Source: an uncultured Chelatococcus sp. (lineage in GTDB: Bacteria; Pseudomonadota; Alphaproteobacteria; Rhizobiales; Beijerinckiaceae). From it: a stretch of DNA of 64,000 nucleotides. The stretch covers positions 88,655 to 152,654 of the forward strand of contig CALMIK010000046.1 in NCBI GenBank assembly GCA_937863995.1, written 5' to 3'. Within the stretch, counting starts at the first letter, position 1, and each line of letters starts with the position of its first letter. The translations under genes and the position numbers were made by a program. Of this stretch, positions 1 through 64,000 are shown one piece after another. Under the pieces are notes generated by a model. The model ran no database searches and was not told the DNA's origin. It was given only the letters and a program-made list of their open reading frames with translations.

Positions 1-63
1 CTGCGTTCGGCGTTCTACGAGGCGGGCGCTCAGCTCGTGCATCTCACGGAAGCACGCGTCTGA
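1..63 (+). CDS. C-terminal end of an unidentified protein (truncated by window edge)
   Basis: Twenty sense codons in frame 1 end at a TGA at 61-63, and the last residues read EAGAQLVHLTEARV. The reading frame runs in from outside the window. It is too short to assign to a family. It precedes the aminotransferase gene by about 140 bp of AT-richer sequence, so it is probably in a separate transcription unit. Confidence 0.45.
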   Translation: MRSAFYEAGAQLVHLTEARV

Positions 64-201
64 AGTATTTCGTCCAAGTAAGTATTACGCCCAAGTATAA
101 GATAATAAATTGCATCAAAAAACTCCAGGCGGCCCGCTCTGGGCGCGATTTATCATGCGCTGAGTTAAAGAACGCAGCAAAAATAACAGGAGGAATCGCT
201 C

Positions 202-1404
202 ATGACTGCCTCGGCCGGCTTCTCGCGCGCATCGCGGATCGCCAACCTTGAGATTTCGGAAATCGTGCAGCTGTCGGAGCGGGCAGCCGCGCTGAAGGCC
301 GAAGGGCGCGACGTGATCGCGCTGTCAACCGGCGAGCCGGATTTTCCGACGCCCGCCCACGTGATCGAAGCCGCCCACGCCGCAGCCCTTGCAGGCAAGA
401 CGCGCTATCCGGCAACGCTCGGGACAGCCGAACTGCGTGCGGCTATCGCCGCGGCGAATGGCGCGAAGCCGGGCGAGGTCATCGTGTCGACCGGCGCCAA
501 GCAGGTGCTGTCGAACGCCATGCTCGCCACGCTGAACCCCGGCGACGAGGTGATCATGCCGGCGCCCTACTGGACGAGCTATTCCGATATCGTGGCGCTC
601 GCCGGAGGGCGGCCGGTCGTGATCCCATGCGCCATGACGGAGGGCTTCAAGCTCGGGGCCGAGGCGCTCGAGGCTGCGATCACGCCGCGCACGCGCTGGC
701 TGATGCTGAATTCGCCGTCGAACCCGTCCGGCGCGATCTATTCCGCCGCTGAAATCCGCGCGCTCGCCGAGGTTCTCGCGCGTCATCCGCATGTCTGGGT
801 GCTCTCCGACGAAATCTACGACCACCTGAGCTACGAGCCCTTCACGCCGTTCAAGGCAGCCGCGCCGGAACTGGCGGGCCGGCTGCTCGTCGTCAATGGC
901 GTCTCCAAGGCCTACGCCATGACCGGCTGGCGGATCGGCTGGGGCGTGGGGCCTGCGGAACTCATCCGCGCGATGGGCGCTGTGCAGGGCCAGATCACCT
1001 CGGGCGCCTGCTCGATCGCGCAGGCGGCGGCGCTCGCGGCGCTCACCGGCGATCAGGGCCTGCTCGACGAGCGGCGCACGGCGATGCAGGCCCGGCGCGA
1101 CCGGGTGACCGCCGCCCTGAACGCGACGCCCGGCATCGTCTGCCCGGTGCCGGACGGCGCCTTCTATGTCTTTCCCGATATTTCGGATGCGATCGCTTAT
1201 GGCGGCTTCGATTCCGACGCGGCGCTCTGCGGCTGGCTGCTGGACGAAGCGGGCGTCGCCATCGTGCCGGGCCGCGCCTTCGGCCTGCCGGGCCACGCGC
1301 GCCTGTCCTTCGCCTACGCCGACGCGGAACTTGAGGCCGGCCTGTCGCGCATTCGGACGGCACTCGACACGCGGCTGGAAGACCGCGCCGCCGACATCGC
1401 CTGA
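202..1404 (+). CDS. Class I/II pyridoxal-phosphate aminotransferase (aspartate aminotransferase-like)
   Basis: A 400-residue fold-type I aminotransferase, the usual length for the AspC/AAT I-gamma group, predicted cytoplasmic. The PLP-binding lysine is K236 in SKAYAMTGWRIGW. N174 lies in SPSNPSG, and D203 and Y206 lie in SDEIYDH. The ATG at 202 is preceded by a strong Shine-Dalgarno, CAGGAGGAA. The family moves amino groups between amino acids and 2-oxoacids; the substrate cannot be read from sequence. It is followed at 57 bp by a 2-oxoacid dehydrogenase E1, so the two may act in series: the transaminase makes the oxoacid and the E1 decarboxylates it. 2-Aminoadipate is a plausible substrate given the nearby glutaryl-CoA genes, but that is inference. 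Confidence 0.9.
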   Translation: MTASAGFSRASRIANLEISEIVQLSERAAALKAEGRDVIALSTGEPDFPTPAHVIEAAHAAALAGKTRYPATLGTAELRAAIAAANGAKPGEVIVSTGAKQVLSNAMLATLNPGDEVIMPAPYWTSYSDIVALAGGRPVVIPCAMTEGFKLGAEALEAAITPRTRWLMLNSPSNPSGAIYSAAEIRALAEVLARHPHVWVLSDEIYDHLSYEPFTPFKAAAPELAGRLLVVNGVSKAYAMTGWRIGWGVGPAELIRAMGAVQGQITSGACSIAQAAALAALTGDQGLLDERRTAMQARRDRVTAALNATPGIVCPVPDGAFYVFPDISDAIAYGGFDSDAALCGWLLDEAGVAIVPGRAFGLPGHARLSFAYADAELEAGLSRIRTALDTRLEDRAADIA

Positions 1405-1461
1405 AGCGCCATTCAAGCAAGACCCCGGAAGAACGGGGAGAGGACAGGAAGGAGGATAGTC

Positions 1462-3651
1462 ATGGGCCGTTCAGTTATCGTGCATGAGAACTTCCTGCGC
1501 CGGGTGCCGGCCGGGGATTTTCCACCCGGCCCAGCGCCGTCCGGGCCGCTGACGAATCCGCAGGCGGTATCGCTGTTTCGCTCGGGCTGCCTGTCGCGGG
1601 CGCTGGATCGCACCAGCCGGGCGATGCAGGCGGCGGGAACGGGCTTCTACACCATCGGCTCGTCCGGCCACGAAGGGCTTGCGGCCGTCGCGGCAGCGCT
1701 GCGCCCCACCGACATGGCCTTCCTGCATTACCGCGACGCGGCGTTCCAGATCCAGCGGGCCGAGCAGGTGCCGGGCCAGTCGATCGCGTGGGACATGCTG
1801 CTGTCCTTCGCCTGTTCCTCCGAGGATCCGATCTCGGGCGGGCGGCACAAGGTGCTGGGCTCGAAGGCGCTGTCCATTCCGCCCCAAACGTCGACCATCG
1901 CCAGCCATCTGCCCAAGGCGGTCGGCGCCGCCTATGCGATCGGCGCGGCGAAAAGGCATCGGCCCGAGCATGCGACCCTGCCGGACGACGCCATCATCTA
2001 TTGCAGCTTCGGCGACGCCTCGGCCAACCACTCCACCGCGCAGGGCGCGTTCAACGCCGCGCAGTGGACCTCCTATCAAGGGGTGCCTCTGCCGATCCTG
2101 TTCTGTTGCGAGGACAACGGCATCGGCATTTCCACCAGAACGCCCGCCGGCTGGATCGCCGCGACGTTCTCCAACCGGCCCGGCATCAAGTATTTCGCCT
2201 GCGACGGGCTCGACATCTACGACACCTACGCCACGGCGCAGGCGGCGGCGCATTACGTCCGCACCCGCCGCAAGCCCGCCTTCCTGCACGTGCGCACAGT
2301 CCGCCTCTACGGCCACGCCGGCGCCGATCTGCCGACGACCTACCTGCCCAAGGCCGATGTCGAGGCCGAGGAGGCGAACGATCCGCTGCTGCATTCGGTG
2401 CGGCTGCTGGCGGAAGCGGGCGCGCTCCGGCCGCATGAGGCGCTGGCGATCTACACGGAAACCGCGGAGCGCGTGTCGCGCATCGCCGCCGAGGCGGTGA
2501 CGCGGCCGCGTCTGCGCACCGCCGGCGACGTCATGGCGTCGCTGATCCCGCCCCGGCGCGCCTGCCGGGCGAGCAACGGACCGGACGGCGACACCCGCGC
2601 GCAGGCCTTCGGCGGCGACCTTAAGGCGATGGACGAGCCGCAAATCATGTTGCGCCTCATCAACTGGGCGCTGACCGACCTGATGCTGGCCCACAACGAA
2701 GTCGTCGTGATGGGCGAGGATGTGGGCCGCAAGGGCGGTGTCTACGGCGTCACGCAGAAGCTCGTCCAGCGCTTCGGACCGGACCGGGTGATCGATACCC
2801 TGCTCGACGAACAGTCGATACTTGGCCTTGCCATCGGCATGGGACAGAACGGGTTCGTGCCGATGCCCGAGATCCAGTTCCTCGCCTATCTGCACAATGC
2901 AGAGGACCAGATTCGTGGCGAGGCGGCGACGCTGCCGTTCTTCTCCAACGGCCAGTTCACCAATCCCATGGTGCTGCGCATCGCGGGGCTCGGCTATCAG
3001 AAGGGTTTCGGCGGACATTTCCACAACGACAACTCGGTGGCCGTTCTGCGCGACATTCCGGGCGTGATCCTCGCCGTGCCGTCGAACGGCGCCGACGCAG
3101 CGCGGATGTTGCGCGAATGCGTGCGGCTGGCGCGGGAAGAACAACGGGTGGTCGTGTTTCTGGAACCCATCGCGCTTTATCCGATGCGCGACCTGCATGC
3201 CGAAAAGGACGGGCTGTGGCTGCGCCGCTATCCCGACCCGGCCGAGACGATTGCGCTCGGCGAAGTCGGCGTGGAGGGCGCGGGCGAGGACATCGCCATC
3301 GTCACTTTCGGCAACGGCGTGTATCTGTCGCATCGCGCGCTGCCCCGGATCGAGGCGGCGGGGTTGAAGGCGCGTATCGTCGATTTGCGCTGGCTCTCGC
3401 CCTTGCCCAAGGACGCCCTGACGGCCGCGGTGCGCGGCTGCCGCCATGTGCTGGTCGTCGATGAAACCCGCCATTCCGGCGGCGTGGCCGAGGCGCTGAT
3501 GGCGCATTTCCATGAGCATTCGCCGGCGAAACTGGCGCGGCTGACGGCCGAGGACAGTTTCATCCCCACCGGCCCCGCCTATGCCGCGACCATGCCGTCG
3601 GCGGACGGCATCGTATCCGCCGCGATCGCACTCACCGGAGCGCAGCCATGA
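1462..3651 (+). CDS. Fused alpha/beta E1 component of a 2-oxoacid dehydrogenase (thiamine diphosphate dependent)
   Basis: A 729-residue protein that carries both E1 halves in one chain. Residues about 50-370 are the E1-alpha ThDP-binding half, with the pyrophosphate motif beginning FGDAS (D185) and ending EDNG (N219). Residues about 395-729 are the E1-beta half (GEDVG, DEQSILGLAIG, GGHFHNDNS, then the C-terminal transketolase-like domain). E1 decarboxylates a 2-oxoacid and passes the acyl group to a lipoyl-E2. No E2, E3 or lipoyl domain is encoded nearby, so it must borrow them or hand the acyl group elsewhere. A GGAGGAT ribosome site precedes the ATG. Its stop overlaps the next start by 4 bp, implying translational coupling to the acyltransferase. 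Branched-chain, acetoin and oxoadipate types cannot be separated by eye. Confidence 0.88.
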   Translation: MGRSVIVHENFLRRVPAGDFPPGPAPSGPLTNPQAVSLFRSGCLSRALDRTSRAMQAAGTGFYTIGSSGHEGLAAVAAALRPTDMAFLHYRDAAFQIQRAEQVPGQSIAWDMLLSFACSSEDPISGGRHKVLGSKALSIPPQTSTIASHLPKAVGAAYAIGAAKRHRPEHATLPDDAIIYCSFGDASANHSTAQGAFNAAQWTSYQGVPLPILFCCEDNGIGISTRTPAGWIAATFSNRPGIKYFACDGLDIYDTYATAQAAAHYVRTRRKPAFLHVRTVRLYGHAGADLPTTYLPKADVEAEEANDPLLHSVRLLAEAGALRPHEALAIYTETAERVSRIAAEAVTRPRLRTAGDVMASLIPPRRACRASNGPDGDTRAQAFGGDLKAMDEPQIMLRLINWALTDLMLAHNEVVVMGEDVGRKGGVYGVTQKLVQRFGPDRVIDTLLDEQSILGLAIGMGQNGFVPMPEIQFLAYLHNAEDQIRGEAATLPFFSNGQFTNPMVLRIAGLGYQKGFGGHFHNDNSVAVLRDIPGVILAVPSNGADAARMLRECVRLAREEQRVVVFLEPIALYPMRDLHAEKDGLWLRRYPDPAETIALGEVGVEGAGEDIAIVTFGNGVYLSHRALPRIEAAGLKARIVDLRWLSPLPKDALTAAVRGCRHVLVVDETRHSGGVAEALMAHFHEHSPAKLARLTAEDSFIPTGPAYAATMPSADGIVSAAIALTGAQP

Positions 3652-4685
3652 AGACAGCCGTGGTGATCTGCCCCGGACGGGGCACCTATAACGCCGACGA
3701 ACTGGGCTACCTGGGCCGGCATTTTCCCGATTCCGCCCTGCTCGCGGCATTCGACGCCCAACGCGCCGAAGCCGGTCAGAGCACCCTGTCCGAACTCGAT
3801 GGCGCGGAACGCTTTTCGCTCGCCCGGCATTCGCGCGGCGACAACGCATCGGGGCTGATCTTCGCCGCGACCCTCGGCGATTTTCTGTCCATCGACCGCG
3901 AGGCCGTGCGGATCGTTGCCGTAACCGGCAATTCGATGGGATGGTATTCGGCCCTGGCCTGCGGCGGCGCGCTATCGCCGGAGAACGGCTTTCGCGTCGC
4001 CAACACCATGGGCACCCTGATGCAAAAGGCCCTGATCGGCGGGCAGTTGATCTACCCGTGGGTGGACGAGAACTGGAAGCCGCGCCGCGACCGCAAGGCA
4101 GGACTGCTGGCGCTGGTGCGGGACATCGGCCAACGGCCCGGCCACAGCCTGTTCCTGTCGATCGACCTCGGCGGCATGCTGGTGCTGGCCGGCGACGAGG
4201 CGGGGCTCGCGGCGTTCGAGGCCGCTGTCGAGCCGGTGCAGCGCCGGTTCCCGATGCGGCTCGGCAATCACGCGGCCTTTCACACGCCGCTTCAGGCGCC
4301 CGTCGCGCAGCAGGGCCGCGCCCTGCTGTCGCCCGCCCTGTTCGGCCAGCCCATGCTGCCGATGATCGACGGGCGCGGCGCCATCTGGTGGCCGGGCGCG
4401 ACGGACATCGAGGCGCTGTGGGATTACACGCTCGGCGCGCAGGTAACGGAGAGCTACGACTTCAGCCGCGCCCTCGCCGTCGCGGCGCGCGAATTTGCGC
4501 CGGATCTGTTCATCGTCACCGGGCCCGGCACGACACTGGGAGGCGCCGTGGCACAATCGCTCATCGTGGCCGACTGGCGCGGGATGGACAGCAGGGAAGC
4601 CTTCCGCGCCCTGCAGGACAAGGCGCCGCTGCTCGTCTCGATGGGCATGGCGGAACAGCGCGGGACCGTGACCGGGGGCGCCTGA
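3648..4685 (+). CDS. FabD-like acyltransferase (malonyl-CoA:ACP transacylase superfamily)
   Basis: A 345-residue protein with the alpha/beta-hydrolase-like acyltransferase core of FabD. The nucleophile elbow reads GNSMG with S96, where most relatives have GHSxG. The partner histidine is H212 in NHAAFHTP. Where E. coli FabD has an arginine before the GxxMQ segment to hold the malonyl carboxylate, this protein has M121 (TMGTLMQKA), which argues against malonyl as substrate. The start overlaps the E1 stop (ATGA), so it is almost certainly co-translated with the E1. A reasonable inference is that it moves the acyl group made by, or needed by, the E1 enzyme; there is no direct evidence of substrate. 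Confidence 0.75.
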   Translation: MKTAVVICPGRGTYNADELGYLGRHFPDSALLAAFDAQRAEAGQSTLSELDGAERFSLARHSRGDNASGLIFAATLGDFLSIDREAVRIVAVTGNSMGWYSALACGGALSPENGFRVANTMGTLMQKALIGGQLIYPWVDENWKPRRDRKAGLLALVRDIGQRPGHSLFLSIDLGGMLVLAGDEAGLAAFEAAVEPVQRRFPMRLGNHAAFHTPLQAPVAQQGRALLSPALFGQPMLPMIDGRGAIWWPGATDIEALWDYTLGAQVTESYDFSRALAVAAREFAPDLFIVTGPGTTLGGAVAQSLIVADWRGMDSREAFRALQDKAPLLVSMGMAEQRGTVTGGA

Positions 4686-4711
4686 CGGAAACCGGCATAC
4701 CACGCCGACCG

Positions 4712-5905
4712 TTACGGGTTTGACCGCGCCTTTTCGGCTGCGTCGAGTTCGGCCAGGATCTCCGCCGTATGTTCGCCTATGCCCGGAGAGCGGCGATCGA
4801 GCGCAAGGCTGGCGCCCGACAGGGTGATCGGCGTGCGGACGCCGGGCACGCCTTGCGGCGCGATCTGCATGCCGCGCGCCTTGATTTGCGGATCGGCGAA
4901 AACGTCCGCCACCGTGTTGATGGGACCTGCCGGCACGCCCTCGGCTTCCAGCGCGGCGAGCAGCGTGTCGCGCGGCCACGCGGCGATGGCTGAGCCCAAA
5001 AGCGCCGTCAGCGCATCCCGGTTGGCGACACGGTCGGCATTGGTGGAAAAGCGCGGATCAGCCGCGAGCGCGTCGAGGCCGAGCACCCGCGCGAGCCGGC
5101 CGAACTGGCCATCGTTGCCCACGGCGACGATGACGAAGCCGTCCGCGACCGCGAAGGTCTGATAGGGCGCGATATTGGGATGCGCGTTGCCGAGCCGGTG
5201 CGGCGCGACGCCGGACGCAAGGTAATTCATGGCCTGGTTCGCCAGCACGCCGGTGATGCAGTCGAACAGGGCCATGTCCACATGCTGGCCGAGGCCGGTG
5301 TGCTGGCGCTGCAGCAACGCGGCCTGGATGGCGATCACGCCGTACAGGCCGGTGAAGATATCGACGAAGGCAACGCCTGTTTTCTGCGGCGCGCCGTCCG
5401 GCTCCCCGGTCAGGTCCATGATCGCGCCCATGCCCTGAATCATGAAATCGTAGCCGGCGCGTTTGGCATAGGGACCCGTCTGGCCGAACCCCGTGACCGA
5501 GCAATAGATCAGGCGCGGATTGATCTCGCGCAGGGTTTCGTAGTCGAGGCCGTATTTGGCGAGGCCACCGACCTTGAAGTTCTCCACGACCACGTCCGCG
5601 TCGCGCACGAGGCGGTGCACCAGCGCACGCCCCTCCTCCGTCGTGAAGTCGGCGGTTATGGAGCGCTTGCCCCGGTTGCACGCATGGAAATAGGCCGCAG
5701 ACGTTTCGCCTTCCACGGTGATGAAAGGCGGTCCCCAGCTGCGTGTGTCGTCTCCCTGCGGGCTTTCGACCTTGACGACGTCTGCGCCGAGATCCGCCAG
5801 CGTCTGGCCGATCCACGGGCCGGCAAGGATGCGCGCCAGCTCGATGACCCTCAGCCCCGAAAGGGGCGCTTCCGCTGCGCCGGAACCGTGGTTGACCTCG
5901 GGCAT
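4712..5905 (-). CDS. gcoT: CaiB/BaiF (class III) CoA-transferase, probably succinyl-CoA:glutarate CoA-transferase
   Basis: A 397-residue family III CoA-transferase. The N-terminal segment reads LSGLRVIELARILAGPW and the catalytic aspartate lies in FVDIFTGLYG, as in formyl-CoA transferases. It sits 87 bp downstream of glutaryl-CoA dehydrogenase on the same strand. The gcdH-gcoT pair next to a LysR gene is the glutarate catabolism arrangement known from pseudomonads, in which the transferase makes glutaryl-CoA from glutarate. The substrate is inferred from this neighbourhood only. The 3' end converges with the plus-strand acyltransferase gene, leaving 26 bp between stops. Confidence 0.85.
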   Translation of the reverse strand: MPEVNHGSGAAEAPLSGLRVIELARILAGPWIGQTLADLGADVVKVESPQGDDTRSWGPPFITVEGETSAAYFHACNRGKRSITADFTTEEGRALVHRLVRDADVVVENFKVGGLAKYGLDYETLREINPRLIYCSVTGFGQTGPYAKRAGYDFMIQGMGAIMDLTGEPDGAPQKTGVAFVDIFTGLYGVIAIQAALLQRQHTGLGQHVDMALFDCITGVLANQAMNYLASGVAPHRLGNAHPNIAPYQTFAVADGFVIVAVGNDGQFGRLARVLGLDALAADPRFSTNADRVANRDALTALLGSAIAAWPRDTLLAALEAEGVPAGPINTVADVFADPQIKARGMQIAPQGVPGVRTPITLSGASLALDRRSPGIGEHTAEILAELDAAEKARSNP

Positions 5906-5992
5906 GGCCGGATACCTCGAAAAAGAGCCGCCCGCATCGGTCTTCCCCGGTGGGATTTCCGACGCAGGCGCAGTTGCGGGAGAGACAGGGGC

Positions 5993-7180
<1,188 letters not shown>

Positions 7181-7290
7181 GGCATGGATCTCCCTATCCG
7201 GCGTTTCGGCGGCGCGCTGCATTTCCCGCGCGCTACGCTTCTAATGACGGTAACATGCATGGATTCACGATCGGGCTCAAACGATGTTTA

Positions 7291-7318
7291 CTCATCGCAA
7301 TCATGAGATATATTCATG
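7291..7318. promoter_or_regulatory. Overlapping dyads in the gcdH/LysR divergent promoter region
   Basis: Two perfect 5-bp inverted repeats share their centre arm: CTCAT-N7-ATGAG (7291-7307) and CATGA-N7-TCATG (7302-7318). They lie in the AT-rich gap between gcdH and the LysR gene, where an autoregulating LysR protein would be expected to bind. The spacing fits a LysR-type site, but binding is inferred. Confidence 0.45.
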
Positions 7319-7322
7319 TATT

Positions 7323-8243
7323 ATGATCACTATGCAACGCCGCCTGCTGCCCGCCACGAAGGCACTGGCCGCTTTCGAGGCCGTGGCCAGACTGGGCAGC
7401 TTCTCTGCGGCGGCGCAAGAGCTGTCGCTGACCCAGAGCGCCGTCTCCAAGCAGATGGCGGTGCTTGAGGGGCAACTCGGCATCGCGCTTTTCGAGCGCA
7501 ACGGCCGCGGCATCGTTCCCACGAAAGAAGGCGTCGCCTACGCCGACGCCGTCGCGCAAGCGCTGTCGATAATCCGCGCGGCGTCGCTGCGGGCGATGTC
7601 CGGCAAGGCCGGGCAGATCCTCAATCTGGCCATGCTGCCGACTTTCGGCACCCGCTGGCTGATGCCGCGCATTCCCTCATTTATCGTCCAGCATCCGGAA
7701 GTGACCCTCAACTTCGCCACGCGCATCGGGCACCTCGACATCGCCACCGACGATTTCGACGCGGCGATCCAGATCGGCACGCCGGAATGGCCGGGAATGG
7801 AAGCCACTTTCCTGATGCACGAGACGGTGGCGCCCATGGCAAGCCCGGCGTTTCTGCGCGAACATCCGGTCGCCACGCCGGAGGATCTCATGCGGTTGCC
7901 GCTGTTGCACATGGGATCGCGCCCGGAGGCGTGGGAGCACTGGTTCGGCACTTTGGGCGCGCCCGCGCCGGCCATGCACGGCATGCGCTTCGAGCAGTTC
8001 TCGACCGTGGCGCAGGCATGCATCGCCGGTGTCGGCATCGCGCTGCTGCCGCAATTCCTGATCACGGCGGAAATCGAGAGCCGGCAGTTGGTCGTGGCCT
8101 ACGATCACCCTGTCAGAAGCCCGCGCTCCTACTACCTGCTGTCGCCGCATGCGCGAGCGGAACTCCCCCCTGTCGTCGCGTTCCGGGACTGGCTGACCGC
8201 CGAAATCGCGCTATGGACCCGGGAAATGGACACGAGCGCGTAG
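7323..8243 (+). CDS. LysR-type transcriptional regulator (GcvA/GcdR-like)
   Basis: About 306 residues. The N-terminal winged HTH begins RRLLPATKALAAFEAVARLGS and contains the recognition helix in LTQSAVSKQMAVLE. A LysR substrate-binding domain follows from about residue 90. It is transcribed divergently from gcdH-gcoT, which is the arrangement of the glutarate regulator GcdR. The start is uncertain: ATG codons at 7323 and 7332 both precede the conserved HTH, while the longer frame from 7284 would run through the putative operator and is disfavoured. It probably activates gcdH-gcoT in response to glutarate or glutaryl-CoA (inference). Confidence 0.88.
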   Translation: MITMQRRLLPATKALAAFEAVARLGSFSAAAQELSLTQSAVSKQMAVLEGQLGIALFERNGRGIVPTKEGVAYADAVAQALSIIRAASLRAMSGKAGQILNLAMLPTFGTRWLMPRIPSFIVQHPEVTLNFATRIGHLDIATDDFDAAIQIGTPEWPGMEATFLMHETVAPMASPAFLREHPVATPEDLMRLPLLHMGSRPEAWEHWFGTLGAPAPAMHGMRFEQFSTVAQACIAGVGIALLPQFLITAEIESRQLVVAYDHPVRSPRSYYLLSPHARAELPPVVAFRDWLTAEIALWTREMDTSA

Positions 8244-8340
8244 GTCACTCGTTACGTCGCAGGCGTTCGTCAGCCCGCCCGGAAACGGCATCCGACCTTC
8301 CGCCGCGCGTCGAAAACCAGCAGAACCGGCATCATCCGCG

Positions 8341-8378
8341 CCCAACTGGCGTTCCGGCACGACGGAACGCCAGTTGGG
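8341..8378. terminator. Perfect 15-bp stem, 8-nt loop hairpin in the LysR-array gap
   Basis: The arms at 8341-8355 and 8364-8378 are exact reverse complements (CCCAACTGGCGTTCC and its partner) with loop GGCACGAC. The hairpin stands in a 323-bp gap (8244-8566) with no convincing gene, between the LysR stop and the leader-distal end of the CRISPR array. There is no T-run on either side, so a bidirectional or Rho-assisted stop, or a protein site, are all possible. The rest of the gap shows nothing recognisable. Confidence 0.5.
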
Positions 8379-8566
8379 CAGGATCAGACGGTTTCAGGCC
8401 GCAGGACGCGTCTCTAACCAAAGATCGCACCTGCATCATACTGGCCGATGACGCATGCTCCCTGCGGAACCAGGAACAATCTCAAGCCGCCGGTCAGCAT
8501 CTCACAGACGTTTTCCGTGACCTTGTGCCGTGATCTAACCGGGAACATAGGACTGTGCGATCAGCA

Positions 8567-10656
8567 CGCTTTACCCACGCCCCCACGCGGAGGGCGACAG
8601 GGCTGCCGCGCAGGGGCAGCAGGAGGCAGCATGTTTCTACCCACGCCCCCACGCGGAGGGCGACACGGTGAGCGCAAGAAGCGCGGTCGGCCGCGGAAGT
8701 TTCTACCCACGCCCCCACGCGGAGGGCGACCAGATGCTCCTTGCGGCCGATATCGCGATGATCGTTTCTACCCACGCCCCCACGCGGAGGGCGACCGCCC
8801 TCCCTCATTTTTCCGGGTGCACCGGCGAGGTTTCTACCCACGCCCCCACGCGGAGGGCGACTTGCCGCGGCAGCCCTGGCCGCGGCGAGCAACCTGTTTC
8901 TACCCACGCCCCCACGCGGAGGGCGACCTTGCCGTCTGACTGGATACGCGCCGCCACCTGCGGTTTCTACCCACGCCCCCACGCGGAGGGCGACTGTCTG
9001 CCTGCATCAACATCAGCGGCCACACCCGGTTTCTACCCACGCCCCCACGCGGAGGGCGACGTACAAGGAGTCGAGGGTGGCATCACGTCCGTAAGCGTTT
9101 CTACCCACGCCCCCACGCGGAGGGCGACAGGCGGGATGGCTATGATCCCGCCCGCCATAAGGAGTTTCTACCCACGCCCCCACGCGGAGGGCGACACGTG
9201 GTCAGTGAGTGCACAGGCGGGCGGGCAGATGTTTCTACCCACGCCCCCACGCGGAGGGCGACGATCGGGTTGTTGTTGTTGTCGATGGGCGCGTATTCGT
9301 TTCTACCCACGCCCCCACGCGGAGGGCGACGCGCTCCCGGCCCTGCTGACAGCCTGTTGAATTCGCAGTTTCTACCCACGCCCCCACGCGGAGGGCGACG
9401 TCAACTGACTCCCGGATGATGACGCCGCTATCAGGTTTCTACCCACGCCCCCACGCGGAGGGCGACGCGAGATCACGACCGGGCTGCGCGAGATCGGAAA
9501 GTTTCTACCCACGCCCCCACGCGGAGGGCGACGGCGCGGGAGCGGCAGCTCGGCGAATGGGTAACGCGTTTCTACCCACGCCCCCACGCGGAGGGCGACC
9601 GCGACAAGCCGCGCGGTGGCAAGGAGCGCGGGAGTTTCTACCCACGCCCCCACGCGGAGGGCGACAGCGACCCCGAACGACAGCGACGCCAATCTCAAGT
9701 TTCTACCCACGCCCCCACGCGGAGGGCGACTGCGCCAGTATCGCGCGCTGACCGGCGAGGGGAGGTTTCTACCCACGCCCCCACGCGGAGGGCGACCCTC
9801 GACCGCGTCATCGAACGGCAGGGAGGCGTAGTTTCTACCCACGCCCCCACGCGGAGGGCGACCAAGCAGCGCGGTGGGCGAGTATGCTACGGTATAGTTT
9901 CTACCCACGCCCCCACGCGGAGGGCGACTTCGCCCCCCCCAAGAGCGTGATGTTTCCCGCCACGTTTCTACCCACGCCCCCACGCGGAGGGCGACTTCGC
10001 CCGACGAGCACCTTGCCGAGCTGCATCGGCTGTTTCTACCCACGCCCCCACGCGGAGGGCGACATGCGATGGGGGTGTGGTTGGGGTGTAGCGGCGTGTT
10101 TCTACCCACGCCCCCACGCGGAGGGCGACCCGAATGGTTTGAGCTTCTTACGGAGCTTGGTGATGTTTCTACCCACGCCCCCACGCGGAGGGCGACCGCG
10201 AGTTCTGAGATTAGCGCTGTTCTCAAAAGCGTTTCTACCCACGCCCCCACGCGGAGGGCGACAATCCGGGCGCTGCGGGAGGAGGTGGCGGGCCTGTTTC
10301 TACCCACGCCCCCACGCGGAGGGCGACGTTCGGCCGGAAGCGCATTAAAGAGCTGGAAGAAGTTTCTACCCACGCCCCCACGCGGAGGGCGACTGCCGAT
10401 CGGGAAACCCCATGACCGGTGGTTGAAGTTTCTACCCACGCCCCCACGCGGAGGGCGACCGGATAAACTGGCCCTCCAGTGTCCAGCTTTGGAGTTTCTA
10501 CCCACGCCCCCACGCGGAGGGCGACAACCCTCGATGGCGGCGACCTTGGTTGCAAGGGCGTTTCTACCCACGCCCCCACGCGGAGGGCGACATCGTGGGC
10601 GAACCTTGTTGCCATCGCCGATTTGTTTCTACCCACGCCCCCACGCGGAGGGCGAC
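8567..10656 (-). CRISPR. Type I-C CRISPR array, 32 repeats and 31 spacers
   Basis: The 32-bp repeat reads on the minus strand from GTCGCCCTCC to GGGTAGAAAC, the usual type I-C start and GAAAC end. Repeats begin at 8567, 8633, 8699 and so on to 10625. Spacers are 33-37 bp, mostly 34. All repeats are identical except the one at 8567-8598, which differs in four of the first five plus-strand bases. A degenerate repeat marks the leader-distal end, so the array is transcribed toward lower coordinates with its leader at 10657-10860, directly downstream of cas2. Open reading frames across the array with repeated PRGGVGRN or STHAPTRRAT units are artefacts. Spacer targets could not be searched. Confidence 0.99.
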
Positions 10657-10860
10657 TGCCTTTGCCTTAGCAGACTGTTTGAGCAAAGGAATAGTCGCTT
10701 GTGGTGCGAACGTGTCTTTTGGGAGGGGCTTATCGAAGGATTGCCGGTGATGGGATATGAAAATCTGAATTATTTCAGATATTTGCCTTATGTGCGAACG
10801 TCCCGGCTTTGTGCGGCACGCTTGGGGTTCGCGCATCGTCGGTGCTGGACTTGCGGATGA
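10657..10860 (-). promoter_or_regulatory. CRISPR leader
   Basis: About 204 bp between the cas2 stop and the first (leader-proximal) repeat. It holds an AT-rich inverted repeat ATCTGAA-N4-TTCAGAT at 10763-10780 and a 10-bp direct repeat GTGCGAACGT at 10704-10713 and 10792-10801. Such elements could serve array transcription, IHF-type bending or Cas1-Cas2 docking during spacer acquisition. No clear -35/-10 pair was settled by eye. Confidence 0.75.
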
Positions 10861-11151
10861 TCAGACGATCAGTGTTCCGCCCAGGTCGGTTGCGGGCTTG
10901 GCGCCGACGTGTTCCACTTTGCGCTGCCAGTTGGAACCCAGATAGTAATAGCGCAAACTATCGAATTCCGGCTTGATGATGCTCTCGAGGCGCGCTTTCA
11001 ATTTCGTCCATTGCGCGGGATCTACTTCGATCTCGAAGACGGAGTATTGCACGCGCTGCCCAAGATCCCGGCAGGCTTTGGCCACGGCGCGCAAGCGCGC
11101 GTCTCCTCCCGCGTCGCTTGTCTTGACGTCATAGGTCACGAGCACCAGCAT
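10861..11151 (-). CDS. cas2: Cas2, spacer-acquisition subunit
   Basis: 96 residues with the Cas2 ferredoxin-like start LVLVTYDV (first-strand aspartate) and [10 protein letters not shown]. Cas2 forms the bridge of the Cas1-Cas2 integrase that inserts new spacers at the leader end. The length is normal for type I-C. It lies 9 bp downstream of cas1 and is the last gene before the leader, which is the standard I-C order. Confidence 0.97.
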
Positions 11152-11160
11152 CAGCGTATC

Positions 11161-12195
11161 CTACTTCCAGAACCATGGGGGATAGGCGTCGATGTCTCCG
11201 CGCAGATGCCGGGCCAGCAGTTGCGCCTGCAGGTAAGGGACCAGTCCCAGCGGCACCTTTTCTTCCAGGAATGGATGCTGCCGTTCCTCTCGCTTGCGCT
11301 CCTGCCACGCGGTCAGCACCGTCTTGCGCGCCTCTTCCGACATGATCACTGCGCCGCCATCCCGTGTTTCGAAATCGCCTGCCCGCAGTTGGCGCCGGTT
11401 GACCAGCGACAGCACCAGCCGGTCGACCAGAACGGGACGCAGTTCCTCCATCAGATCCAGAGCAAGGCTGGGGCGACCTGGCCGGTCGCGATGCAGGAAG
11501 CCCACGGCCGCATCAAGCCCCACGCTTTCGCACGCACTGCGGCAATCGTGCGTCAACAGCGTATAGAGGAAAGACAGCAGCGCATTGACGGGATCGAGCG
11601 GCGGGCGGCGCGACCGCCCCCGCCAGCGCATGTTCTCATCCGGCGAGCGGATCAGGTGATCGAACACGGAAAAATACAGGCTGGCCGCCTCCCCTTCCGA
11701 TCCGCGCATGAGATCGATGGTATCGTCGGCGCGTTGCACGCGTCGGATGATCAAGGCCAGACGGTCCGTAATGCCGGCGATTGCATCACGAGCCGAGGGA
11801 TCGAGCGTATCGCCATAATCCCGCAAGCCACGCATCAGCACGGCGCGCTGGTTCGACACCTTGCCCATGACGACGGAACGCACGATGTCCTGCGCGTTGT
11901 CGGAAGCCTTGTATTGCGCCATTCGCAGCAGGACATTGCCGGTTACGGGTCCTTCTATCCGGGCGAGGAACCGGCCGTTGCGATCCAGCAGAACGAGCGT
12001 GATCCCTGCAGCCGCGCAAGCCCCCATCAGCGCCGGTGACAGATAAATTGCGCCGAAGAGCACCACGGAGGCAAGCAGGTGCATCGGAACACGGGCACGC
12101 TCGGCGCCCTCCACCTCCACCACCAGATTTTCGCCATCCTTCCGCAAGGCGGCGCCTTCCGTGGTGACGTAGAGCGTGTTGAGAAGCTTTTTCAT
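11161..12195 (-). CDS. cas1: Cas1 integrase, type I-C
   Basis: 344 residues starting MKKLLNTLYVTTEGA, the typical opening of I-C Cas1. The ATG at 12195 overlaps the cas4 stop by 4 bp, so the longer reading frame to 12309 is rejected. The alpha-helical C-terminal domain holds the metal-site pattern (conserved glutamate, then H and D/E in the region GFLHRDRPGRPSLALDLMEE). It integrates spacers with Cas2 and, in this subtype, works with Cas4 to select PAM-bearing prespacers. Confidence 0.97.
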   Translation of the reverse strand: MKKLLNTLYVTTEGAALRKDGENLVVEVEGAERARVPMHLLASVVLFGAIYLSPALMGACAAAGITLVLLDRNGRFLARIEGPVTGNVLLRMAQYKASDNAQDIVRSVVMGKVSNQRAVLMRGLRDYGDTLDPSARDAIAGITDRLALIIRRVQRADDTIDLMRGSEGEAASLYFSVFDHLIRSPDENMRWRGRSRRPPLDPVNALLSFLYTLLTHDCRSACESVGLDAAVGFLHRDRPGRPSLALDLMEELRPVLVDRLVLSLVNRRQLRAGDFETRDGGAVIMSEEARKTVLTAWQERKREERQHPFLEEKVPLGLVPYLQAQLLARHLRGDIDAYPPWFWK

Positions 12196-12860
12196 GAAAA
12201 CTCCGCCGTCTCCGACAGAAGCGCGTTCACCATGCGGTCGCGCCATGCCTTGACCGGCTTGACGACTGCATCCGGGCGACACAGCTCGATCAGCGAACAA
12301 GCCCGGCACCGCGCTCGCTGATGGGTCGGCGGAGGGGTGCGGCGCGACGCGAAGACTTCCGCGAGCGCGTCGATGGTCTGTCGCGTCAAGTCCCGCAAAG
12401 CGTTATCGAACGGCACCGCCACCCGCCGCTTCGTCTCGGCGTAGAACAGCGCGCCCTGCGGCACGCTCGCGCCAGTCATTTCCTCAAGGCAGAGCGCCTG
12501 CGCGCACAGCTGCACCTCGTCTGCCCGGTGCAGCTTGGGCTTGCCGCGCTTGTACTCCACGGGGAATGGAATTTCTCCTGCCTCCCCCGCGTGAAACTCG
12601 ACCATGTCCGCAACGCCCGCGATGTTGAGGCGCGTCGAGGCGAGCGGCAACGCCATCACGCGGCGCACGCCGCGCGCCTTGCGCGAGCCGCCCTTGTCCG
12701 CCACGGCGTGCAGAACATCGCCTTCCGCCGTGAAGCGGTTCTCGGCCCACAGCCGCTCCAGGTGAATGAGCGCCGCCTGCCGCAGGCAATAGACCGCGTG
12801 CTGGAGGGCGGAAAGCGGGATGGGTTCGCCCTCCTCCGTGTCGCGCGCCGCGGCCGGCAT
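12192..12860 (-). CDS. cas4: Cas4 RecB-like exonuclease
   Basis: 222 residues. It has an N-terminal cysteine in AVYCLRQ and the C-terminal CRACSLIELC cluster, which together supply iron-sulphur ligands, and the nuclease motif VEYKRGKPK. Cas4 trims prespacer ends and checks the PAM before integration. It starts 2 bp after the cas7 stop and overlaps the cas1 start, so it is translationally coupled within the cas5c-cas2 operon. Confidence 0.95.
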   Translation of the reverse strand: MPAAARDTEEGEPIPLSALQHAVYCLRQAALIHLERLWAENRFTAEGDVLHAVADKGGSRKARGVRRVMALPLASTRLNIAGVADMVEFHAGEAGEIPFPVEYKRGKPKLHRADEVQLCAQALCLEEMTGASVPQGALFYAETKRRVAVPFDNALRDLTRQTIDALAEVFASRRTPPPTHQRARCRACSLIELCRPDAVVKPVKAWRDRMVNALLSETAEFS

Positions 12861-12862
12861 CG

Positions 12863-13816
12863 TCAGAGCCTTTCGATGATCTCGACGCCCGCGGGCAGAT
12901 CGTCTCTGTTGATGCGGATGAGATAGTCGGAAAAGGCGCGTGCGGGCAGCTGGTTGTCCAGCTTCTTGTCGATCGCCTTGAACTCCCCCTCCACGTTGCG
13001 GCCGATCTCGATACGGTCGAACAGGGCGTGTGCCGGCGCGTTGCCGAGCGCGCTGTCGTGCTTGAACACGATGAGCCGGCGCGTCGCCATTTCGCCGCGC
13101 GCCGCCGAGCGGTCATGCTCGAACATATTGGCGAGCGCCTCGAACAGCAGGTCGAGGTCGGCCTCGGAAAAGCCGGTGCGTTCCGCGAACTTGGCCGAGA
13201 TGAAACCGTGCGCCACATAGAGGCCATAGGGCACGATGTACTTGCGGCCCATGGTGCGGTTGTCGACGCGGTCCGGCCCCTCCTCGCTGCCTTCCGCCCG
13301 CTGCTTCTTTTCCGCCTCGTTGGTCGCGGCCATGCGGGTAATGGAGATTTCGAGCGGCATGATCGCCTCGACAGACCGGGCGAAGGTCATCTGCACCGGC
13401 CCCTTCACCTGCCCGCAGTTGACGCCGGTGGACATGACGGCGCCGAAGGTGCGCACGTCGAAGAAGTTCAGGCACATGAAATCGCGCAGCTTCCGCGCTT
13501 CCGCATCATCCTTCGGGTTCAGCTTGGCGTCCTTGTCCACCTTGGCGTCGCCCGGCCGCAGCGCCCGGTAGGCCTGCCGGTGCTTGTCGTTGAGGATAGC
13601 GCCTTCCTCGACATAGATATGGAAGCCGTCCAGCCCGGTCTTCGCCAGTTCCACGTAATTGCGAATCTTGCGTTTCAGGCTGACGTCCGTCACCAGCCCC
13701 TTGCTGGTCTCGGGATCGATGCGCGGCAGGTTGCCGGCATCCGGATCGCCGTTCGGGTTGCCGTTGGCGACATCGAAGATGAGGGCGAAATCGTAGCGGT
13801 TGGCAAGAACGGTCAT
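12863..13816 (-). CDS. cas7: Cas7 (Csd2), type I-C Cascade backbone
   Basis: 317 residues, beginning LANRYDFALIFDVANGNPNGDPDAGN, the RRM-like Cas7/Csd2 signature of type I-C. Several copies line the crRNA in the I-C Cascade. It overlaps the cas8c stop by 4 bp. Nothing unusual is seen in length or composition. Confidence 0.97.
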   Translation of the reverse strand: MTVLANRYDFALIFDVANGNPNGDPDAGNLPRIDPETSKGLVTDVSLKRKIRNYVELAKTGLDGFHIYVEEGAILNDKHRQAYRALRPGDAKVDKDAKLNPKDDAEARKLRDFMCLNFFDVRTFGAVMSTGVNCGQVKGPVQMTFARSVEAIMPLEISITRMAATNEAEKKQRAEGSEEGPDRVDNRTMGRKYIVPYGLYVAHGFISAKFAERTGFSEADLDLLFEALANMFEHDRSAARGEMATRRLIVFKHDSALGNAPAHALFDRIEIGRNVEGEFKAIDKKLDNQLPARAFSDYLIRINRDDLPAGVEIIERL

Positions 13817-15570
13817 TGTGCGGCCTCTGCGGATTCGGTGGCGTCGCCAGTTTTATTGAAGAATTCATTGCGCTGATGGTAGTAGCCGAGGCCGAACAGC
13901 GCTTGGTCTTCGGGCGGCAACGAGGTGGGATACGGATCCTCGGTGGGATCCATCAGCCCCATGATTTCAGACACCGTTTTTTCCAGGTTGACCCGCCATC
14001 CCGGCTTCTGCTTGCCCAGTTTCGACAGGTGGTTGGCGGAGCCGCTGTCCAGGATGGGAAACACCTTGCGGGGCTGGGCGGAAGCAGAACCGTAGAACTT
14101 GTCCTTGATGGTGGCATTGACGTTGCCGCCAAGCGCCGCCCTCTGGATCTGCTCGTAGACGGCGAAGAGACGCCCCAGCAGGTAGCCCCGGTTCGGGTGT
14201 TTCGGGTTGAGCGCCACGGGCGCCTCCTTCTCCATGTTGAAATTACGACAGAGCACCGCTTTCAGCATGCTGACGCGGTAGGCATTGATGTCGCCGTCGG
14301 CGCGGATGCGCATGAGCGTGGTGGATAGCAGCGTCAGCGGATAGTGCGCGCCGGTCAGGATCGAGCGCATCCACTCGCCGGCCAGATTGGGCGGCACGTT
14401 CTCGCGCTTGCGCTGCACGGCGAGTTCCGACAGGTGACGCCACAGGCCGGCGTATGGATCGCGCGGCGGCGGAACGATGCGCATGTCGGCGACGTATTGC
14501 TGATAATGCTTTGTCAATACGCCGAAATCGTCCTCGTAGTGGAAGCGGATGGACAGGCGCGCCGCATTGGGGGCAAGACCCAGCACATGGAAGCGCACCC
14601 CCTTGGCCAGCTTGGGCTCGATGTCCTCAAGCCGTTGGCCCTTGCGGATACGCGCGAGATGATCACCGATCTTGTCCGTGTCCGCGGCTGCATCGTCGGC
14701 CGCACTGACGAACTGCGCGAACAGGCTTTCGGCCTCCGCCGCCACCTCGCCGCCGTTCTGTGACCACGCCCAGAAGACCGTTGAGGCATCGCCGATTTGC
14801 ACCCGATGTCCGCTGCCGGTCTCAAGAAACCGATTGAGCACGGTCGTGTAGGCGAACGCCGCCGCCTCGGACACGGGAGCGTTGTCGCCCTGCTCGTGCC
14901 CGTATGATGTGAAGGCATCGAGGTTGAAGGATACCAGCGCCGCCCCGGACGATTGAGCCCCCCAGACACCCTTGATGGACGGATGCAGCCGCGCCACCGG
15001 ACCCGGACTGCCGCTCACGAGGCAGATTTTTGCCTCCTTTTCGCCGGCGCCCGCCACGGCCTGCCAGAGGTCGCGCGCCGCCGGCCGGTCGTGAATGCGG
15101 ATATCCCGCAGGCGCTCGCTCTCCAGCGCGAAGACGACATTCTGGTCCTTCATCTCGTCGGTCCAGCGCGGCGGCGTGAACTGTTCCGGCGTCCACGATT
15201 TCAGGAAGAGCCGGAGCGCCTTGAGCCCTTCGTCTTGCGCCCCCTCCAGAGCCTCAAGGTGTCTGGCGACGAAAGCCGCATGCTCGCCGGCCGTGCGCTT
15301 GCCCTCGCCCGCTGTCACGCCAAGAACGTAGGAAGTCTTGTCCCACAGGAAGTTCGGCGCGATACCGGCCGTGCGCTTCACCGGCTGCGGCACCAGCAAC
15401 TGGACCGGCCGCTTCTTCTTGCCGGCACCCTCCCGCAGGTCGACGACATGAACGACCGACCCGTCCCCGGCCAGCGAAATCAAAACACCGATCTTCTCCG
15501 AGGAGAAGCCATAGGGCGGCGCACCCGGCAGCCGGTCATAAGCTTGCGCCAGCGACGTCAGGATGCTCAT
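13813..15570 (-). CDS. cas8c: Cas8c (Csd1), large subunit of type I-C Cascade
   Basis: 585 residues, matching the Csd1 family from the start (ILTSLAQAYDRL, then PPYGFSSEKIGVLISL) to the C-terminal HQRNEFFNK segment. The large subunit recognises the PAM (TTC in studied I-C systems) and stabilises the R-loop. In I-C systems the 3' part of this gene can also yield a separate Cas11c small subunit from an internal start; I did not identify that start with confidence. It overlaps cas5c and cas7 by 4 bp each. Confidence 0.96.
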   Translation of the reverse strand: MSILTSLAQAYDRLPGAPPYGFSSEKIGVLISLAGDGSVVHVVDLREGAGKKKRPVQLLVPQPVKRTAGIAPNFLWDKTSYVLGVTAGEGKRTAGEHAAFVARHLEALEGAQDEGLKALRLFLKSWTPEQFTPPRWTDEMKDQNVVFALESERLRDIRIHDRPAARDLWQAVAGAGEKEAKICLVSGSPGPVARLHPSIKGVWGAQSSGAALVSFNLDAFTSYGHEQGDNAPVSEAAAFAYTTVLNRFLETGSGHRVQIGDASTVFWAWSQNGGEVAAEAESLFAQFVSAADDAAADTDKIGDHLARIRKGQRLEDIEPKLAKGVRFHVLGLAPNAARLSIRFHYEDDFGVLTKHYQQYVADMRIVPPPRDPYAGLWRHLSELAVQRKRENVPPNLAGEWMRSILTGAHYPLTLLSTTLMRIRADGDINAYRVSMLKAVLCRNFNMEKEAPVALNPKHPNRGYLLGRLFAVYEQIQRAALGGNVNATIKDKFYGSASAQPRKVFPILDSGSANHLSKLGKQKPGWRVNLEKTVSEIMGLMDPTEDPYPTSLPPEDQALFGLGYYHQRNEFFNKTGDATESAEAAQ

Positions 15571-16235
15571 CGCAGGATCTCCGGCGAGTGAGGTGGAGGC
15601 ACCCTGACGATGCCGTTCTCCAGCTTCGCCCGGAAGAACAGCGACGGCCGGTCCTTGGCGTCATGGTCGATGTCCCACAGCATCAGCCCGAGATCGCGGG
15701 TTTCATCGATGGCTTTCGGCAAGGACACGCCGGCCGGCAGCAAGGAAAAGCGGGCCGCGAATTCGCGGGTGCCAAGGCAGGGCTGATGAAAACATTGCCC
15801 GCGCGCCGCGCGCCGGTTGAACATATCGAGGTGCTTGCCTTCGGTATCACCCGGGCCGGCCTTGTCGGTCAGCACGAAATGCGCTTCGATGACATAGGCG
15901 ACATCGACCAGCATGGTGGACGCCCGCTGCTGGCGATCCTCATCAACCAACAGCTGCAACCCTTCAAGGCTGCCGCGGTTCATGGCCGTCTTGATCTTGC
16001 CCACCGGCGCCTTATGCCCGACTTCGTTGCGACGAATGGACTGAAATTTGATGGGCTTGAGAACGTGAATCGCGTCTATCACATATTTTATAGCCGGCTT
16101 CCAATGCACCGCCTCCAGAATCCCCCTTGCTGCGGAAGGAGTGAGACAATCGTAACTGACACGCTCTACCTTGAGCTCGGCTCTCGTAAAACAAGCGTGG
16201 TCGCCCGATACTTCGAGCCTGATGCCATAAGCCAA
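15567..16235 (-). CDS. cas5c: Cas5c (Csd5/Cas5d), crRNA-processing endonuclease
   Basis: 222 residues. The N-terminus AYGIRLEVSGDHACFTR and the segment PSAARGILEAVHWKP are type I-C Cas5 signatures. In this subtype Cas5 replaces Cas6: it cuts each repeat below the stem to leave an 11-nt 5' handle and stays bound to it. The start codon is TTG at 16235, supported by a G-rich ribosome site (AGGGGG) six bases upstream. It is the first gene of the cas5c-cas2 operon. A strong promoter lies just upstream, unlike the usual case where cas5c follows cas3 directly. Confidence 0.95.
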   Translation of the reverse strand: MAYGIRLEVSGDHACFTRAELKVERVSYDCLTPSAARGILEAVHWKPAIKYVIDAIHVLKPIKFQSIRRNEVGHKAPVGKIKTAMNRGSLEGLQLLVDEDRQQRASTMLVDVAYVIEAHFVLTDKAGPGDTEGKHLDMFNRRAARGQCFHQPCLGTREFAARFSLLPAGVSLPKAIDETRDLGLMLWDIDHDAKDRPSLFFRAKLENGIVRVPPPHSPEILR

Positions 16236-16268
16236 GAACGCCCCCTATTCTTATGCTGTCGCCTCAAG

Positions 16269-16297
16269 AATATATTTCGGTAGTTTATTGTAAGCAA
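16269..16297 (-). promoter_or_regulatory. Predicted promoter of the cas5c-cas2 operon
   Basis: On the minus strand, TTGCTT (16297-16292), a 17-bp spacer and TATATT (16274-16269) form a good housekeeping promoter. Transcription would begin near 16262, about 27 nt before the TTG start of cas5c. This lets the effector and adaptation genes be expressed apart from cas3. Confidence 0.6.
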
Positions 16298-16304
16298 TTG
16301 ATGG

Positions 16305-16318
16305 GTTTCTATCCCGAC
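16305..16318 (-). repeat. Collapsed CRISPR-repeat remnant
   Basis: The minus strand reads GTCGGGATAGAAAC, which joins the first four bases of a I-C repeat to the last ten bases of the repeat-like copy at 16755-16787 (GGATAGAAAC). The palindromic middle is missing. It abuts the predicted cas5c promoter. A chance match is possible but is uncommon in a gap this short. Confidence 0.4.
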
Positions 16319-16378
16319 AATGCGGATAAACTCTCTTTCCTTTCGCCGAATTTCAACGCCAGTTGTAGAATCAGACTC

Positions 16379-16582
<204 letters not shown>

Positions 16583-16618
16583 TCAGGTTGCATTTACGAT
16601 GACGCAGATAAGCCTGCA

Positions 16619-16664
16619 TGTCAACAGTTCTTATTTTATCATGTTAAATAAATTCTGGTATTTT
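16619..16664. promoter_or_regulatory. Predicted Cascade target site beside promoter elements
   Basis: TTC at 16628-16630 (the I-C PAM) is followed by TTATTTTATCA at 16631-16641, identical to the first 11 nt of the pseudo-spacer at 16788. Positions 13-16 and 19 of the protospacer also match; the distal half mostly does not (18 of 34 overall). On the minus strand a TTGACA (16624-16619) lies three bases beyond the PAM, pointing toward the GIY-YIG remnant and cas5c. On the plus strand TCAACA (16621-16626), 17 bp and TTAAAT (16644-16649) could form a promoter that the protospacer would cover. Binding here should repress one or both. Confidence 0.6.
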
Positions 16665-16783
16665 CGGCCATTTTATTTATAAACTTCATGCGGCGTCGCT
16701 TCTTGAAGCGAAGCGCAAAGCCATTCCATATATCGCCAGATGGCTGCCGGCCTTGTCGCGCCCCACGCGGGGAACGTGGATAG
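16641..16783 (+). other. Tiny ORFs between the target site and the lone repeat
   Basis: Two short frames lie downstream of the predicted target. 16641-16682 encodes MLNKFWYFRPFYL, an aromatic-rich peptide. 16688-16783 encodes 31 residues starting MRRRFLKRS and ends inside the lone repeat. Neither has a clear ribosome site. In CreTA systems the repressed toxin gene lies just here, between the targeted promoter and the guide, so they are worth listing, but coding is unproven. Confidence 0.25.
16703..16732 (+). promoter_or_regulatory. Possible promoter of the lone-repeat guide RNA
   Basis: TTGAAG (16703-16708), 18 bp, then CATATA (16727-16732) would start transcription near 16740, about 15 nt before the lone repeat. 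The -35 element overlaps a perfect dyad CGCTTC-TT-GAAGCG (16697-16710). This is a moderate match to a housekeeping promoter. Confidence 0.4.
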
Positions 16784-16853
16784 AAACTTATTTTATCAAG
16801 TTATTTCGTACCTCAATCGCAGTCGGCGAGCCTCTATACAGGCCCGCTGACTG
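16755..16853 (+). CRISPR. Solitary CRISPR-like unit (pseudo-repeat, 34-nt pseudo-spacer, degenerate second repeat)
   Basis: A 33-bp I-C-like repeat at 16755-16787 starts GTCGCGCCCC and ends GTGGATAGAAAC. It lies opposite in strand to cas and keeps 10 of 11 bases of the array's 5'-handle sequence. It differs from the 32-bp array repeat in the stem. A 34-nt pseudo-spacer (16788-16821) equals the modal array spacer length. At exactly its end, GTCG recurs (16822) with a small hairpin GCCT-N6-AGGC (16830-16843), a possible degenerate second repeat. The unit ends just 3' of cas3. The spacer's first 11 nt match 16631-16641 next to a TTC. It fits a crRNA-like regulatory RNA such as CreR or CreA. Confidence 0.65.
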
Positions 16854-16862
16854 CCATTCTCC

Positions 16863-19100
16863 TCACACAACCAAGTCCTCCACCGCCAGATAATCGGCAT
16901 CCTCCCAGAGCAGCCCGACGTCCTCCTTGTAGAGTTTCATGTTGCCCAGCACTGCAAACTGATTGCCGCGCAATTCCGGATGCATGAAGGCGGCCTGGCC
17001 GTTGGCAATCAGCAACGCCCGCGCCTTTGGCGGCACCTGCACCACATAGCCCTGCAACTGACGCGCGAGGACGCCGGAGGAGAATTTCTCCACGCCAAGC
17101 CGCGTGACCGCGTCACGCGAAGCATCGTCCAGAGCAACGATCACCGGCTCCATGCCGCTCTCGACCATGCGGAAATCCGCCGCCACTGAGCGATAGGCAA
17201 AATCCGTCTGGCCGTGCGGGAGCCTGAAACGGGTGCAGATCTTCTTTTCATCCAACCCCGTTTCGCCCAGCCTCCAGTAAACCTCCATGAAATAAGCCTG
17301 CATGGCTTTGACGGAAAGCAGATCCGGATGCTCGTTCATGATGCGCTGCATGTCGCCGATCAGTCCCCTGATCTCCGCTGGCGGCGGATAATCGGGGGCG
17401 CGGAACACCGTGACAATGCTGTCCGCAACCGGACGCTTCCCCTCCCGGTTGCAGCGCCCGGCCGCCTGTACGATCTGGTCGAGGCCGGCCTCGGCGCGCC
17501 ATACCCTTGGGAAGTCGACGTCGACACCCGCCTCGATCAGGCTCGTTGCGATCACCCTTATCGGCCGTTCGCCCTTCAGCCGCTCCCGCGCCTCTTCTAG
17601 AATACAGCGTCGATGCGCGGCGCACTGGCGCGTCGTTAAATGCACCAGTCCCTCGATCCCCGCCAACCCGGCTTGCCTGTACAGCTCAAGCGCGTGCCTG
17701 CGGCTGTTGACGATGACAAGCGCCTGCGGCTCTCCCCGGAGCGCGCGGATGAGGGCCTCGTTATCCATCTCGCCGGCATGCCGGATGCGCGTCCGGCGCA
17801 GCTTGTCCGTCAGCGCTTCGGGATCGGGCGCGAGTTCCCGGCCCGCAAGCGGCAGGCCATCGCGCAGATCGGCCTGATCCAGCGCAGGTTGCGTCGCGGT
17901 GCATAGCACGATGGTGCAGCCGTAGTTCAGCGCCAGTTCGTCCAGCATCCGCATGCAGGGTTTGAGCAGGTGACGCGGAATCGTCTGCGCCTCGTCGAGA
18001 ATAATGACGCTGTTGGCGATATTGTGCAGCTTCCGCGCGCGTGACGGGCGCGCGGCGAACAGGCTCTCGAACAATTGCACATTGGTCGTCACCACCACTG
18101 GCGCGGCCCAGTCCTCCATGGCCAGCTTCAGCTTGTCCCGCTGCTGCGGTGGCCCTTCCCGACCGTACTTCTCTTCATCGATTGCCGAATGATGTTCCAG
18201 CACATGCGCGTCGCCGAGAATTTCGCGAAAAATCGCCGCCGTTTGATCGATTATCGACGTGAAGGGGATGGCATAAATAATGCGAGTATGGCCATGCGCC
18301 CGCGCGTGATCCAGCGCGAAGGCCAGCGACGCCAGCGTCTTGCCGCCGCCAGTTGGCACGGTGAGCGTGAACAGGCCGGGCCTTTCCAGTGCGCGCGCAC
18401 GGACATGGGCGAGGATGTCGCTGCGCAGCCGGTTCAAGGGGGTGTCAGACTTTTTCCCCTCCATGTAGACGTCGAAAGCATCGTGGAAACCGGGCAGCAA
18501 TGCCTGCAATGGGCTCCATTCCCGATCCGCCAGCCGCCCTTCCAGCGCCGCGTAAAAGGCTTCGGTATCCTTGAAATCGGCATCGACGAGGCAGGAAAAG
18601 ATCATCCGCCCGATGACCGAGATCTGGAACGCCGCATGCGGCATGCGAATGGAAGAGAAAAGCCCGGGAATGAGGTCCGCGCCGCTGGCGGCAAGCTCCC
18701 GTTCCCACGCGGAATCGAGAGCGGCAACGCTTTTCCCTAACCAATCATCCAGCGTGCCGGGCGTATCGCCGCGCCGATCCGGCAGACCCGCATGATGGCC
18801 GGCAATCGCATAGGCAATCAGTTCGGCGATGCTTCTGTCAGGCCCCGACGTGAGGGATAGAACCGTCTGCGCCCCGGCCGTCGAGTGATCGACCCCTTCC
18901 GGCGCGCCATCGAGACGTCTTTGAAATGCCGCCGAATACTTCCCGAGATCATGCAGCAATCCGGCCAGACGGGCGGCCTTTTCGAGCTTCAGCGGCGCGG
19001 CCATCGCCGCCGCCAGAACGGCAACCGCTTGCGAATGGTCCTTGAGATACTGCCAATCGCTCTTGTTGGCGTTCTTGCCCGTATGCGCATAATAAATCAT
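16863..19100 (-). CDS. cas3: Cas3 helicase-nuclease, type I-C
   Basis: 745 residues. An N-terminal HD nuclease domain carries H22 and the H50-D51 pair (LLHDLGKY). SF2 helicase domains follow, with Walker A VPTGGGKT (K254), the DEAQ box at D369-E370 and the motif VI-like QAAGRCNREG. Cas3 is recruited by target-bound Cascade to unwind and shred DNA. The ATG at 19100 (AGGGA six bases upstream) matches the usual I-C Cas3 start; a TTG-initiated frame from 19130 is less likely. Cas3 is separated from cas5c by an unusual 627-bp insertion instead of being directly adjacent. The 150 bp upstream (19101-19250) hold no recognisable gene. Confidence 0.95.
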   Translation of the reverse strand: MIYYAHTGKNANKSDWQYLKDHSQAVAVLAAAMAAPLKLEKAARLAGLLHDLGKYSAAFQRRLDGAPEGVDHSTAGAQTVLSLTSGPDRSIAELIAYAIAGHHAGLPDRRGDTPGTLDDWLGKSVAALDSAWERELAASGADLIPGLFSSIRMPHAAFQISVIGRMIFSCLVDADFKDTEAFYAALEGRLADREWSPLQALLPGFHDAFDVYMEGKKSDTPLNRLRSDILAHVRARALERPGLFTLTVPTGGGKTLASLAFALDHARAHGHTRIIYAIPFTSIIDQTAAIFREILGDAHVLEHHSAIDEEKYGREGPPQQRDKLKLAMEDWAAPVVVTTNVQLFESLFAARPSRARKLHNIANSVIILDEAQTIPRHLLKPCMRMLDELALNYGCTIVLCTATQPALDQADLRDGLPLAGRELAPDPEALTDKLRRTRIRHAGEMDNEALIRALRGEPQALVIVNSRRHALELYRQAGLAGIEGLVHLTTRQCAAHRRCILEEARERLKGERPIRVIATSLIEAGVDVDFPRVWRAEAGLDQIVQAAGRCNREGKRPVADSIVTVFRAPDYPPPAEIRGLIGDMQRIMNEHPDLLSVKAMQAYFMEVYWRLGETGLDEKKICTRFRLPHGQTDFAYRSVAADFRMVESGMEPVIVALDDASRDAVTRLGVEKFSSGVLARQLQGYVVQVPPKARALLIANGQAAFMHPELRGNQFAVLGNMKLYKEDVGLLWEDADYLAVEDLVV

Positions 19101-19250
19101 GTCGTTTCCCTGGCAGGCGGCATGCTTCAAAGCGCTTTTAACGTCAATCTCCGCAAAGCGAATTCAAAAATACAGCAATAGGCAGCAACTCCGCATTGCG
19201 ATATCGCAAGCAAAACAACACGCTGGATTCAGCGAGGCCGGCGACGCGCT

Positions 19251-20000
19251 TTAATGTACGATAGCACGCAGGAACGCTTGCAGGCGCGGACTTTCGGGCG
19301 CGGTGAAAATCCGTTGCGGAGCGCCGGTCTCCACGATCTGGCCCTGATCCATGAAGACGACCCGATCCGCCACCTCGCGGGCGAAGCCCATTTCATGCGT
19401 CACACAGATCATGGTCATGCCGCGCTTCGCGAGCATGACCATCGTATCGAGCACCTCCATGACCATTTCCGGATCGAGCGCCGAGGTCGGCTCGTCAAAC
19501 AGCATGATATCGGGCTCCATGCAGAGTGCGCGCGCGATGGCCACCCGTTGCTGCTGGCCGCCCGACAATTGGGCCGGATAGGCATGGACCTTGCCGATCA
19601 TTCCGACACGGTCGAGCAGATCGAGCGCGAGCTCGTTGGCGTCTGCCCGTGATTTACGGCCCGCGTTGACCGGCGCCAGCAGGCAGTTGTCCAGCACCGT
19701 GAGATGCGGAAACAGGTGAAAATGCTGGAATACCATGCCCACCTTGCGCCGCACGGCGTGAATTGCGTCGGGCGAGTCCAGCGCCACGCCACCGACATTG
19801 ACGGACCCCTGCTGAAAGGACTCAAGACCGTTGATGCAACGGATCAGCGTCGACTTTCCCGACCCCGACGGCCCGCAAACGACGATTTTCTGACCCGGAG
19901 AAACGCTCAGCGAGATGTCCTTCAGGACATGGAAATCGTCATACCACTTGCCAAGCTCCCGTATATCGATCGCCTTGCCCGTTTCAGCCTCAACGTTCAC
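19251..20000 (-). CDS. Polar amino-acid ABC transporter ATPase (GlnQ-like), second copy of the operon
   Basis: 249 residues, starting at GTG 20000 behind GAGGGGAAG. It has Walker A GPSGSGKS, signature LSGGQQQR, Walker [12 protein letters not shown], and the H-loop THEMGF. It energises amino-acid import. It is the last gene of an operon that already contains another ATPase of the same type 38 bp upstream. Two ATPases with only one permease pair is unusual; one may be a spare or may serve another permease. Confidence 0.93.
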
Positions 20001-20037
20001 TGCACTTCCCCTCTGCCTGGTATGTCATTACAACGCT

Positions 20038-20790
20038 TTAGTGAATGATCTTGCTGAAGAACGCCTTCGTTCGCTCATGGCGCGGATTGCCGAACAACTG
20101 CTCGGGCGGTCCTTCCTCGATGATGATCCCGCCGTCCATGAAGACGACCCTGTCGGCCACTTCCCGGGCAAAGCCCATCTCGTGCGTCACGACAACCATC
20201 GTCATTCCGCGCTTCGCCAGATCGCGCATCGCGACCAGAACGTCCGCCACCGTTTCCGGATCGAGCGCCGACGTCGGCTCGTCGAACAACATCACGCGCG
20301 GCGACATCGCCAATGCCCGGACAATCGCCACACGCTGCTGCTGCCCTCCCGACAATTCCGACGGGTAGGCGTGCGCCTTGTGCTGCAGGTGGACGATATC
20401 GAGCAGTTCCATCGCCCGCGGCACCGCCTCGTCGCGCTTCAGGCGTCCCCGCAGACGGGGAGCGAGCAGAATATTGTCGAGGACCGTCAGGTGCGGAAAC
20501 AGCGTGTAGTCCTGAAAGACCATGCCGACTTCCGTCCGCAATGCATCCAGCGTTCGGCGGTTTCCCGCATCCGCGACCAGCCCGCCGACGACGATCTCGC
20601 CAGCCGTGAGGCTTTCGAGGCCGTTGATACAGCGAATGAACGTGCTCTTGCCGGAACCGCTGGGGCCGACGACGACGACGACCTCCCCCTCCTTGACATC
20701 GATATCGATGCCGTTGAGCACCTTCACGGCCCCGAAAGACTTGTGCAGCCCCCGCACCTCGACCAATGGCCGTCCCCGTTCAACCTTCAT
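20038..20790 (-). CDS. Polar amino-acid ABC transporter ATPase (GlnQ-like), first copy
   Basis: 250 residues beginning [20 protein letters not shown]. It carries Walker [28 protein letters not shown] and THEMGF. The ATG at 20790 overlaps the stop of the lyase gene by 4 bp; the much longer frame upstream is the lyase gene read out of frame. It is the likely energy subunit for the two permeases encoded upstream. Confidence 0.93.
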
Positions 20791-22301
20791 CCCGCGAGCT
20801 CCGCCGTCAGTCGCCGCCTGTCCGCGCCAGCCGCTTTGATCGCCTCCGCGCGGTCGCGATTGCCGCGCCGGTCGTCGTCCAGCCGCGCCTGTATCTTTTC
20901 CAGGATCGCGAGCACGCTCTCGGCGGCGGGACCGCCTTCCCGGCGCAGGCTGACGCTGACCTGGGGATCGAGGCTGAGCCGCACATCGTTCTCGGTTAGC
21001 GGAATCTGCCGCCCGATCTGATCCTCGCACGCGCGCTGCACCATCTCGAGCGAGATTGCATCCGCCGTCAGATCGCTGTCCAGCGCCTCGCGCACGACGG
21101 CGCCAACGATGTGATGCGCCTGCCTGAAGGAAACGCCGGCCTTTGACACGATCGTGTCCGCGAGGTCCGTCGCCGAGGAAAAATTCTCCCGCGCCCGCTT
21201 CAGCATAGCCTCGCGCCGTGGCGACGCCGTCCTGATGACGAGATGCAGCAGCTTGAGGCTTGCCAGGCAGTCGTCGGCCGCCCCCCAGAAGTTGCCGATG
21301 CTCTCGCGGTTGGCATCGCCCGAATGCGTAAAGTTCGTGGCGCGCAGAATGGAGACAGCGCCCGAATAGCGGCCGAGAATATGCCCTGCCCGGCCCTTCA
21401 GGAACTCCAGCACCACGGGGTTCTTCTTCTGCGGCATGATGCTCGACGTGCCGGCGACACTGTCGGGGAACTCCACCAGCCTGAACTCGTCCGTCGTCCA
21501 GACGAAATAGTCCTGCGCGACCCGGCTCCATGTCGCCCCCAGGAGAGACAGGCAGCCCAGCACCTCGAAGATGAAGTCGCGCGACGCCACGGAATCGAGC
21601 GTGTTGTCGATGACGGACGGAAAACCGAGCAGCCCGGCCGTCCGGGCGCGATCGATCGGGAAGGACGTTCCCGCGAACGCACCGGCCCCGAGCGGGCTTC
21701 TGTCGATACGGGAATAGGCGCTCGCCAGCCGTTCCGCGTCCCGCTCCAGCGCCTCCGCGACACCGGCCAGATAGAAGCCGTAGGTCATGGGCTGGGCGGG
21801 TTGCAGGTGCGTATATCCCGGCATCACGACATCGGTATATTGCTTCGCCTGCTCCACCGCGACCTGCCGAACATCCGCCAGCGCGTCCAGAATGGCAATC
21901 ACCACGTCGCGGCAGCGCATCCTGTCCATCGTCGCCAGGATGTCGTTGCGGCTGCGCGCCATATGCATGCGGCCGCCGATATCGATGCCGACCTTGCCGA
22001 TGAGATGCGCTTCATAGTTGAAATACGCATCCTCCCGCTGCGGATCGAGCGCGACGACATCCGGCCCCGCCTGCTCCATTTCGAGCAGCGCCCCGGCGAT
22101 CGCGCCGGCCGCCGGCTGCGGCAGAAGCCCCTGCTCGCTCAGCATCAGGACATGCGCCTGATTGATGGCGGTCAGATAGGTAAACCCCTTGCCGAATTCG
22201 ACGAGACGCGGAAGATAGATGAGGTCGGTGATTTCCGGGGCTGTTTCTTCGTGCAGGCGCCGGCTTACCTTGGACCTGTGGGCTTCATTTCCGATATTCA
22301 T
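20787..22301 (-). CDS. Argininosuccinate lyase-like enzyme (aspartase/fumarase superfamily)
   Basis: 504 residues. The superfamily signature is [12 protein letters not shown], and two other family blocks are visible: MARSRNDI and [20 protein letters not shown]. These lyases split a C-N bond in N-substituted aspartates, releasing fumarate. ArgH itself is about 460 residues and is normally with arginine biosynthesis genes; this one is longer and is coupled by 4-bp overlaps to an ABC uptake operon. It may therefore degrade an imported N-succinyl compound, as EDDS lyase (a related enzyme from Chelativorans) does. The substrate is inferred, not shown. Confidence 0.8.
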
Positions 22302-23005
22302 ACTGACTCTCTCATCCCGGATGGAAGAACTTGCTGTTTGCTGGCCGGCTTGCGGTTTAACCGCCGCTCGAGGTAGCGGCTGAGCCAGCTCAACGCAGAG
22401 CAAATGATGAAGTAGACCACGAGCACGAACCCGTAGATGAAGAATGCCGGACTGACGCCCTCCATGATCGCGCCACGCTCGATGATGATCTGTCCGACTT
22501 TCAGAAATTCCGTCACGCCAACCAGCGCGCCGAGCGAGGTCGCCTGCACCAGCAGCGTGAGCAGCCCCGTGAACGGCGGCACGATGAGCCTGATCGCCTG
22601 CGGCGCGACGACGTGCAGGTACACTTCCCACCGGCGCATGCCCAAAGCCCAGGCGCTGCGCCACTGGTGGGGAGGAACCGCCTCGATGCCGCCGCGCACG
22701 ATTTCGATGCCGTTCGCGCTGCCCCACAGCGTCAGCCCGGTGACCACGGCGGTGAACGGGCTCAGGTCGACGCCGAACATCGGCAACACGAAGTACACGA
22801 AGAATATGTTGACGATCAGCGGGATGGCGCGAAAGAACTCGACATAGCCGTGGATGATCCACCGCAGCGCTCGCCCCGGCAACGTCGCGAGCACGCCCAG
22901 TATCACGGAGACGATGGTCGACAGGATCAGCGTGAATACCGCCAGACCGAGCGTCATGGAAAGGCCCTTGCCGATCAGGACCGAGTTTTCGATAAGAACG
23001 TCCAT
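22298..23005 (-). CDS. Amino-acid ABC transporter permease (HisM/GlnP type)
   Basis: 235 residues with several hydrophobic segments and the EAA-type loop GGIEAVPPHQWRSAWALGM that contacts the ATPase. It starts 1 bp after the preceding permease stop and overlaps the lyase start by 4 bp. It should form a heterodimer with the next permease in the inner membrane. Confidence 0.92.
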   Translation of the reverse strand: MDVLIENSVLIGKGLSMTLGLAVFTLILSTIVSVILGVLATLPGRALRWIIHGYVEFFRAIPLIVNIFFVYFVLPMFGVDLSPFTAVVTGLTLWGSANGIEIVRGGIEAVPPHQWRSAWALGMRRWEVYLHVVAPQAIRLIVPPFTGLLTLLVQATSLGALVGVTEFLKVGQIIIERGAIMEGVSPAFFIYGFVLVVYFIICSALSWLSRYLERRLNRKPASKQQVLPSGMRESV

Positions 23006-23006
23006 G

Positions 23007-23681
23007 TCAACTCCTGAACGGCTTCTTCAGCCTGTGCTCGACCACGGACGCCGCCATGCTCAGCAAAACGACGAGGCCGAGATACAGCACGCCGATCGCC
23101 GCGAACATTTCGACCGCGCGGAAGTCGGTCGCGATACGGTCGATGGCCACGAAGGTCAGTTCAGCCAAGCCTATGGCCTGCAGATAGGACGAGTTCTTCA
23201 ACAACGATATGCTGGTGTTCAGCATCGACGGCAGGCTGGTTCTCACCGCAAGCGGCAGCGCCACAAGCCTGAAGTATTGATTCAGGTTCAGGTTGAGGGC
23301 GAACGATGCCTCCCTCAACCCCTTTTCGATCGTCAGGAGCCCGCCCCTGACATTCTCCACCTGATAGGCTCCCGCCCAGAGGGACAGGCAGAGCACCCCG
23401 GACCAGAACGGCGAGATGCCGAAGCCGACGGCCGGCAAGCCGTAGAAAATGAAGAACAACTGGACCAGGATGGGTGTATTGCGAATGAACTCGACATATC
23501 CGAGCGTCAGTTGCGCAAGAACAGGCACTCTGAACAGTCTGAACGCCGCCCCGAGCAAGCCGATCACCAGCGAGAAGAAGACGGCAAGAACAGTAACCTT
23601 GCACGTCATCCAGAGCCCGCTTAGAAGCGCGGGCCACTGCTGCGCGAGATAGGCAACATCAAATTCCATGACAGCGTCCAT
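23007..23681 (-). CDS. Amino-acid ABC transporter permease (HisQ/GlnP type)
   Basis: 224 residues, hydrophobic, with the FRLFRVPVLAQLTLGYVEFIRNTPILVQLFFIFYGLP region typical of the polar amino-acid permeases split here by membrane segments, and the EAA-like loop GGLLTIEKGLREASFAL. An alternative ATG four codons in (23669) is possible. It is the partner of the permease at 22298-23005. Confidence 0.92.
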   Translation of the reverse strand: MDAVMEFDVAYLAQQWPALLSGLWMTCKVTVLAVFFSLVIGLLGAAFRLFRVPVLAQLTLGYVEFIRNTPILVQLFFIFYGLPAVGFGISPFWSGVLCLSLWAGAYQVENVRGGLLTIEKGLREASFALNLNLNQYFRLVALPLAVRTSLPSMLNTSISLLKNSSYLQAIGLAELTFVAIDRIATDFRAVEMFAAIGVLYLGLVVLLSMAASVVEHRLKKPFRS

Positions 23682-23686
23682 CCCGG

Positions 23687-24526
23687 TTATCTGCGATCAG
23701 GACGCACCGTCTCGAAGACATCGTAGTAATAGGGCCGCGTCTCCTCGGGAACGACCTTCTCGACCCAACCCTTGAACAGCTTCTCGCTGTGCATGCGCTG
23801 GACGGAAGCGTCGAGATAGGCCTTCCATTCGGGCTCGTTCTTGCGCAACCCGATGGCCGCATCCGACAACTGGTACGGATCGTCGAGCAGGCGCAGCGAC
23901 TTGTCCCGCGCGGCCGCGACCACAAGCGTCGCCGCGTCGTGAGCGTAGCCCTCGGCGCGTCCCTGCTTCAGCGCCTGAAGGGAATCGGCAGCCGTGTTCA
24001 GACGCAGGGTCTTCACCTCGGGCCTGTTGTCCTCGAACCATTTCGCCTGGACCGTGCCCTTCGGCAGCGCAACCGTATGGCCGTCCAGATCCGCAATCTT
24101 CTGGAAGGAACTGTCCGCCTTCACCAGAAGGCCGCTCGCTCCCCAGCGATAAGGGACGGTGAACGCCACCACGCGCTCGCGTTCGGGCGTCACGCCCAAT
24201 GTCGCGATCAGCAGGTCCACGCGCTTGCCCGTCAATTGCGGAATCCGGTTTTCGGCGGTGACGCAGGTGAACTCTACCTTGTCCTTGCTGCCGAACATCC
24301 ATTCCGCGATCTGGCGCGCCATGTCGGTTTCCACGCCGGCGAAGGCGCCGTTGCTGTCCTGAAAACCATAGGGCGGTTGATCGCAACGCACACCTGCGCG
24401 GAGTATTCCTTGAGCCTTGACGGATTCCGGCGGCTCGGGCATCTGAGCGGAAGCGGTAACTGACCATGTCACGGAGGCCGATATGCCCACCATAAGCGCG
24501 ACAATGCTCTTGCCGATATTCTTCAT
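23687..24526 (-). CDS. Periplasmic amino-acid-binding protein of the ABC transporter
   Basis: About 279 residues. The Sec signal peptide is MKNIGKSIVALMVGISASV and ends near SAQ. Family-3 binding-protein features follow: LRAGVRCDQPPYGF, VELLIATLGVTPERE-type block, and ALKQGRAEGYAHD. The start at 24526 is chosen because it yields the signal peptide; a longer frame to 24595 does not. It delivers the ligand to the permeases encoded next in the operon. It is divergent from a LysR gene. Confidence 0.9.
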   Translation of the reverse strand: MKNIGKSIVALMVGISASVTWSVTASAQMPEPPESVKAQGILRAGVRCDQPPYGFQDSNGAFAGVETDMARQIAEWMFGSKDKVEFTCVTAENRIPQLTGKRVDLLIATLGVTPERERVVAFTVPYRWGASGLLVKADSSFQKIADLDGHTVALPKGTVQAKWFEDNRPEVKTLRLNTAADSLQALKQGRAEGYAHDAATLVVAAARDKSLRLLDDPYQLSDAAIGLRKNEPEWKAYLDASVQRMHSEKLFKGWVEKVVPEETRPYYYDVFETVRPDRR

Positions 24527-24727
24527 AGCTTCACGTTCCCCTTTTTTGTCTATTTTATATGCAACGATCAGGAGATATTTTATCGCTCTGCACAATTTAT
24601 ACTTTTACAGAGCAATGTGAGGGTATCGCCGCATATCTGATAACGCAAATTCCATTCTCGGCACTCTCTATAATAAATTGATATGATGTAGCCGGAAGGG
24701 CGGCACACATCAGACAGGGGAACCGCA

Positions 24728-25621
24728 ATGCGCTTTAGCCATATCGATGCCTTCAGGGCGGTCATGCTCACCGGCTCCATGACGACGGCCGCCCATGAAC
24801 TGAACACCAGCCAGCCGAACATCAGCAGGCTGATCACCCAGCTCGAAAAGGAAACGAAGCTTAGATTGTTCATGCGCATGTCCGGCAGGCTGCAGGCCAC
24901 GCCGGAAGCCCATGCATTTTATCGCGATGTGGAAAGGGCTTATGTCGGCCTTACCGATCTGGAGCGCTCAGCCCAGTCGATCCGCAAGCTCGGCACCGGC
25001 CAGTTGCGCGTCGGGGCGGTGCCGTCGATCGCGCTCACAGTGTTGCCGGCCATCATGCATCGTTTCGCGACACTGCATCCGAAAGTCCGGATGTCGCTCC
25101 ATCTCAGCGATTCAGTCACGATCGCCCAATGGACCGCCTCACGTTTTTGTGACATCGGCATCACGTCATATATTTCGGAAGCCATCGGGGTCGACGCCCA
25201 CCCGGTTCTTAAGGTCGACGGCGTATGCATCGTTCCGCCGCGACACGCGCTCGCCACACATCGTTCCCCGCTAACCCCGCAGGATATCGCCGGAGAGCCG
25301 TTCATCTCCCTCTCCCACGGCGACAGGCGGCATATCGACGCCGCTTTCACGCGCGACGGCGACGACAAGCGCGACCTGACCTATGAAGCGCAGTACGCGG
25401 CCGCCATCTGCCACATGGTCGGGCTGGGAATGGGCATCAGTATCGTCAATCCCATCGTGGCGAATTGCTACAAGCACACGGGCATATCGATTCTCGAGTT
25501 CCGCCCCCGCATTCAGTTCACGACCTATATCCTGACGCCGCTCCGCTACCCCAACAGCGAGTTGACGAGCGATTTCGCAAATATCGTCAAACAGGGACTG
25601 ACAGAGACGATACAGGAATAA
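24728..25621 (+). CDS. LysR-type transcriptional regulator
   Basis: 297 residues: HTH at MRFSHIDAFRAVMLTGSMTTAA with recognition helix in LNTSQPNISRLITQLE, then an effector-binding domain. AGGGGA precedes the ATG. It is transcribed away from the amino-acid transporter and lyase operon across a 200-bp AT-rich region, so it most likely controls that operon and itself. Confidence 0.9.
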   Translation: MRFSHIDAFRAVMLTGSMTTAAHELNTSQPNISRLITQLEKETKLRLFMRMSGRLQATPEAHAFYRDVERAYVGLTDLERSAQSIRKLGTGQLRVGAVPSIALTVLPAIMHRFATLHPKVRMSLHLSDSVTIAQWTASRFCDIGITSYISEAIGVDAHPVLKVDGVCIVPPRHALATHRSPLTPQDIAGEPFISLSHGDRRHIDAAFTRDGDDKRDLTYEAQYAAAICHMVGLGMGISIVNPIVANCYKHTGISILEFRPRIQFTTYILTPLRYPNSELTSDFANIVKQGLTETIQE

Positions 25622-25669
25622 GCACCTCTACTTCCGGAAGTGAGAATGACACAGCAACGGCAGCCCGCC

Positions 25670-26485
25670 TCAGTTGCCGATGGCATCCGCCGCTTCCAGC
25701 GCGAGCGCGGAAAAATTCGCGACGAACTCCTCCTTGGACCATTCGAGCAGCGACCCGGCGATGTGGATGGCGGCCAGCGGACGGCCGTCGTGCGCCGTGA
25801 TCGCCGCGCCGACGGCGACCTCGTCGTTCATGATCTGGTTCGTGAGGCAGGCGAAGCCGTTCCTGCGCGTTTCCTCGACGGCCCGCATCACCTCCTCCTC
25901 GTCCTGCATCGTGAAGGGCGTGAAGGGGGTGCGGTCGCTGCGGGCAACGATGTCGCGCGCCTGATCGTCGTCGAGCCGCGCCAGAATGGCCACGCCCCCG
26001 GACGAGCAGTAAACGGGCACGCTGTGCCCCGGCAGCGTGGCGTGGAACGTCTCCCGCTTGCTCGGCATGCGCACGGCATAGAGCACCCGCGTATCGTCAA
26101 ACAACGACATGTCGAGGCGCTCGCCCACACGGCGGCGCAATTCCAGCAGGATGGGGCTCGCGCGCTTCACCAGCGGGTGAAGGCGCATGAAATCCAGCGT
26201 CAGGTCGAGCACGTGCAGCCCGAGTATGTAGCCCCGGTCATCGGCGTCGCGCGCGATGTAGCCGAGCTTGCGCAAGGTATGGACGATGCGCTGGGCGGCG
26301 CTGCGGTCGACGCGCGCGGCAACGGCGATCTCGCTCAGCGATAGCGGGCGATGGGCATCGTTGAACGCATTCAGAACCTGCATCACCCGCGCAACGGAGC
26401 GCAGGAACAGCGGATCGTCCTCGGCGTCATTCTCGAAATTGATTGCTCTTTGTGCATTTGCACGGTGCACGCTCCGAAATTTCAT
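25670..26485 (-). CDS. IclR family transcriptional regulator
   Basis: About 271 residues. The winged HTH is FLRSVARVMQVLNAFNDAHRPLSLSEIAVAARVDRSAAQRIVHTL split over residues 25-70, and the IclR effector domain follows (YCSSGGVAILA, then NEVAVGAAI-like NDEVAVGAAI). The ATG at 26485 is preferred; the frame continues to 26629, but that extension overlaps the divergent promoter and lacks family similarity. It probably represses or activates the divergent peptide-uptake operon. Confidence 0.88.
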   Translation of the reverse strand: MKFRSVHRANAQRAINFENDAEDDPLFLRSVARVMQVLNAFNDAHRPLSLSEIAVAARVDRSAAQRIVHTLRKLGYIARDADDRGYILGLHVLDLTLDFMRLHPLVKRASPILLELRRRVGERLDMSLFDDTRVLYAVRMPSKRETFHATLPGHSVPVYCSSGGVAILARLDDDQARDIVARSDRTPFTPFTMQDEEEVMRAVEETRRNGFACLTNQIMNDEVAVGAAITAHDGRPLAAIHIAGSLLEWSKEEFVANFSALALEAADAIGN

Positions 26486-26502
26486 CAGCGCACCAAAAGC
26501 GA

Positions 26503-26531
26503 TTGACAAGACATTCACGAGCCTCTTAGCA
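26503..26531 (+). promoter_or_regulatory. Predicted promoter of the M81/ABC/M20/amidase operon
   Basis: TTGACA (26503-26508), 17 bp, TTAGCA (26526-26531) lies between the divergent IclR gene and the M81 peptidase gene. Transcription would begin near 26538. The -35 is a perfect consensus; the -10 is fair. Confidence 0.45.
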
Positions 26532-26627
26532 TTACCAATATGACTATATCGTTGAGCGATACAGGATATCCACAGTCCGGTCAGGACGCAAGAAAAAGTG
26601 GAATCCATCCAGAGCGGGATGCGGGTC

Positions 26628-28139
26628 ATGACAAAACGAATAGGTGTTGCCGGCTTTCTTCATGAAACGAATACATTCGCCCCGTCACCAGCACGCATGG
26701 GCGATTTCATTCAGGGCGGCGGTTACATGCCGCTCGTCCGCGGCGCGGATGTCGTTGAGCGTTCGCGCGGCATCAACCTCGGCATTGCGGGCGCCATCGC
26801 CCACGCCGAGGCGCAGGGATGGGAGGTCGTGCCGGTGCTGTGGGCCGGGGCCATTCCTTCCGCCGCCGTCGAGGCAGCTGCCTTCGAGGCCATTGCCGGC
26901 GAGATCGTTGCCGGCCTGCGCGACGCCGGCCCGCTTGACGGCGTGTTTCTCGACCTGCACGGCGCCATGGTCGCGGAGCATGAGGACGACGGGGAAGGCG
27001 TGCTCCTTTCGCGCGTAAGGGAAGCGGTTGGCGCGCGGGTGCCCGTGGCCGTCGCCCTCGACCTGCACGGCAACATCACCGCGCGCATGTTCGAGGCGGC
27101 GGATGTCATGGTCGGCTTCCGCACCTATCCGCACGTCGACATGGCCGACACCGGCCGGCGCGCCGCGTCAGTCCTCGGCGACTTGATGGAACGGCCGCAG
27201 CCCTGGTTCCAGGCCATGCGCCGCATCGATTATCTCATCCCGATCGCCTGGCAATGCACGAGCGAGGAGCCCGCGAAAGGTCTCTACGATCTCGCCGCGG
27301 CGCAGGAGCGGGACGGACAGGTGACGTCCAGCTCGCTCTTCACCGGGTTCCCGGCAGCCGATTTTCCCGAATGCGGCCCTGTGGTCGTCACCTACGGTCG
27401 CGATAGCACGGCGGTGGACGCGGCGGCCGAAGCACTGCGCGACGCGGTCCTCGCGGCGGAACCGGCATTCTCCGGCACCTCCTACGAGCCCGAGGCGGGA
27501 GTGCGCGCGGCGATGGAGATTGCCCGCGCAGCCACACGACCCGTCGTCATCGCCGATACGCAGGACAATCCCGGCGCCGGCGGCGATTCCGACACCACCG
27601 GCATGCTGCGTGCGCTGGTGGCGTGCGGGGCGCGGGCGGCGGCGCTTGGATGCCTTTTCGATCCCGAGGCAGCGAAGGCGGCGCATGCCGCCGGAGAGGG
27701 AGCGCAGATCACGCTTGCGCTCGGCGGCCGCTCCGGCGTGCCCGGCGATGCGCCCTTCGTCGGAACGTTCACGGTCGAGCGTCTCTCGGACGGCAACGTC
27801 ATCGCGCCCGGCCCCTATTTCGGCGGGGCGCACATGCGGATGGGGCTCTCCGCCGCGCTGCGCATCGACGACATCCGCGTCGTCATCGTCTCGCACAAGG
27901 CGCAGATGGCCGACCGGGAACTCTACCGCATGGTCGGCATCGAGCCCGAGCGGCAAGCGATCCTCGTCAACAAGAGCTCGGTGCATTTCCGCGCGGACTT
28001 CGATCCCATCGCGGAAACCATCCTGGTGTGCACCGCGCCCGGTCCCATGCCGCTCAGCCCCGCCGTGCTCGCCTGGAAGCGCCTGCGGCCCGGAATCCGG
28101 CTCGAACCGCTCGGCCAGCCGTTCTCGCCGGCGGCATAG
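26628..28139 (+). CDS. M81 family metallopeptidase (MlrC/microcystinase-like)
   Basis: About 503 residues. The family opening KRIGVAGFLHETNTFAP, the GVFLDLHGAMV and LDLHGN motifs, and the downstream DNPGAGGDSDTTG and GGAHMRMG blocks are all present; these give the probable zinc ligands of the DUF1485/MlrC family. MlrC hydrolyses linearised microcystin, but most members have unknown peptide or amide substrates. ATG 26628 is preferred because homology starts at once; GTG 26598 and ATG 26619 are also in frame. It is the first gene of a catabolic operon. Confidence 0.87.
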   Translation: MTKRIGVAGFLHETNTFAPSPARMGDFIQGGGYMPLVRGADVVERSRGINLGIAGAIAHAEAQGWEVVPVLWAGAIPSAAVEAAAFEAIAGEIVAGLRDAGPLDGVFLDLHGAMVAEHEDDGEGVLLSRVREAVGARVPVAVALDLHGNITARMFEAADVMVGFRTYPHVDMADTGRRAASVLGDLMERPQPWFQAMRRIDYLIPIAWQCTSEEPAKGLYDLAAAQERDGQVTSSSLFTGFPAADFPECGPVVVTYGRDSTAVDAAAEALRDAVLAAEPAFSGTSYEPEAGVRAAMEIARAATRPVVIADTQDNPGAGGDSDTTGMLRALVACGARAAALGCLFDPEAAKAAHAAGEGAQITLALGGRSGVPGDAPFVGTFTVERLSDGNVIAPGPYFGGAHMRMGLSAALRIDDIRVVIVSHKAQMADRELYRMVGIEPERQAILVNKSSVHFRADFDPIAETILVCTAPGPMPLSPAVLAWKRLRPGIRLEPLGQPFSPAA

Positions 28140-28156
28140 CATCGGCTGACGTCGGC

Positions 28157-28186
28157 GTTTCCGGGAGGCGAAGTCTGTCCCGGAAC
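28157..28186 (+). terminator. Hairpin after the M81 gene
   Basis: CCGGGA (28161-28166) pairs with TCCCGG (28178-28183), and the flanking GTT/AAC extends the stem with one bulged T. There is no T-run, so it may slow transcription or protect a 3' end rather than terminate fully. Confidence 0.35.
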
Positions 28187-28273
28187 GATCTCCAGCCTTC
28201 GCGGGCTGCGCAGAAGTGTCGGTATAAAAATAATAAAAGCTAAAAATCCTGTTCTCCAGAGGGATAAAAAACC

Positions 28274-29956
28274 ATGTCGATCATCGGTCAGGAAAGAATT
28301 ATTCCGTCAGCGCGCTGTATTGGCGACGAAACTCATGCCCGGCGCCCGGCAAGCGGCCTCCGGGCGCGCGCATTGCGGGGCGGCGCGTTGCTCGGCGGCT
28401 TCGCGCTCCCGGCCCTGATGCTGGTCGCGGGGCTTTCAGCCGCGCCCGTCTCCGCCCAGACAGTCACCGCCGTGATGCACTCCGATCTGCGCGTTCTCGA
28501 TCCGGTCATCACCACCGCGCACATCACCCGCGACCACGCGTACATGATCTACGACGTGCTGATCGCGGTCGACGAGAACTTCAAGCCGCAGCCGCAGATG
28601 GCCGACTGGCAGGTATCCGACGACGGCAAGGTCTATACCTTCACGCTGCGCGACGGCCTGAAATTCCATGACGGCGCGCCCGTGACGGCGGCGGATGTCG
28701 TCGCGTCCCTCAAGCGCTGGGCCAAGCGCGACGCGGGCGGCCAGCTCGTCATGGACATCACCGCGTCGCTCGACGCCAAGGACGACAAGACGGTGGTGTG
28801 GACGCTCGAGAAGCCCTTCCCGCCGCTGCTCGACACCATCGCCAAGCAGTCGGCGCTGCCGCCCTTCATCATGCCGGCGCGCATCGCGGAGACCCCGGCC
28901 GACACCGCCATCAAGGAGCATATCGGCTCCGGGCCGTTCAAGTTCGTGCCGGAGGAGTTCCAGCCTGGCATCGGTGCCTCCTACGTTAAAAACAAGGACT
29001 ACGTGCCGCGCGGCGAGCCGGCGAGCTGGCTCGCGGGCGGCAAGGTGGTGAGCGTCGACAAGGTGCGGTGGCTCACGATGAGCGATGGCCAGACCGCCGT
29101 CAACGCACTCGCCAGCGGCGAGATCGACTACATCGAACAGGTGCCGGTCGATCTGGCACCGCTCCTCGACGGTGACGACAAGGTGGTGCTCGAACTGCGC
29201 GACCCGCTGGGATACCAGACGATGGGCCGGCTCAACTTCAAGCACCCGCCGTTCGACAATCAGAAGATCCGCCAGGCCGCCCTGCTCGCGCTCTCGCAGG
29301 AGCCCGTGCTGGCGACGATGATGGGCGATGCGAAGTTCTACAAGCCCTGCGGCGCCATCTTCGGCTGCGGCACGCCGCTGGCATCCGAGGCCGGGGCCGA
29401 GACACTCGTCGCCAAGGGCGATCCGGAGCGCGCGAAGGCGCTGCTCAAGGAGGCGGGCTACGACAACACGCCGGTCGTCATCATGCAGCCGACCGACGTT
29501 TCCAGCCTCACGGCCCAGCCCGTCGTCGCGGCCCAGCTGCTGCGCGCAGCCGGCTTCAACGTCGACATGCAGCCGATGGACTGGCAGACGCTGGTCGGCC
29601 GCCGCGCCTCCCAGTCGGCGCCCAAGGAAGGCGGCTGGAACATCTTCTTCACCAACTGGCAGATCCCGGAAATCGCCGGCCCGCTGAACAACGTCATGCT
29701 GAACGGTCGCGGTGACCAGGCGTGGTTCGGCTGGCCGCAGGACGCCGCAATCGAAAAGCTGAAGCAGGAGTTCATCGCGGCGACGACGCCGGAAGAGCAG
29801 GCGAAGATCGCGGCGCAGATCCAGGCTCACGCCATGGATAACGTGCTCTACATCCCGCTCGGCGAATACAACCCGCCCCAGGGGCGGCGCGCCAGCCTCA
29901 CGGACATGATCGGCGCGCCGATCCCCGTGTTCTGGAACCTCAAGAAGGCAGACTGA
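28274..29956 (+). CDS. Dipeptide/oligopeptide ABC transporter substrate-binding protein
   Basis: 560 residues, family-5 extracellular binding protein (DppA/OppA/NikA class). An unusually long positively charged N-terminus precedes the hydrophobic core GGALLGGFALPALMLVAG, with likely cleavage after VSA at about residue 61. Typical internal blocks are LRDGLKFHDGAPVTAADVV and GSGPFKF. GAGGGAT sits upstream of the ATG. It captures a peptide-like ligand in the periplasm for the transporter encoded by the next three genes. Confidence 0.92.
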   Translation: MSIIGQERIIPSARCIGDETHARRPASGLRARALRGGALLGGFALPALMLVAGLSAAPVSAQTVTAVMHSDLRVLDPVITTAHITRDHAYMIYDVLIAVDENFKPQPQMADWQVSDDGKVYTFTLRDGLKFHDGAPVTAADVVASLKRWAKRDAGGQLVMDITASLDAKDDKTVVWTLEKPFPPLLDTIAKQSALPPFIMPARIAETPADTAIKEHIGSGPFKFVPEEFQPGIGASYVKNKDYVPRGEPASWLAGGKVVSVDKVRWLTMSDGQTAVNALASGEIDYIEQVPVDLAPLLDGDDKVVLELRDPLGYQTMGRLNFKHPPFDNQKIRQAALLALSQEPVLATMMGDAKFYKPCGAIFGCGTPLASEAGAETLVAKGDPERAKALLKEAGYDNTPVVIMQPTDVSSLTAQPVVAAQLLRAAGFNVDMQPMDWQTLVGRRASQSAPKEGGWNIFFTNWQIPEIAGPLNNVMLNGRGDQAWFGWPQDAAIEKLKQEFIAATTPEEQAKIAAQIQAHAMDNVLYIPLGEYNPPQGRRASLTDMIGAPIPVFWNLKKAD

Positions 29957-29990
29957 GAGCGCTTTCAGGCAAAGCGGACGCCGCCACTAA

Positions 29991-30092
29991 AGCGTTTTCA
30001 AGCAAAGTGGATACCGCTTTGCGTGAAGAAAACGCGTTAAATCAGAAATTTAAAGCATTTTTGCGTTTCAACGAAACGTCGAAATGCTTTAA
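29991..30092 (+). repeat. Intergenic palindromic repeat element, copy 1
   Basis: The copy reads AGCGTTTTCAAGCAAAGTGG and onward, and ends in a hairpin with perfect 11-bp arms TTAAAGCATTT (30050-30060) and AAATGCTTTAA (30082-30092) plus an inner CGTTTC-AAC-GAAACG stem. Related copies lie at about 47696-47799 (opposite strand) and 51763-51845. It sits between the binding-protein and permease genes in a 269-bp non-coding stretch. Confidence 0.7.
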
Positions 30093-30101
30093 CCGGCCCC
30101 C

Positions 30102-30128
30102 CTTCCCGGACAGCGGATGTCCGGGAAG
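30102..30128 (+). terminator. Hairpin between binding-protein and permease genes
   Basis: CTTCCCGGACA (30102-30112) pairs perfectly with TGTCCGGGAAG (30118-30128) around a 5-nt loop. With no T-run it is best seen as a processing or attenuating hairpin, which would favour high expression of the upstream binding protein over the permeases. Confidence 0.45.
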
Positions 30129-30225
30129 CAGGACGGGCGCGGCCGGAAGGGAGGAAAAGACCGGCGGTAACGCCGGAGTGTTCCGGGCTGCCCTTTCATC
30201 AACTCTCCGGCGAGCGAGGATCCAC

Positions 30226-31167
30226 ATGCTGGCCTACATTCTCAAACGGATCGCTGCTGTCATTCCCGTCATGCTGCTGGTCGCGGTATTCGTGTTCCTG
30301 CTGCTGCGTCTAACCCCCGGCGACCCGGCAGCGATCATCGCGGGAGACGCCGCAACCCCCGCCCAACTCGAGCGCATCCGCGAGGCCATGGGCCTCAACC
30401 AGCCGATCCATATCCAGTTCATCGCCTGGATGGGCTCGCTGTTGCAGGGCGACCTCGGCGTCTCCCTCATCTCGGGCGTGCCGGTCATCGACATGATGAG
30501 CCAGCGCCTGGGGCCGACCATTTCCATCGCGCTGCTCACCATTGTCATCTCCGTCGTCCTCGCCATCCCCATGGGCGTGGCGGCGGCATGGCGGCGGGGC
30601 TCATGGGTCGACTACTGCGTCATGAGCTTCTCCGTGCTGGGCTTCTCCATGCCCGTGTTTCTGGTCGGCTATCTCCTGCTGCTGCTGTTCGCCGTCAACC
30701 TCGGCTGGCTGCCGGTGCAGGGCTTCACGCCCATCAGCAAGGGGATTTTGCCGTTTCTCGAACGGGCGATCCTGCCGGCGCTGACGCTGGCCTCGATCTA
30801 CATCGCGCTCATCGCCCGCATGACGCGCGCCAGCATGCTGGAGGTGCTGAGCGAGGACTATGTGCGCACGGCGCGGGCGAAGGGCGCGGGAGAGCGGCGC
30901 GTGCTGTTCACCCACGCGCTGCGCAACGCCGCCATCCCCATCGTCACGATCGTCGGCACCGGCTTCGCGCTGCTCATTTCCGGCGTCGTCGTCACCGAGA
31001 GCATCTTCAACATCCCGGGGATCGGCCGCCTGACGGTGGATGCGGTGCTGGCGCGGGACTACCCCGTCATCCAGGCGATGATCCTGCTGACGAGCGCGAT
31101 CTACGTCCTCATCAACCTGCTCATCGACATCTCCTACACCCTTTTCGATCCGAGGATCCGCTACTGA
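30226..31167 (+). CDS. Dipeptide ABC transporter permease (DppB-like)
   Basis: 313 residues. It starts MLAYILKRIAAVIPVMLLVAV behind GAGGA and has the DppB N-terminal motif RLTPGDPA, about six membrane segments, and the cytoplasmic EAA-type loop VRTARAKGAGERRVLF. The stop overlaps the next start (TGATG). It forms the membrane channel with the DppC-like protein. Confidence 0.93.
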   Translation: MLAYILKRIAAVIPVMLLVAVFVFLLLRLTPGDPAAIIAGDAATPAQLERIREAMGLNQPIHIQFIAWMGSLLQGDLGVSLISGVPVIDMMSQRLGPTISIALLTIVISVVLAIPMGVAAAWRRGSWVDYCVMSFSVLGFSMPVFLVGYLLLLLFAVNLGWLPVQGFTPISKGILPFLERAILPALTLASIYIALIARMTRASMLEVLSEDYVRTARAKGAGERRVLFTHALRNAAIPIVTIVGTGFALLISGVVVTESIFNIPGIGRLTVDAVLARDYPVIQAMILLTSAIYVLINLLIDISYTLFDPRIRY

Positions 31168-32048
31168 TGGCCCAGACAACCCGCCCCTCCGGGACACGAT
31201 CCATCCTGCGCTTCCTGCCGCTGCCGCGCATGGCGGCCCTTGGGATCGGTCCGAGCATCGCCGCCTTCGTGCTGTTAGCCATCATCGTCGTGACGATCCT
31301 GTCGCCATGGCTCGCGCCGCACGATCCCATGGCCATGTCGCCGCTCCAGCGGCTGAAGCCCGCGAGCGCCGACTACATCCTCGGCACGGATGCCTATGGC
31401 CGCGACCTCCTCTCCCGCGTCATCATCGGCGGCCGCATATCGCTGTTCATCGGCCTCGCGGCGGCGGCCGTCAGCGTGGCGCTCGGCGTGCTGATCGGCC
31501 TCGTGGCCGGCTTCTTCCGCACCGCCGACGCCGTCATCATGCGCATGATGGACGCGCTGATGGCCATGCCCTCGATCCTCATCGCCATCGCCCTCGTGGC
31601 GCTGAACGGGCCGAGCGTCGGCTCCGTCGTCGCGGCGATCACCATTCCCGAGATACCCCGCGTCGTGCGCCTGGTGCGCGCCGTGATCCTGACGGCGCGC
31701 GAGGAGCCCTATGTCGAGGCGGCGGCGGCGCTGGGATCGAGCACGTTCAAGATCCTGTTCCAGCACCTGCTCCCGAACACGATGGCGCCGATGATCGTTC
31801 AGGGCACGTATATCGTGGCGTCCGCCATCCTCACCGAGGCGATCCTCTCGTTCCTCGGCGCGGGCGTCAGCACCGAGATCCCGACCTGGGGCAACATCAT
31901 GGCGGAAGGGCGCACCTTCTTCCGCATCAAGCCCTCGCTGGTGCTGTGGCCGGGGCTGATGCTGACGCTGTGCATCCTCTCGATCAACCTGCTCGGCGAC
32001 GCCGTGCGCGATACGCTCGATCCCCGTCTCAAGATGCGCGAGGGCTGA
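31167..32048 (+). CDS. Dipeptide ABC transporter permease (DppC-like)
   Basis: 293 residues. It has one N-terminal membrane segment, the DppC motif HDPMAMSPLQRLKPAS followed by LGTDAYGRDLLSR, then five further segments and the EAA-type loop VEAAAALGSSTFKILF. It shares one base with the upstream stop and ends 3 bp before the ATPase start. Confidence 0.93.
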   Translation: MAQTTRPSGTRSILRFLPLPRMAALGIGPSIAAFVLLAIIVVTILSPWLAPHDPMAMSPLQRLKPASADYILGTDAYGRDLLSRVIIGGRISLFIGLAAAAVSVALGVLIGLVAGFFRTADAVIMRMMDALMAMPSILIAIALVALNGPSVGSVVAAITIPEIPRVVRLVRAVILTAREEPYVEAAAALGSSTFKILFQHLLPNTMAPMIVQGTYIVASAILTEAILSFLGAGVSTEIPTWGNIMAEGRTFFRIKPSLVLWPGLMLTLCILSINLLGDAVRDTLDPRLKMREG

Positions 32049-32051
32049 GGC

Positions 32052-33713
32052 ATGAAACTGCGCGACCGTAACTTTTCCGGCGCCCCCGTCGTTCTCGACG
32101 TCGAGAACCTCGTGGTCGGCCTGGCTCATACGTCAACGAGCGAACCCTTCCTGCACGGCATTTCGCTGCGCATCCACAAGGGGGAAACGCTCTGCCTCGT
32201 CGGCGAATCCGGCTCGGGCAAGTCCATCACCTCCCTGGCCACGATGGGGCTGCTGCCGAAGGGCTCGCTTGCCGTGCGCTCCGGGCGCATCATGCTCTCG
32301 GGCGAGAACCTGCTCGCGCTCGGCGAGGCGCAGATGCGGGCGATGCGCGCCACGCGCCTGTCCATGATCTTCCAGGAGCCGATGACCGCCCTCAACCCGG
32401 TCATGCCGGTCGGGCGGCAGATCACCGAGGTGCTCGATCTCCACACCCGTCTCGGCAAGGAAGAAAAGCGCGCCCGCGTGCTCGACATCATGCAGCAGGT
32501 GCACCTGCCCGATGTCGAGCGCATCTACCGCTCCTTCCCGCACCAGCTTTCCGGCGGGCAGCGGCAGCGCATCATGATCGCCATGGCGCTGATCCTCGAA
32601 CCCGTCCTGCTCATCGCCGACGAGCCGACGACCGCGCTCGACGTCACAACCCAGAAGCAGATCCTCTCCCTGATCGCCGAATTGCAGGAAAAGCACGGCA
32701 CGGCGGTGCTCTTCATCACCCACGACATGGGCGTGGTGGCGGAGATCGCCGACACCGTCTGCGTCATGCGGCACGGGCGGGTGGTGGAAAGCGGCCCGAT
32801 CGGAGAAATCCTGCGCGCCCCGCGGGAGGCCTACACGCGCGACCTGCTCGACGCCATCCCCGCGCTGACGCCGCGCGCGCCCCGTCCGGAGACGAAAGAG
32901 CCGCCGGTCATGGACGTGAGCGACCTCGGCAAGACCTATCACGTCGGCTCGCTGTTCAACCGACGCCCGCCCGTGAAGGCCGCGCAAGGCGTCACGTTCA
33001 CGCTGAAGCGCGGCCGCACGCTCGGCATCGTGGGCGAATCCGGCTCCGGCAAGTCGACGGTGGCGCGCTCGATCATGCGCCTCATCGATCCCACCGAGGG
33101 GCATGTCTACCTCGAGGGCCACGACATCGCCTACCTGCCCCACCCGCAGCTCAAGCGTCATCGCAAGCACCTGCAGGTGGTGTTCCAGGACCCCTTCCGT
33201 TCGCTCAACCCGCGCTGGACCATCGAGAAGAGCCTCATCGAGGGCCCTCTCAACTATGGCATCAGCCGGGACGAAGCCGTCGCGGAGGCCAGGCGCCTGC
33301 TCAAGATCGTCTCGCTGCCCGACGACGCCCTGAACCGCTATCCGCACCAGTTCTCGGGCGGACAGCGCCAGCGCATCGCCATCGCCCGCGCGGTCGCGCT
33401 GCGCCCGGACGTGCTGGTCGCGGACGAGGCCGTCTCCGCCCTCGATGTGTCGGTGCAGGCGCAGGTTCTCGACCTGCTCGCGGAACTGCAGGAGGCGGTC
33501 GGCATCGCCATCATCTTCATCACCCACGACCTGCGCGTCGCGGCGCAGATCTGCGACGACGTGATCGTGATGCAGCGCGGCATCGTGGTGGAACAGGGGC
33601 CGGCCGCCCAGGTGCTGGCCCATCCCCGCCACGAATACACCCGGACGCTCATCGACGCCGCGCCCGGGCGCTTCTGGGATTTCGCCGGCCGCCGCTATCT
33701 GGAGGCCGGCTAA
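32052..33713 (+). CDS. Fused dipeptide ABC transporter ATPase (DppD-DppF in one chain)
   Basis: 553 residues with two complete nucleotide-binding domains. The first (about 10-265) has GESGSGKS, LSGGQRQR and IADEPTTALD. The second (about 290-545) has GESGSGKS, FSGGQRQR and VADEAVSALD, where the usual DEPVSALD proline is alanine. Fused ATPases of this kind are common in alphaproteobacterial peptide transporters. It supplies energy to the two permeases just upstream. Confidence 0.94.
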   Translation: MKLRDRNFSGAPVVLDVENLVVGLAHTSTSEPFLHGISLRIHKGETLCLVGESGSGKSITSLATMGLLPKGSLAVRSGRIMLSGENLLALGEAQMRAMRATRLSMIFQEPMTALNPVMPVGRQITEVLDLHTRLGKEEKRARVLDIMQQVHLPDVERIYRSFPHQLSGGQRQRIMIAMALILEPVLLIADEPTTALDVTTQKQILSLIAELQEKHGTAVLFITHDMGVVAEIADTVCVMRHGRVVESGPIGEILRAPREAYTRDLLDAIPALTPRAPRPETKEPPVMDVSDLGKTYHVGSLFNRRPPVKAAQGVTFTLKRGRTLGIVGESGSGKSTVARSIMRLIDPTEGHVYLEGHDIAYLPHPQLKRHRKHLQVVFQDPFRSLNPRWTIEKSLIEGPLNYGISRDEAVAEARRLLKIVSLPDDALNRYPHQFSGGQRQRIAIARAVALRPDVLVADEAVSALDVSVQAQVLDLLAELQEAVGIAIIFITHDLRVAAQICDDVIVMQRGIVVEQGPAAQVLAHPRHEYTRTLIDAAPGRFWDFAGRRYLEAG

Positions 33714-33738
33714 CACCGTAAAAACAGAGGGCCAGCAT

Positions 33739-34932
33739 ATGCCTGTCATTCCTGCAATAGTTGAACGGTCGGCCGATCTCCTGTCGATATTCGAGGACCT
33801 GCACCGGCATCCGGAGCTTGGTTTCGAGGAAAGCCGCACCGCCGCCGTCGTCGCCGACAGGCTGCGCGCGTGGGGGGTCGACGAGGTCCACACCGGCATC
33901 GGCGCGACCGGCGTCATCGGCATCCTGCATGGCCGCGGGACGTTGGGCGGCGGCGGCAACCGCCGCGTGGGCCTGCGGGCCGACATGGACGCGCTGCCGA
34001 TCGAGGAGGCGTCCGGGCTCGCCTACACCTCCGGAAACCCGGGCAGGATGCATGCCTGCGGGCATGACGGCCACACCACGATGCTGCTCGGCGCCGCGCA
34101 ATATCTCGCCGCGACACGAGACTTCGCCGGCACGGCCGTCTTCATTTTCCAGCCCGCCGAAGAAGGTCTCGGCGGCGCGCGGCGCATGCTGCAGGAGGGG
34201 TTGTTCGAGCGCTTCCCCTGCGACGAGATATACGGCATGCACAACCAGCCGACAGGCAAGCCCGGCCATGCCACGCTGCGCAAGGGCGCGGCGATGGCCG
34301 GCGCGTCGTTCTTCGACATCCAGCTGCGGGGCCGGGGCAGCCACGCCGCCATGCCCCATCAGTCGCGCGACGTGCTGGTGATCGGCGCCGACCTCGTCCA
34401 GCAGTTGCAGAGCATCGTCAGCCGCAACGTGCGCGCCACGGATGCCTGCGTGGTCTCCTGCACGCAGTTCCACACCGGCTCCGCGTACAACATCGTCCCG
34501 GAAACGGCCACGATCACGGGGACGATCCGCTTCTTCAGCACGGAGGTGCGGGACCTCGTCCAGTCGCGCATGCGCGCCATCTGCGAGGGGCTCGCCCTCG
34601 GCCACGGCATCGCCATCGACGTCTCCTTCCGGGAGGTCTTCGACGTGCTGCCCAACGACGCCGAGCTGTCCGACGCCTACCTCGCGGCCGCCGCCGACGT
34701 GGTGGGCGCCGACAACGTCGCCGAGGAACCCGTGCCCTTCATGGGCAGCGAGGACTTCGCGGACATGCTGCGGCGCGTGCCGGGCAGCTACCTCAACCTC
34801 GGCCACGCCGGAACCGTTCCCCTGCACAATCCCGCGTTCGTGCTGTCCCCCGACATCCTGCCCGTCGGGGCCTCCATCTACGCGCGCATCATCGAAACCC
34901 GACTGCCCATCGACAAGGACCTGACCGCATGA
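33739..34932 (+). CDS. M20D amidohydrolase (hippurate hydrolase/IAA-amino-acid hydrolase-like)
   Basis: 397 residues. The HPELGFEE opening, RADMDALP, HACGHDGHTTMLLGAA (metal ligands), FQPAEEG (catalytic glutamate) and GSEDFADML are all present. The family removes N-acyl groups from amino acids or small peptides, using a dinuclear metal centre in the cytoplasm. It overlaps the next M20 gene by 4 bp and follows a peptide transporter, so it probably acts on the imported substrate. Confidence 0.92.
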   Translation: MPVIPAIVERSADLLSIFEDLHRHPELGFEESRTAAVVADRLRAWGVDEVHTGIGATGVIGILHGRGTLGGGGNRRVGLRADMDALPIEEASGLAYTSGNPGRMHACGHDGHTTMLLGAAQYLAATRDFAGTAVFIFQPAEEGLGGARRMLQEGLFERFPCDEIYGMHNQPTGKPGHATLRKGAAMAGASFFDIQLRGRGSHAAMPHQSRDVLVIGADLVQQLQSIVSRNVRATDACVVSCTQFHTGSAYNIVPETATITGTIRFFSTEVRDLVQSRMRAICEGLALGHGIAIDVSFREVFDVLPNDAELSDAYLAAAADVVGADNVAEEPVPFMGSEDFADMLRRVPGSYLNLGHAGTVPLHNPAFVLSPDILPVGASIYARIIETRLPIDKDLTA

Positions 34933-36062
34933 GCGCCCTCGACCTGCCCTTCGACACAGACGACATGGTGAACCGGCTGGAGCCATGGATCACGTGTGAA
35001 AGCCCCACCTTCGACGCTGCCGCCGTCGACCGCATGATGGATGTCGCCGCCTTCGACTTCGCGGCGGCGGGCGCGCATATCGAGCGCATCCCGGGGCGCA
35101 TGGGCTACGGCGGATCGCTGCGCGCGCGCTTCCCCCACCGCGACATGGGGGCGCCGGGCATCCTCGTTTCCGGCCATCTCGACACCGTCCACCCCGTCGG
35201 AACGCTGGAGAAGCTGCCGTTCCGCCGGGAGGGAGGGCTGTGTTACGGCCCCGGCATCCAGGACATGAAGGCCGGCAACTTCATCGCCCTCGAGGCCATC
35301 CTCCAGCTGCAGCGCGCCGCGCTGGAGACGCCGCTGCCCGTCACCTTCCTGCTCACCCCCGACGAGGAAGTCGGCACGCCCTCGACGCGCGAACTGATCG
35401 AGCAGGAAGCTCTGAAGCACCGCTACGTCCTCGTTCCCGAGCCCGCACTCGCGGATGGCGGCGCCGTCACGGGCCGCTATGCCATCGCCCGCTATAACAT
35501 GCGCACCGTCGGCCGTCCGAGCCACGCCGGCGCGGCGCTCGCGGACGGGCGCTCGGCCATTGCCCGCATGGCCCGGAAGATCCTCGAAATAGAGGCGATG
35601 ACGACCGACGACTGCACCTTCAGCGTCGGCGTCATCCATGGCGGGCAATGGGTGAACTGCGTGTCCTCCTCGTGCGAGGCCGAAGCGCTGAGCATGGCGA
35701 AGAAGCAGGAGGATCTCGACCGGGGCGTCGATCGCATGCTGGCGCTGGCGGACGAATCCGGCGACGTCGTCTTCGAGGTGAGGCGCGGCGTCACGCGGCC
35801 GGTGTGGGAACCGGACCAGCCGGGCACGATGGCGCTTTATGCCATCGCGCGCGATATCGCCCGGGAGATCGGCTTCGAGCTCACCCACGCCAGCGCGGGC
35901 GGCGGCTCGGACGGCAACTTTACCGGCGCGCTCGGCATTCCCACCCTCGACTCGATCGGCGTCCGCGGGGCGGGCCTGCATACGCTCAACGAGCATATCG
36001 AGGTGGCGAGCCTGCGCGAGCGCGCGCAGCTCTTCGCCGGCCTGTTCACGCGTCTGCGGTAA
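34929..36062 (+). CDS. M20 family metallopeptidase (ArgE/carboxypeptidase G2-like)
   Basis: 377 residues with VSGHLDTVHPVG and PGIQDMKAGN (metal ligands), TPDEEVGTPSTR (catalytic glutamate pair) and a C-terminal LHTLNEH. The pattern resembles carboxypeptidase G2, which cleaves C-terminal glutamate from folates and peptides. It is co-translated with the M20D gene, so the two hydrolases probably take successive bonds of one substrate. Confidence 0.9.
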   Translation: MSALDLPFDTDDMVNRLEPWITCESPTFDAAAVDRMMDVAAFDFAAAGAHIERIPGRMGYGGSLRARFPHRDMGAPGILVSGHLDTVHPVGTLEKLPFRREGGLCYGPGIQDMKAGNFIALEAILQLQRAALETPLPVTFLLTPDEEVGTPSTRELIEQEALKHRYVLVPEPALADGGAVTGRYAIARYNMRTVGRPSHAGAALADGRSAIARMARKILEIEAMTTDDCTFSVGVIHGGQWVNCVSSSCEAEALSMAKKQEDLDRGVDRMLALADESGDVVFEVRRGVTRPVWEPDQPGTMALYAIARDIAREIGFELTHASAGGGSDGNFTGALGIPTLDSIGVRGAGLHTLNEHIEVASLRERAQLFAGLFTRLR

Positions 36063-36111
36063 CGCCGCCCGGCCACAACGCGACACCCTCGTGAAGAAGG
36101 ATGAACCAGCC

Positions 36112-38445
36112 ATGCCCGGAAACGCGCCTGCCCCCATCGCCGTCGAGGGGTTGAGGGAACCTGTCGAGATCGCCGTCGATGCGTGGGGCGTGGCGCATAT
36201 CCGGGCGCAGAACCGGGACGACCTGTTCTTCGCCCAGGGCTGGAACGTCGCGCGCGACCGGCTGTGGCAGATCGACCTGTGGCGAAAGCGCGGGCTCGGG
36301 CTGCTCGCCGCCGATTTCGGGCCGGGTTATCTGGAGCAGGACCGCGCCGCGCGCCTCTTCCTCTACAGGGGCGACATGGCGCCCGAATGGGCGGCCTACG
36401 GCGATGGCGCGCAGGCCATATGCGCGTCGTTCACCGCCGGCATCAACGCTTACATCGCCGGCATCGAAGCGGGCGTTCATCCCCTGCCGCCGGAGTTCGC
36501 GAAGCTCGGCAACGCCCCTGCCCGCTGGGCGGCGGAGGATGTCGTGCGTATCCGCAGCCATTCCCTCACCCGCAACGTGAGCTCGGAGATCCTGCGGGCG
36601 CGGCTGACCGCGCGCGCAGGCGCTGCGGCGGACGACCTGCGCTTGCGGCGTGAGCCGCCGGTCGCGCCGATAACCGCTCCCGACCTCGATCTCGCATCCC
36701 TGCCGCTTGAAATCCTCGACGACGTCAATCTCGCCGTCGCCCCGGTGACCTTTTCGACGTCGCGCCTCTCGGCCCCGCTCGCGGAGGCCCCCCGGTGGCG
36801 CAAGGCCACGCCCACGGGGGAGATCGTCCAGGCGGTGCAGCCGGAAGGATCGAACAACTGGGCCGTGTCGGCGGAGAAATCCGCCACCGGGCGGCCCATT
36901 CTGGCGTTCGACCCGCACCGCACCCACACCCTTCCCTCGATCCGCTACGTCGTCCACCTCTCGATGCCCGGCTTCGACGCCATCGGCGCGGGAGAGCCGG
37001 CCACCCCGGGGATCTCGATGGGGCACAACGGCACCGCCGCATTCGCGCTGACGATCTTCGGCGCCGACCAGGAGGACGCCTTCGTTTACGACACGCACCC
37101 CGACGACCCGCTCAGCTACCGCTTCGGCGACGGCTGGGAGAGGATGACGGAATGCGTCGAGGACATCCCCGTCAAAAACGGCGGCATCGAGCAGCGAAGC
37201 CTCTACTTCACCCGCCATGGCCCGGTGATCCACCGCGATCCCGCCGCCCACCGGGCCTACGCGCTGCGCACCGTGTGGACCGATCCGGGCATGGCGCCCT
37301 ACATGGCGAGCCTTGCAGTGATGCAGGCGCGCAGTTTCGACGCCTACACACAGGCGCTGCGCGGCTGGGGCACGCCGTCTGTGAACCACGTTTATGCGGA
37401 CACCGCCGGCACCATCGGCTGGAAGCCCTCCGGCGCGACGCCGCTGCGCGAAGGCTGGAACGGCCTGCTGCCCGTACCGGGCGATGGCCGCTATGCATGG
37501 TCGGGCTACCTCGCACCCGAGGACGGCCCGGTTGAGAAAAATCCCGCGCGCGGCTTCATCGCCACTGCAAACGCCATGAACGTGCCGGCGGACTGGGCGG
37601 CAACCCATCCACCCATCGGATACGAATGGCTCGACGCGAGCCGCTCGGACCGGATCCACGATGTGTTGTCGCGGCGGGACAAGGTCACGCTCGACGATTG
37701 CGCCAGGCTCCAGACCGACACTGTCTCGGTCTCCGCCACGCGCCTCGTTGCCCTGCTGGGAAAACGTTACCGGGCCGGCGCTGGCGGCGACGCGGCGCTG
37801 GCGCATGCGCTTCTGCAGGCGTGGGACGGCGACCTGCGGGCGGCCTCCGGCGCGGCTGCTCTTTTCGAGATATGGCTCTCGCGCCACATCTGCAATGCGC
37901 TCGGCCGGGCGGCCGGTCTCGCCGACGAGGACCTGCCGCTGCTCCAGCCCACCAGCCTGCCGGCGGTGACCGACTGGGCGCAAACGGCGGACGAGGACGC
38001 GCTGCACACCATGCTGGACGCCACCCTGTCGGCGGCATGGGCCGAGTGCCGGTCAATCATGGGGGAAAATCCGGCAGCATGGGCCTGGGGCGACATCCAC
38101 CGGCTGTCGCTAAAGCATCTGCTCGACGGCATCGCGGAAGGCGCAACCGCATGGTCGATACCGCCGGCAAAGCTCGGCGGCAGTTCCTCCACCCCCAACT
38201 ACGCAGGCTACCGCGCCTCGAATTTCGACGTCACGACGGGACCGTCGGTGCGCATGATCGTGGACGTCGGCGGCTGGGACAACAGCCTGTTCATCAACAC
38301 GCCCGGCCAGTCCGGCGTGCCGGGCTCGCCCCACTACGGCGATCTCGCCACCGCCTGGCGCGACGGCGTCTACCACCCGCTCGTCTACAGCCGCAAAGCC
38401 GTCGACGCCGCCACCAGGCAATTGCTCGTGTGCGTGCCGGGATAG
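36112..38445 (+). CDS. Penicillin acylase family N-terminal nucleophile amidase
   Basis: 777 residues. Residues about 1-246 form the alpha chain and cleavage is expected before S247 in PEGSNNWAVS, which then becomes the catalytic N-terminal serine. Other features are HIRAQNRDDLFFAQGW near the start and GNSATGRPILAFDPH-type binding residues after the serine. Members cut amide bonds of penicillins, acyl-homoserine lactones and other N-acyl compounds. No signal peptide is seen, which is unusual since most relatives are periplasmic; it suggests action on imported substrate. AAGGA precedes ATG 36112; the longer frame upstream is shadow. Confidence 0.88.
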   Translation: MPGNAPAPIAVEGLREPVEIAVDAWGVAHIRAQNRDDLFFAQGWNVARDRLWQIDLWRKRGLGLLAADFGPGYLEQDRAARLFLYRGDMAPEWAAYGDGAQAICASFTAGINAYIAGIEAGVHPLPPEFAKLGNAPARWAAEDVVRIRSHSLTRNVSSEILRARLTARAGAAADDLRLRREPPVAPITAPDLDLASLPLEILDDVNLAVAPVTFSTSRLSAPLAEAPRWRKATPTGEIVQAVQPEGSNNWAVSAEKSATGRPILAFDPHRTHTLPSIRYVVHLSMPGFDAIGAGEPATPGISMGHNGTAAFALTIFGADQEDAFVYDTHPDDPLSYRFGDGWERMTECVEDIPVKNGGIEQRSLYFTRHGPVIHRDPAAHRAYALRTVWTDPGMAPYMASLAVMQARSFDAYTQALRGWGTPSVNHVYADTAGTIGWKPSGATPLREGWNGLLPVPGDGRYAWSGYLAPEDGPVEKNPARGFIATANAMNVPADWAATHPPIGYEWLDASRSDRIHDVLSRRDKVTLDDCARLQTDTVSVSATRLVALLGKRYRAGAGGDAALAHALLQAWDGDLRAASGAAALFEIWLSRHICNALGRAAGLADEDLPLLQPTSLPAVTDWAQTADEDALHTMLDATLSAAWAECRSIMGENPAAWAWGDIHRLSLKHLLDGIAEGATAWSIPPAKLGGSSSTPNYAGYRASNFDVTTGPSVRMIVDVGGWDNSLFINTPGQSGVPGSPHYGDLATAWRDGVYHPLVYSRKAVDAATRQLLVCVPG

Positions 38446-38479
38446 CATTTCGGGCGCGTGGCGTGCCTGAGATCCTGCC

Positions 38480-39775
38480 TCAGCCCCTGAACGTCAACTG
38501 GCGCACGTCGATGTAGCCGGCGCGGAAGCCGGCCTCGCAATAGTGCAGGTAGAATGACCACAGCTTGCGGAAACGCTCGTCGAACCCAAGCGGCGCTATC
38601 GTTTCCCAGGCATCGTGGAAGCGGCTGCGCCATTCGGCCAGCGTGCGGGCATAATCCTCTCCGAAAACGCGTTCGCGCGTCACGCTCAGGCCATGCTCCG
38701 CCGGCAGGTTGCGCATGATCGAGGGCGTAGGCAGCATGCCGCCGGGGAAAATGTAGCGCTGGATGAAATCGGGCTGGGCGCGGTAGCGCGCGTAAGCGCT
38801 GTCGCGGATGGTGATGACCTGCATCCCCGCCAGCCCTCCGGGTTTCAACCGCGCGCGCAGCCTGTCGAAGAATACGGACCAGTAACGCTCTCCGACCGCC
38901 TCAAACATCTCGATGGACACGACGCGATCGTAGCTGCCGCGCTCGTCACGGTAGTCCCGCAGCTGGATGTCCACCTTGTCCGCCAGCCCGGCGCGGGCGA
39001 TGCGCTCCCGCGCGAAAGCATGCTGTTCGCGGCTGATCGTCAGCGCGGTGACGCTGCAGCCGATCTCGCGCGCGGCGAACTCGGCGAACCCGCCCCAGCC
39101 GCAACCGATTTCGAGGACATGGTCACCCGGGCCGATTGCCATGTCGTGCGCCAAAGCCCGATATTTCGCCGCCTGCGCGCCTTCCAGATCGCTCACCCCT
39201 TCGGCATAAAGAGCCGACGAATAGGTCATCGATGGATCGAGCCACTGGCCGTAAAACGCATTGCCGAGGTCGTAGTGGGCCGAAATGTTGCGCCGCGACC
39301 CCGCGTGCGTGTTCCGGTTGAGCCAGTGACGCAGGCGCTGGAACAGGTTGAACAACGGGCCGGCGCCCCGCGCTATGTTTTGCCCGGCGCCCTCATTAAC
39401 GGCGAAAAGCTCGAGCAGCGCTGTGAGGTCGGGGCTGTCCCAGTCGCCGTCGATATAGGATTCCGCCACGCCGACAGTCGCGTTCGCGAAGGCGCGGCCG
39501 GCGAGCCGCCAGTTCCTCAAGACGATTTCGCCATGCGGTCCCACCGTTTTTCCGCCGATGCACAGCGTCATTCCTTCGGGAGTATGCAGCGTCAGAGAAC
39601 CGCACGGGAGATCCACGACCGCATGCAGCATCATGCGCGCCCGCAACGGCAGCGAAGCCGTCACGGCGGAAAAATTGCCGCGATCGAGGCGAACGGCTGG
39701 CGATGTATGGCAATGGGCCCCTGTCCGCTGCATCGTCGGTTCAACCCTGATCCCGTTCCCCGTCGGAGCGATCAT
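38480..39775 (-). CDS. Cyclopropane-fatty-acyl-phospholipid synthase-like SAM methyltransferase
   Basis: 431 residues. It has an N-terminal lipid-binding region, then NISAHYDLGNAFYGQWLDPSMTY in pieces, the SAM motif VLEIGCGWGGFAEFAA, and the C-terminal FIQRYIFPGG. The ATG at 39775 overlaps the stop of the FAD protein (ATGA); a TTG three codons earlier is less likely. It transfers a methylene or methyl group to membrane unsaturated fatty acids. In Rhodobacter sphaeroides a CFA-like methylase belongs to the singlet-oxygen regulon, and this one shares that context. Confidence 0.9.
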   Translation of the reverse strand: MIAPTGNGIRVEPTMQRTGAHCHTSPAVRLDRGNFSAVTASLPLRARMMLHAVVDLPCGSLTLHTPEGMTLCIGGKTVGPHGEIVLRNWRLAGRAFANATVGVAESYIDGDWDSPDLTALLELFAVNEGAGQNIARGAGPLFNLFQRLRHWLNRNTHAGSRRNISAHYDLGNAFYGQWLDPSMTYSSALYAEGVSDLEGAQAAKYRALAHDMAIGPGDHVLEIGCGWGGFAEFAAREIGCSVTALTISREQHAFARERIARAGLADKVDIQLRDYRDERGSYDRVVSIEMFEAVGERYWSVFFDRLRARLKPGGLAGMQVITIRDSAYARYRAQPDFIQRYIFPGGMLPTPSIMRNLPAEHGLSVTRERVFGEDYARTLAEWRSRFHDAWETIAPLGFDERFRKLWSFYLHYCEAGFRAGYIDVRQLTFRG

Positions 39776-41127
39776 GACAGACAAACGCGCTCTCCTGCAT
39801 TGTGTTGTTCATTGACGACGATGCGGCCGGATTCATCCGCGACTGTCCATGGCCGCCTGAGGCCGCCGAGCTGCTCGGCGACCGCAAGGCCGGCCTGAAG
39901 CGCGTCCTCGTGAAAGCCCGCGCCGAAATACGCGCCGCAAAACCACGTGTTGCGCACCCCCTGGCACGACCAGAGGCGCGATTGCGCTGCGCCGGTCGTG
40001 GCATTGAAGCGGGGATGCTCATAAACGCCGCGCCACAGCACGGTGCGGGCGTCCGGCTCCCGCGGCGGGGCGAGCGTGACGAAACGCGGCGTGGCGGGAT
40101 CGATGTCCTGCAGCCTGTTCATCCAATAGGTCACGCCGGGAGGCGCGGGTGCGTCGCCGGGCCGCGCGGACGTGGCAAGATAGTTCCATGCCGCCCAGGC
40201 CCGCCTGCGTTGCGGCATGAGGCTGGCGTCGCCATGCAGCACCGTGGGATTGCGGCCATACGTGAAAGCACCCAGAAGATGCCGCTCTTCGGCGGAAGGG
40301 TCCGCGAGCATGCGCAGCGCCTGATCCGCATGCGCGCCGATGACGACGTGATCGAACCGCTCGGGAGCCTCGCCTGCGACGCTGACTTCCACGCCGTCCT
40401 CGACCCGACGGATGGAAACGACGGGCGATGAAGTGCGGATACGCTGCCTGAAGGATGCCGTCAGACGATCGACGTAGGCGCGGCTTCCACCCCTGACCGT
40501 GCGCCATATCGGCCGGCCGATGAGTTTAAGCAGGCCATGATTTTCGCAGAAACGGACGAAGTCCGCCGCGGGATAGTCGCCGATCTCGATGGAGGGTGTC
40601 GACCAGATCGCCGCCGCCATGGGGTAGAGATGATCCTCGCGGAAAGCCGCGCCGAAGCCGCCCATGTCGAGATACTGCGCGAGGCTTACCTCCGGCCCGA
40701 GGGATCGCACGGCGCGGGGCGCCTGGCCGTAGAAACGCAGGAGATCGCTCAGCATCGACCAGAAGCGGGGGCTCACCGCGCTGGCCGGCCGGGCAAACAG
40801 GCCCGCGAGGTTGGAGCCGGCATATTCGACCCGCCCCCTGTCGATGGACACCGCGAAAGACATGTCCGTCGCCACGCTCGGCACGTCGATATGGCGGAAC
40901 AAGGCCGTGAGATTGGGATAGGTCGCTTCGTTGTAAACGATGAAGCCGGTATCCACGGGCACTCCCCCGCGCTCCACCGTGTGGCTGTGGCCGCCGATGC
41001 GGTCGTCCGCCTCGAACACCGTGACCCGATGGCGTTGCGACAGCAGCCAGGCCGCCGAAAGCCCGGCGATACCGCTGCCCACGATGGCGATGTTCAGGGG
41101 ATCGGGAGGAGTGACAAAGTGTTTCAT
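39772..41127 (-). CDS. FAD/NAD-binding oxidoreductase of the flavin amine oxidase type (COG2907)
   Basis: 451 residues. The Rossmann FAD motif is IAIVGSGIAGLSAAWLL, followed by FEADDRIGGHSHTVE, and the C-terminal flavin motif lies in FCGAYFGAGFHEDAL. Members of this group cluster with CFA-type methylases and are thought to act on lipid chains. It leads the operon with the CFA-like gene and has a strong candidate sigma-E promoter about 60 bp upstream. Confidence 0.88.
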   Translation of the reverse strand: MKHFVTPPDPLNIAIVGSGIAGLSAAWLLSQRHRVTVFEADDRIGGHSHTVERGGVPVDTGFIVYNEATYPNLTALFRHIDVPSVATDMSFAVSIDRGRVEYAGSNLAGLFARPASAVSPRFWSMLSDLLRFYGQAPRAVRSLGPEVSLAQYLDMGGFGAAFREDHLYPMAAAIWSTPSIEIGDYPAADFVRFCENHGLLKLIGRPIWRTVRGGSRAYVDRLTASFRQRIRTSSPVVSIRRVEDGVEVSVAGEAPERFDHVVIGAHADQALRMLADPSAEERHLLGAFTYGRNPTVLHGDASLMPQRRRAWAAWNYLATSARPGDAPAPPGVTYWMNRLQDIDPATPRFVTLAPPREPDARTVLWRGVYEHPRFNATTGAAQSRLWSCQGVRNTWFCGAYFGAGFHEDALQAGLAVAEQLGGLRRPWTVADESGRIVVNEQHNAGERVCLS

Positions 41128-41184
41128 TACAATCCGTTGATGCGAAGAAGCAGGCGGAGTGGATTCAGGTGTTCGGTTCGGATA

Positions 41185-41214
41185 GTTTTACGCGGAGCAT
41201 GCCCGGGCGGATCA
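41185..41214 (-). promoter_or_regulatory. ECF sigma-E promoter for the FAD protein/CFA-like operon
   Basis: On the minus strand TGATCC (41214-41209), 18 bp, TAAAAC (41190-41185). The same architecture recurs three more times in the island. The start would lie near 41178, giving a leader of about 50 nt. Confidence 0.75.
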
Positions 41215-41270
41215 CCGGCGATCGTCACGCGGAAAAGAAATCAGCTTCCCGCAGGAAGTCGCCGTCCGTG

Positions 41271-41300
41271 TGATCCGCCATGCACGGCGGGCCGTAGAAA
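41271..41300 (+). promoter_or_regulatory. ECF sigma-E autoregulatory promoter
   Basis: TGATCC (41271-41276), 18 bp, TAGAAA (41295-41300) lies directly before the sigma factor gene. The expected start site (about 41306-41308) coincides with the ATG at 41306, so this mRNA may be leaderless. Confidence 0.6.
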
Positions 41301-41305
41301 GGCGC

Positions 41306-41944
41306 ATGAATGACAGCCTGGAACAATTCGCATCAACGCCGGCACCGGCGCCATCGGCTGGCCGGGTGCGTCTGGTGAACGCGACGGGAGACAGCGGCGC
41401 CGCACTGGCGCCGGATGAGCTGGCGCATCTGGTGCGGCGCGTCGCCGAGGAACGGGATCGTCAGGCTTTCGCAGGGCTTTTCGGCCATTTCGGCCCCCGC
41501 CTCAAGACGTTCTTCCTGCGCGGCGGGCTTCCGGCCGCTGCCGCGGAAGATCTGGTGCAGGAAACGATGCTCTCGCTGTGGCGAAAGGCGTCCTACTTCG
41601 ACAGCGCTCGCGCGGGCGTGTCGACGTGGGTGTTCACCATCGCGCGCAACCTGCGCATCGACCATCTGCGCCGGGAGCGCGATCCTTCCGCATTGCCGCA
41701 GGAGCCGGTCGAGGAGCCGCCGACACTGGAGGAAACCGTGCTGACGGCCGAGCGCGAGCTCCATGTGCGCGGCGCGCTCGCCGGGCTCTCGGCCGAACAG
41801 TCAACCGTCATCCGGCTGACGTTCTATGGCGAGAAATCCCAATCCGAAATCGCCGAAGAGCTCGGCATTCCTCTCGGCACCGTCAAATCCCGCATCAGGC
41901 TGGCGATGAAGCGCCTGCGCAGTCTCCTGGAAAACCAATCATGA
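41306..41944 (+). CDS. rpoE: RNA polymerase ECF sigma factor, RpoE (ECF11) type
   Basis: 212 residues. Region 2 runs FAGLFGHFGPRLKTFFLRGG to VFTIARNLRIDHLRRE, and region 4 is LTFYGEKSQSEIAEELGIPLGTVKSRIRLAMKRL broken by the usual linker. It overlaps the ChrR gene by 4 bp, the standard sigma/anti-sigma coupling. By analogy to R. sphaeroides it directs the response to singlet oxygen and related photo-oxidative stress. The start is either ATG 41306 (possibly leaderless) or the upstream ATG 41270, which would place the promoter inside the gene and is disfavoured. Confidence 0.9.
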   Translation: MNDSLEQFASTPAPAPSAGRVRLVNATGDSGAALAPDELAHLVRRVAEERDRQAFAGLFGHFGPRLKTFFLRGGLPAAAAEDLVQETMLSLWRKASYFDSARAGVSTWVFTIARNLRIDHLRRERDPSALPQEPVEEPPTLEETVLTAERELHVRGALAGLSAEQSTVIRLTFYGEKSQSEIAEELGIPLGTVKSRIRLAMKRLRSLLENQS

Positions 41945-42603
41945 CAATCGCCCATCATCCAACCGATGAAACGCTGCTGCGCTATGCCGCCGGCACGCTC
42001 GCGGCGGGACCGGCGATTGTGATCGCCGCGCATCTGACTGTGTGCCCCCTCTGCCGCAACCGCCTGAAAGCCTTCGAGGCGCTTGGCGGCGCCGTGCTGG
42101 ATGAAACGCAGCCGACCGCTCTGACGCCCACGGCGCTCGCCACCGCGCTGGCGCGCATCGACGCCGAAGCGATGCCGGCAATGGTCCGGCGTCATGCCGG
42201 TCCGCCGCCCGCGCCCGTCACGCGCGACGGCCTCAGACTGCCGGACGCTCTCGCCGGTTGCGACATCGGCGCGTGGCGCTGGTTCGGCCCCGGCGTACGC
42301 ATGAGCCGGATCGGCGTGCCTCATGAGCCCGACGCCGGCGTCATGCTGCTGAAGGTCAGGCCGGGCAGGAAGCTGCCCGAGCACGGTCATTCCGGCATCG
42401 AGTTCACCTACGTCGTGGCCGGCTCGTTCTCGGATTCGCTGGGCCGCTTCGGCCCCGGCGACCTCGCCGAGGTGGGCGACGACGTGGAGCACCAGCCGGT
42501 CGTGGATAGCGATGGCGAATGCATCTGCCTCGTCGCGCTCGAAGGGCGCATGCGCCTTAGCGGTATGCTGGGGCGCATCGTGCAGCCTCTTTTCGGAGTC
42601 TGA
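41941..42603 (+). CDS. chrR: ChrR-type cupin anti-sigma factor
   Basis: 220 residues. The N-terminal zinc anti-sigma domain has H6, H31, C35 and C38, the same positions as the zinc ligands of R. sphaeroides ChrR. The C-terminal cupin holds HGHSGIEFTYVVAG with the expected H-x-H-x4-E metal pattern and a later histidine in DDVEHQPVV. It holds the sigma factor inactive until singlet oxygen or organic peroxide triggers release. Confidence 0.93.
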   Translation: MTIAHHPTDETLLRYAAGTLAAGPAIVIAAHLTVCPLCRNRLKAFEALGGAVLDETQPTALTPTALATALARIDAEAMPAMVRRHAGPPPAPVTRDGLRLPDALAGCDIGAWRWFGPGVRMSRIGVPHEPDAGVMLLKVRPGRKLPEHGHSGIEFTYVVAGSFSDSLGRFGPGDLAEVGDDVEHQPVVDSDGECICLVALEGRMRLSGMLGRIVQPLFGV

Positions 42604-42604
42604 C

Positions 42605-43411
42605 ATGTCCGCCGCCGCCGCCTTCGCCGCCACTGCCGTTGCCCTTTCGCTGGCGATGACCGTGGCGTGGGCGGCGGTGACGCGTGGCGCGAAATCCGGA
42701 TGGATCGACGCGACATGGTCGTTCCTCGTCGGCGCGGCGGGCGTGACGCTGGCGCTCGCGCCCATTCAGGAATGGCCTGCCCATCCGGCGCGGCAATGGC
42801 TCGTGGCGGGGTTGGCGGCCTTGTGGTCACTCCGGCTCGGGCTGCATATCGCCCTGCGGACGGCGCGCGGCGCGGACGACCCGCGTTATGCGGCGCTGCG
42901 GCGGGAATGGGGCGAAGGCTGGCGGAAGGAGCTGTTCAAGTTCCTGCAAATACAGGCAGCGGCGGCCCTGCTGCTGGCTGCGGCGATTTTCCTCGCCGCC
43001 CACAATCCCGCGCCGGAACTGGTATGGACGGATGCGCTCGGCATTATAATCGTGCTCGCAGCCATTGCCGGAGAAGGCATGGCGGACGCGCAACTTGCCC
43101 GTTTCCGCAACGTGCCGTCCAACAGGGGCGCCGTGTGCGATACCGGCCTGTGGGGTCTGTCGCGGCACCCCAACTATTTCTTTCAATGGCTGGGGTGGAC
43201 GGGATATGCCGCGATCGCCATCGGCGTGGCGGATCATTATCCGTGGGGATGGGCCGCCTTGGCGGGGCCGGTGTTCATGTACGCCATTCTGGTTCACGCC
43301 TCGGGCGTGCCGCCGCTGGAAGCCCATATGCTGCGGGAGCGCGGGGACGCATATCGCGACTATCAGCGCCGCGTCAATGCCTTCTGGCCCGGACCGCCGC
43401 GCAGGATGTGA
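42605..43411 (+). CDS. DUF1295 integral membrane protein (steroid 5-alpha reductase-like fold)
   Basis: 268 residues, mostly hydrophobic, with the family block GLWGLSRHPNYFFQWLGWTGY near residue 180, resembling isoprenylcysteine methyltransferase and steroid reductase catalytic ends. It starts 1 bp after the chrR stop, in the sigma operon. Conserved with CFA/FAD/DUF1365 genes, it probably acts on membrane lipids under oxidative stress; the reaction is unknown. Confidence 0.82.
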   Translation: MSAAAAFAATAVALSLAMTVAWAAVTRGAKSGWIDATWSFLVGAAGVTLALAPIQEWPAHPARQWLVAGLAALWSLRLGLHIALRTARGADDPRYAALRREWGEGWRKELFKFLQIQAAAALLLAAAIFLAAHNPAPELVWTDALGIIIVLAAIAGEGMADAQLARFRNVPSNRGAVCDTGLWGLSRHPNYFFQWLGWTGYAAIAIGVADHYPWGWAALAGPVFMYAILVHASGVPPLEAHMLRERGDAYRDYQRRVNAFWPGPPRRM

Positions 43412-43417
43412 CGACGC

Positions 43418-44284
43418 TCATTCTCGCCTGGCTATCTCGCCTTCATCGCGAAAACTCGCCGGGGGCGGCAGTGGCGGGTTCTTGTGGAAGCGCGCACCCT
43501 TCAGCCACAGTTTCAGCGCCTCCCAATGGATCGCGGCGATCACCTTGAATGTCATCAGGGGAAAGCGCGCCAGCAGTGCGGCGAGGTTCCTGCCCGTCAG
43601 CGGTTTCGCCGTGCCGTCGAACGTCGCGGTCAGCAGCCCTTCGCCCGCTTCCGTTTCGTGGATATGGAGGCGCACGCGCCTGCCCGGAGGCAGGATGCGG
43701 AAATGATAACGCGCGCCCATCGGGATAAAGGGCGAGACGTGAAAGATCTTCGTCCGCTCCTGCCGGATGCCGGCCGGCCCCGCCTCGCCCTCCAGCACGG
43801 GCGCGACATAGGTGTGGCGCTCGCCGAAGGTGTTGCGCACCGCGTAGATGAGCGCCACCAGCTCGTCGCCATCACCGTAGGCGAAGTAGACGGACAACGG
43901 GTTGAAGACGTAGCCCAGAATACGCGGATAGGCCAGCAGCAGCACCCGCCGGGCCGGTTGCGCCAGCCCGGCCTCGCGCAACAGTCCGTCGACATGCTCG
44001 CGTAGCGTTTCGCCACGGCGCGCCACATGATCGCTCTGGCGGAATGAAACGAGACCCGGCCTGTCGACAGCCAGCAGCCGTGTGGCGCGGCCGAGATCGG
44101 ACAGGCGGTCGATATCGACCAGCAGCGAGAATACGGCGTAGGTGAACCGGTGACCGAACGGCTTCAGCCGCTGATGCATGACCTCGCCCGGATAAAGCAC
44201 GCCGGCAGCGGTGGGCGGCGGGCCGTTGTCCGCCAGGGGGCCGCGTTCTTGACTGCCGCGTTCCTGACTGGCGTTCTCCTTCAT
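43418..44284 (-). CDS. DUF1365 domain protein
   Basis: 288 residues. The core begins LYPGEVMHQRLKPFGHRFTYAVFSLLVDID and includes GYVFNPLSVYFAYG and FHVSPFIPMGARYHF. This family is uncharacterised and often stands beside CFA-like methylases and COG2907 proteins. It overlaps the photolyase stop by 4 bp and ends 6 bp from the convergent DUF1295 gene. Confidence 0.85.
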   Translation of the reverse strand: MKENASQERGSQERGPLADNGPPPTAAGVLYPGEVMHQRLKPFGHRFTYAVFSLLVDIDRLSDLGRATRLLAVDRPGLVSFRQSDHVARRGETLREHVDGLLREAGLAQPARRVLLLAYPRILGYVFNPLSVYFAYGDGDELVALIYAVRNTFGERHTYVAPVLEGEAGPAGIRQERTKIFHVSPFIPMGARYHFRILPPGRRVRLHIHETEAGEGLLTATFDGTAKPLTGRNLAALLARFPLMTFKVIAAIHWEALKLWLKGARFHKNPPLPPPASFRDEGEIARRE

Positions 44285-45756
44285 GGCGCGCTGCTCCGAA
44301 ACGCGCTTCTGGCCGTTTCATAGGCCCCCAGCGCCCGCTCACGCGCAAGGCGAAGGTCAACGATGGGCCGGGGATAGGTTTCGCCGGGCTTCACGCCGCT
44401 CTCCGCGAGAACGGCGGACGGCGCCTCCCATGGCCTGTGGATGAAACGGGAGGGCAGACGCGCCAGCTCGGGCAGCCACCGGCGCACATACCGGCCTTCG
44501 GGATCGAACTTTTCCCCCTGCAGAACTGGGTTGAAGATGCGGAAATAGGGCGCGGCATCCGCGCCGCATCCCGCCACCCATTGCCAGTTGCCGGGGTTGC
44601 TGGCGGGGTCCGCATCCACCAGCGTGTCCCAGAACCATTGCTCTCCCGCGCGCCAGTCGACGAGCAGGTGCTTGGTCAGGAATGAAGCGGCGACCATGCG
44701 CATGCGATTGTGCATGATGCCGGTTTCCCACAGCTCGCGCATGCCGGCATCGACGATCGGAAACCCGGTGAGGCCGCGCTGCCACGCTCGCAATGCTTGC
44801 TTATCCTCGCGCCACGGAAAAGCGTCGAAAGACGGCTGAAAATTCTGCGTGTCGAGATGCGGATGATGGAAAAGCAGATGGTAGCAAAACTCGCGCCACC
44901 CCACCTCCTTGCAGAACTTCGCGGCGCCTGCGCCGGACATGTCGTCGGCTGCATGACGCAAGGCGGCAAAAATCTGGAACGGCGTGATCTCGCCGTGCGC
45001 GAGATACGGCGACAGGCGGGACGTGACCTCGCGCGCCGGATAATCCCTTCCCTCCGCGTAATCCGCCAGCGCATCGGCGATGAAATCGTCCAGCAGCGCC
45101 AGCGCTCCGTCCTCTCCCGGCGTCCAGCTCCGCCGCAGGCCGCCCGCCCAGTCGGGTTTCGTCGGCAGCAGCCCGAAGGCATGGAGATCCTCCGAATGGA
45201 GCATGCCGGCAAAGGGATTGAGCCGTTCCGGCGCGTCGAGCGGATCGCGCGGTTCGGGACCCGCCACCAACGCTTTCCAGAACGGCGAATAGACTTTGTA
45301 ACTCCCGCCCGTCGAGGTAACGAGGCGCGACGGCTCGTGCAGCAGGTGGCCGGCGAAGCTCTCCACCGCGAGACCACGCTCGCGCAGGGCAGCCTTCATC
45401 ACCGTATCGGCGGCGATGGCTCCAGGGTCGTAGCGTCGATTCCAGAAAACGGCATCAGCGCCGCTTTCGGCGACGAGGCTTTCAACCACATCGCCCATGC
45501 GCCCGCGCCGGAGCACAAGGCTTACACCCATCTGCGCCAATGAGCGGCCGAGCGCGGCCAGCGAATGATGCAGCCACCAGCGCCAGGCACCACCGGGAGC
45601 ACGCGCGCCGCCAAGCGGATCCTCCAGCACGAAAGCCGCGACGACGGGCTTGCCGGTGCGAGCGGCTGCGGCAAGCGCGGCATTGTCCGCCACACGCCGG
45701 TCATTCCGGAACAGCACCAGCACAGGGCGTTCGGCGTCGAAAGCCGGTGACTTCAA
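44281..45756 (-). CDS. phrB: Deoxyribodipyrimidine photolyase (class I CPD photolyase)
   Basis: 491 residues. An N-terminal Rossmann antenna domain (VLVLFRNDRRVADNAAL) is followed by the helical FAD domain with SRLSPYLAHGEI, GWREFCYHLLFHHP, FPIVDAGMRELWETGIMHNR and NWQWVAGCGADAAPYFRIFNP. It repairs UV-induced cyclobutane dimers with light. The start is TTG 45756 behind a GGGGGAG ribosome site. Photolyase is a known target of RpoE-ChrR in R. sphaeroides, in line with the promoter upstream. Confidence 0.94.
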   Translation of the reverse strand: MKSPAFDAERPVLVLFRNDRRVADNAALAAAARTGKPVVAAFVLEDPLGGARAPGGAWRWWLHHSLAALGRSLAQMGVSLVLRRGRMGDVVESLVAESGADAVFWNRRYDPGAIAADTVMKAALRERGLAVESFAGHLLHEPSRLVTSTGGSYKVYSPFWKALVAGPEPRDPLDAPERLNPFAGMLHSEDLHAFGLLPTKPDWAGGLRRSWTPGEDGALALLDDFIADALADYAEGRDYPAREVTSRLSPYLAHGEITPFQIFAALRHAADDMSGAGAAKFCKEVGWREFCYHLLFHHPHLDTQNFQPSFDAFPWREDKQALRAWQRGLTGFPIVDAGMRELWETGIMHNRMRMVAASFLTKHLLVDWRAGEQWFWDTLVDADPASNPGNWQWVAGCGADAAPYFRIFNPVLQGEKFDPEGRYVRRWLPELARLPSRFIHRPWEAPSAVLAESGVKPGETYPRPIVDLRLARERALGAYETARSAFRSSAP

Positions 45757-45814
45757 TCCATCTCCCCCTTGCCGGGTTTGCCGGCGCGGCAGCGATCCGC
45801 GCGCCTGTCACTGC

Positions 45815-45844
45815 CTTTTACGCTGGAAACGCGCGATCGGTTCA
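45815..45844 (-). promoter_or_regulatory. ECF sigma-E promoter for photolyase-DUF1365
   Basis: Minus strand TGAACC (45844-45839), 18 bp, TAAAAG (45820-45815). One base of the -35 differs from the TGATCC of the other sites. The start near 45808 leaves a leader of about 52 nt before the TTG. Confidence 0.65.
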
Positions 45845-45914
45845 AGCGCCTCCTCCCGGAATCGGCAATTTCCCGGATTCTCCTCATGGTTTCCGGCTGA
45901 GCCGTCAGCGCGAG

Positions 45915-45944
45915 TGATCCGCGTTGCCGATAACCACGTAAAAG
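45915..45944 (+). promoter_or_regulatory. ECF sigma-E promoter for the DUF2177 gene
   Basis: TGATCC (45915-45920), 18 bp, TAAAAG (45939-45944), about 29 bp before the start codon. It has the same -35, spacing and -10 as the site before the FAD protein. Confidence 0.75.
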
Positions 45945-45972
45945 AATTAACGCTCACGGGGAAATATCACGC

Positions 45973-46371
45973 ATGAAGACCGCGTTCATTGCCTATATCG
46001 CCGCCGGGGCCGCCTTCCTCGCCATCGACTCGATATGGCTGAGCATCATGGCCGACAGGTTCTATCGCCCGTTGCTCGGCGACAGGCTCATGGAAGGTTT
46101 CAGCCTGGCTCCCGCCGCCATTTTCTACCTGATATACATCGGCGGCATCGTCTTTCTCGCGATCCTGCCCGCGCTCGCGTCCGGCGGGCTCGCGAAGGCG
46201 GCCGTCAACGGCTTAGCCCTCGGCCTCGTCGCCTACGCAACCTACGACCTGACAAACCACGCCACGCTGCGCGACTGGCCGGTGGCCATATCGGTGGTGG
46301 ATATCGCCTGGGGAACGATGCTCACCGGTCTGTCGGCATCTGCGGGCTATCTGGCAGCGAACCGCTTTTGA
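45973..46371 (+). CDS. DUF2177 small membrane protein
   Basis: 132 residues with four hydrophobic stretches, FLAIDSIWLSIMADRFYRPLLGD early on, YDLTNHATLRDWP, and a final helix. The family has no known function but is repeatedly found in photo-oxidative stress gene sets with DUF1295, DUF1365 and photolyase. It has its own candidate sigma-E promoter. Confidence 0.83.
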   Translation: MKTAFIAYIAAGAAFLAIDSIWLSIMADRFYRPLLGDRLMEGFSLAPAAIFYLIYIGGIVFLAILPALASGGLAKAAVNGLALGLVAYATYDLTNHATLRDWPVAISVVDIAWGTMLTGLSASAGYLAANRF

Positions 46372-46422
46372 CGGCTGGCGGATCGGCGCTCCGGCGTTTA
46401 CGGGCGGCATGAGGCCACACGT

Positions 46423-47532
46423 TTATTCCCGGGCTTTGATGGCGCGGTCTTTCATTCGCGAACCGATGAACCGGCTGAGGCTTGCCGCCAGCAGCGGCCC
46501 CAACGTGGCGACCGCAAACAGCCTCACGGTTTGCAATGTCATCACGAAGGAAACATCGGCGTCGGCGCTGATCGCCAGCAAGGCGATGGAGTCGATGCTG
46601 CCCGGCACCGTCGCCAGAAGACCGCTCATGATATCCACCCCCGCGATCCGCGCCAGCACAATGCCGGACACGGCACACAGCAAGATCAGCAACAGGCAGC
46701 CCGCCATCAGTCCCGGCAGCGCGCGCCATCCCTGCCGCAACAGGTCGACCGTCAAACCCAGCCCGACCTGAATACCGATGGCCCAGAAGGCAACCGTGAC
46801 CAGCCATTCCGGCATTGCAACGCTGATGCCGGAGAGTTTCAGCACGGCCGCAAGAAACAGCGGCCCCAGCGAAGCTCCGGCGGGAATGAATGGCAGCCAT
46901 TTCGCTATGGCAACCCCGATCACGCACAGCCCCAGCCCCGTCAGCGTCGAGACGAGGGTGGCCGCCTCCACGCCTGCGGAATGCGGGGTGGCCGGCCCGC
47001 TCAACACCGCTGTGACGGCCACCATCACAGCGATGACACTCATCAGCCGCAGCATCTGGATAAAGGCCACCATGGAGCCGTTGAGGCCCTTTTCATAGGC
47101 AGCCAGCACAACCGCGCCCATCATGCCGGGCAGGAAGCCCCAGACGGTCAGTTCCCGGTCAAGCCGCGTCCATGTGGCCACGACAACGCCTGTGAGGCAG
47201 GAAACGGCAAAAGTCAGACAGACGAACACAAGAATTGTCGGCCAGATATCGAGTGTCTGGCTCAGCATGCCTGCATCGAGATAAAGGGCGATCAGGCAAC
47301 TTGCGGCGCCCTGCGACAGGCGGTTAACCAACAGCGGTACGCGGATGACGGTCCCACGCTGGGCCATGATGAGGCCGACGATGATCGGCCCGACCATGGC
47401 CGCGGCCGGAAGGTGCAGCCTGCCGAGCAGAGCCCCCAGAGCAATGCCGAAACCAATAGCCGCTCCCCATTGCAACACGATTGGCCATGGTGTCCGCCAC
47501 CGGCCTTTCGCGGGGTTCGTCTTATCGCTCAT
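46423..47532 (-). CDS. AbrB family membrane protein (putative transporter, ammonia-monooxygenase-like)
   Basis: 369 residues with about ten membrane segments arranged as two repeats, each with a GxxPG-type loop (WGFLPGMMGAVVLAA and LATVPGSIDSIALLAI). ATG 47532 is preferred, with AGAGGCG upstream and family similarity starting MSDKTNPAKGRW; the reading frame extends to 47685 without support. These proteins have been called AbrB regulators or putative ammonia monooxygenases in databases, but the sequence looks like a transporter. Its ligand is unknown. Confidence 0.82.
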   Translation of the reverse strand: MSDKTNPAKGRWRTPWPIVLQWGAAIGFGIALGALLGRLHLPAAAMVGPIIVGLIMAQRGTVIRVPLLVNRLSQGAASCLIALYLDAGMLSQTLDIWPTILVFVCLTFAVSCLTGVVVATWTRLDRELTVWGFLPGMMGAVVLAAYEKGLNGSMVAFIQMLRLMSVIAVMVAVTAVLSGPATPHSAGVEAATLVSTLTGLGLCVIGVAIAKWLPFIPAGASLGPLFLAAVLKLSGISVAMPEWLVTVAFWAIGIQVGLGLTVDLLRQGWRALPGLMAGCLLLILLCAVSGIVLARIAGVDIMSGLLATVPGSIDSIALLAISADADVSFVMTLQTVRLFAVATLGPLLAASLSRFIGSRMKDRAIKARE

Positions 47533-47597
47533 GAACGCCTCTTCCCCCGCTATCCTTGATTGCAGCCTGCGCATGCCTTGCAGAAAAACAGCCGCCC

Positions 47598-47635
47598 AGC
47601 TTCTGCCCTGTTCTGATTGAAACAGGGCAGAAGCT
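47598..47635. other. Perfect 15-bp hairpin upstream of the AbrB-type gene
   Basis: The arms AGCTTCTGCCCTGTT (47598-47612) and AACAGGGCAGAAGCT (47621-47635) flank an 8-nt loop. The hairpin lies in the 388-bp gap 47533-47920, which also has an 8-bp stem CGATTGAA-N8-TTCAATCG (47664-47687) and a copy of the palindromic repeat element. It could lie in the 5' leader of the AbrB gene. Confidence 0.45.
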
Positions 47636-47695
47636 GGTTTCCTTTGTTCCGGGCGAATTCCGATCGATTGAATGACGCCGTTCAATCGGAACGCG

Positions 47696-47799
47696 CTCTG
47701 GAGCCTTTCGGTATTTCGCTGAAACGCAGAAAGGATCTAAATCACTGATTCAATGCACTTTCCTCACGCAAATCGGCATCCACTTTGCTTGAAAATGCT
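47696..47799 (-). repeat. Intergenic palindromic repeat element, copy 2
   Basis: On the minus strand this copy starts AGCATTTTCAAGCAAAGTGG, and, like copy 1 at 29991, continues with a TTTGCGTGA block and a CTGCGTTTCAGCGAAA hairpin-like end. Divergence between copies suggests an old, dispersed family. Confidence 0.65.
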
Positions 47800-47920
47800 A
47801 TAGCCGCGATCCTGCATCTGTTCGCGAGGCAGTTCCTGCCAGAGAGACAGGGGGAAGCAGTAGAAAATGCTTCAATTAACACGATAAACTATATGCTCGG
47901 AATGAGCGGGAGGATGGCCA

Positions 47921-48787
47921 ATGCTGGCGCAGACCACAAAACTGGTGGATAGCTTTGCACTCGTTGCGCAGCGAATGACCCTGGCGGATGTGCCTAAGCT
48001 GCATGAGTTGTCTGTCGGTGTGGGCTGGATGCATCGCCCGCAGGACTGGGAAATGGTTCTCAGCCTTGGAGAAGGCGTTTTCGCCGTGGATGAGATCGGC
48101 CGCGCCGTCGGTTCCGCCATGTGGTTCCCGATGGGAGACGACTTGGCCTCGGTCGGCATGGTCATCATCGCGCCGCGTTTGCAGGAGCAGGGAGCCGGGC
48201 GCTGGCTGATGGACCAGTTGCTGGCCCGCACCGGGTCACGCGACTTGACCTTGAATGCAACCCGAATTGCTTATCGGCTTTACATTTCCCTTGGATTTTT
48301 GCCTGAGTGCAAAGTTTTTCAGCATAATGGCGTGGTGGTCGACAATCCCGAGGTTCCACCCGGCGCGCGCCCCATGCAGGCAAGTGACGAGGCCGCAATC
48401 CGCGAGCTGGATGCCGTGGCCATCGGGGCGGATCGGGGCAAGATTCTGGACCGCCTGCTAGCGGTTTCCACTGGCACAGTGCTTGAACGCGACGGGCTGA
48501 TCGTGGGCTATGCCCTCTCCCGCCGCTTCGGGCGAGGCCGGGTCGTCGGGCCGATTGTGGCGCTGGACGAGCTTGACGCCATCGCTCTCGCCTCTCCCCA
48601 TGTGCGGGACAGGGCCGGGAAGTTCCTGCGCGTCGATACCCGCGAACAGGTCGGCCCCTTGCGGGACTATCTGGTCGCCAGCGGTCTGCGGCTGCATGAC
48701 ACGGCCATCACCATGTCGAAGGGCGAGCGGCGGACCATTCCCGGCCCGCAACGCATCTTCGGGTTGATCAATCAGGCCATCGGCTAG
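47921..48787 (+). CDS. Double-domain GNAT N-acetyltransferase
   Basis: 288 residues. An N-terminal GNAT domain (acetyl-CoA loop LQEQGAGRWLMDQLL, then YRLYISLGF) is followed by a C-terminal acetyltransferase-like domain (GYALSRRFGRGRVVGPIVA). It is a clear paralogue of the GNAT protein at 60971-61843. Both lie beside amine-oxidising FAD enzymes, so acetylation of an amine intermediate is a fair guess. The start codon fits the first family-like residues; no strong ribosome site was noted. Confidence 0.83.
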   Translation: MLAQTTKLVDSFALVAQRMTLADVPKLHELSVGVGWMHRPQDWEMVLSLGEGVFAVDEIGRAVGSAMWFPMGDDLASVGMVIIAPRLQEQGAGRWLMDQLLARTGSRDLTLNATRIAYRLYISLGFLPECKVFQHNGVVVDNPEVPPGARPMQASDEAAIRELDAVAIGADRGKILDRLLAVSTGTVLERDGLIVGYALSRRFGRGRVVGPIVALDELDAIALASPHVRDRAGKFLRVDTREQVGPLRDYLVASGLRLHDTAITMSKGERRTIPGPQRIFGLINQAIG

Positions 48788-48825
48788 GGCGCGCTCCGAG
48801 AAGTGCTCTTTAAAACAAAAAATTG

Positions 48826-48869
48826 GAGCGTGCCCCGATCAAATTGAGCCATTTGATCGGGGAACGCTC
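48826..48869. terminator. Bidirectional hairpin between convergent genes
   Basis: GAGCGTGCCCCGATCAAAT (48826-48844) pairs with ATTTGATCGGGGAACGCTC (48851-48869) with one mismatch and a 6-nt loop. It lies between the GNAT stop (48787) and the FAD oxidase stop (48876). GGGCGCGCTCC at 48787-48797 can pair alternatively with GGAGCGTGCCC at 48825-48835. Confidence 0.6.
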
Positions 48870-48875
48870 ACCTGC

Positions 48876-50204
48876 TTACATCATCCCCATGCCGCCCAGA
48901 TCGGTGCCGTCGATCATCCGCTCATAGCGGAAAGGCTTCGGATCGACGGAAGGGGTGACGCCTCGTATGAGTTCGGCAGCCAGCCGCCCGGCCGCAGGGC
49001 CAACCCCGAACCCGTGACCGCTGTGCCCGGCTGAAATGAACAGCCCCGGATGCGACTGAACCGGCCCGATGACGGGAATGGCATCGGGCGTGCAATCGAC
49101 CATGCCGCCCCACGCATGGGCGATCTGCGCCCCGACGAAAGCGGGGAAAGTCTCCGCGAGCCCTGCCAGCCCGCGCTGCAGCAAACGCTTTTCCGGCACG
49201 GGATCGAGCACGCGCTGCCGCTCGAAAGGCGATATGCCATCGGCCCGCCAGTTCTGCAACGAATCCGGCCCATTGAAGAAGGAAGCGCCGAAGCTGTAGG
49301 TCAGCTTCGCACGCCGCTCCACGAAGGTTTTCCAGAACGGACGCATCTGCTGGATACCACGCGGCGATACATGCAGCCGCCCGAACCCCGAGAGCCCCAC
49401 CGTGTAGCCGCCATCCAGACGGCGGCGGATGGTGATGTCCTGCATCGAGACGCCGCCCGCCGTCAGTTCCGGCAGTTCCCGCGTGGCAAAAGAGGTGGAC
49501 TGGATCGAGGCCTGAATGAGCGGAATGCCATGATGGCGCAGCAACATGCCGGCCCATGCGCCCCCTGCCACCAGCACGGCGCCGCAGCGGATGCGCCCAG
49601 CCTCGGTAACGACGCCGGAAACGCGTCCGGTGGAAAACTCGATCTCACGCGCCGCGCAATTCTGATGGATGGTCGCCCCCAGCTTCTGCGCGGCCTCGGC
49701 CATGAGCGGGGCGACAAGAGCAGGCTCGGCCCGCCCATCGGTCGGGGAGTAGACGCCGCCTTTCCAGCTTTTCGCGGCAGACGGCAGCATGGCGGCGATC
49801 TGGCCCCCGCCGACAATGCGGCTGTCCACGCCGTAACCGGCGGCCATGCGGCCCCAAGCCTCCCAACGGGCCAGATCCTTCTCGTCATTGGAGGCATAGA
49901 GCAACCCGCTACGGCGGAAACCCGTATCGCCCCCCAGATCGGTGGAGAGGGTTTCCCACATTCTGAGCGCCAGAATCGCCAGCGGCAACTCACGCTCATC
50001 GCGATTTTGCTGGCGGCACCAGCCCCAGTTGCGGCTCGATTGCTCGGCCCCGATACGGCCTTTCTCAACCAGCACCACGCTCACTCCGGCGCGGGCGAGT
50101 TCCCACGCCGTGGCGGCGCCTGCGATACCGCCGCCGATCACTACCACATCGGCGTGTTCGGGCAGCTTGCCGTCGGATTCGACGGGCCGGACGGGCGGAG
50201 ACAT
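48876..50204 (-). CDS. DadA-like FAD-dependent amino-acid oxidase, copy B
   Basis: 442 residues. FAD motif VVIGGGIAGAATAWELARAGVSV, then SSRNWGWCRQQNRD, and the C-terminal GHSGHGFGVGPAAGRL, as in D-amino-acid dehydrogenases and glycine/sarcosine oxidases. It oxidises an amine or amino acid to an imine, with electrons going to oxygen or the quinone pool. It is a tandem paralogue of the gene at 50237-51556, separated by 32 bp. Confidence 0.88.
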   Translation of the reverse strand: MSPPVRPVESDGKLPEHADVVVIGGGIAGAATAWELARAGVSVVLVEKGRIGAEQSSRNWGWCRQQNRDERELPLAILALRMWETLSTDLGGDTGFRRSGLLYASNDEKDLARWEAWGRMAAGYGVDSRIVGGGQIAAMLPSAAKSWKGGVYSPTDGRAEPALVAPLMAEAAQKLGATIHQNCAAREIEFSTGRVSGVVTEAGRIRCGAVLVAGGAWAGMLLRHHGIPLIQASIQSTSFATRELPELTAGGVSMQDITIRRRLDGGYTVGLSGFGRLHVSPRGIQQMRPFWKTFVERRAKLTYSFGASFFNGPDSLQNWRADGISPFERQRVLDPVPEKRLLQRGLAGLAETFPAFVGAQIAHAWGGMVDCTPDAIPVIGPVQSHPGLFISAGHSGHGFGVGPAAGRLAAELIRGVTPSVDPKPFRYERMIDGTDLGGMGMM

Positions 50205-50236
50205 TCTATGCCTTTCTTAAATAAGTCATTTTTGAA

Positions 50237-51556
50237 TCAGAACTCGGACACCTTGCCCCAACTTCCTCGAGCAAAGCGCGCGGGACGATAGGATGTTGGA
50301 TCCAGAATGGGGTTCGTGCCGGTCACCATGTCGGCGATCATATGCCCCGCGCCCGGACCAATGCCGAAGCCGTGGCCGCTGAACCCTGCGGCGAGCACGA
50401 AACCGGGAATGGATGTCTCACCGATAGCGGGCACGCCATCGGGTGTGGAATCGATGTAGCCTGCCCATTCGGCGCTGACAGGCACACTCTTCAAAGCGGG
50501 CAGCAGTTCACGGGCGCGCTCCAGCGTCAGCCGGATCATGCCTTTGTCGGGGCGCGGATCGAGGACGCGCATCCGCTCCATCGGCGTTGGCTGGTCGAGC
50601 CGCCAGTGCCCAAGGCTCTCGTGCCCCGACCGCCAGCCTTCCAGCCCGCCGGGACGCAGCACACGCCAGCGCCGCGCAAACATCGGCAGGAAATGGCCGG
50701 CATAACGCAATTGCTGCGGCGTCGGGTCCACGCGGGCAAAACCGGAAATGGCCAGCGTATAACCGCCGTTGCCGCGCCGCGTCACCGAAACGCGCGAGGT
50801 ATGCAGGGCATCCGGCCCCTCAGCGCCGGGCGCGACGGCGAGAATCGAGGAGCGCACAGCCGCCTGCGGGAAACTGATTCCATATTGCCGGCAAAACGAC
50901 GAGGCCCACACACCGCCTGCCATCACCACCGTTCGGGTGCGAATGACACCTGCTTCCGTGATCACGCCTGCAACGCGCCCTGCTTCCAGTTCCAGCCCGC
51001 GCACGGCGCACAGCTGATGCACGGTGCCACCGAATTTTCTGACACCCTTGGCAATGACAGGCGCAGCAATACCCGGATCAGCCGTGCCGTCGCTCGGTGA
51101 AAAGACACCGCCCTTCCATGGACGTCCTGTCGCACGGCCCCGCTCGGCAGCTTCCGCCGCGCTGAGCATATGCGTTATGACCCCCTGCCCCCGCGCGAAA
51201 TCCCGCCAGCGCGCCCAGCCGGCAATCTCCGCTTCGTCATTGGACAAGTACAGCAGCCCGCAGCGGCGAAAGCCGACGCTCTCGCCAATCTCGCCCGCCA
51301 TGGCTTCCCACAGATCGAGGCTCGTGGTCGCCATGGGCAATTCGCGCGCATCGCGGTTTTGCTGGCGGCACCAGCCCCAGTTGCGGCTCGATTGCTCGGC
51401 CCCGATACGGCCTTTTTCAACCAGCGCCACCTTCACACCGCGCCTGGCCAGATAATACGCCGCGCAGGCGCCCACGATACCGCCACCAATCACCACGACA
51501 TCGGCTGCTGCGGGTAGTTGCGTATCGGTTTCGATTTCCAGCAGCGGGGCGGGCAT
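50237..51556 (-). CDS. DadA-like FAD-dependent amino-acid oxidase, copy A
   Basis: 439 residues. ATG 51556 is set by AAGGAG eight bases upstream; the frame to 51631 is rejected. FAD motif VVIGGGIVGACAAYYLARRGVKV, SSRNWGWCRQQNRD and AAGFSGHGFGIGPGAGHMIAD match copy B. A 59-bp run near the FAD motif is identical at DNA level to copy B while the rest has drifted, suggesting gene conversion. It is divergent from an Lrp-type regulator. Confidence 0.88.
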   Translation of the reverse strand: MPAPLLEIETDTQLPAAADVVVIGGGIVGACAAYYLARRGVKVALVEKGRIGAEQSSRNWGWCRQQNRDARELPMATTSLDLWEAMAGEIGESVGFRRCGLLYLSNDEAEIAGWARWRDFARGQGVITHMLSAAEAAERGRATGRPWKGGVFSPSDGTADPGIAAPVIAKGVRKFGGTVHQLCAVRGLELEAGRVAGVITEAGVIRTRTVVMAGGVWASSFCRQYGISFPQAAVRSSILAVAPGAEGPDALHTSRVSVTRRGNGGYTLAISGFARVDPTPQQLRYAGHFLPMFARRWRVLRPGGLEGWRSGHESLGHWRLDQPTPMERMRVLDPRPDKGMIRLTLERARELLPALKSVPVSAEWAGYIDSTPDGVPAIGETSIPGFVLAAGFSGHGFGIGPGAGHMIADMVTGTNPILDPTSYRPARFARGSWGKVSEF

Positions 51557-51762
51557 CCTGCTTTCTCCTTCAACAACCAATTTAGTCCAGAGCGGGAGTT
51601 GTTTGTGCCGCAGTCGGACAATACACAGCATGAACTGCTGCTTAAATGAGCGGCATCAGAGCCTTATTCCTGCACTGCCTTTCCCGGAATTCGCTCCGAA
51701 TGCGCCATCACCTGCATTGAAGACGCGGCACTTTGTGCTTAGAATGTCACCGTGTGTCCTGA

Positions 51763-51845
51763 AGCATTTTCAATGCGAGGCGGGTATCGCTTCGCGTGAG
51801 AAAAATGCGTCAACTCAAAAAAATGAGAGTATTTTCGCGATTCAA
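51763..51845 (+). repeat. Intergenic palindromic repeat element, copy 3
   Basis: This copy starts AGCATTTTCAATGCGAGG and continues with a TATCGCTTCGCGTGA block, parallel to copies 1 and 2. It lies in the 334-bp gap 51557-51890 between the FAD oxidase and the Lrp regulator. Nothing else recognisable is seen in that gap. Confidence 0.6.
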
Positions 51846-51890
51846 AGATGAGCGAAAAGACTCTAATGGGCATCAAGCGGAGGCATCCCT

Positions 51891-52367
51891 TTGAAACTCG
51901 ACCGCATCGACATCCGCATCCTGCACGAATTGCAAAAGAACGGTCGCATCACGAATGTCGAGCTGGCGGAACTCGCTCACCTCTCCCCCAGCCCTTGCCT
52001 GATGCGGGTCAAGAAGTTGCAGCAGTCCGGCTACATCACCGGCTATTCAGCCCAGATCGACATCGCCAAGCTCGGCTCCACCCTGACCGTTTTCACCGAA
52101 GTCACCCTCAAAAATCATCGGCAGATCGACTTCGCCCGCTTCCAGCAAGCCATCGAGAAGATCGAGGAAGTCATAGAATGCCACCTGATCTCGGGTGGGT
52201 ACGATTACCTGCTGAAATTCGTCACCGCGGGTATTTCAGACTATCAGGCGATCATGGAACGGCTGATCGACGCTGAAGTCGGAATCGACAAATACTTCAG
52301 CTTCATCGTCATCAAGACCCCCTTCGCCAAAGCCCACCTGCCGCTGAAAACGCTTTTCGACGTTTAG
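51891..52367 (+). CDS. Lrp/AsnC family transcriptional regulator
   Basis: 158 residues: HTH IDIRILHELQKNGRITNVELAELAHLSPSPCLMRVKKL in pieces, then the RAM ligand-binding domain (ECHLISGGYDYLLKFV). The start codon is TTG 51891 with GCGGAGG eight bases upstream. It is divergent from the DadA-like genes and convergent with the ABC transporter. Lrp-type proteins beside DadA-type oxidases commonly sense the amino acid being degraded. Confidence 0.92.
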   Translation: MKLDRIDIRILHELQKNGRITNVELAELAHLSPSPCLMRVKKLQQSGYITGYSAQIDIAKLGSTLTVFTEVTLKNHRQIDFARFQQAIEKIEEVIECHLISGGYDYLLKFVTAGISDYQAIMERLIDAEVGIDKYFSFIVIKTPFAKAHLPLKTLFDV

Positions 52368-52371
52368 AGCG

Positions 52372-54042
52372 CTATCGGTTGGCAAAGGCGCGCACGAACT
52401 CCGGATCACGCTCCAACCCGTCCAGCCAGCCGGTATCCAGCTTCGGCACCGAGGCCATCAGCAACTTCGAATAAGGATGCTGCGCGCCGGTCTGGATCTG
52501 GTTGGCAGGCAACGCTTCCACCTTCTCGCCGGCATACATGACCATCACGTCGTCGCAGATCGCCTCGACGGTGGACAGATCATGGCTGATGAAGAGATAG
52601 GAGAGATCGAGCTCGCGCTGCAATTCCTTGAGCAGCTCGATCACGGCAGCGGCCACCACCGTATCGAGCGCCGAGGTAATTTCATCGCACAGCACAACCT
52701 GAGGCTCCGCCGCAAGGGCGCGGGCCAGGTTGACGCGCTGCTTCTGCCCGCCCGAAAGCTCACCCGGCAAGCGATGACGCATGGTGCGCGGCAGCCGCAC
52801 CATATCGAGCAGTTCGCAAACCCGCTCCTCGCGTTTCGCGCCCTTCATGCCATGATAAAAGGTCAGCGGACGACCCAGAATATCGCCGATCGCATGCGAG
52901 GGGTTCAGCGCCGTATCAGCCAACTGGAAAACGATCTGCAAGCGACGCAGCTGGTCCTTCGTGCGCTTGCGGGCATCGCCGGGCATTTCCTGGCCATCCA
53001 GCACGACACTGCCTGACACTGGCGGCAGCAAGCCGGAAATCACACGGGCAAGGGTGGATTTTCCGCAACCGGATTCCCCGATCACGCCAAGGTTCTGCCC
53101 CTTCTCCAACGTGCAGCTCACGTTGCGAAGCGCCAGCAGCTTGGGCGCGCCCTTGGCATCCACAGGCCCGTATCCGGCCACCACGTTGACAACCTCCAGC
53201 ACCGGTCGCCTGCGGCTCTCGGGCGCTGCGGATGATGCGGCAGAGGCATAAGGCACGGGATGAAACGCCGCCAGCAGTTCACGGGTGTAGGGGTGCTTGG
53301 CATCGTTCAACAGGGCCTGCGTCTCGCCTACCTCCTGCACCTCGCCCCCGCGCAACACGACGACGCGGTCGGCGATCTGCGCCACGACGGCAAGATCATG
53401 GCTGACGTAAACCCCCGCCATGCCACCGGCCTTCATCACCGATTTGAAAGCGCGCAGCACCTCGATCTGCGTGGTGACATCCAGCGCCGTGGTCGGCTCG
53501 TCGAAGATCACGAGCTTTGGCCCGCCGATCAGCGCCATCGCCGCGGAAAGGCGCTGCAACTGCCCGCCCGAAACCTGATGCGGATAGCGCTCGCCAATGG
53601 TTTCCGGGTTCGGCAGCGCCAGCGCGCGGAACAGCTCAATGGCCTTCCTGCGCGCCTCTTCCTTCGGCATGAGGTGGTGGATGGCGGCCACCTCGATCAC
53701 CTGATCCATCAACCGCATGGCGGGGTTGAAAGCTGCGGCGGCGCTCTGCGGCACATAGGCGACATCGGTGCCGCGAATATGGGCGCGCTCACGCTCGGGC
53801 AGGCGCGCCATGTCACGCCCGTCCAGCATCACGGAACCGGAGCGCACGGAGCACCCGGGCCGCGTATGCCCCATCAGCGTGAGCGCGATGGTGGTCTTGC
53901 CCGAACCGGACTCCCCGATGAGGGCCACGATCTCACCCTCGGCGATATCGAAGCTGACGCCCTTGATGATCTCGACCTCGCGGCCGGAATCGGTAACCGC
54001 TCCCACCTTCAGATCACGGATTTCAACCAGGTTAGGCATCAT
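52372..54042 (-). CDS. Fused dipeptide/oligopeptide ABC transporter ATPase
   Basis: 556 residues with two ABC domains: the first with GESGSGKT, VSGGQLQR and IFDEPTTALD, the second with GESGCGKS, LSGGQKQR and LCDEITSALD (isoleucine in place of the usual proline). The ATG at 54042 overlaps the permease stop (ATGA); an ATG one codon later is equally possible. It energises the transporter encoded upstream. Confidence 0.93.
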   Translation of the reverse strand: MMPNLVEIRDLKVGAVTDSGREVEIIKGVSFDIAEGEIVALIGESGSGKTTIALTLMGHTRPGCSVRSGSVMLDGRDMARLPERERAHIRGTDVAYVPQSAAAAFNPAMRLMDQVIEVAAIHHLMPKEEARRKAIELFRALALPNPETIGERYPHQVSGGQLQRLSAAMALIGGPKLVIFDEPTTALDVTTQIEVLRAFKSVMKAGGMAGVYVSHDLAVVAQIADRVVVLRGGEVQEVGETQALLNDAKHPYTRELLAAFHPVPYASAASSAAPESRRRPVLEVVNVVAGYGPVDAKGAPKLLALRNVSCTLEKGQNLGVIGESGCGKSTLARVISGLLPPVSGSVVLDGQEMPGDARKRTKDQLRRLQIVFQLADTALNPSHAIGDILGRPLTFYHGMKGAKREERVCELLDMVRLPRTMRHRLPGELSGGQKQRVNLARALAAEPQVVLCDEITSALDTVVAAAVIELLKELQRELDLSYLFISHDLSTVEAICDDVMVMYAGEKVEALPANQIQTGAQHPYSKLLMASVPKLDTGWLDGLERDPEFVRAFANR

Positions 54043-54881
54043 TCGCTCCTGTCGCGGATCCGCACGGGAAGGTTGTCGATCAAGAGGTTCACGCTCACCG
54101 TCAGCGTGGCGATGGCGATAGAGGGCATGATCACGGCCGGCGCGCCGAAGGACAGGCCACCGATATTTTCCCGCACCAGCGAACCCCAGTCGGCGTTCGG
54201 CGGCTGCACGCCCAGGCCGAGAAATGACAGGCCCGACAGCAACAGCACGATGAAGACGAAACGCAGCCCCAGATCGGCCAGCACAGGCCCCAGAATGTTC
54301 GGCAAAACCTCTCTGCGAATGAGATAGCTTGTCTGCTCGCCACGCGCGCGGGCGACGGTGACGTAATCCATGGTGTTGATATTGACGGCCAGCGCCCGCG
54401 CGAAGCGATAGGCTCCAGGTGTGTAGATCACGGCCAGAACCCCGATCAGCACCGGGATGGACGAACCGATGCCGGCAACCACCACAAGACCGAAGAGCTT
54501 GGAGGGGATGGAGTTGAGCGCGTCGAGAAACCGGCTCAGCACTGTATCGAGCCATCCTCCGAGCACGGCGGCCGTCATGCCCAGCACCACGCCCATGAAG
54601 CAGGAGAGAAACACCGCAGCCAGCGAGATGCCCACCGTATAGCGCGCGCCCATGAGGATGCGCGACAGGATATCGCGGCCCAGATAATCCGTGCCCAGCC
54701 AGTAGCTGCCGGACATGGGGCCGAAATAGTCAAAATCGACGATTTCACCCGGCGGATAGGGCGTCAGGTTGGGGCCAAACAGCGCAATCAGCGCCCAGAT
54801 CATGATCACTGCCAGGGAGACCATGCCGACGGCGTTGAAGCGGTAGCCGAGGCGTCGAGGAGTGGGGAAATACACGGCCAT
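54039..54881 (-). CDS. Dipeptide ABC transporter permease (DppC-like)
   Basis: 280 residues. It has GSYWLGTDYLGRDILSRIL near residue 60 and six membrane segments, with the EAA-type loop YVTVARARGEQTSYLI. It ends in the ATPase start and begins at the stop of the DppB-like gene, sharing one base. Confidence 0.92.
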   Translation of the reverse strand: MAVYFPTPRRLGYRFNAVGMVSLAVIMIWALIALFGPNLTPYPPGEIVDFDYFGPMSGSYWLGTDYLGRDILSRILMGARYTVGISLAAVFLSCFMGVVLGMTAAVLGGWLDTVLSRFLDALNSIPSKLFGLVVVAGIGSSIPVLIGVLAVIYTPGAYRFARALAVNINTMDYVTVARARGEQTSYLIRREVLPNILGPVLADLGLRFVFIVLLLSGLSFLGLGVQPPNADWGSLVRENIGGLSFGAPAVIMPSIAIATLTVSVNLLIDNLPVRIRDRSE

Positions 54882-55834
54882 TACTTGCGCAACCTCGGGT
54901 TCGAAAGGATGGCGATCACATCGGCGACAGTGATGAGCAGCAGATACCCCAAGCAGAATATCATCGCGCAGGTCTGGATCAGCGGCAGGTCGCGGGTCGA
55001 GACGGCGTCAACCATCAGCTTGGCGATACCCGGATAGTTGAACACCGTTTCCACGATAATGACGCCGCCCAGCAGATAGGAGAGCGACAAGGCCACCGCA
55101 TTCACAATCGGCCCGATGGCGTTCGGCAGGGCATGCCGCAGCACCATGCGCCGCCGCGACGCGCCTTTCAGCAGCGCCATTTCGACATAAGGCATCTTCA
55201 GCGTTTCGATCACCGCCGCCCGCGTCATGCGGATCATTTGCGCCGAAATCACGAAGGCCAGGGTAATGACCGGCATTGCATAGGACTTGAGCAGCCCCAG
55301 CAACGTGCTCACATCACTGGCGAAAGACAACGCCGGCAGCCAGCGCAACCAGACGGCGAAGATGAGCACCGCGATGGTGGCGATCATGAACTCGGGCACC
55401 GAGATCACGCCCACGACCATCGTGTTCACGGCGCGGTCATAGACACTGCCCCGGTACATGGCCGTGGTGATGCCGAGAAAGAGCGCGACGGGCACGGAGA
55501 ACATCGCCGTGACGGCTGCCAGCTTGAGCGTGTTCACCAGCCGGCCGCCGATCAGATCCGCCACCGGCATGTTATTGGCGTAGGAAAGACCGAGATCGCC
55601 CTGCAGCAGCCCGCCCATCCAGCGCAAAAACCGCAAAATAGCCGGATCGTTCAGGTTCATCGCTGCGCGCAGTCCCGCCACGGCTTCTTCGGTGGCGGCT
55701 TGTCCCAGAAGGATTTGCGCAATGTCGCCGGGCAGCATTTCGGTTGCCGCGAAAACAATGAAGCTCACGATGATGATCGTGATGACGGCGATACCGATAC
55801 GGCCCAGCACCAGAGCGATAACGTGTGAGTTCAT
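54881..55834 (-). CDS. Dipeptide ABC transporter permease (DppB-like)
   Basis: 317 residues. ATG 55834 with AGAGG upstream starts MNSHVIALVLGRIGIAVI; the frame to 55882 has no support. The motif EMLPGDIAQILLG and EAA-type loop VEMALLKGASRRRMVL are typical. It is the partner of the DppC-like permease. Confidence 0.92.
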   Translation of the reverse strand: MNSHVIALVLGRIGIAVITIIIVSFIVFAATEMLPGDIAQILLGQAATEEAVAGLRAAMNLNDPAILRFLRWMGGLLQGDLGLSYANNMPVADLIGGRLVNTLKLAAVTAMFSVPVALFLGITTAMYRGSVYDRAVNTMVVGVISVPEFMIATIAVLIFAVWLRWLPALSFASDVSTLLGLLKSYAMPVITLAFVISAQMIRMTRAAVIETLKMPYVEMALLKGASRRRMVLRHALPNAIGPIVNAVALSLSYLLGGVIIVETVFNYPGIAKLMVDAVSTRDLPLIQTCAMIFCLGYLLLITVADVIAILSNPRLRK

Positions 55835-55906
55835 ACGGGACCTCTGCGGCAGGACGGAACGGGAGGTTGCGCCGGAGAACATGCGTCTCCGGCGCGCGGA
55901 CGAGCC

Positions 55907-57520
55907 TCAGGCTTCGAGCCAGAGATACTCCGCCATCGCATAACCCATCTGTCCGCCGAGCGGATTCGGCAGCAAGCCCTTGACCTTGGCGGAATGCGCA
56001 TCGACGTTGGACAGGTACACCGGAATGCCGGTCCCCGCCTCGTTCGCCACCATTACCTGCATTTCGTCATAAATCGCCTTGCGCTTGCCGAAGTTCAGCT
56101 CGCCGCGAGCCTCAATGAGCATCTTGTCGAACTTCTCCGACTTGAACTTGCTCTCGTTCCACGGTGCATCCGAAGCATAAAGCAGCGAGAACAGGATGTC
56201 CGGCGTGGGGCGCGGGTTGATATTGCCGAAGTGCAGCGGCGCCTTGAGCCAGTAGTTAGACCAGTAACCGTCGGAAGGAACGCGCTGAATATCGAACTTC
56301 ATGCCGATCTGCGCGCCTGCCTGCTGGAAGATCATCGCCATGTCGAGCGAGGACGCGGCAGCTTCCGAAGCGACGAGGGGGATTGACTGCCCCAGCAAGC
56401 CGGCCTTCTGGAACAGAGACTTTGCGCGCTCGGGATCGAAGGCGCGCGGCTTGAGTTCGGCATTGTGATAGGGGTTTGCGGGCGATACGGGCTGGTCGTT
56501 GGCGATTTCCGCCAGGCCGCGCACGGCCGATTTCCTGATCAATTCGCGATTGAGCAGATATTTCATGCCCTCAACAAAGCCGGCCTTGTCGCCCGGGGCC
56601 ATGTCGAGGCGGGAATTGAGGTTGGTGTAGTTGCCGGCAGTCGTGATCGAGAGCGTCACACCCTGCTGGCTTTCCACCAGACGCACGGACTGCGGCTTGA
56701 TGGAGGCAGCGAAGTGCGTATCGCCCGACAGCAGGGCGTTGACGCGGGCGCTGTCGTCCGGAATGGCGAAATACTCGAAGCTGTCGAGCAACGCCTTCTG
56801 CGGCTTGAAGTAATTCTCGTTACGCTTGCCGATGGACCGCACGCCGGGATCGAAAACCTCGGACACGAAGGAGCCGGTGCCGTTGCCCTTGGAGAAATCG
56901 GTGGTGCCGTCGGCCACGATCATGAAGTGGTGCAGGGCAAGAATGGTGGGCAGGTCGGCGTTGGCGGCGGTGAGCGTGATGCGCACCGTCAGCGGATCGA
57001 TCGCCTTCACTTCCGCGAACTGCTTGGCCATCGAATTGACCTTCGAACCCGTGGCGGGATCGAGATGGCGCATCAGCGAGAAGACCACGTCATCGGAGCC
57101 GAAAGTCTTGCCGTCGTGGAAAGTAACGCCGGACTTCAACTTAACGGTCCACACCTTGGCATCGGAGCTTTCGATGCTTTCGGCGAGTTCCATTTCAATC
57201 GAGCCGTCCTGCTTCATGAAAGTCAGGCGGTTATAATAGGCGCAACACCGCACGTAGTCGGTGGACAGGGAAGCCTTGGCGGGGTCCAGCGTATCCGCCG
57301 TCGAGGCCGACCAGCCCGCGGCCTTCAGGTGCCCGCCGGAGACGGGCGTCTGCGCCAGCGCGGAGGTGGCGCGGCCAAGAATAGCGCCGCCCGCTGCAAG
57401 GCTCACGCCGCCGGCCATGAGCATGCGCAGCAGATCGCGCCGGCTGGCACCCCTTCGGATAGCTGTTTCAACCATCGCATCGTCAGAGCGGGTCCAGTTA
57501 TTGAAAGTGTTGTCGGTCAT
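55907..57520 (-). CDS. Dipeptide/oligopeptide ABC transporter binding protein, Tat-exported
   Basis: 537 residues. The N-terminus has a twin-arginine signal, SRRDLLRMLMAGGVSLAAGG, cleaved after about ALAQ near residue 57. Family-5 binding-protein blocks follow (LKSGVTFHDGKTFGSDDVVFSL, DSFEYFAIPDDSARVNALLSG split by a loop). GAGGA is eight bases upstream of the ATG. Tat export implies folding before secretion, in contrast to the Sec-type binding proteins elsewhere in the window. Confidence 0.92.
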   Translation of the reverse strand: MTDNTFNNWTRSDDAMVETAIRRGASRRDLLRMLMAGGVSLAAGGAILGRATSALAQTPVSGGHLKAAGWSASTADTLDPAKASLSTDYVRCCAYYNRLTFMKQDGSIEMELAESIESSDAKVWTVKLKSGVTFHDGKTFGSDDVVFSLMRHLDPATGSKVNSMAKQFAEVKAIDPLTVRITLTAANADLPTILALHHFMIVADGTTDFSKGNGTGSFVSEVFDPGVRSIGKRNENYFKPQKALLDSFEYFAIPDDSARVNALLSGDTHFAASIKPQSVRLVESQQGVTLSITTAGNYTNLNSRLDMAPGDKAGFVEGMKYLLNRELIRKSAVRGLAEIANDQPVSPANPYHNAELKPRAFDPERAKSLFQKAGLLGQSIPLVASEAAASSLDMAMIFQQAGAQIGMKFDIQRVPSDGYWSNYWLKAPLHFGNINPRPTPDILFSLLYASDAPWNESKFKSEKFDKMLIEARGELNFGKRKAIYDEMQVMVANEAGTGIPVYLSNVDAHSAKVKGLLPNPLGGQMGYAMAEYLWLEA

Positions 57521-57660
57521 CCGTGCATCCTCTGGAGTTTATCGTTTTGTTCACACAGGTTACTGCATCAAACCAAAAGCAGCCGCCGCTTTTTGGAAAA
57601 AATTGATGCAAAAACAAACCACTAGAGAAAAAACAAACTTTGCTCTAGGTCTGGCGGCAT

Positions 57661-58368
57661 TCAGGCTTCAACGGCATCGGCCAAAGCAGCCATTGACGTG
57701 AAGTGGTAATCGGGCTCGGTAAATTGTGCCGGCTCGATCGTTCCGCCATAGCCGTTCTGTGCATGGCGACGCTGGATCCAGCAATTGGTCATGCCAAGCT
57801 GCCGCGAGATCCCGATGTCATGATACTGGCTTTGCGCCACATGCAGGATGTCGTCCTTGCTGGCTCCCTCGCCTTCCACAAAGGCAAAGACCTTTTCAAA
57901 AAAGGCGGGGTCGGGCTTTTCGGTGCCCGTGTCATCGACCGTGAAAGCCGCATGGAACGGATGGCCGAGCGCCGCCGAGAAATGCTCGAACGCCCACCGC
58001 TGCGCATTGGTCATCGCAATCAGCTTGTAGCGTTTTTTCAACCGCGCCATGGCCTCGACTGAATCGGGAAAAGGCTTCCAGCCCGCAACCGCCGCACGCA
58101 GGCGCTCAGCATGGGCCTCATCAACGGGCAGGCCGAGTTCAGGGGCGATAACCTTGTAAACCCGCACCAGGTCATCGGGGAAATGCTGCACGCCCGGCAT
58201 GTAGCGTGCGGAGCGGTAAAGATCGAGCGCACGCTCCGGCTCGAAAGCCACGCCATTTTCTGCTGCGATGGCGCCCAGAGCACCTGTCAGCCCGGACTCG
58301 AAGTCGATAAGCGTGCCAACAACATCGAACGACAGATACTTGAATTCACCCAGCGGCTTGGCTGACAT
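57661..58368 (-). CDS. HAD family hydrolase, haloacid dehalogenase type II
   Basis: 235 residues. The nucleophile is D15 in SFDVVGTL. MTNAQR is motif II, EKPDPAFF is motif III, and HVAQSQYHDIGISRQLGM is the type II end. L-2-haloacid dehalogenases and related phosphatases share this pattern. ATG 58368 follows AGGA eight bases upstream. A second, partial HAD gene of the same kind lies at the right window edge. The 140-bp gap to 57520 has only short inverted repeats. Confidence 0.87.
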   Translation of the reverse strand: MSAKPLGEFKYLSFDVVGTLIDFESGLTGALGAIAAENGVAFEPERALDLYRSARYMPGVQHFPDDLVRVYKVIAPELGLPVDEAHAERLRAAVAGWKPFPDSVEAMARLKKRYKLIAMTNAQRWAFEHFSAALGHPFHAAFTVDDTGTEKPDPAFFEKVFAFVEGEGASKDDILHVAQSQYHDIGISRQLGMTNCWIQRRHAQNGYGGTIEPAQFTEPDYHFTSMAALADAVEA

Positions 58369-58389
58369 CAATAAAATCCTCGCGGTCTC

Positions 58390-58405
58390 TTGTCCTTAAG
58401 GACAA
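58390..58405. promoter_or_regulatory. Perfect 16-bp palindrome upstream of the HAD gene
   Basis: TTGTCCTTAAGGACAA is its own reverse complement and lies 21 bp before the HAD start codon at 58368. Its length and position fit a dimeric repressor site. It lies in the 256-bp gap 58369-58624, where no gene was found. Confidence 0.45.
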
Positions 58406-58624
58406 TCATTCCCCTGCAACAAAGATCACAAAGAGCGCCAGCAACCAAACGCCAGCCTTGCTTCCTTTGAATTATTCGGGATTAGATCCCTGTCATTACA
58501 TATAGTTTCGGCTGAATCCGGCGCAATAAACTTCAAAGACGCCGACAAGGCAGCAGATTCTGCCGGATTTATGCCACACTGCGGCATGGCGCATAAACGC
58601 TTTGGAATGCCCTCAAGCGATGCG

Positions 58625-59539
58625 TCAATACCCCTTGCCCTTGTCGATCAAGCCCTCGGGCAGGCTTCCGGCCAGATCGGCGCGAATGCCGGCCACGACA
58701 TGATGCGCCCCATCCAGCGGGCGGGTCTGGCAGGCGATGTGCGGCGTGAGAATCACACGCGCATCGTGCCACAGCCAATGGTGTTCAGGCAGCGGTTCGG
58801 GCTCGGTCACATCCAGCATGGCTTGAGAAATCTGCCCGCTGTCGAGAGCAGCGCGTAGTGCTTCATGATCAAGCTGCCTGCCACGCCCCAGATGCACCAG
58901 CCGGGCCCCTTGCGGCAGCTTGGCGAACAGCTCCGCATCGAGGAAACCAACCGTCTCCGCAGTCAATGGCAGCAGGCACAGCAGGATGTCTGTGCGGGCC
59001 AGAAAGGCATCGAGATCGGTAAAGCACGCGACGCCTTCGATGTTGCGCTCAGTCCGGCCCCACCCCGCGAGCGGAAAACCGAAAGGCCGCAAAGCCTGCA
59101 ACACCGATTGCCCCAGATTGCCCAGCCCCAGCACGCCAACGCGCCGCTTGGCGGCAGGAACATTGACACCGATTTGCCAGTTGGCGGCCCGCTGCCGCTC
59201 CAGATAAACAGGCAGGTCGCGATGCATGGCGAGGGTCGCCAGCGTGGCATACTCCCGCATCTGCTCGGCAATTCCCGGCTCCAGCATGCGCACCACGCCG
59301 ACATGCTCGGGCAGGGTACCGAGGTCGAACTGATCGACCCCGGCGCCGACTGAAAAAATCAGTCGCAGGTTGGGATAAGTCTCCGCCAGACGCTCCGGCG
59401 CGGTCCATGTCACCAGATAATGCACGGCTTCCGGATCAGGAGCCTCGCCGATATGGAAAGGCATCCCCGGCAGCTCAGCGGCGAAAATATCGGCGAAAAT
59501 CGCGCCGCGCACGGGATCGGATCGATAAAGGACCGCCAT
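58625..59539 (-). CDS. Glyoxylate/hydroxypyruvate reductase A-like 2-hydroxyacid dehydrogenase
   Basis: 304 residues. The NAD(P) motif is VGVLGLGNLGQSV; the catalytic set is an arginine in LGRGRQLD, a glutamate in DVTEPEPLPEHH, and a histidine in LTPHIACQT, as in GhrA. It reduces glyoxylate or another 2-oxoacid. The start shares a base with the aminotransferase stop (TGATG), so the oxoacid made by the transaminase may be its substrate. Confidence 0.9.
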   Translation of the reverse strand: MAVLYRSDPVRGAIFADIFAAELPGMPFHIGEAPDPEAVHYLVTWTAPERLAETYPNLRLIFSVGAGVDQFDLGTLPEHVGVVRMLEPGIAEQMREYATLATLAMHRDLPVYLERQRAANWQIGVNVPAAKRRVGVLGLGNLGQSVLQALRPFGFPLAGWGRTERNIEGVACFTDLDAFLARTDILLCLLPLTAETVGFLDAELFAKLPQGARLVHLGRGRQLDHEALRAALDSGQISQAMLDVTEPEPLPEHHWLWHDARVILTPHIACQTRPLDGAHHVVAGIRADLAGSLPEGLIDKGKGY

Positions 59540-60915
59540 CAGCGCAGCGCCGCGCGCACATCGGGATCGTCCAGCGTGCGGTCCAGCACCGTGCGGGTGC
59601 GCGCCACAATCAGGTCGATCTCATCCTCGGTGCAGCACAGCGGCGGCGCATAGCCGAGCACACCCCAGCCGAAGGCGCGGATCACCAAGCCCTCTTCCCA
59701 GGCGCGGTCGAAGATACGCGTCGCAGGCTGGCTGGCGGCGGGCAGCGGCGTTTTCGCGGCCTTGTCGGTGACAAGCTCGACAGCAGCGAGCATGCAGCGC
59801 CCGCGCACATCGCCGACCAGCGGATGGTCGGAAAGGCCCCGCAGCCCCGCCAGCAAACGCTCGCCCATGCGCCGGCCATTCTCCAGCAGCCCGCCCTCGT
59901 ACAGATCGAGCACAGCCAACCCCACGGCAGCGGAAACCGGATGCGCCGAATAGGTCAGCCCGTGGCCCACAGCAGCAGCGCCGGATGCATCGGCAATGGT
60001 CTGATAGACGGGATCGGACATGAACACCGCTCCCATGGGCACGTAGCCCGAGGTCAAGCCCTTGGCGGTGGTTATCATATCGGGCACGATGCCCTCGTCC
60101 GCGCAGGCGAACAGCGGGCCGGTGCGACCGAAGCCGGTGATGACCTCATCGGCGATGAAGAGAATGTCGAGTTCGGTACACAGATCGCGCATCGCCTTCA
60201 TCCAGCCGGGCGGCGGCACCAGAACGCCCCCTGAGCCCTGAATGGGTTCAGCATAAAATGCCGCGACACGTTCCGCGCCGCCAAGCTCTTCCACCTTGGC
60301 CAGAAGTTGCGCCTTCGAAGCCTCGATGATCGCGGTGGGATCGCTGCCCACCGGATTGCGGTAGCTGTAGTGCGACGGAATCTTGTGCTGCCAGTCATAA
60401 GGCACGCCAAATCCCGCATGGAAGGCCGGCAGCGCCGTGAGACCCGCACCCACGGTCGAAGAGCCGTGGTAGCCCTGTTCGAGCGAGATGAACTGATCCT
60501 TGCCCGGCAGGCCGCGCGCATGCCAGTAGTAGCGCACGAAGCGGACCGTGCTGTCCACGGCATCCGAGCCACCCAGCGTGAAGAAAACATGGTCGAGATT
60601 GCCGGGAGCCGCATCTGCCAGCCGCGAGGCCAGTCGGATCGGGCTTTCCGCGCCAAGGCCGAAATAACCCGTGGCGTAGGGCAATTCACGCAGTTGCTTC
60701 GTTGCCGCCTCGACGATGCTTTCCTGCCCATAGCCCGCATTCACACACCACAGGCCGGCGAAACCGTCGATCAGCTCATGGCCGGTGGCGTCGTAAACCC
60801 GCGCCCCCTTGGCCGAGGCCAGCAGACGCACGCCAGCCGCCTCATGCCCGCGCCAGCTTGCGACCGGATGAATAAGATGGGCGCGGTCCAGTTCGACCAG
60901 TGAATTGGCCAACAT
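59539..60915 (-). CDS. Class III (omega) aminotransferase
   Basis: 458 residues. PLP lysine K285 in TTAKGLTSGYVPMG, DEVITGFGRTG (aspartate for the PLP ring), and the substrate-side EPIQGSGGV. ATG 60915 follows AAGGAG; the frame to 61029 is unsupported. This group moves amino groups from omega-amines such as putrescine or beta-alanine to pyruvate or 2-oxoglutarate. With the PuuB-like oxidase nearby it suggests amine catabolism. Confidence 0.92.
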   Translation of the reverse strand: MLANSLVELDRAHLIHPVASWRGHEAAGVRLLASAKGARVYDATGHELIDGFAGLWCVNAGYGQESIVEAATKQLRELPYATGYFGLGAESPIRLASRLADAAPGNLDHVFFTLGGSDAVDSTVRFVRYYWHARGLPGKDQFISLEQGYHGSSTVGAGLTALPAFHAGFGVPYDWQHKIPSHYSYRNPVGSDPTAIIEASKAQLLAKVEELGGAERVAAFYAEPIQGSGGVLVPPPGWMKAMRDLCTELDILFIADEVITGFGRTGPLFACADEGIVPDMITTAKGLTSGYVPMGAVFMSDPVYQTIADASGAAAVGHGLTYSAHPVSAAVGLAVLDLYEGGLLENGRRMGERLLAGLRGLSDHPLVGDVRGRCMLAAVELVTDKAAKTPLPAASQPATRIFDRAWEEGLVIRAFGWGVLGYAPPLCCTEDEIDLIVARTRTVLDRTLDDPDVRAALR

Positions 60916-60970
60916 GTTTGTCTCCTTACAATCGCAAAGCGAATTTGCGCAAAAAGCGAATTTGAAAGCT

Positions 60971-61843
60971 TCAGCCCAGCGCCTGCGCGGCGAGAGCAAA
61001 ACGTTTGACTGTGCCGGCGGATGGCCCATCCAGTCGGCTCGTTCCCCTGTCAGCCGGTTTATCCACCCGGCTCATGGCAACACCGCCGCCAACATGAGCA
61101 AGCCCCGCCCGCTCCAGCCAGCGCGACAGCCCGCTGTCGGTTGCGGTGTCCACGCGCATGAACCGACCGGCCTGCCCAGCGAATAGAAACGTCAGCAAGG
61201 CCTGTGCTTCTTCGGTACTGCGGGCGATGACAGGCCCCGCGACCTCCCCATATCCGAAAGCACGCAACGCGGCATAGCCAGCGATCTCTCCCGCCTCACG
61301 CACAACGGCAATCCGGCCCGTTTTCAGGATCGCCTCGATCAGCGGCAGGCGCTCCATTCCCGTGGCTTGCGTATCGAGCGCGGCGATTGTCGCGGCCTCT
61401 TCCGGCTTCGCCCAATCCAGCCGTTCATCAGCCGGAGCACCCGTTAGATCCAATAAAACGCCCTGATGCTGCGCGATGAGGCCTGTTTCCTCGAAGCCCA
61501 GCTTCCGATACAGCGGCAGGCCGTCCGCCGTGGCCACCAACCGCCATTCGTCCGGGGCTTGCAGCGCCATCGCCTCTTCCATCAGCCGCCGTCCCAGCCC
61601 CCTGCCCCGCATGGCCTTGCCGACGATGATCATGTTGGCCATGGCCACCGGGCCGAAGCGCGTGACAAAGGCGGTGCCCGCCACGTCCCCGTCCGCCAGC
61701 ACCACAACGCCGCGGCTGAGGCTGCGAACCAGCCCCCAATCCTCGATGCGGTGCGGCCAGTTCTCATCGCGCGACAGCGCCGCCGCACCGGGCAGATGCT
61801 CGGCACCGAAAGGCTGAAAACTGATGGCGATATCGGTCTGCAT
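60971..61843 (-). CDS. Double-domain GNAT N-acetyltransferase (paralogue)
   Basis: 290 residues. The acetyl-CoA loop reads MRGRGLGRRLMEEAM, then LPLYRKLGFEETG, and a second domain GYAALRAFGYGEVAGPVIA. It parallels the protein at 47921-48787 along its length. It sits inside the amine catabolic run between the aminotransferase and the cupin gene. Confidence 0.85.
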   Translation of the reverse strand: MQTDIAISFQPFGAEHLPGAAALSRDENWPHRIEDWGLVRSLSRGVVVLADGDVAGTAFVTRFGPVAMANMIIVGKAMRGRGLGRRLMEEAMALQAPDEWRLVATADGLPLYRKLGFEETGLIAQHQGVLLDLTGAPADERLDWAKPEEAATIAALDTQATGMERLPLIEAILKTGRIAVVREAGEIAGYAALRAFGYGEVAGPVIARSTEEAQALLTFLFAGQAGRFMRVDTATDSGLSRWLERAGLAHVGGGVAMSRVDKPADRGTSRLDGPSAGTVKRFALAAQALG

Positions 61844-62048
61844 GGGGTTTTCCGGTTTGTTTTCCGTTTTATGACCTTGATGATGCGGGGGCGGACGCCA
61901 CAGGTGCTATGATCCTTGACCGCTCCGGCACAATCTTGCGCCGTTCCCCGCCTGCCCCGCCGCAGGAAATGCCGCCGCGGGGATTCCTGTCTCAAAAAGC
62001 GAAAGGGCGGGAATGCCCCGCCCTTTCAATCGTCTCACAGCCGGTATT

Positions 62049-62402
62049 TCAGCCAACGATCACGTAGATCTTGCGCACGGTCTCGATGGTCTTCCAGATG
62101 CCGCGATAGCCGGGCTTCATGATGAAGCTGTCGCCCTTGCGGTAGGTGACGGGGGGCTGTCCGTCCTCGGTCAGCTCGATCACGCCTTCGAGAATGTGGC
62201 AGAACTCGAACGTTTCGCCCTTGATGGAGATGGTCTCGCCGGGAGTGGCTTCCCACACGCCCGTGCGCACCTGCCCGTCGCGCGAGCTGTCCAGCGCCCA
62301 GGTCAGGAATGAGGGATCGCCCGCCACCAGCCTGTCGGGCGCGGCCTTGCCCGCTTCCGGCTGGGTGGTGGGGTTGGGGTTGACAGTAATCAGATGCGAC
62401 AT
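62049..62402 (-). CDS. Small cupin-domain protein
   Basis: 117 residues; single cupin barrel with GETISIKGETFEFCHILEGVIELTEDG split in the middle and YRKGDSFIMKPGYRGIW. ATG 62402 follows AAAGG. The frame to 62516 is shadow from the next gene. The DUF861/EutQ-like pattern is often found beside PuuB-type oxidases; its role there is unknown, perhaps sensing or binding an intermediate. It lies 12 bp after the FAD oxidase stop. Confidence 0.85.
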   Translation of the reverse strand: MSHLITVNPNPTTQPEAGKAAPDRLVAGDPSFLTWALDSSRDGQVRTGVWEATPGETISIKGETFEFCHILEGVIELTEDGQPPVTYRKGDSFIMKPGYRGIWKTIETVRKIYVIVG

Positions 62403-62413
62403 GGCTGTGCCTT

Positions 62414-63691
62414 TCAACGGAAACGGTCGAGGGTTTTGTAGTAGTAGCCGACGAGCGGCAGGAACCACGGCTTGCCGGTATGGAAGGGCACGGCCTGCCA
62501 GGGCAGACCATCCCATGGATTGCGGTTGACGCGCCCGGTGATGAGATCGGCCATGATCTCACCCATGTGCGTGGCAAGCTGCGCGCCATGGCCGGAATAG
62601 CCCATGGCGTAGTAGAGTCCGTCTTCCAGTCCTGCGCGGGGGAAGCGGTCGGAGGTCATGTCCACCAGCCCGCCCCAGCAATAATCGATCGATACGCCCG
62701 CAAGCTGCGGGAAGATGCGCAGCAGGCTTTCCTGAAGGATCGCGCCGCTTTTGGCATCCGAACGCTGGTCCGAGGTGGCGGAGAAGCGCGCCCGACCGCC
62801 CCAGATGAGCCTTTTGTCGGGCGAGAGGCGGAAGTAATTGCCGATATTGAGCGAATTCACGAAAGTACGGTTACCCGGCACCGTGGCCGCGATTTCGGCA
62901 TCCGTCAGCGGGCGCGTGGCGATGATGAAACTGCCCACGGGCACGAGACGGCGGCGGAACCACGGAAAGGCTTCGGTAGTGTAAGCGCCCGTCGCCAGCA
63001 GCACCTTGTCGGCAGTGACTGTGCCTTTGGGCGTGGTCAGCCGCCAGCTTTTGCCGTGCTGCTCGCGCGCGGTAACGGGCGCTTTCTCGTGAATCACCGC
63101 CCCGCGCCGCGCAGCAGCCTCGCCCAGCGCGGCGACGAAGCGGCCCATGTGCATCATGGCGCTTTTCTTCTGCAACATGCCGCCGTGGAAGGAGTCCGAG
63201 CGAACCTCCGCCGCCAGATCGGCTTTGCTCAGCATTGCCGTGTCGGGATCGACATCGCTGTGCAGCGCCTCGAAATTGCGCGCCAGCGTTTCGTAGTGCT
63301 GCGGCTTCGAGGCGAGCTTCAGCTTGCCGGAACGGCGGAAGGAGCAGTCGATTCCTTCTTCCGCGATGATGCGCTCGATGGTTTCGATGCCCTGATCGAA
63401 AGCGCGATAAATAGCGCGCGCCTTCTCAAGGCCGAAGTGCTCGCGCGCATGCAGGTAGCTGTGCGCGATGCCGTTGTTGAGATGGCCGCCATTGCGCCCG
63501 GAAGCGCCAAAGCCCACCGTCTCGGCCTCCAGCACGATCACCGAGCGGCCTTCCATCGCCAGCTTGCGCGCCGTGCCAAGGCCGGTAAAGCCCGCGCCGA
63601 TCACCGCCACATCGTAATGGCCCGCAACCGGGCCTTGCGCGCCAGCGGTGAAGGAGGGCGCCGTATCATGCCAATAAGAGAGATATTTCAT
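62414..63691 (-). CDS. PuuB-like FAD-dependent amine oxidase (gamma-glutamylputrescine oxidase family)
   Basis: 425 residues. FAD motif VAVIGAGFTGLGTARKLA, then GFGASGRNGGHLNNGIAHSY, and the C-terminal YAMGYSGHGAQLATHMG. It probably oxidises a gamma-glutamylated or other secondary amine to an aldehyde. It heads, or lies early in, the minus-strand amine-catabolism run with the cupin, GNAT and aminotransferase genes. The substrate cannot be fixed from sequence alone. Confidence 0.9.
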   Translation of the reverse strand: MKYLSYWHDTAPSFTAGAQGPVAGHYDVAVIGAGFTGLGTARKLAMEGRSVIVLEAETVGFGASGRNGGHLNNGIAHSYLHAREHFGLEKARAIYRAFDQGIETIERIIAEEGIDCSFRRSGKLKLASKPQHYETLARNFEALHSDVDPDTAMLSKADLAAEVRSDSFHGGMLQKKSAMMHMGRFVAALGEAAARRGAVIHEKAPVTAREQHGKSWRLTTPKGTVTADKVLLATGAYTTEAFPWFRRRLVPVGSFIIATRPLTDAEIAATVPGNRTFVNSLNIGNYFRLSPDKRLIWGGRARFSATSDQRSDAKSGAILQESLLRIFPQLAGVSIDYCWGGLVDMTSDRFPRAGLEDGLYYAMGYSGHGAQLATHMGEIMADLITGRVNRNPWDGLPWQAVPFHTGKPWFLPLVGYYYKTLDRFR

Positions 63692-63715
63692 CGCGGCCCC
63701 ACATCCATCCGCGCA

Positions 63716-64000
63716 TTAAAGCCCGAAGACGCCGGGCAGGCCGCGAATGTCCTGGATCTCGGTGTATTCGTAGAAAGGATTGGCCGGCTCGTGCCTGCGG
63801 TTCACCCACACCTTGGACTTGATGCCAAGATCATACGCGGTCATCAGATCGTAGCGGAAAGAGGACGACACGTGCGTGATGTCTTCCGGCCCGCAACCGA
63901 GCTTGTCGAGCATGTATTCGAAGCCGTTCATCTGCGGCTTGTAGGTGCCGGTTTCCTCGGCGGTCAGGACCAGATGGAAAGGCGCGCCGAGCTTTTCGAC
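63716..64000 (-). CDS. HAD family hydrolase, C-terminal part (runs off the window)
   Basis: About 94 residues are visible, beginning VEKLGAPFHLVLTAEETGTYKPQ in pieces and ending RGLPGVFGL. The ETGTYKPQ lysine (motif III) and the SSSFRYDLMTAYDLGIK region (motif IV) mark a haloacid dehalogenase type II relative. The start codon is beyond the right edge. It is the second such gene in this cluster. Confidence 0.82.
   Translation of the reverse strand, partial: VEKLGAPFHLVLTAEETGTYKPQMNGFEYMLDKLGCGPEDITHVSSSFRYDLMTAYDLGIKSKVWVNRRHEPANPFYEYTEIQDIRGLPGVFGL

Follow-up and report, generated by a model that had tools for sequence, protein, structure and literature searches.

A lone degenerate repeat in a type I-C cas3-cas5c gap probably encodes a CreR-type guide RNA predicted to repress cas genes

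Shmakov et al. reportedly described, in NAR in 2023, standalone repeats and mini-arrays from both type I and type V-A systems. CreR elements are named for types I-B, I-E and V-A in the available part of one source (PMC13131331), and for 'type I and type V-A' in the available part of a review (PMC12737573). CreTA modules are described, in the text at hand, for archaea and for type I-F in Acinetobacter, where cas3 and csy1 are separated by about 400 bp that harbour CreA, which pairs at 17 of 20 nucleotides, the 6th, 11th and 18th excepted (PMC10097628). The canonical seed rule is reportedly not followed by this CreA (PMC10097628), which makes it an inexact analogy for the locus described here. 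For type I-C itself, sources available in part report that TTC is a PAM (PMC8406640) and that, in Neisseria, I-C Cascade guided to a site beside TTC over a -10 element serves as a repressor (PMC10865793). A literature search of titles and the starts of abstracts retrieved no report of an element of this kind in type I-C, a result that covers those parts of the records and carries no claim that I-C cases are unpublished.

Type I-C is a common subtype without Cas6. A full I-C gene set, in the order cas3-cas5c-cas8c-cas7-cas4-cas1-cas2, was recognised with NCBIfam profiles on the minus strand of the window (the whole stretch of 64,000 nucleotides that was analysed), and the profile matches of the effector genes were of full or near-full length. 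The features are as follows:

16863..19130, minus strand: cas3 (TIGR01587 and TIGR01596), upstream of the element
16819..16854, plus strand: strong GC-rich hairpin right after the spacer (-25.8 kcal/mol for a 51-nt stretch)
16788..16821, plus strand: pseudo-spacer of 34 nt (31 nt up to the start of the hairpin)
16755..16787, plus strand: lone degenerate type I-C repeat of 33 nt, on the strand opposite to cas
16631..16646, plus strand: seed-matched target, 15 of 16 positions identical to the start of the spacer
16628..16630, plus strand: TTC, the PAM of the target
16619..16624, minus (cas) strand: TTGACA, -35-like, a predicted promoter without a good -10, 3 nt past the PAM toward cas5c
16379..16555, minus strand: broken GIY-YIG-family ORF, of which this is the 5' part (58 aa), located between target and cas5c
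15567..16235, minus strand: cas5c (TIGR01876), the first recognised intact gene past the target
13813..15570, minus strand: cas8c (TIGR01863)
12863..13816, minus strand: cas7 (TIGR02589)
12192..12860, minus strand: cas4 (TIGR00372)
11161..12309, minus strand: cas1 (TIGR03640)
10861..11151, minus strand: cas2 (TIGR01573)
8633..10656, minus strand: CRISPR array of 31 repeats, all identical

The gap between cas3 and cas5c measures 627 bp and contains, read in the direction of the cas genes, the hairpin, the spacer and the repeat, both oriented against the cas genes, an AT-rich segment that includes target and TTC, the TTGACA and finally the broken GIY-YIG-family ORF. An earlier note on this DNA had placed a lone I-C-like repeat at 16755-16787 on the strand opposite to cas, and had seen the first 11 nucleotides of the spacer recur at 16631-16641 with TTC immediately 5'; all of this proved exact. 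The 3' end of the repeat has one mismatch with respect to GTGGATTGAAAC, and the sequence forms the repeat stem, interrupted by a bulge of 2 nt (-11.1 kcal/mol vs -11.8 kcal/mol for the array repeat). The cas genes thus adjoin an ectopic, degenerate repeat that belongs to the same subtype as the host system, as is characteristic of CreR. The hairpin at 16819..16854 lacks a T tract and possibly takes the place of a second repeat or acts as a terminator. A comparison of 16200-16900 with Rfam (E 1) gave no match.

The spacer and its target agree at positions 1-11 and 13-16, with position 12 as the sole mismatch in the first 16, and past position 16 the matching is at background level. The overall match of 18 of 34 positions given in the earlier note is correct as a count and masks this pattern of 15 of 16 first positions followed by background. 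The second characteristic of CreR, a spacer that partially matches a PAM-flanked site, is therefore found as well. When the genome (3.53 Mb in 99 contigs, 97% complete) was searched with up to 3 mismatches, the target and the spacer itself were the only matches. None of 20,000 dinucleotide shuffles of 16236-16754, scored solely where positions 1-5 match exactly, attained the observed 14 of 15 scored positions; the same score was attained by none of 91 swapped regions and by 1 of 2,000 spacer shuffles, so that the few chances in ten thousand estimated before were on the cautious side. A pair search over 1 kb that required no repeat, and demanded of the spacer solely a preceding C or T, returned the pair of the window as the only one at 13 of 15 or better.

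We then surveyed type I-C cas5c loci. These were drawn from the genomes with a match in four overlapping sets (7 of 60 near genomes, 35 of 397 at order level, 14 of 385 at class level and 23 of 398 at phylum level) and complemented with 43 further loci from a genome contig collection. Merging of 9 duplicates reduced 110 loci to the 101 distinct ones that were analysed (numbered with L); left out were L049 and L112, where cas5c is partial, and the cas5c places G084, G332 and G362, and the cas5c starts of L092 and L108 are misplaced. A repeat was taken as lone repeat when it had at most 2 mismatches, or 3 together with GTCG, and such a repeat was present within 1.5 kb upstream of cas5c in 22 of the 101 loci. 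A TTC-flanked partner of the adjoining spacer was found at 11 or more of the 15 scored positions for 18 of these 22 (all except L022, L091, L092 and L093), and at 13 or more for 13 of them. The other 63 trinucleotides, pooled, yielded 9 partners at the lower threshold and 3 at the higher, and TTC alone stands out among the 64 (18 vs at most 2). The pair of L017 is weak, since its 11 of 15 is attained by 1 of 91 swapped regions and by 11 of 2,000 shuffles.

The matches per position, from 1 to 17, in the 18 pairs were 17, 17, 17, 17, 18 (positions 1-5), 3 (position 6), 15, 17, 16, 18, 17 (7-11), 2 (position 12) and 18, 18, 14, 14, 9 (13-17). Matching is thus near-complete at positions 1-5, 7-11 and 13-14, and limited to 3 of 18 at position 6 and 2 of 18 at position 12. 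Pooled, positions 6 and 12 match in 5 of 36 cases, the rest of 1-16 in 233 of 252 and positions 18-34 in 72 of 306; because targets were chosen on positions 1-17 minus 6 and 12, the low counts at these two are unselected and the high counts elsewhere partly selected. Type I effectors (Cascade) flip every sixth base, position 12 included, out of pairing, and low counts at 6 and 12 are expected if the spacers pair as Cascade guides. A word search in the available text of two I-C structure papers (PMC7684278, PMC11417383) found no mention of a flipped or sixth base.

Spacer and target also change together: four paired positions co-changed between L084 and L085, and two between L036 and L040, next to one-sided changes at a few positions, e.g. 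3 (L083 vs L085), 15, 16 and 17. The 18 pairs are not fully independent, because L083, L084 and L085 share one genus and L036 and L040 look alike. Repeat-target modules were present in 16 of the 38 loci with a measured cas3-cas5 gap of at least 120 bp and in 2 of the 63 below, and for these last two (L036 and L040) the measured gap is wrong, as the cas3 frames end about 1 kb upstream. In the 22 gaps of at least 120 bp that lack a module, no word resembling a repeat end was found together with a TTC-flanked partner at 11 of 15. The pair search without repeat, at 13 of 15 in 26 loci that included the congeners, gave one pair in L021, two in L041, none of them preceded by a repeat, and zero in the other 24.

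The closest relatives found, Pseudochelatococcus lubricantis and P. contaminans (Cas5c 88% and 87%), are the two other Pseudochelatococcus genomes examined, and the spacer-target pair is kept in neither, which implies that it is dispensable in the genus. P. lubricantis (L008, ~3570-3640) carries a degenerate orphan relative of the repeat and spacer of the window, which is outside the 22 because the filter excludes it; this repeat too has a long hairpin downstream, of a sequence unlike that of the window. One exact pattern (TTC plus the first 10 spacer positions, with position 6 free) found no target in the P. lubricantis genome, and a repeat scan found no lone repeat in P. contaminans. The orphan repeat without exact target, together with the 4 of 22 lone repeats without target at the threshold, is what one would expect of array debris, i.e. 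a stray repeat with a chance match. The uniqueness of the match in the genome, the shuffles and the signature at positions 6 and 12 in 18 loci all argue against this explanation, and we consider it very improbable for the window.

A further reading of a solitary repeat is that of an RNA anti-CRISPR (Racr), in which it acts as decoy; according to the accessible part of PMC10651486, solitary I-C repeats do so in a prophage locus. The element of the window, on the contrary, is located inside the host cas cluster and has a matched target, which leaves the decoy reading the least credible of those considered. Similar DNA was found neither in 50,697 phage records (query 16590-16862) nor in 72,556 plasmid records (query 16236-16862), and the element, being part of a host cas locus, does not qualify as the phage- or plasmid-encoded RNA that defines Racr.

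We consider it likely, from the comparison of sequences, that the lone repeat and spacer encode a CreR-type guide RNA that would repress cas5c-cas8c-cas7-cas4-cas1-cas2 via I-C Cascade. The plus strand would be transcribed and Cas5c would cleave the repeat stem, leaving the usual 5' handle. The guide would load on Cas5c-Cas8c-Cas7 and bind 16628-16646, where it would cover or abut the TTGACA at 16619-16624, and the bound Cascade would block either initiation or read-through from cas3 into cas5c-cas8c-cas7-cas4-cas1-cas2. With a pairing of only about 16 nt, Cas3 would not be unleashed, and the site would be repressed rather than cut. When phage crRNAs or an anti-CRISPR divert Cascade, repression would be lifted and more Cascade made. 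The earlier note had likewise read the locus as the source of a guide RNA that turns Cascade into a repressor, and the PAM, the indifferent positions 6 and 12, the loss of pairing past ~17 and the co-variation, all of which were found, lend that reading support at the sequence level. The search of related I-C loci that it proposed was in line with it in the partners of 18 of 22 lone repeats and in their co-variation, and did not in the two congeners, both of which are without the pair.

The putative promoter at which the predicted repression would act is represented by the order GAA-CTG-TTGACA, in which TTGACA is 3 nt from the PAM and cas5c is the next recognised gene; a broken ORF intervenes, and a scan for consensus promoters on both strands of 16200-16900 found none. 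In the survey, TTGAC occurred within 19 nt of the PAM complement in 8 of the 17 loci whose target and cas genes are on opposite strands, as compared to 10 of the 256 GAA sites that these regions contain, those 8 counted in. The distance from TTGACA to cas5c is about 380 nt in the window, in contrast to the 16 nt (L059) and 23 nt (L019), with nothing between, that separate target and cas5c elsewhere. In L083-L085 the target is ~180 nt from cas5c, with only short ORFs of 29-41 aa between them; these three loci, L059 and L019 look like cas autorepressors. In the window the promoter could alternatively drive a short ORF, or the GIY-YIG-family ORF that is broken, instead of cas.

The main rival to the CreR reading is that of a decayed CreTA guard, in which the guide formerly repressed a toxin gene of the gap, perhaps the GIY-YIG-family ORF or one for a small peptide; the toxin gene would since have been lost or disrupted and the pair left behind. 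It gains from what the targets sit beside in other loci. In L014, L023, L025 and L066 the interval from target to cas5c contains a short hydrophobic ORF, as it does with less certainty in L018 and L095; the hydrophobic peptides of the first four are candidate toxins held by CRISPR, judged by sequence, and Pfam gave no match for the two that were scanned (L023 and L025). The target is next to a PIN gene in the neighbourhood of an antitoxin-like gene in three further loci: L039 has the succession MazE-like gene, repeat, target and PIN gene, with the target just before the latter, the target of L036 lies between a FitA-like gene and a PIN gene, and L040 has, by eye, the same arrangement as L036. 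The broken state of the GIY-YIG-family ORF in the window (16290-16555) also suits a decayed guard; the ORF is longer in P. lubricantis and P. contaminans and has the same position in each of the three Pseudochelatococcus loci. On the other hand, the match of 15 of 16 is still intact, which suggests that the pair is under selection or young, and there are loci that have nothing (L059 and L019) or only ORFs of 29-41 aa (L083-L085) between target and cas5c. The GIY-YIG family, moreover, is large (569 relatives found, some named GIY-YIG nuclease family) and in P. contaminans the ORF is present without a guide, so that it is no obvious toxin; Pfam, at E 0.1, matched neither the 58-aa ORF nor the GIY-YIG-family ORFs. 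We consider a decayed guard unlikely, and CreR a better fit than a remnant CreTA because cas5c is the first recognisable intact gene past the target; counting against this preference are the ORFs of 36-58 aa, none of them recognised, which lie on the cas strand in the interval from target to cas5c.

Those ORFs, of 36, 58 and 44 aa, could also be taken in favour of a guard that still works, with the promoter next to the target giving rise to a short toxic RNA (CreT) or to a short peptide that is not recognised, the more so as known CreT are small RNAs according to the available text of PMC10097628 and PMC8501985, and the candidate toxins elsewhere have ~30 aa. Pfam, however, recognises no ORF in the interval between target and cas5c (four short window ORFs, the 36- and 44-aa ones included, were compared besides the 58-aa one), none of the window ORFs resembles by eye the hydrophobic peptides of the other loci, and 16200-16900 contains no terminator-like site. 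A working guard is thus improbable, and clearly more so than a decayed one.

Some further observations were made on the surveyed gaps. The hydrophobic peptides of L014 (~3797-3899), L023 and L025 are ~33 aa long, follow the pattern MR-[ILF]-P...DFW and are encoded between target and lone repeat; that of L066 is a 30-aa ORF in the cas3-cas5 gap. In L014 an inverted repeat, GGCTCACTCC / GGAGTGAGCC, encloses by eye the whole guide unit, and a similar one was seen in L023. In L018 a BrnA-antitoxin-like gene is found ~590-340 bp upstream of cas5; it follows cas3 and precedes the target and the short hydrophobic ORF. The records of L039, L036 and L040 are named Akkermansia, Akkermansiaceae and Verrucomicrobiales, and antitoxin-like and PIN genes fill their cas3-cas5 gap.

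One guide design appears, by sequence, to serve two ends, cas autorepression and control of candidate toxins. We tentatively suggest, as a reading somewhat less likely than not, that the I-C cas3-cas5c gap is, from Alphaproteobacteria to Verrucomicrobia, a standing niche for Cas5c-made guides that repress any promoter there. The cargo would vary between nothing (cas autorepression), a hydrophobic peptide toxin of ~30 aa and a PIN RNase beside an antitoxin gene under Cascade control, and the window would represent a guard that turned thermostat after its cargo gene broke. If the proposed repression is real, self-regulation guided by RNA, for which the available part of PMC13131331 names I-B, I-E and V-A, would extend to type I-C. 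The skipped bases in the 18 spacer-target pairs suggest which positions count, and may provide a natural rule for a non-cutting I-C Cascade repressor, and the unannotated peptide and PIN candidate toxins, if held by CRISPR, would allow a direct test of the reasons for which CRISPR systems are kept despite their cost.

Compared to the known systems, the element of the window belongs to the same class as the standalone repeats attributed to Shmakov et al. and is, like those, computationally predicted. It shares with the Racr solitary repeats (PMC10651486, as far as its available text goes) the lone I-C-type repeat, and differs in that Racr are phage- or plasmid-encoded repeat mimics, whereas the window is a host locus with a matched target. 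With CreTA it has in common the lone degenerate repeat in the gap after cas3, the target at a nearby putative promoter and the partial match, in which most I-C pairs skip the 6th position; unlike CreTA, no toxin is recognised in the window, and peptide ORFs or PIN genes occur at some other I-C loci in place of a known toxic RNA. As in CreR, the gene is crRNA-like and adjoins cas, its complementarity to a PAM-flanked site near a predicted cas promoter is limited, and no toxin gene is recognised. It differs from CreR in being of type I-C, with Cas5c instead of Cas6 as predicted processor, in having one recognisable repeat, with a hairpin replacing the second, and in being predicted from sequence.
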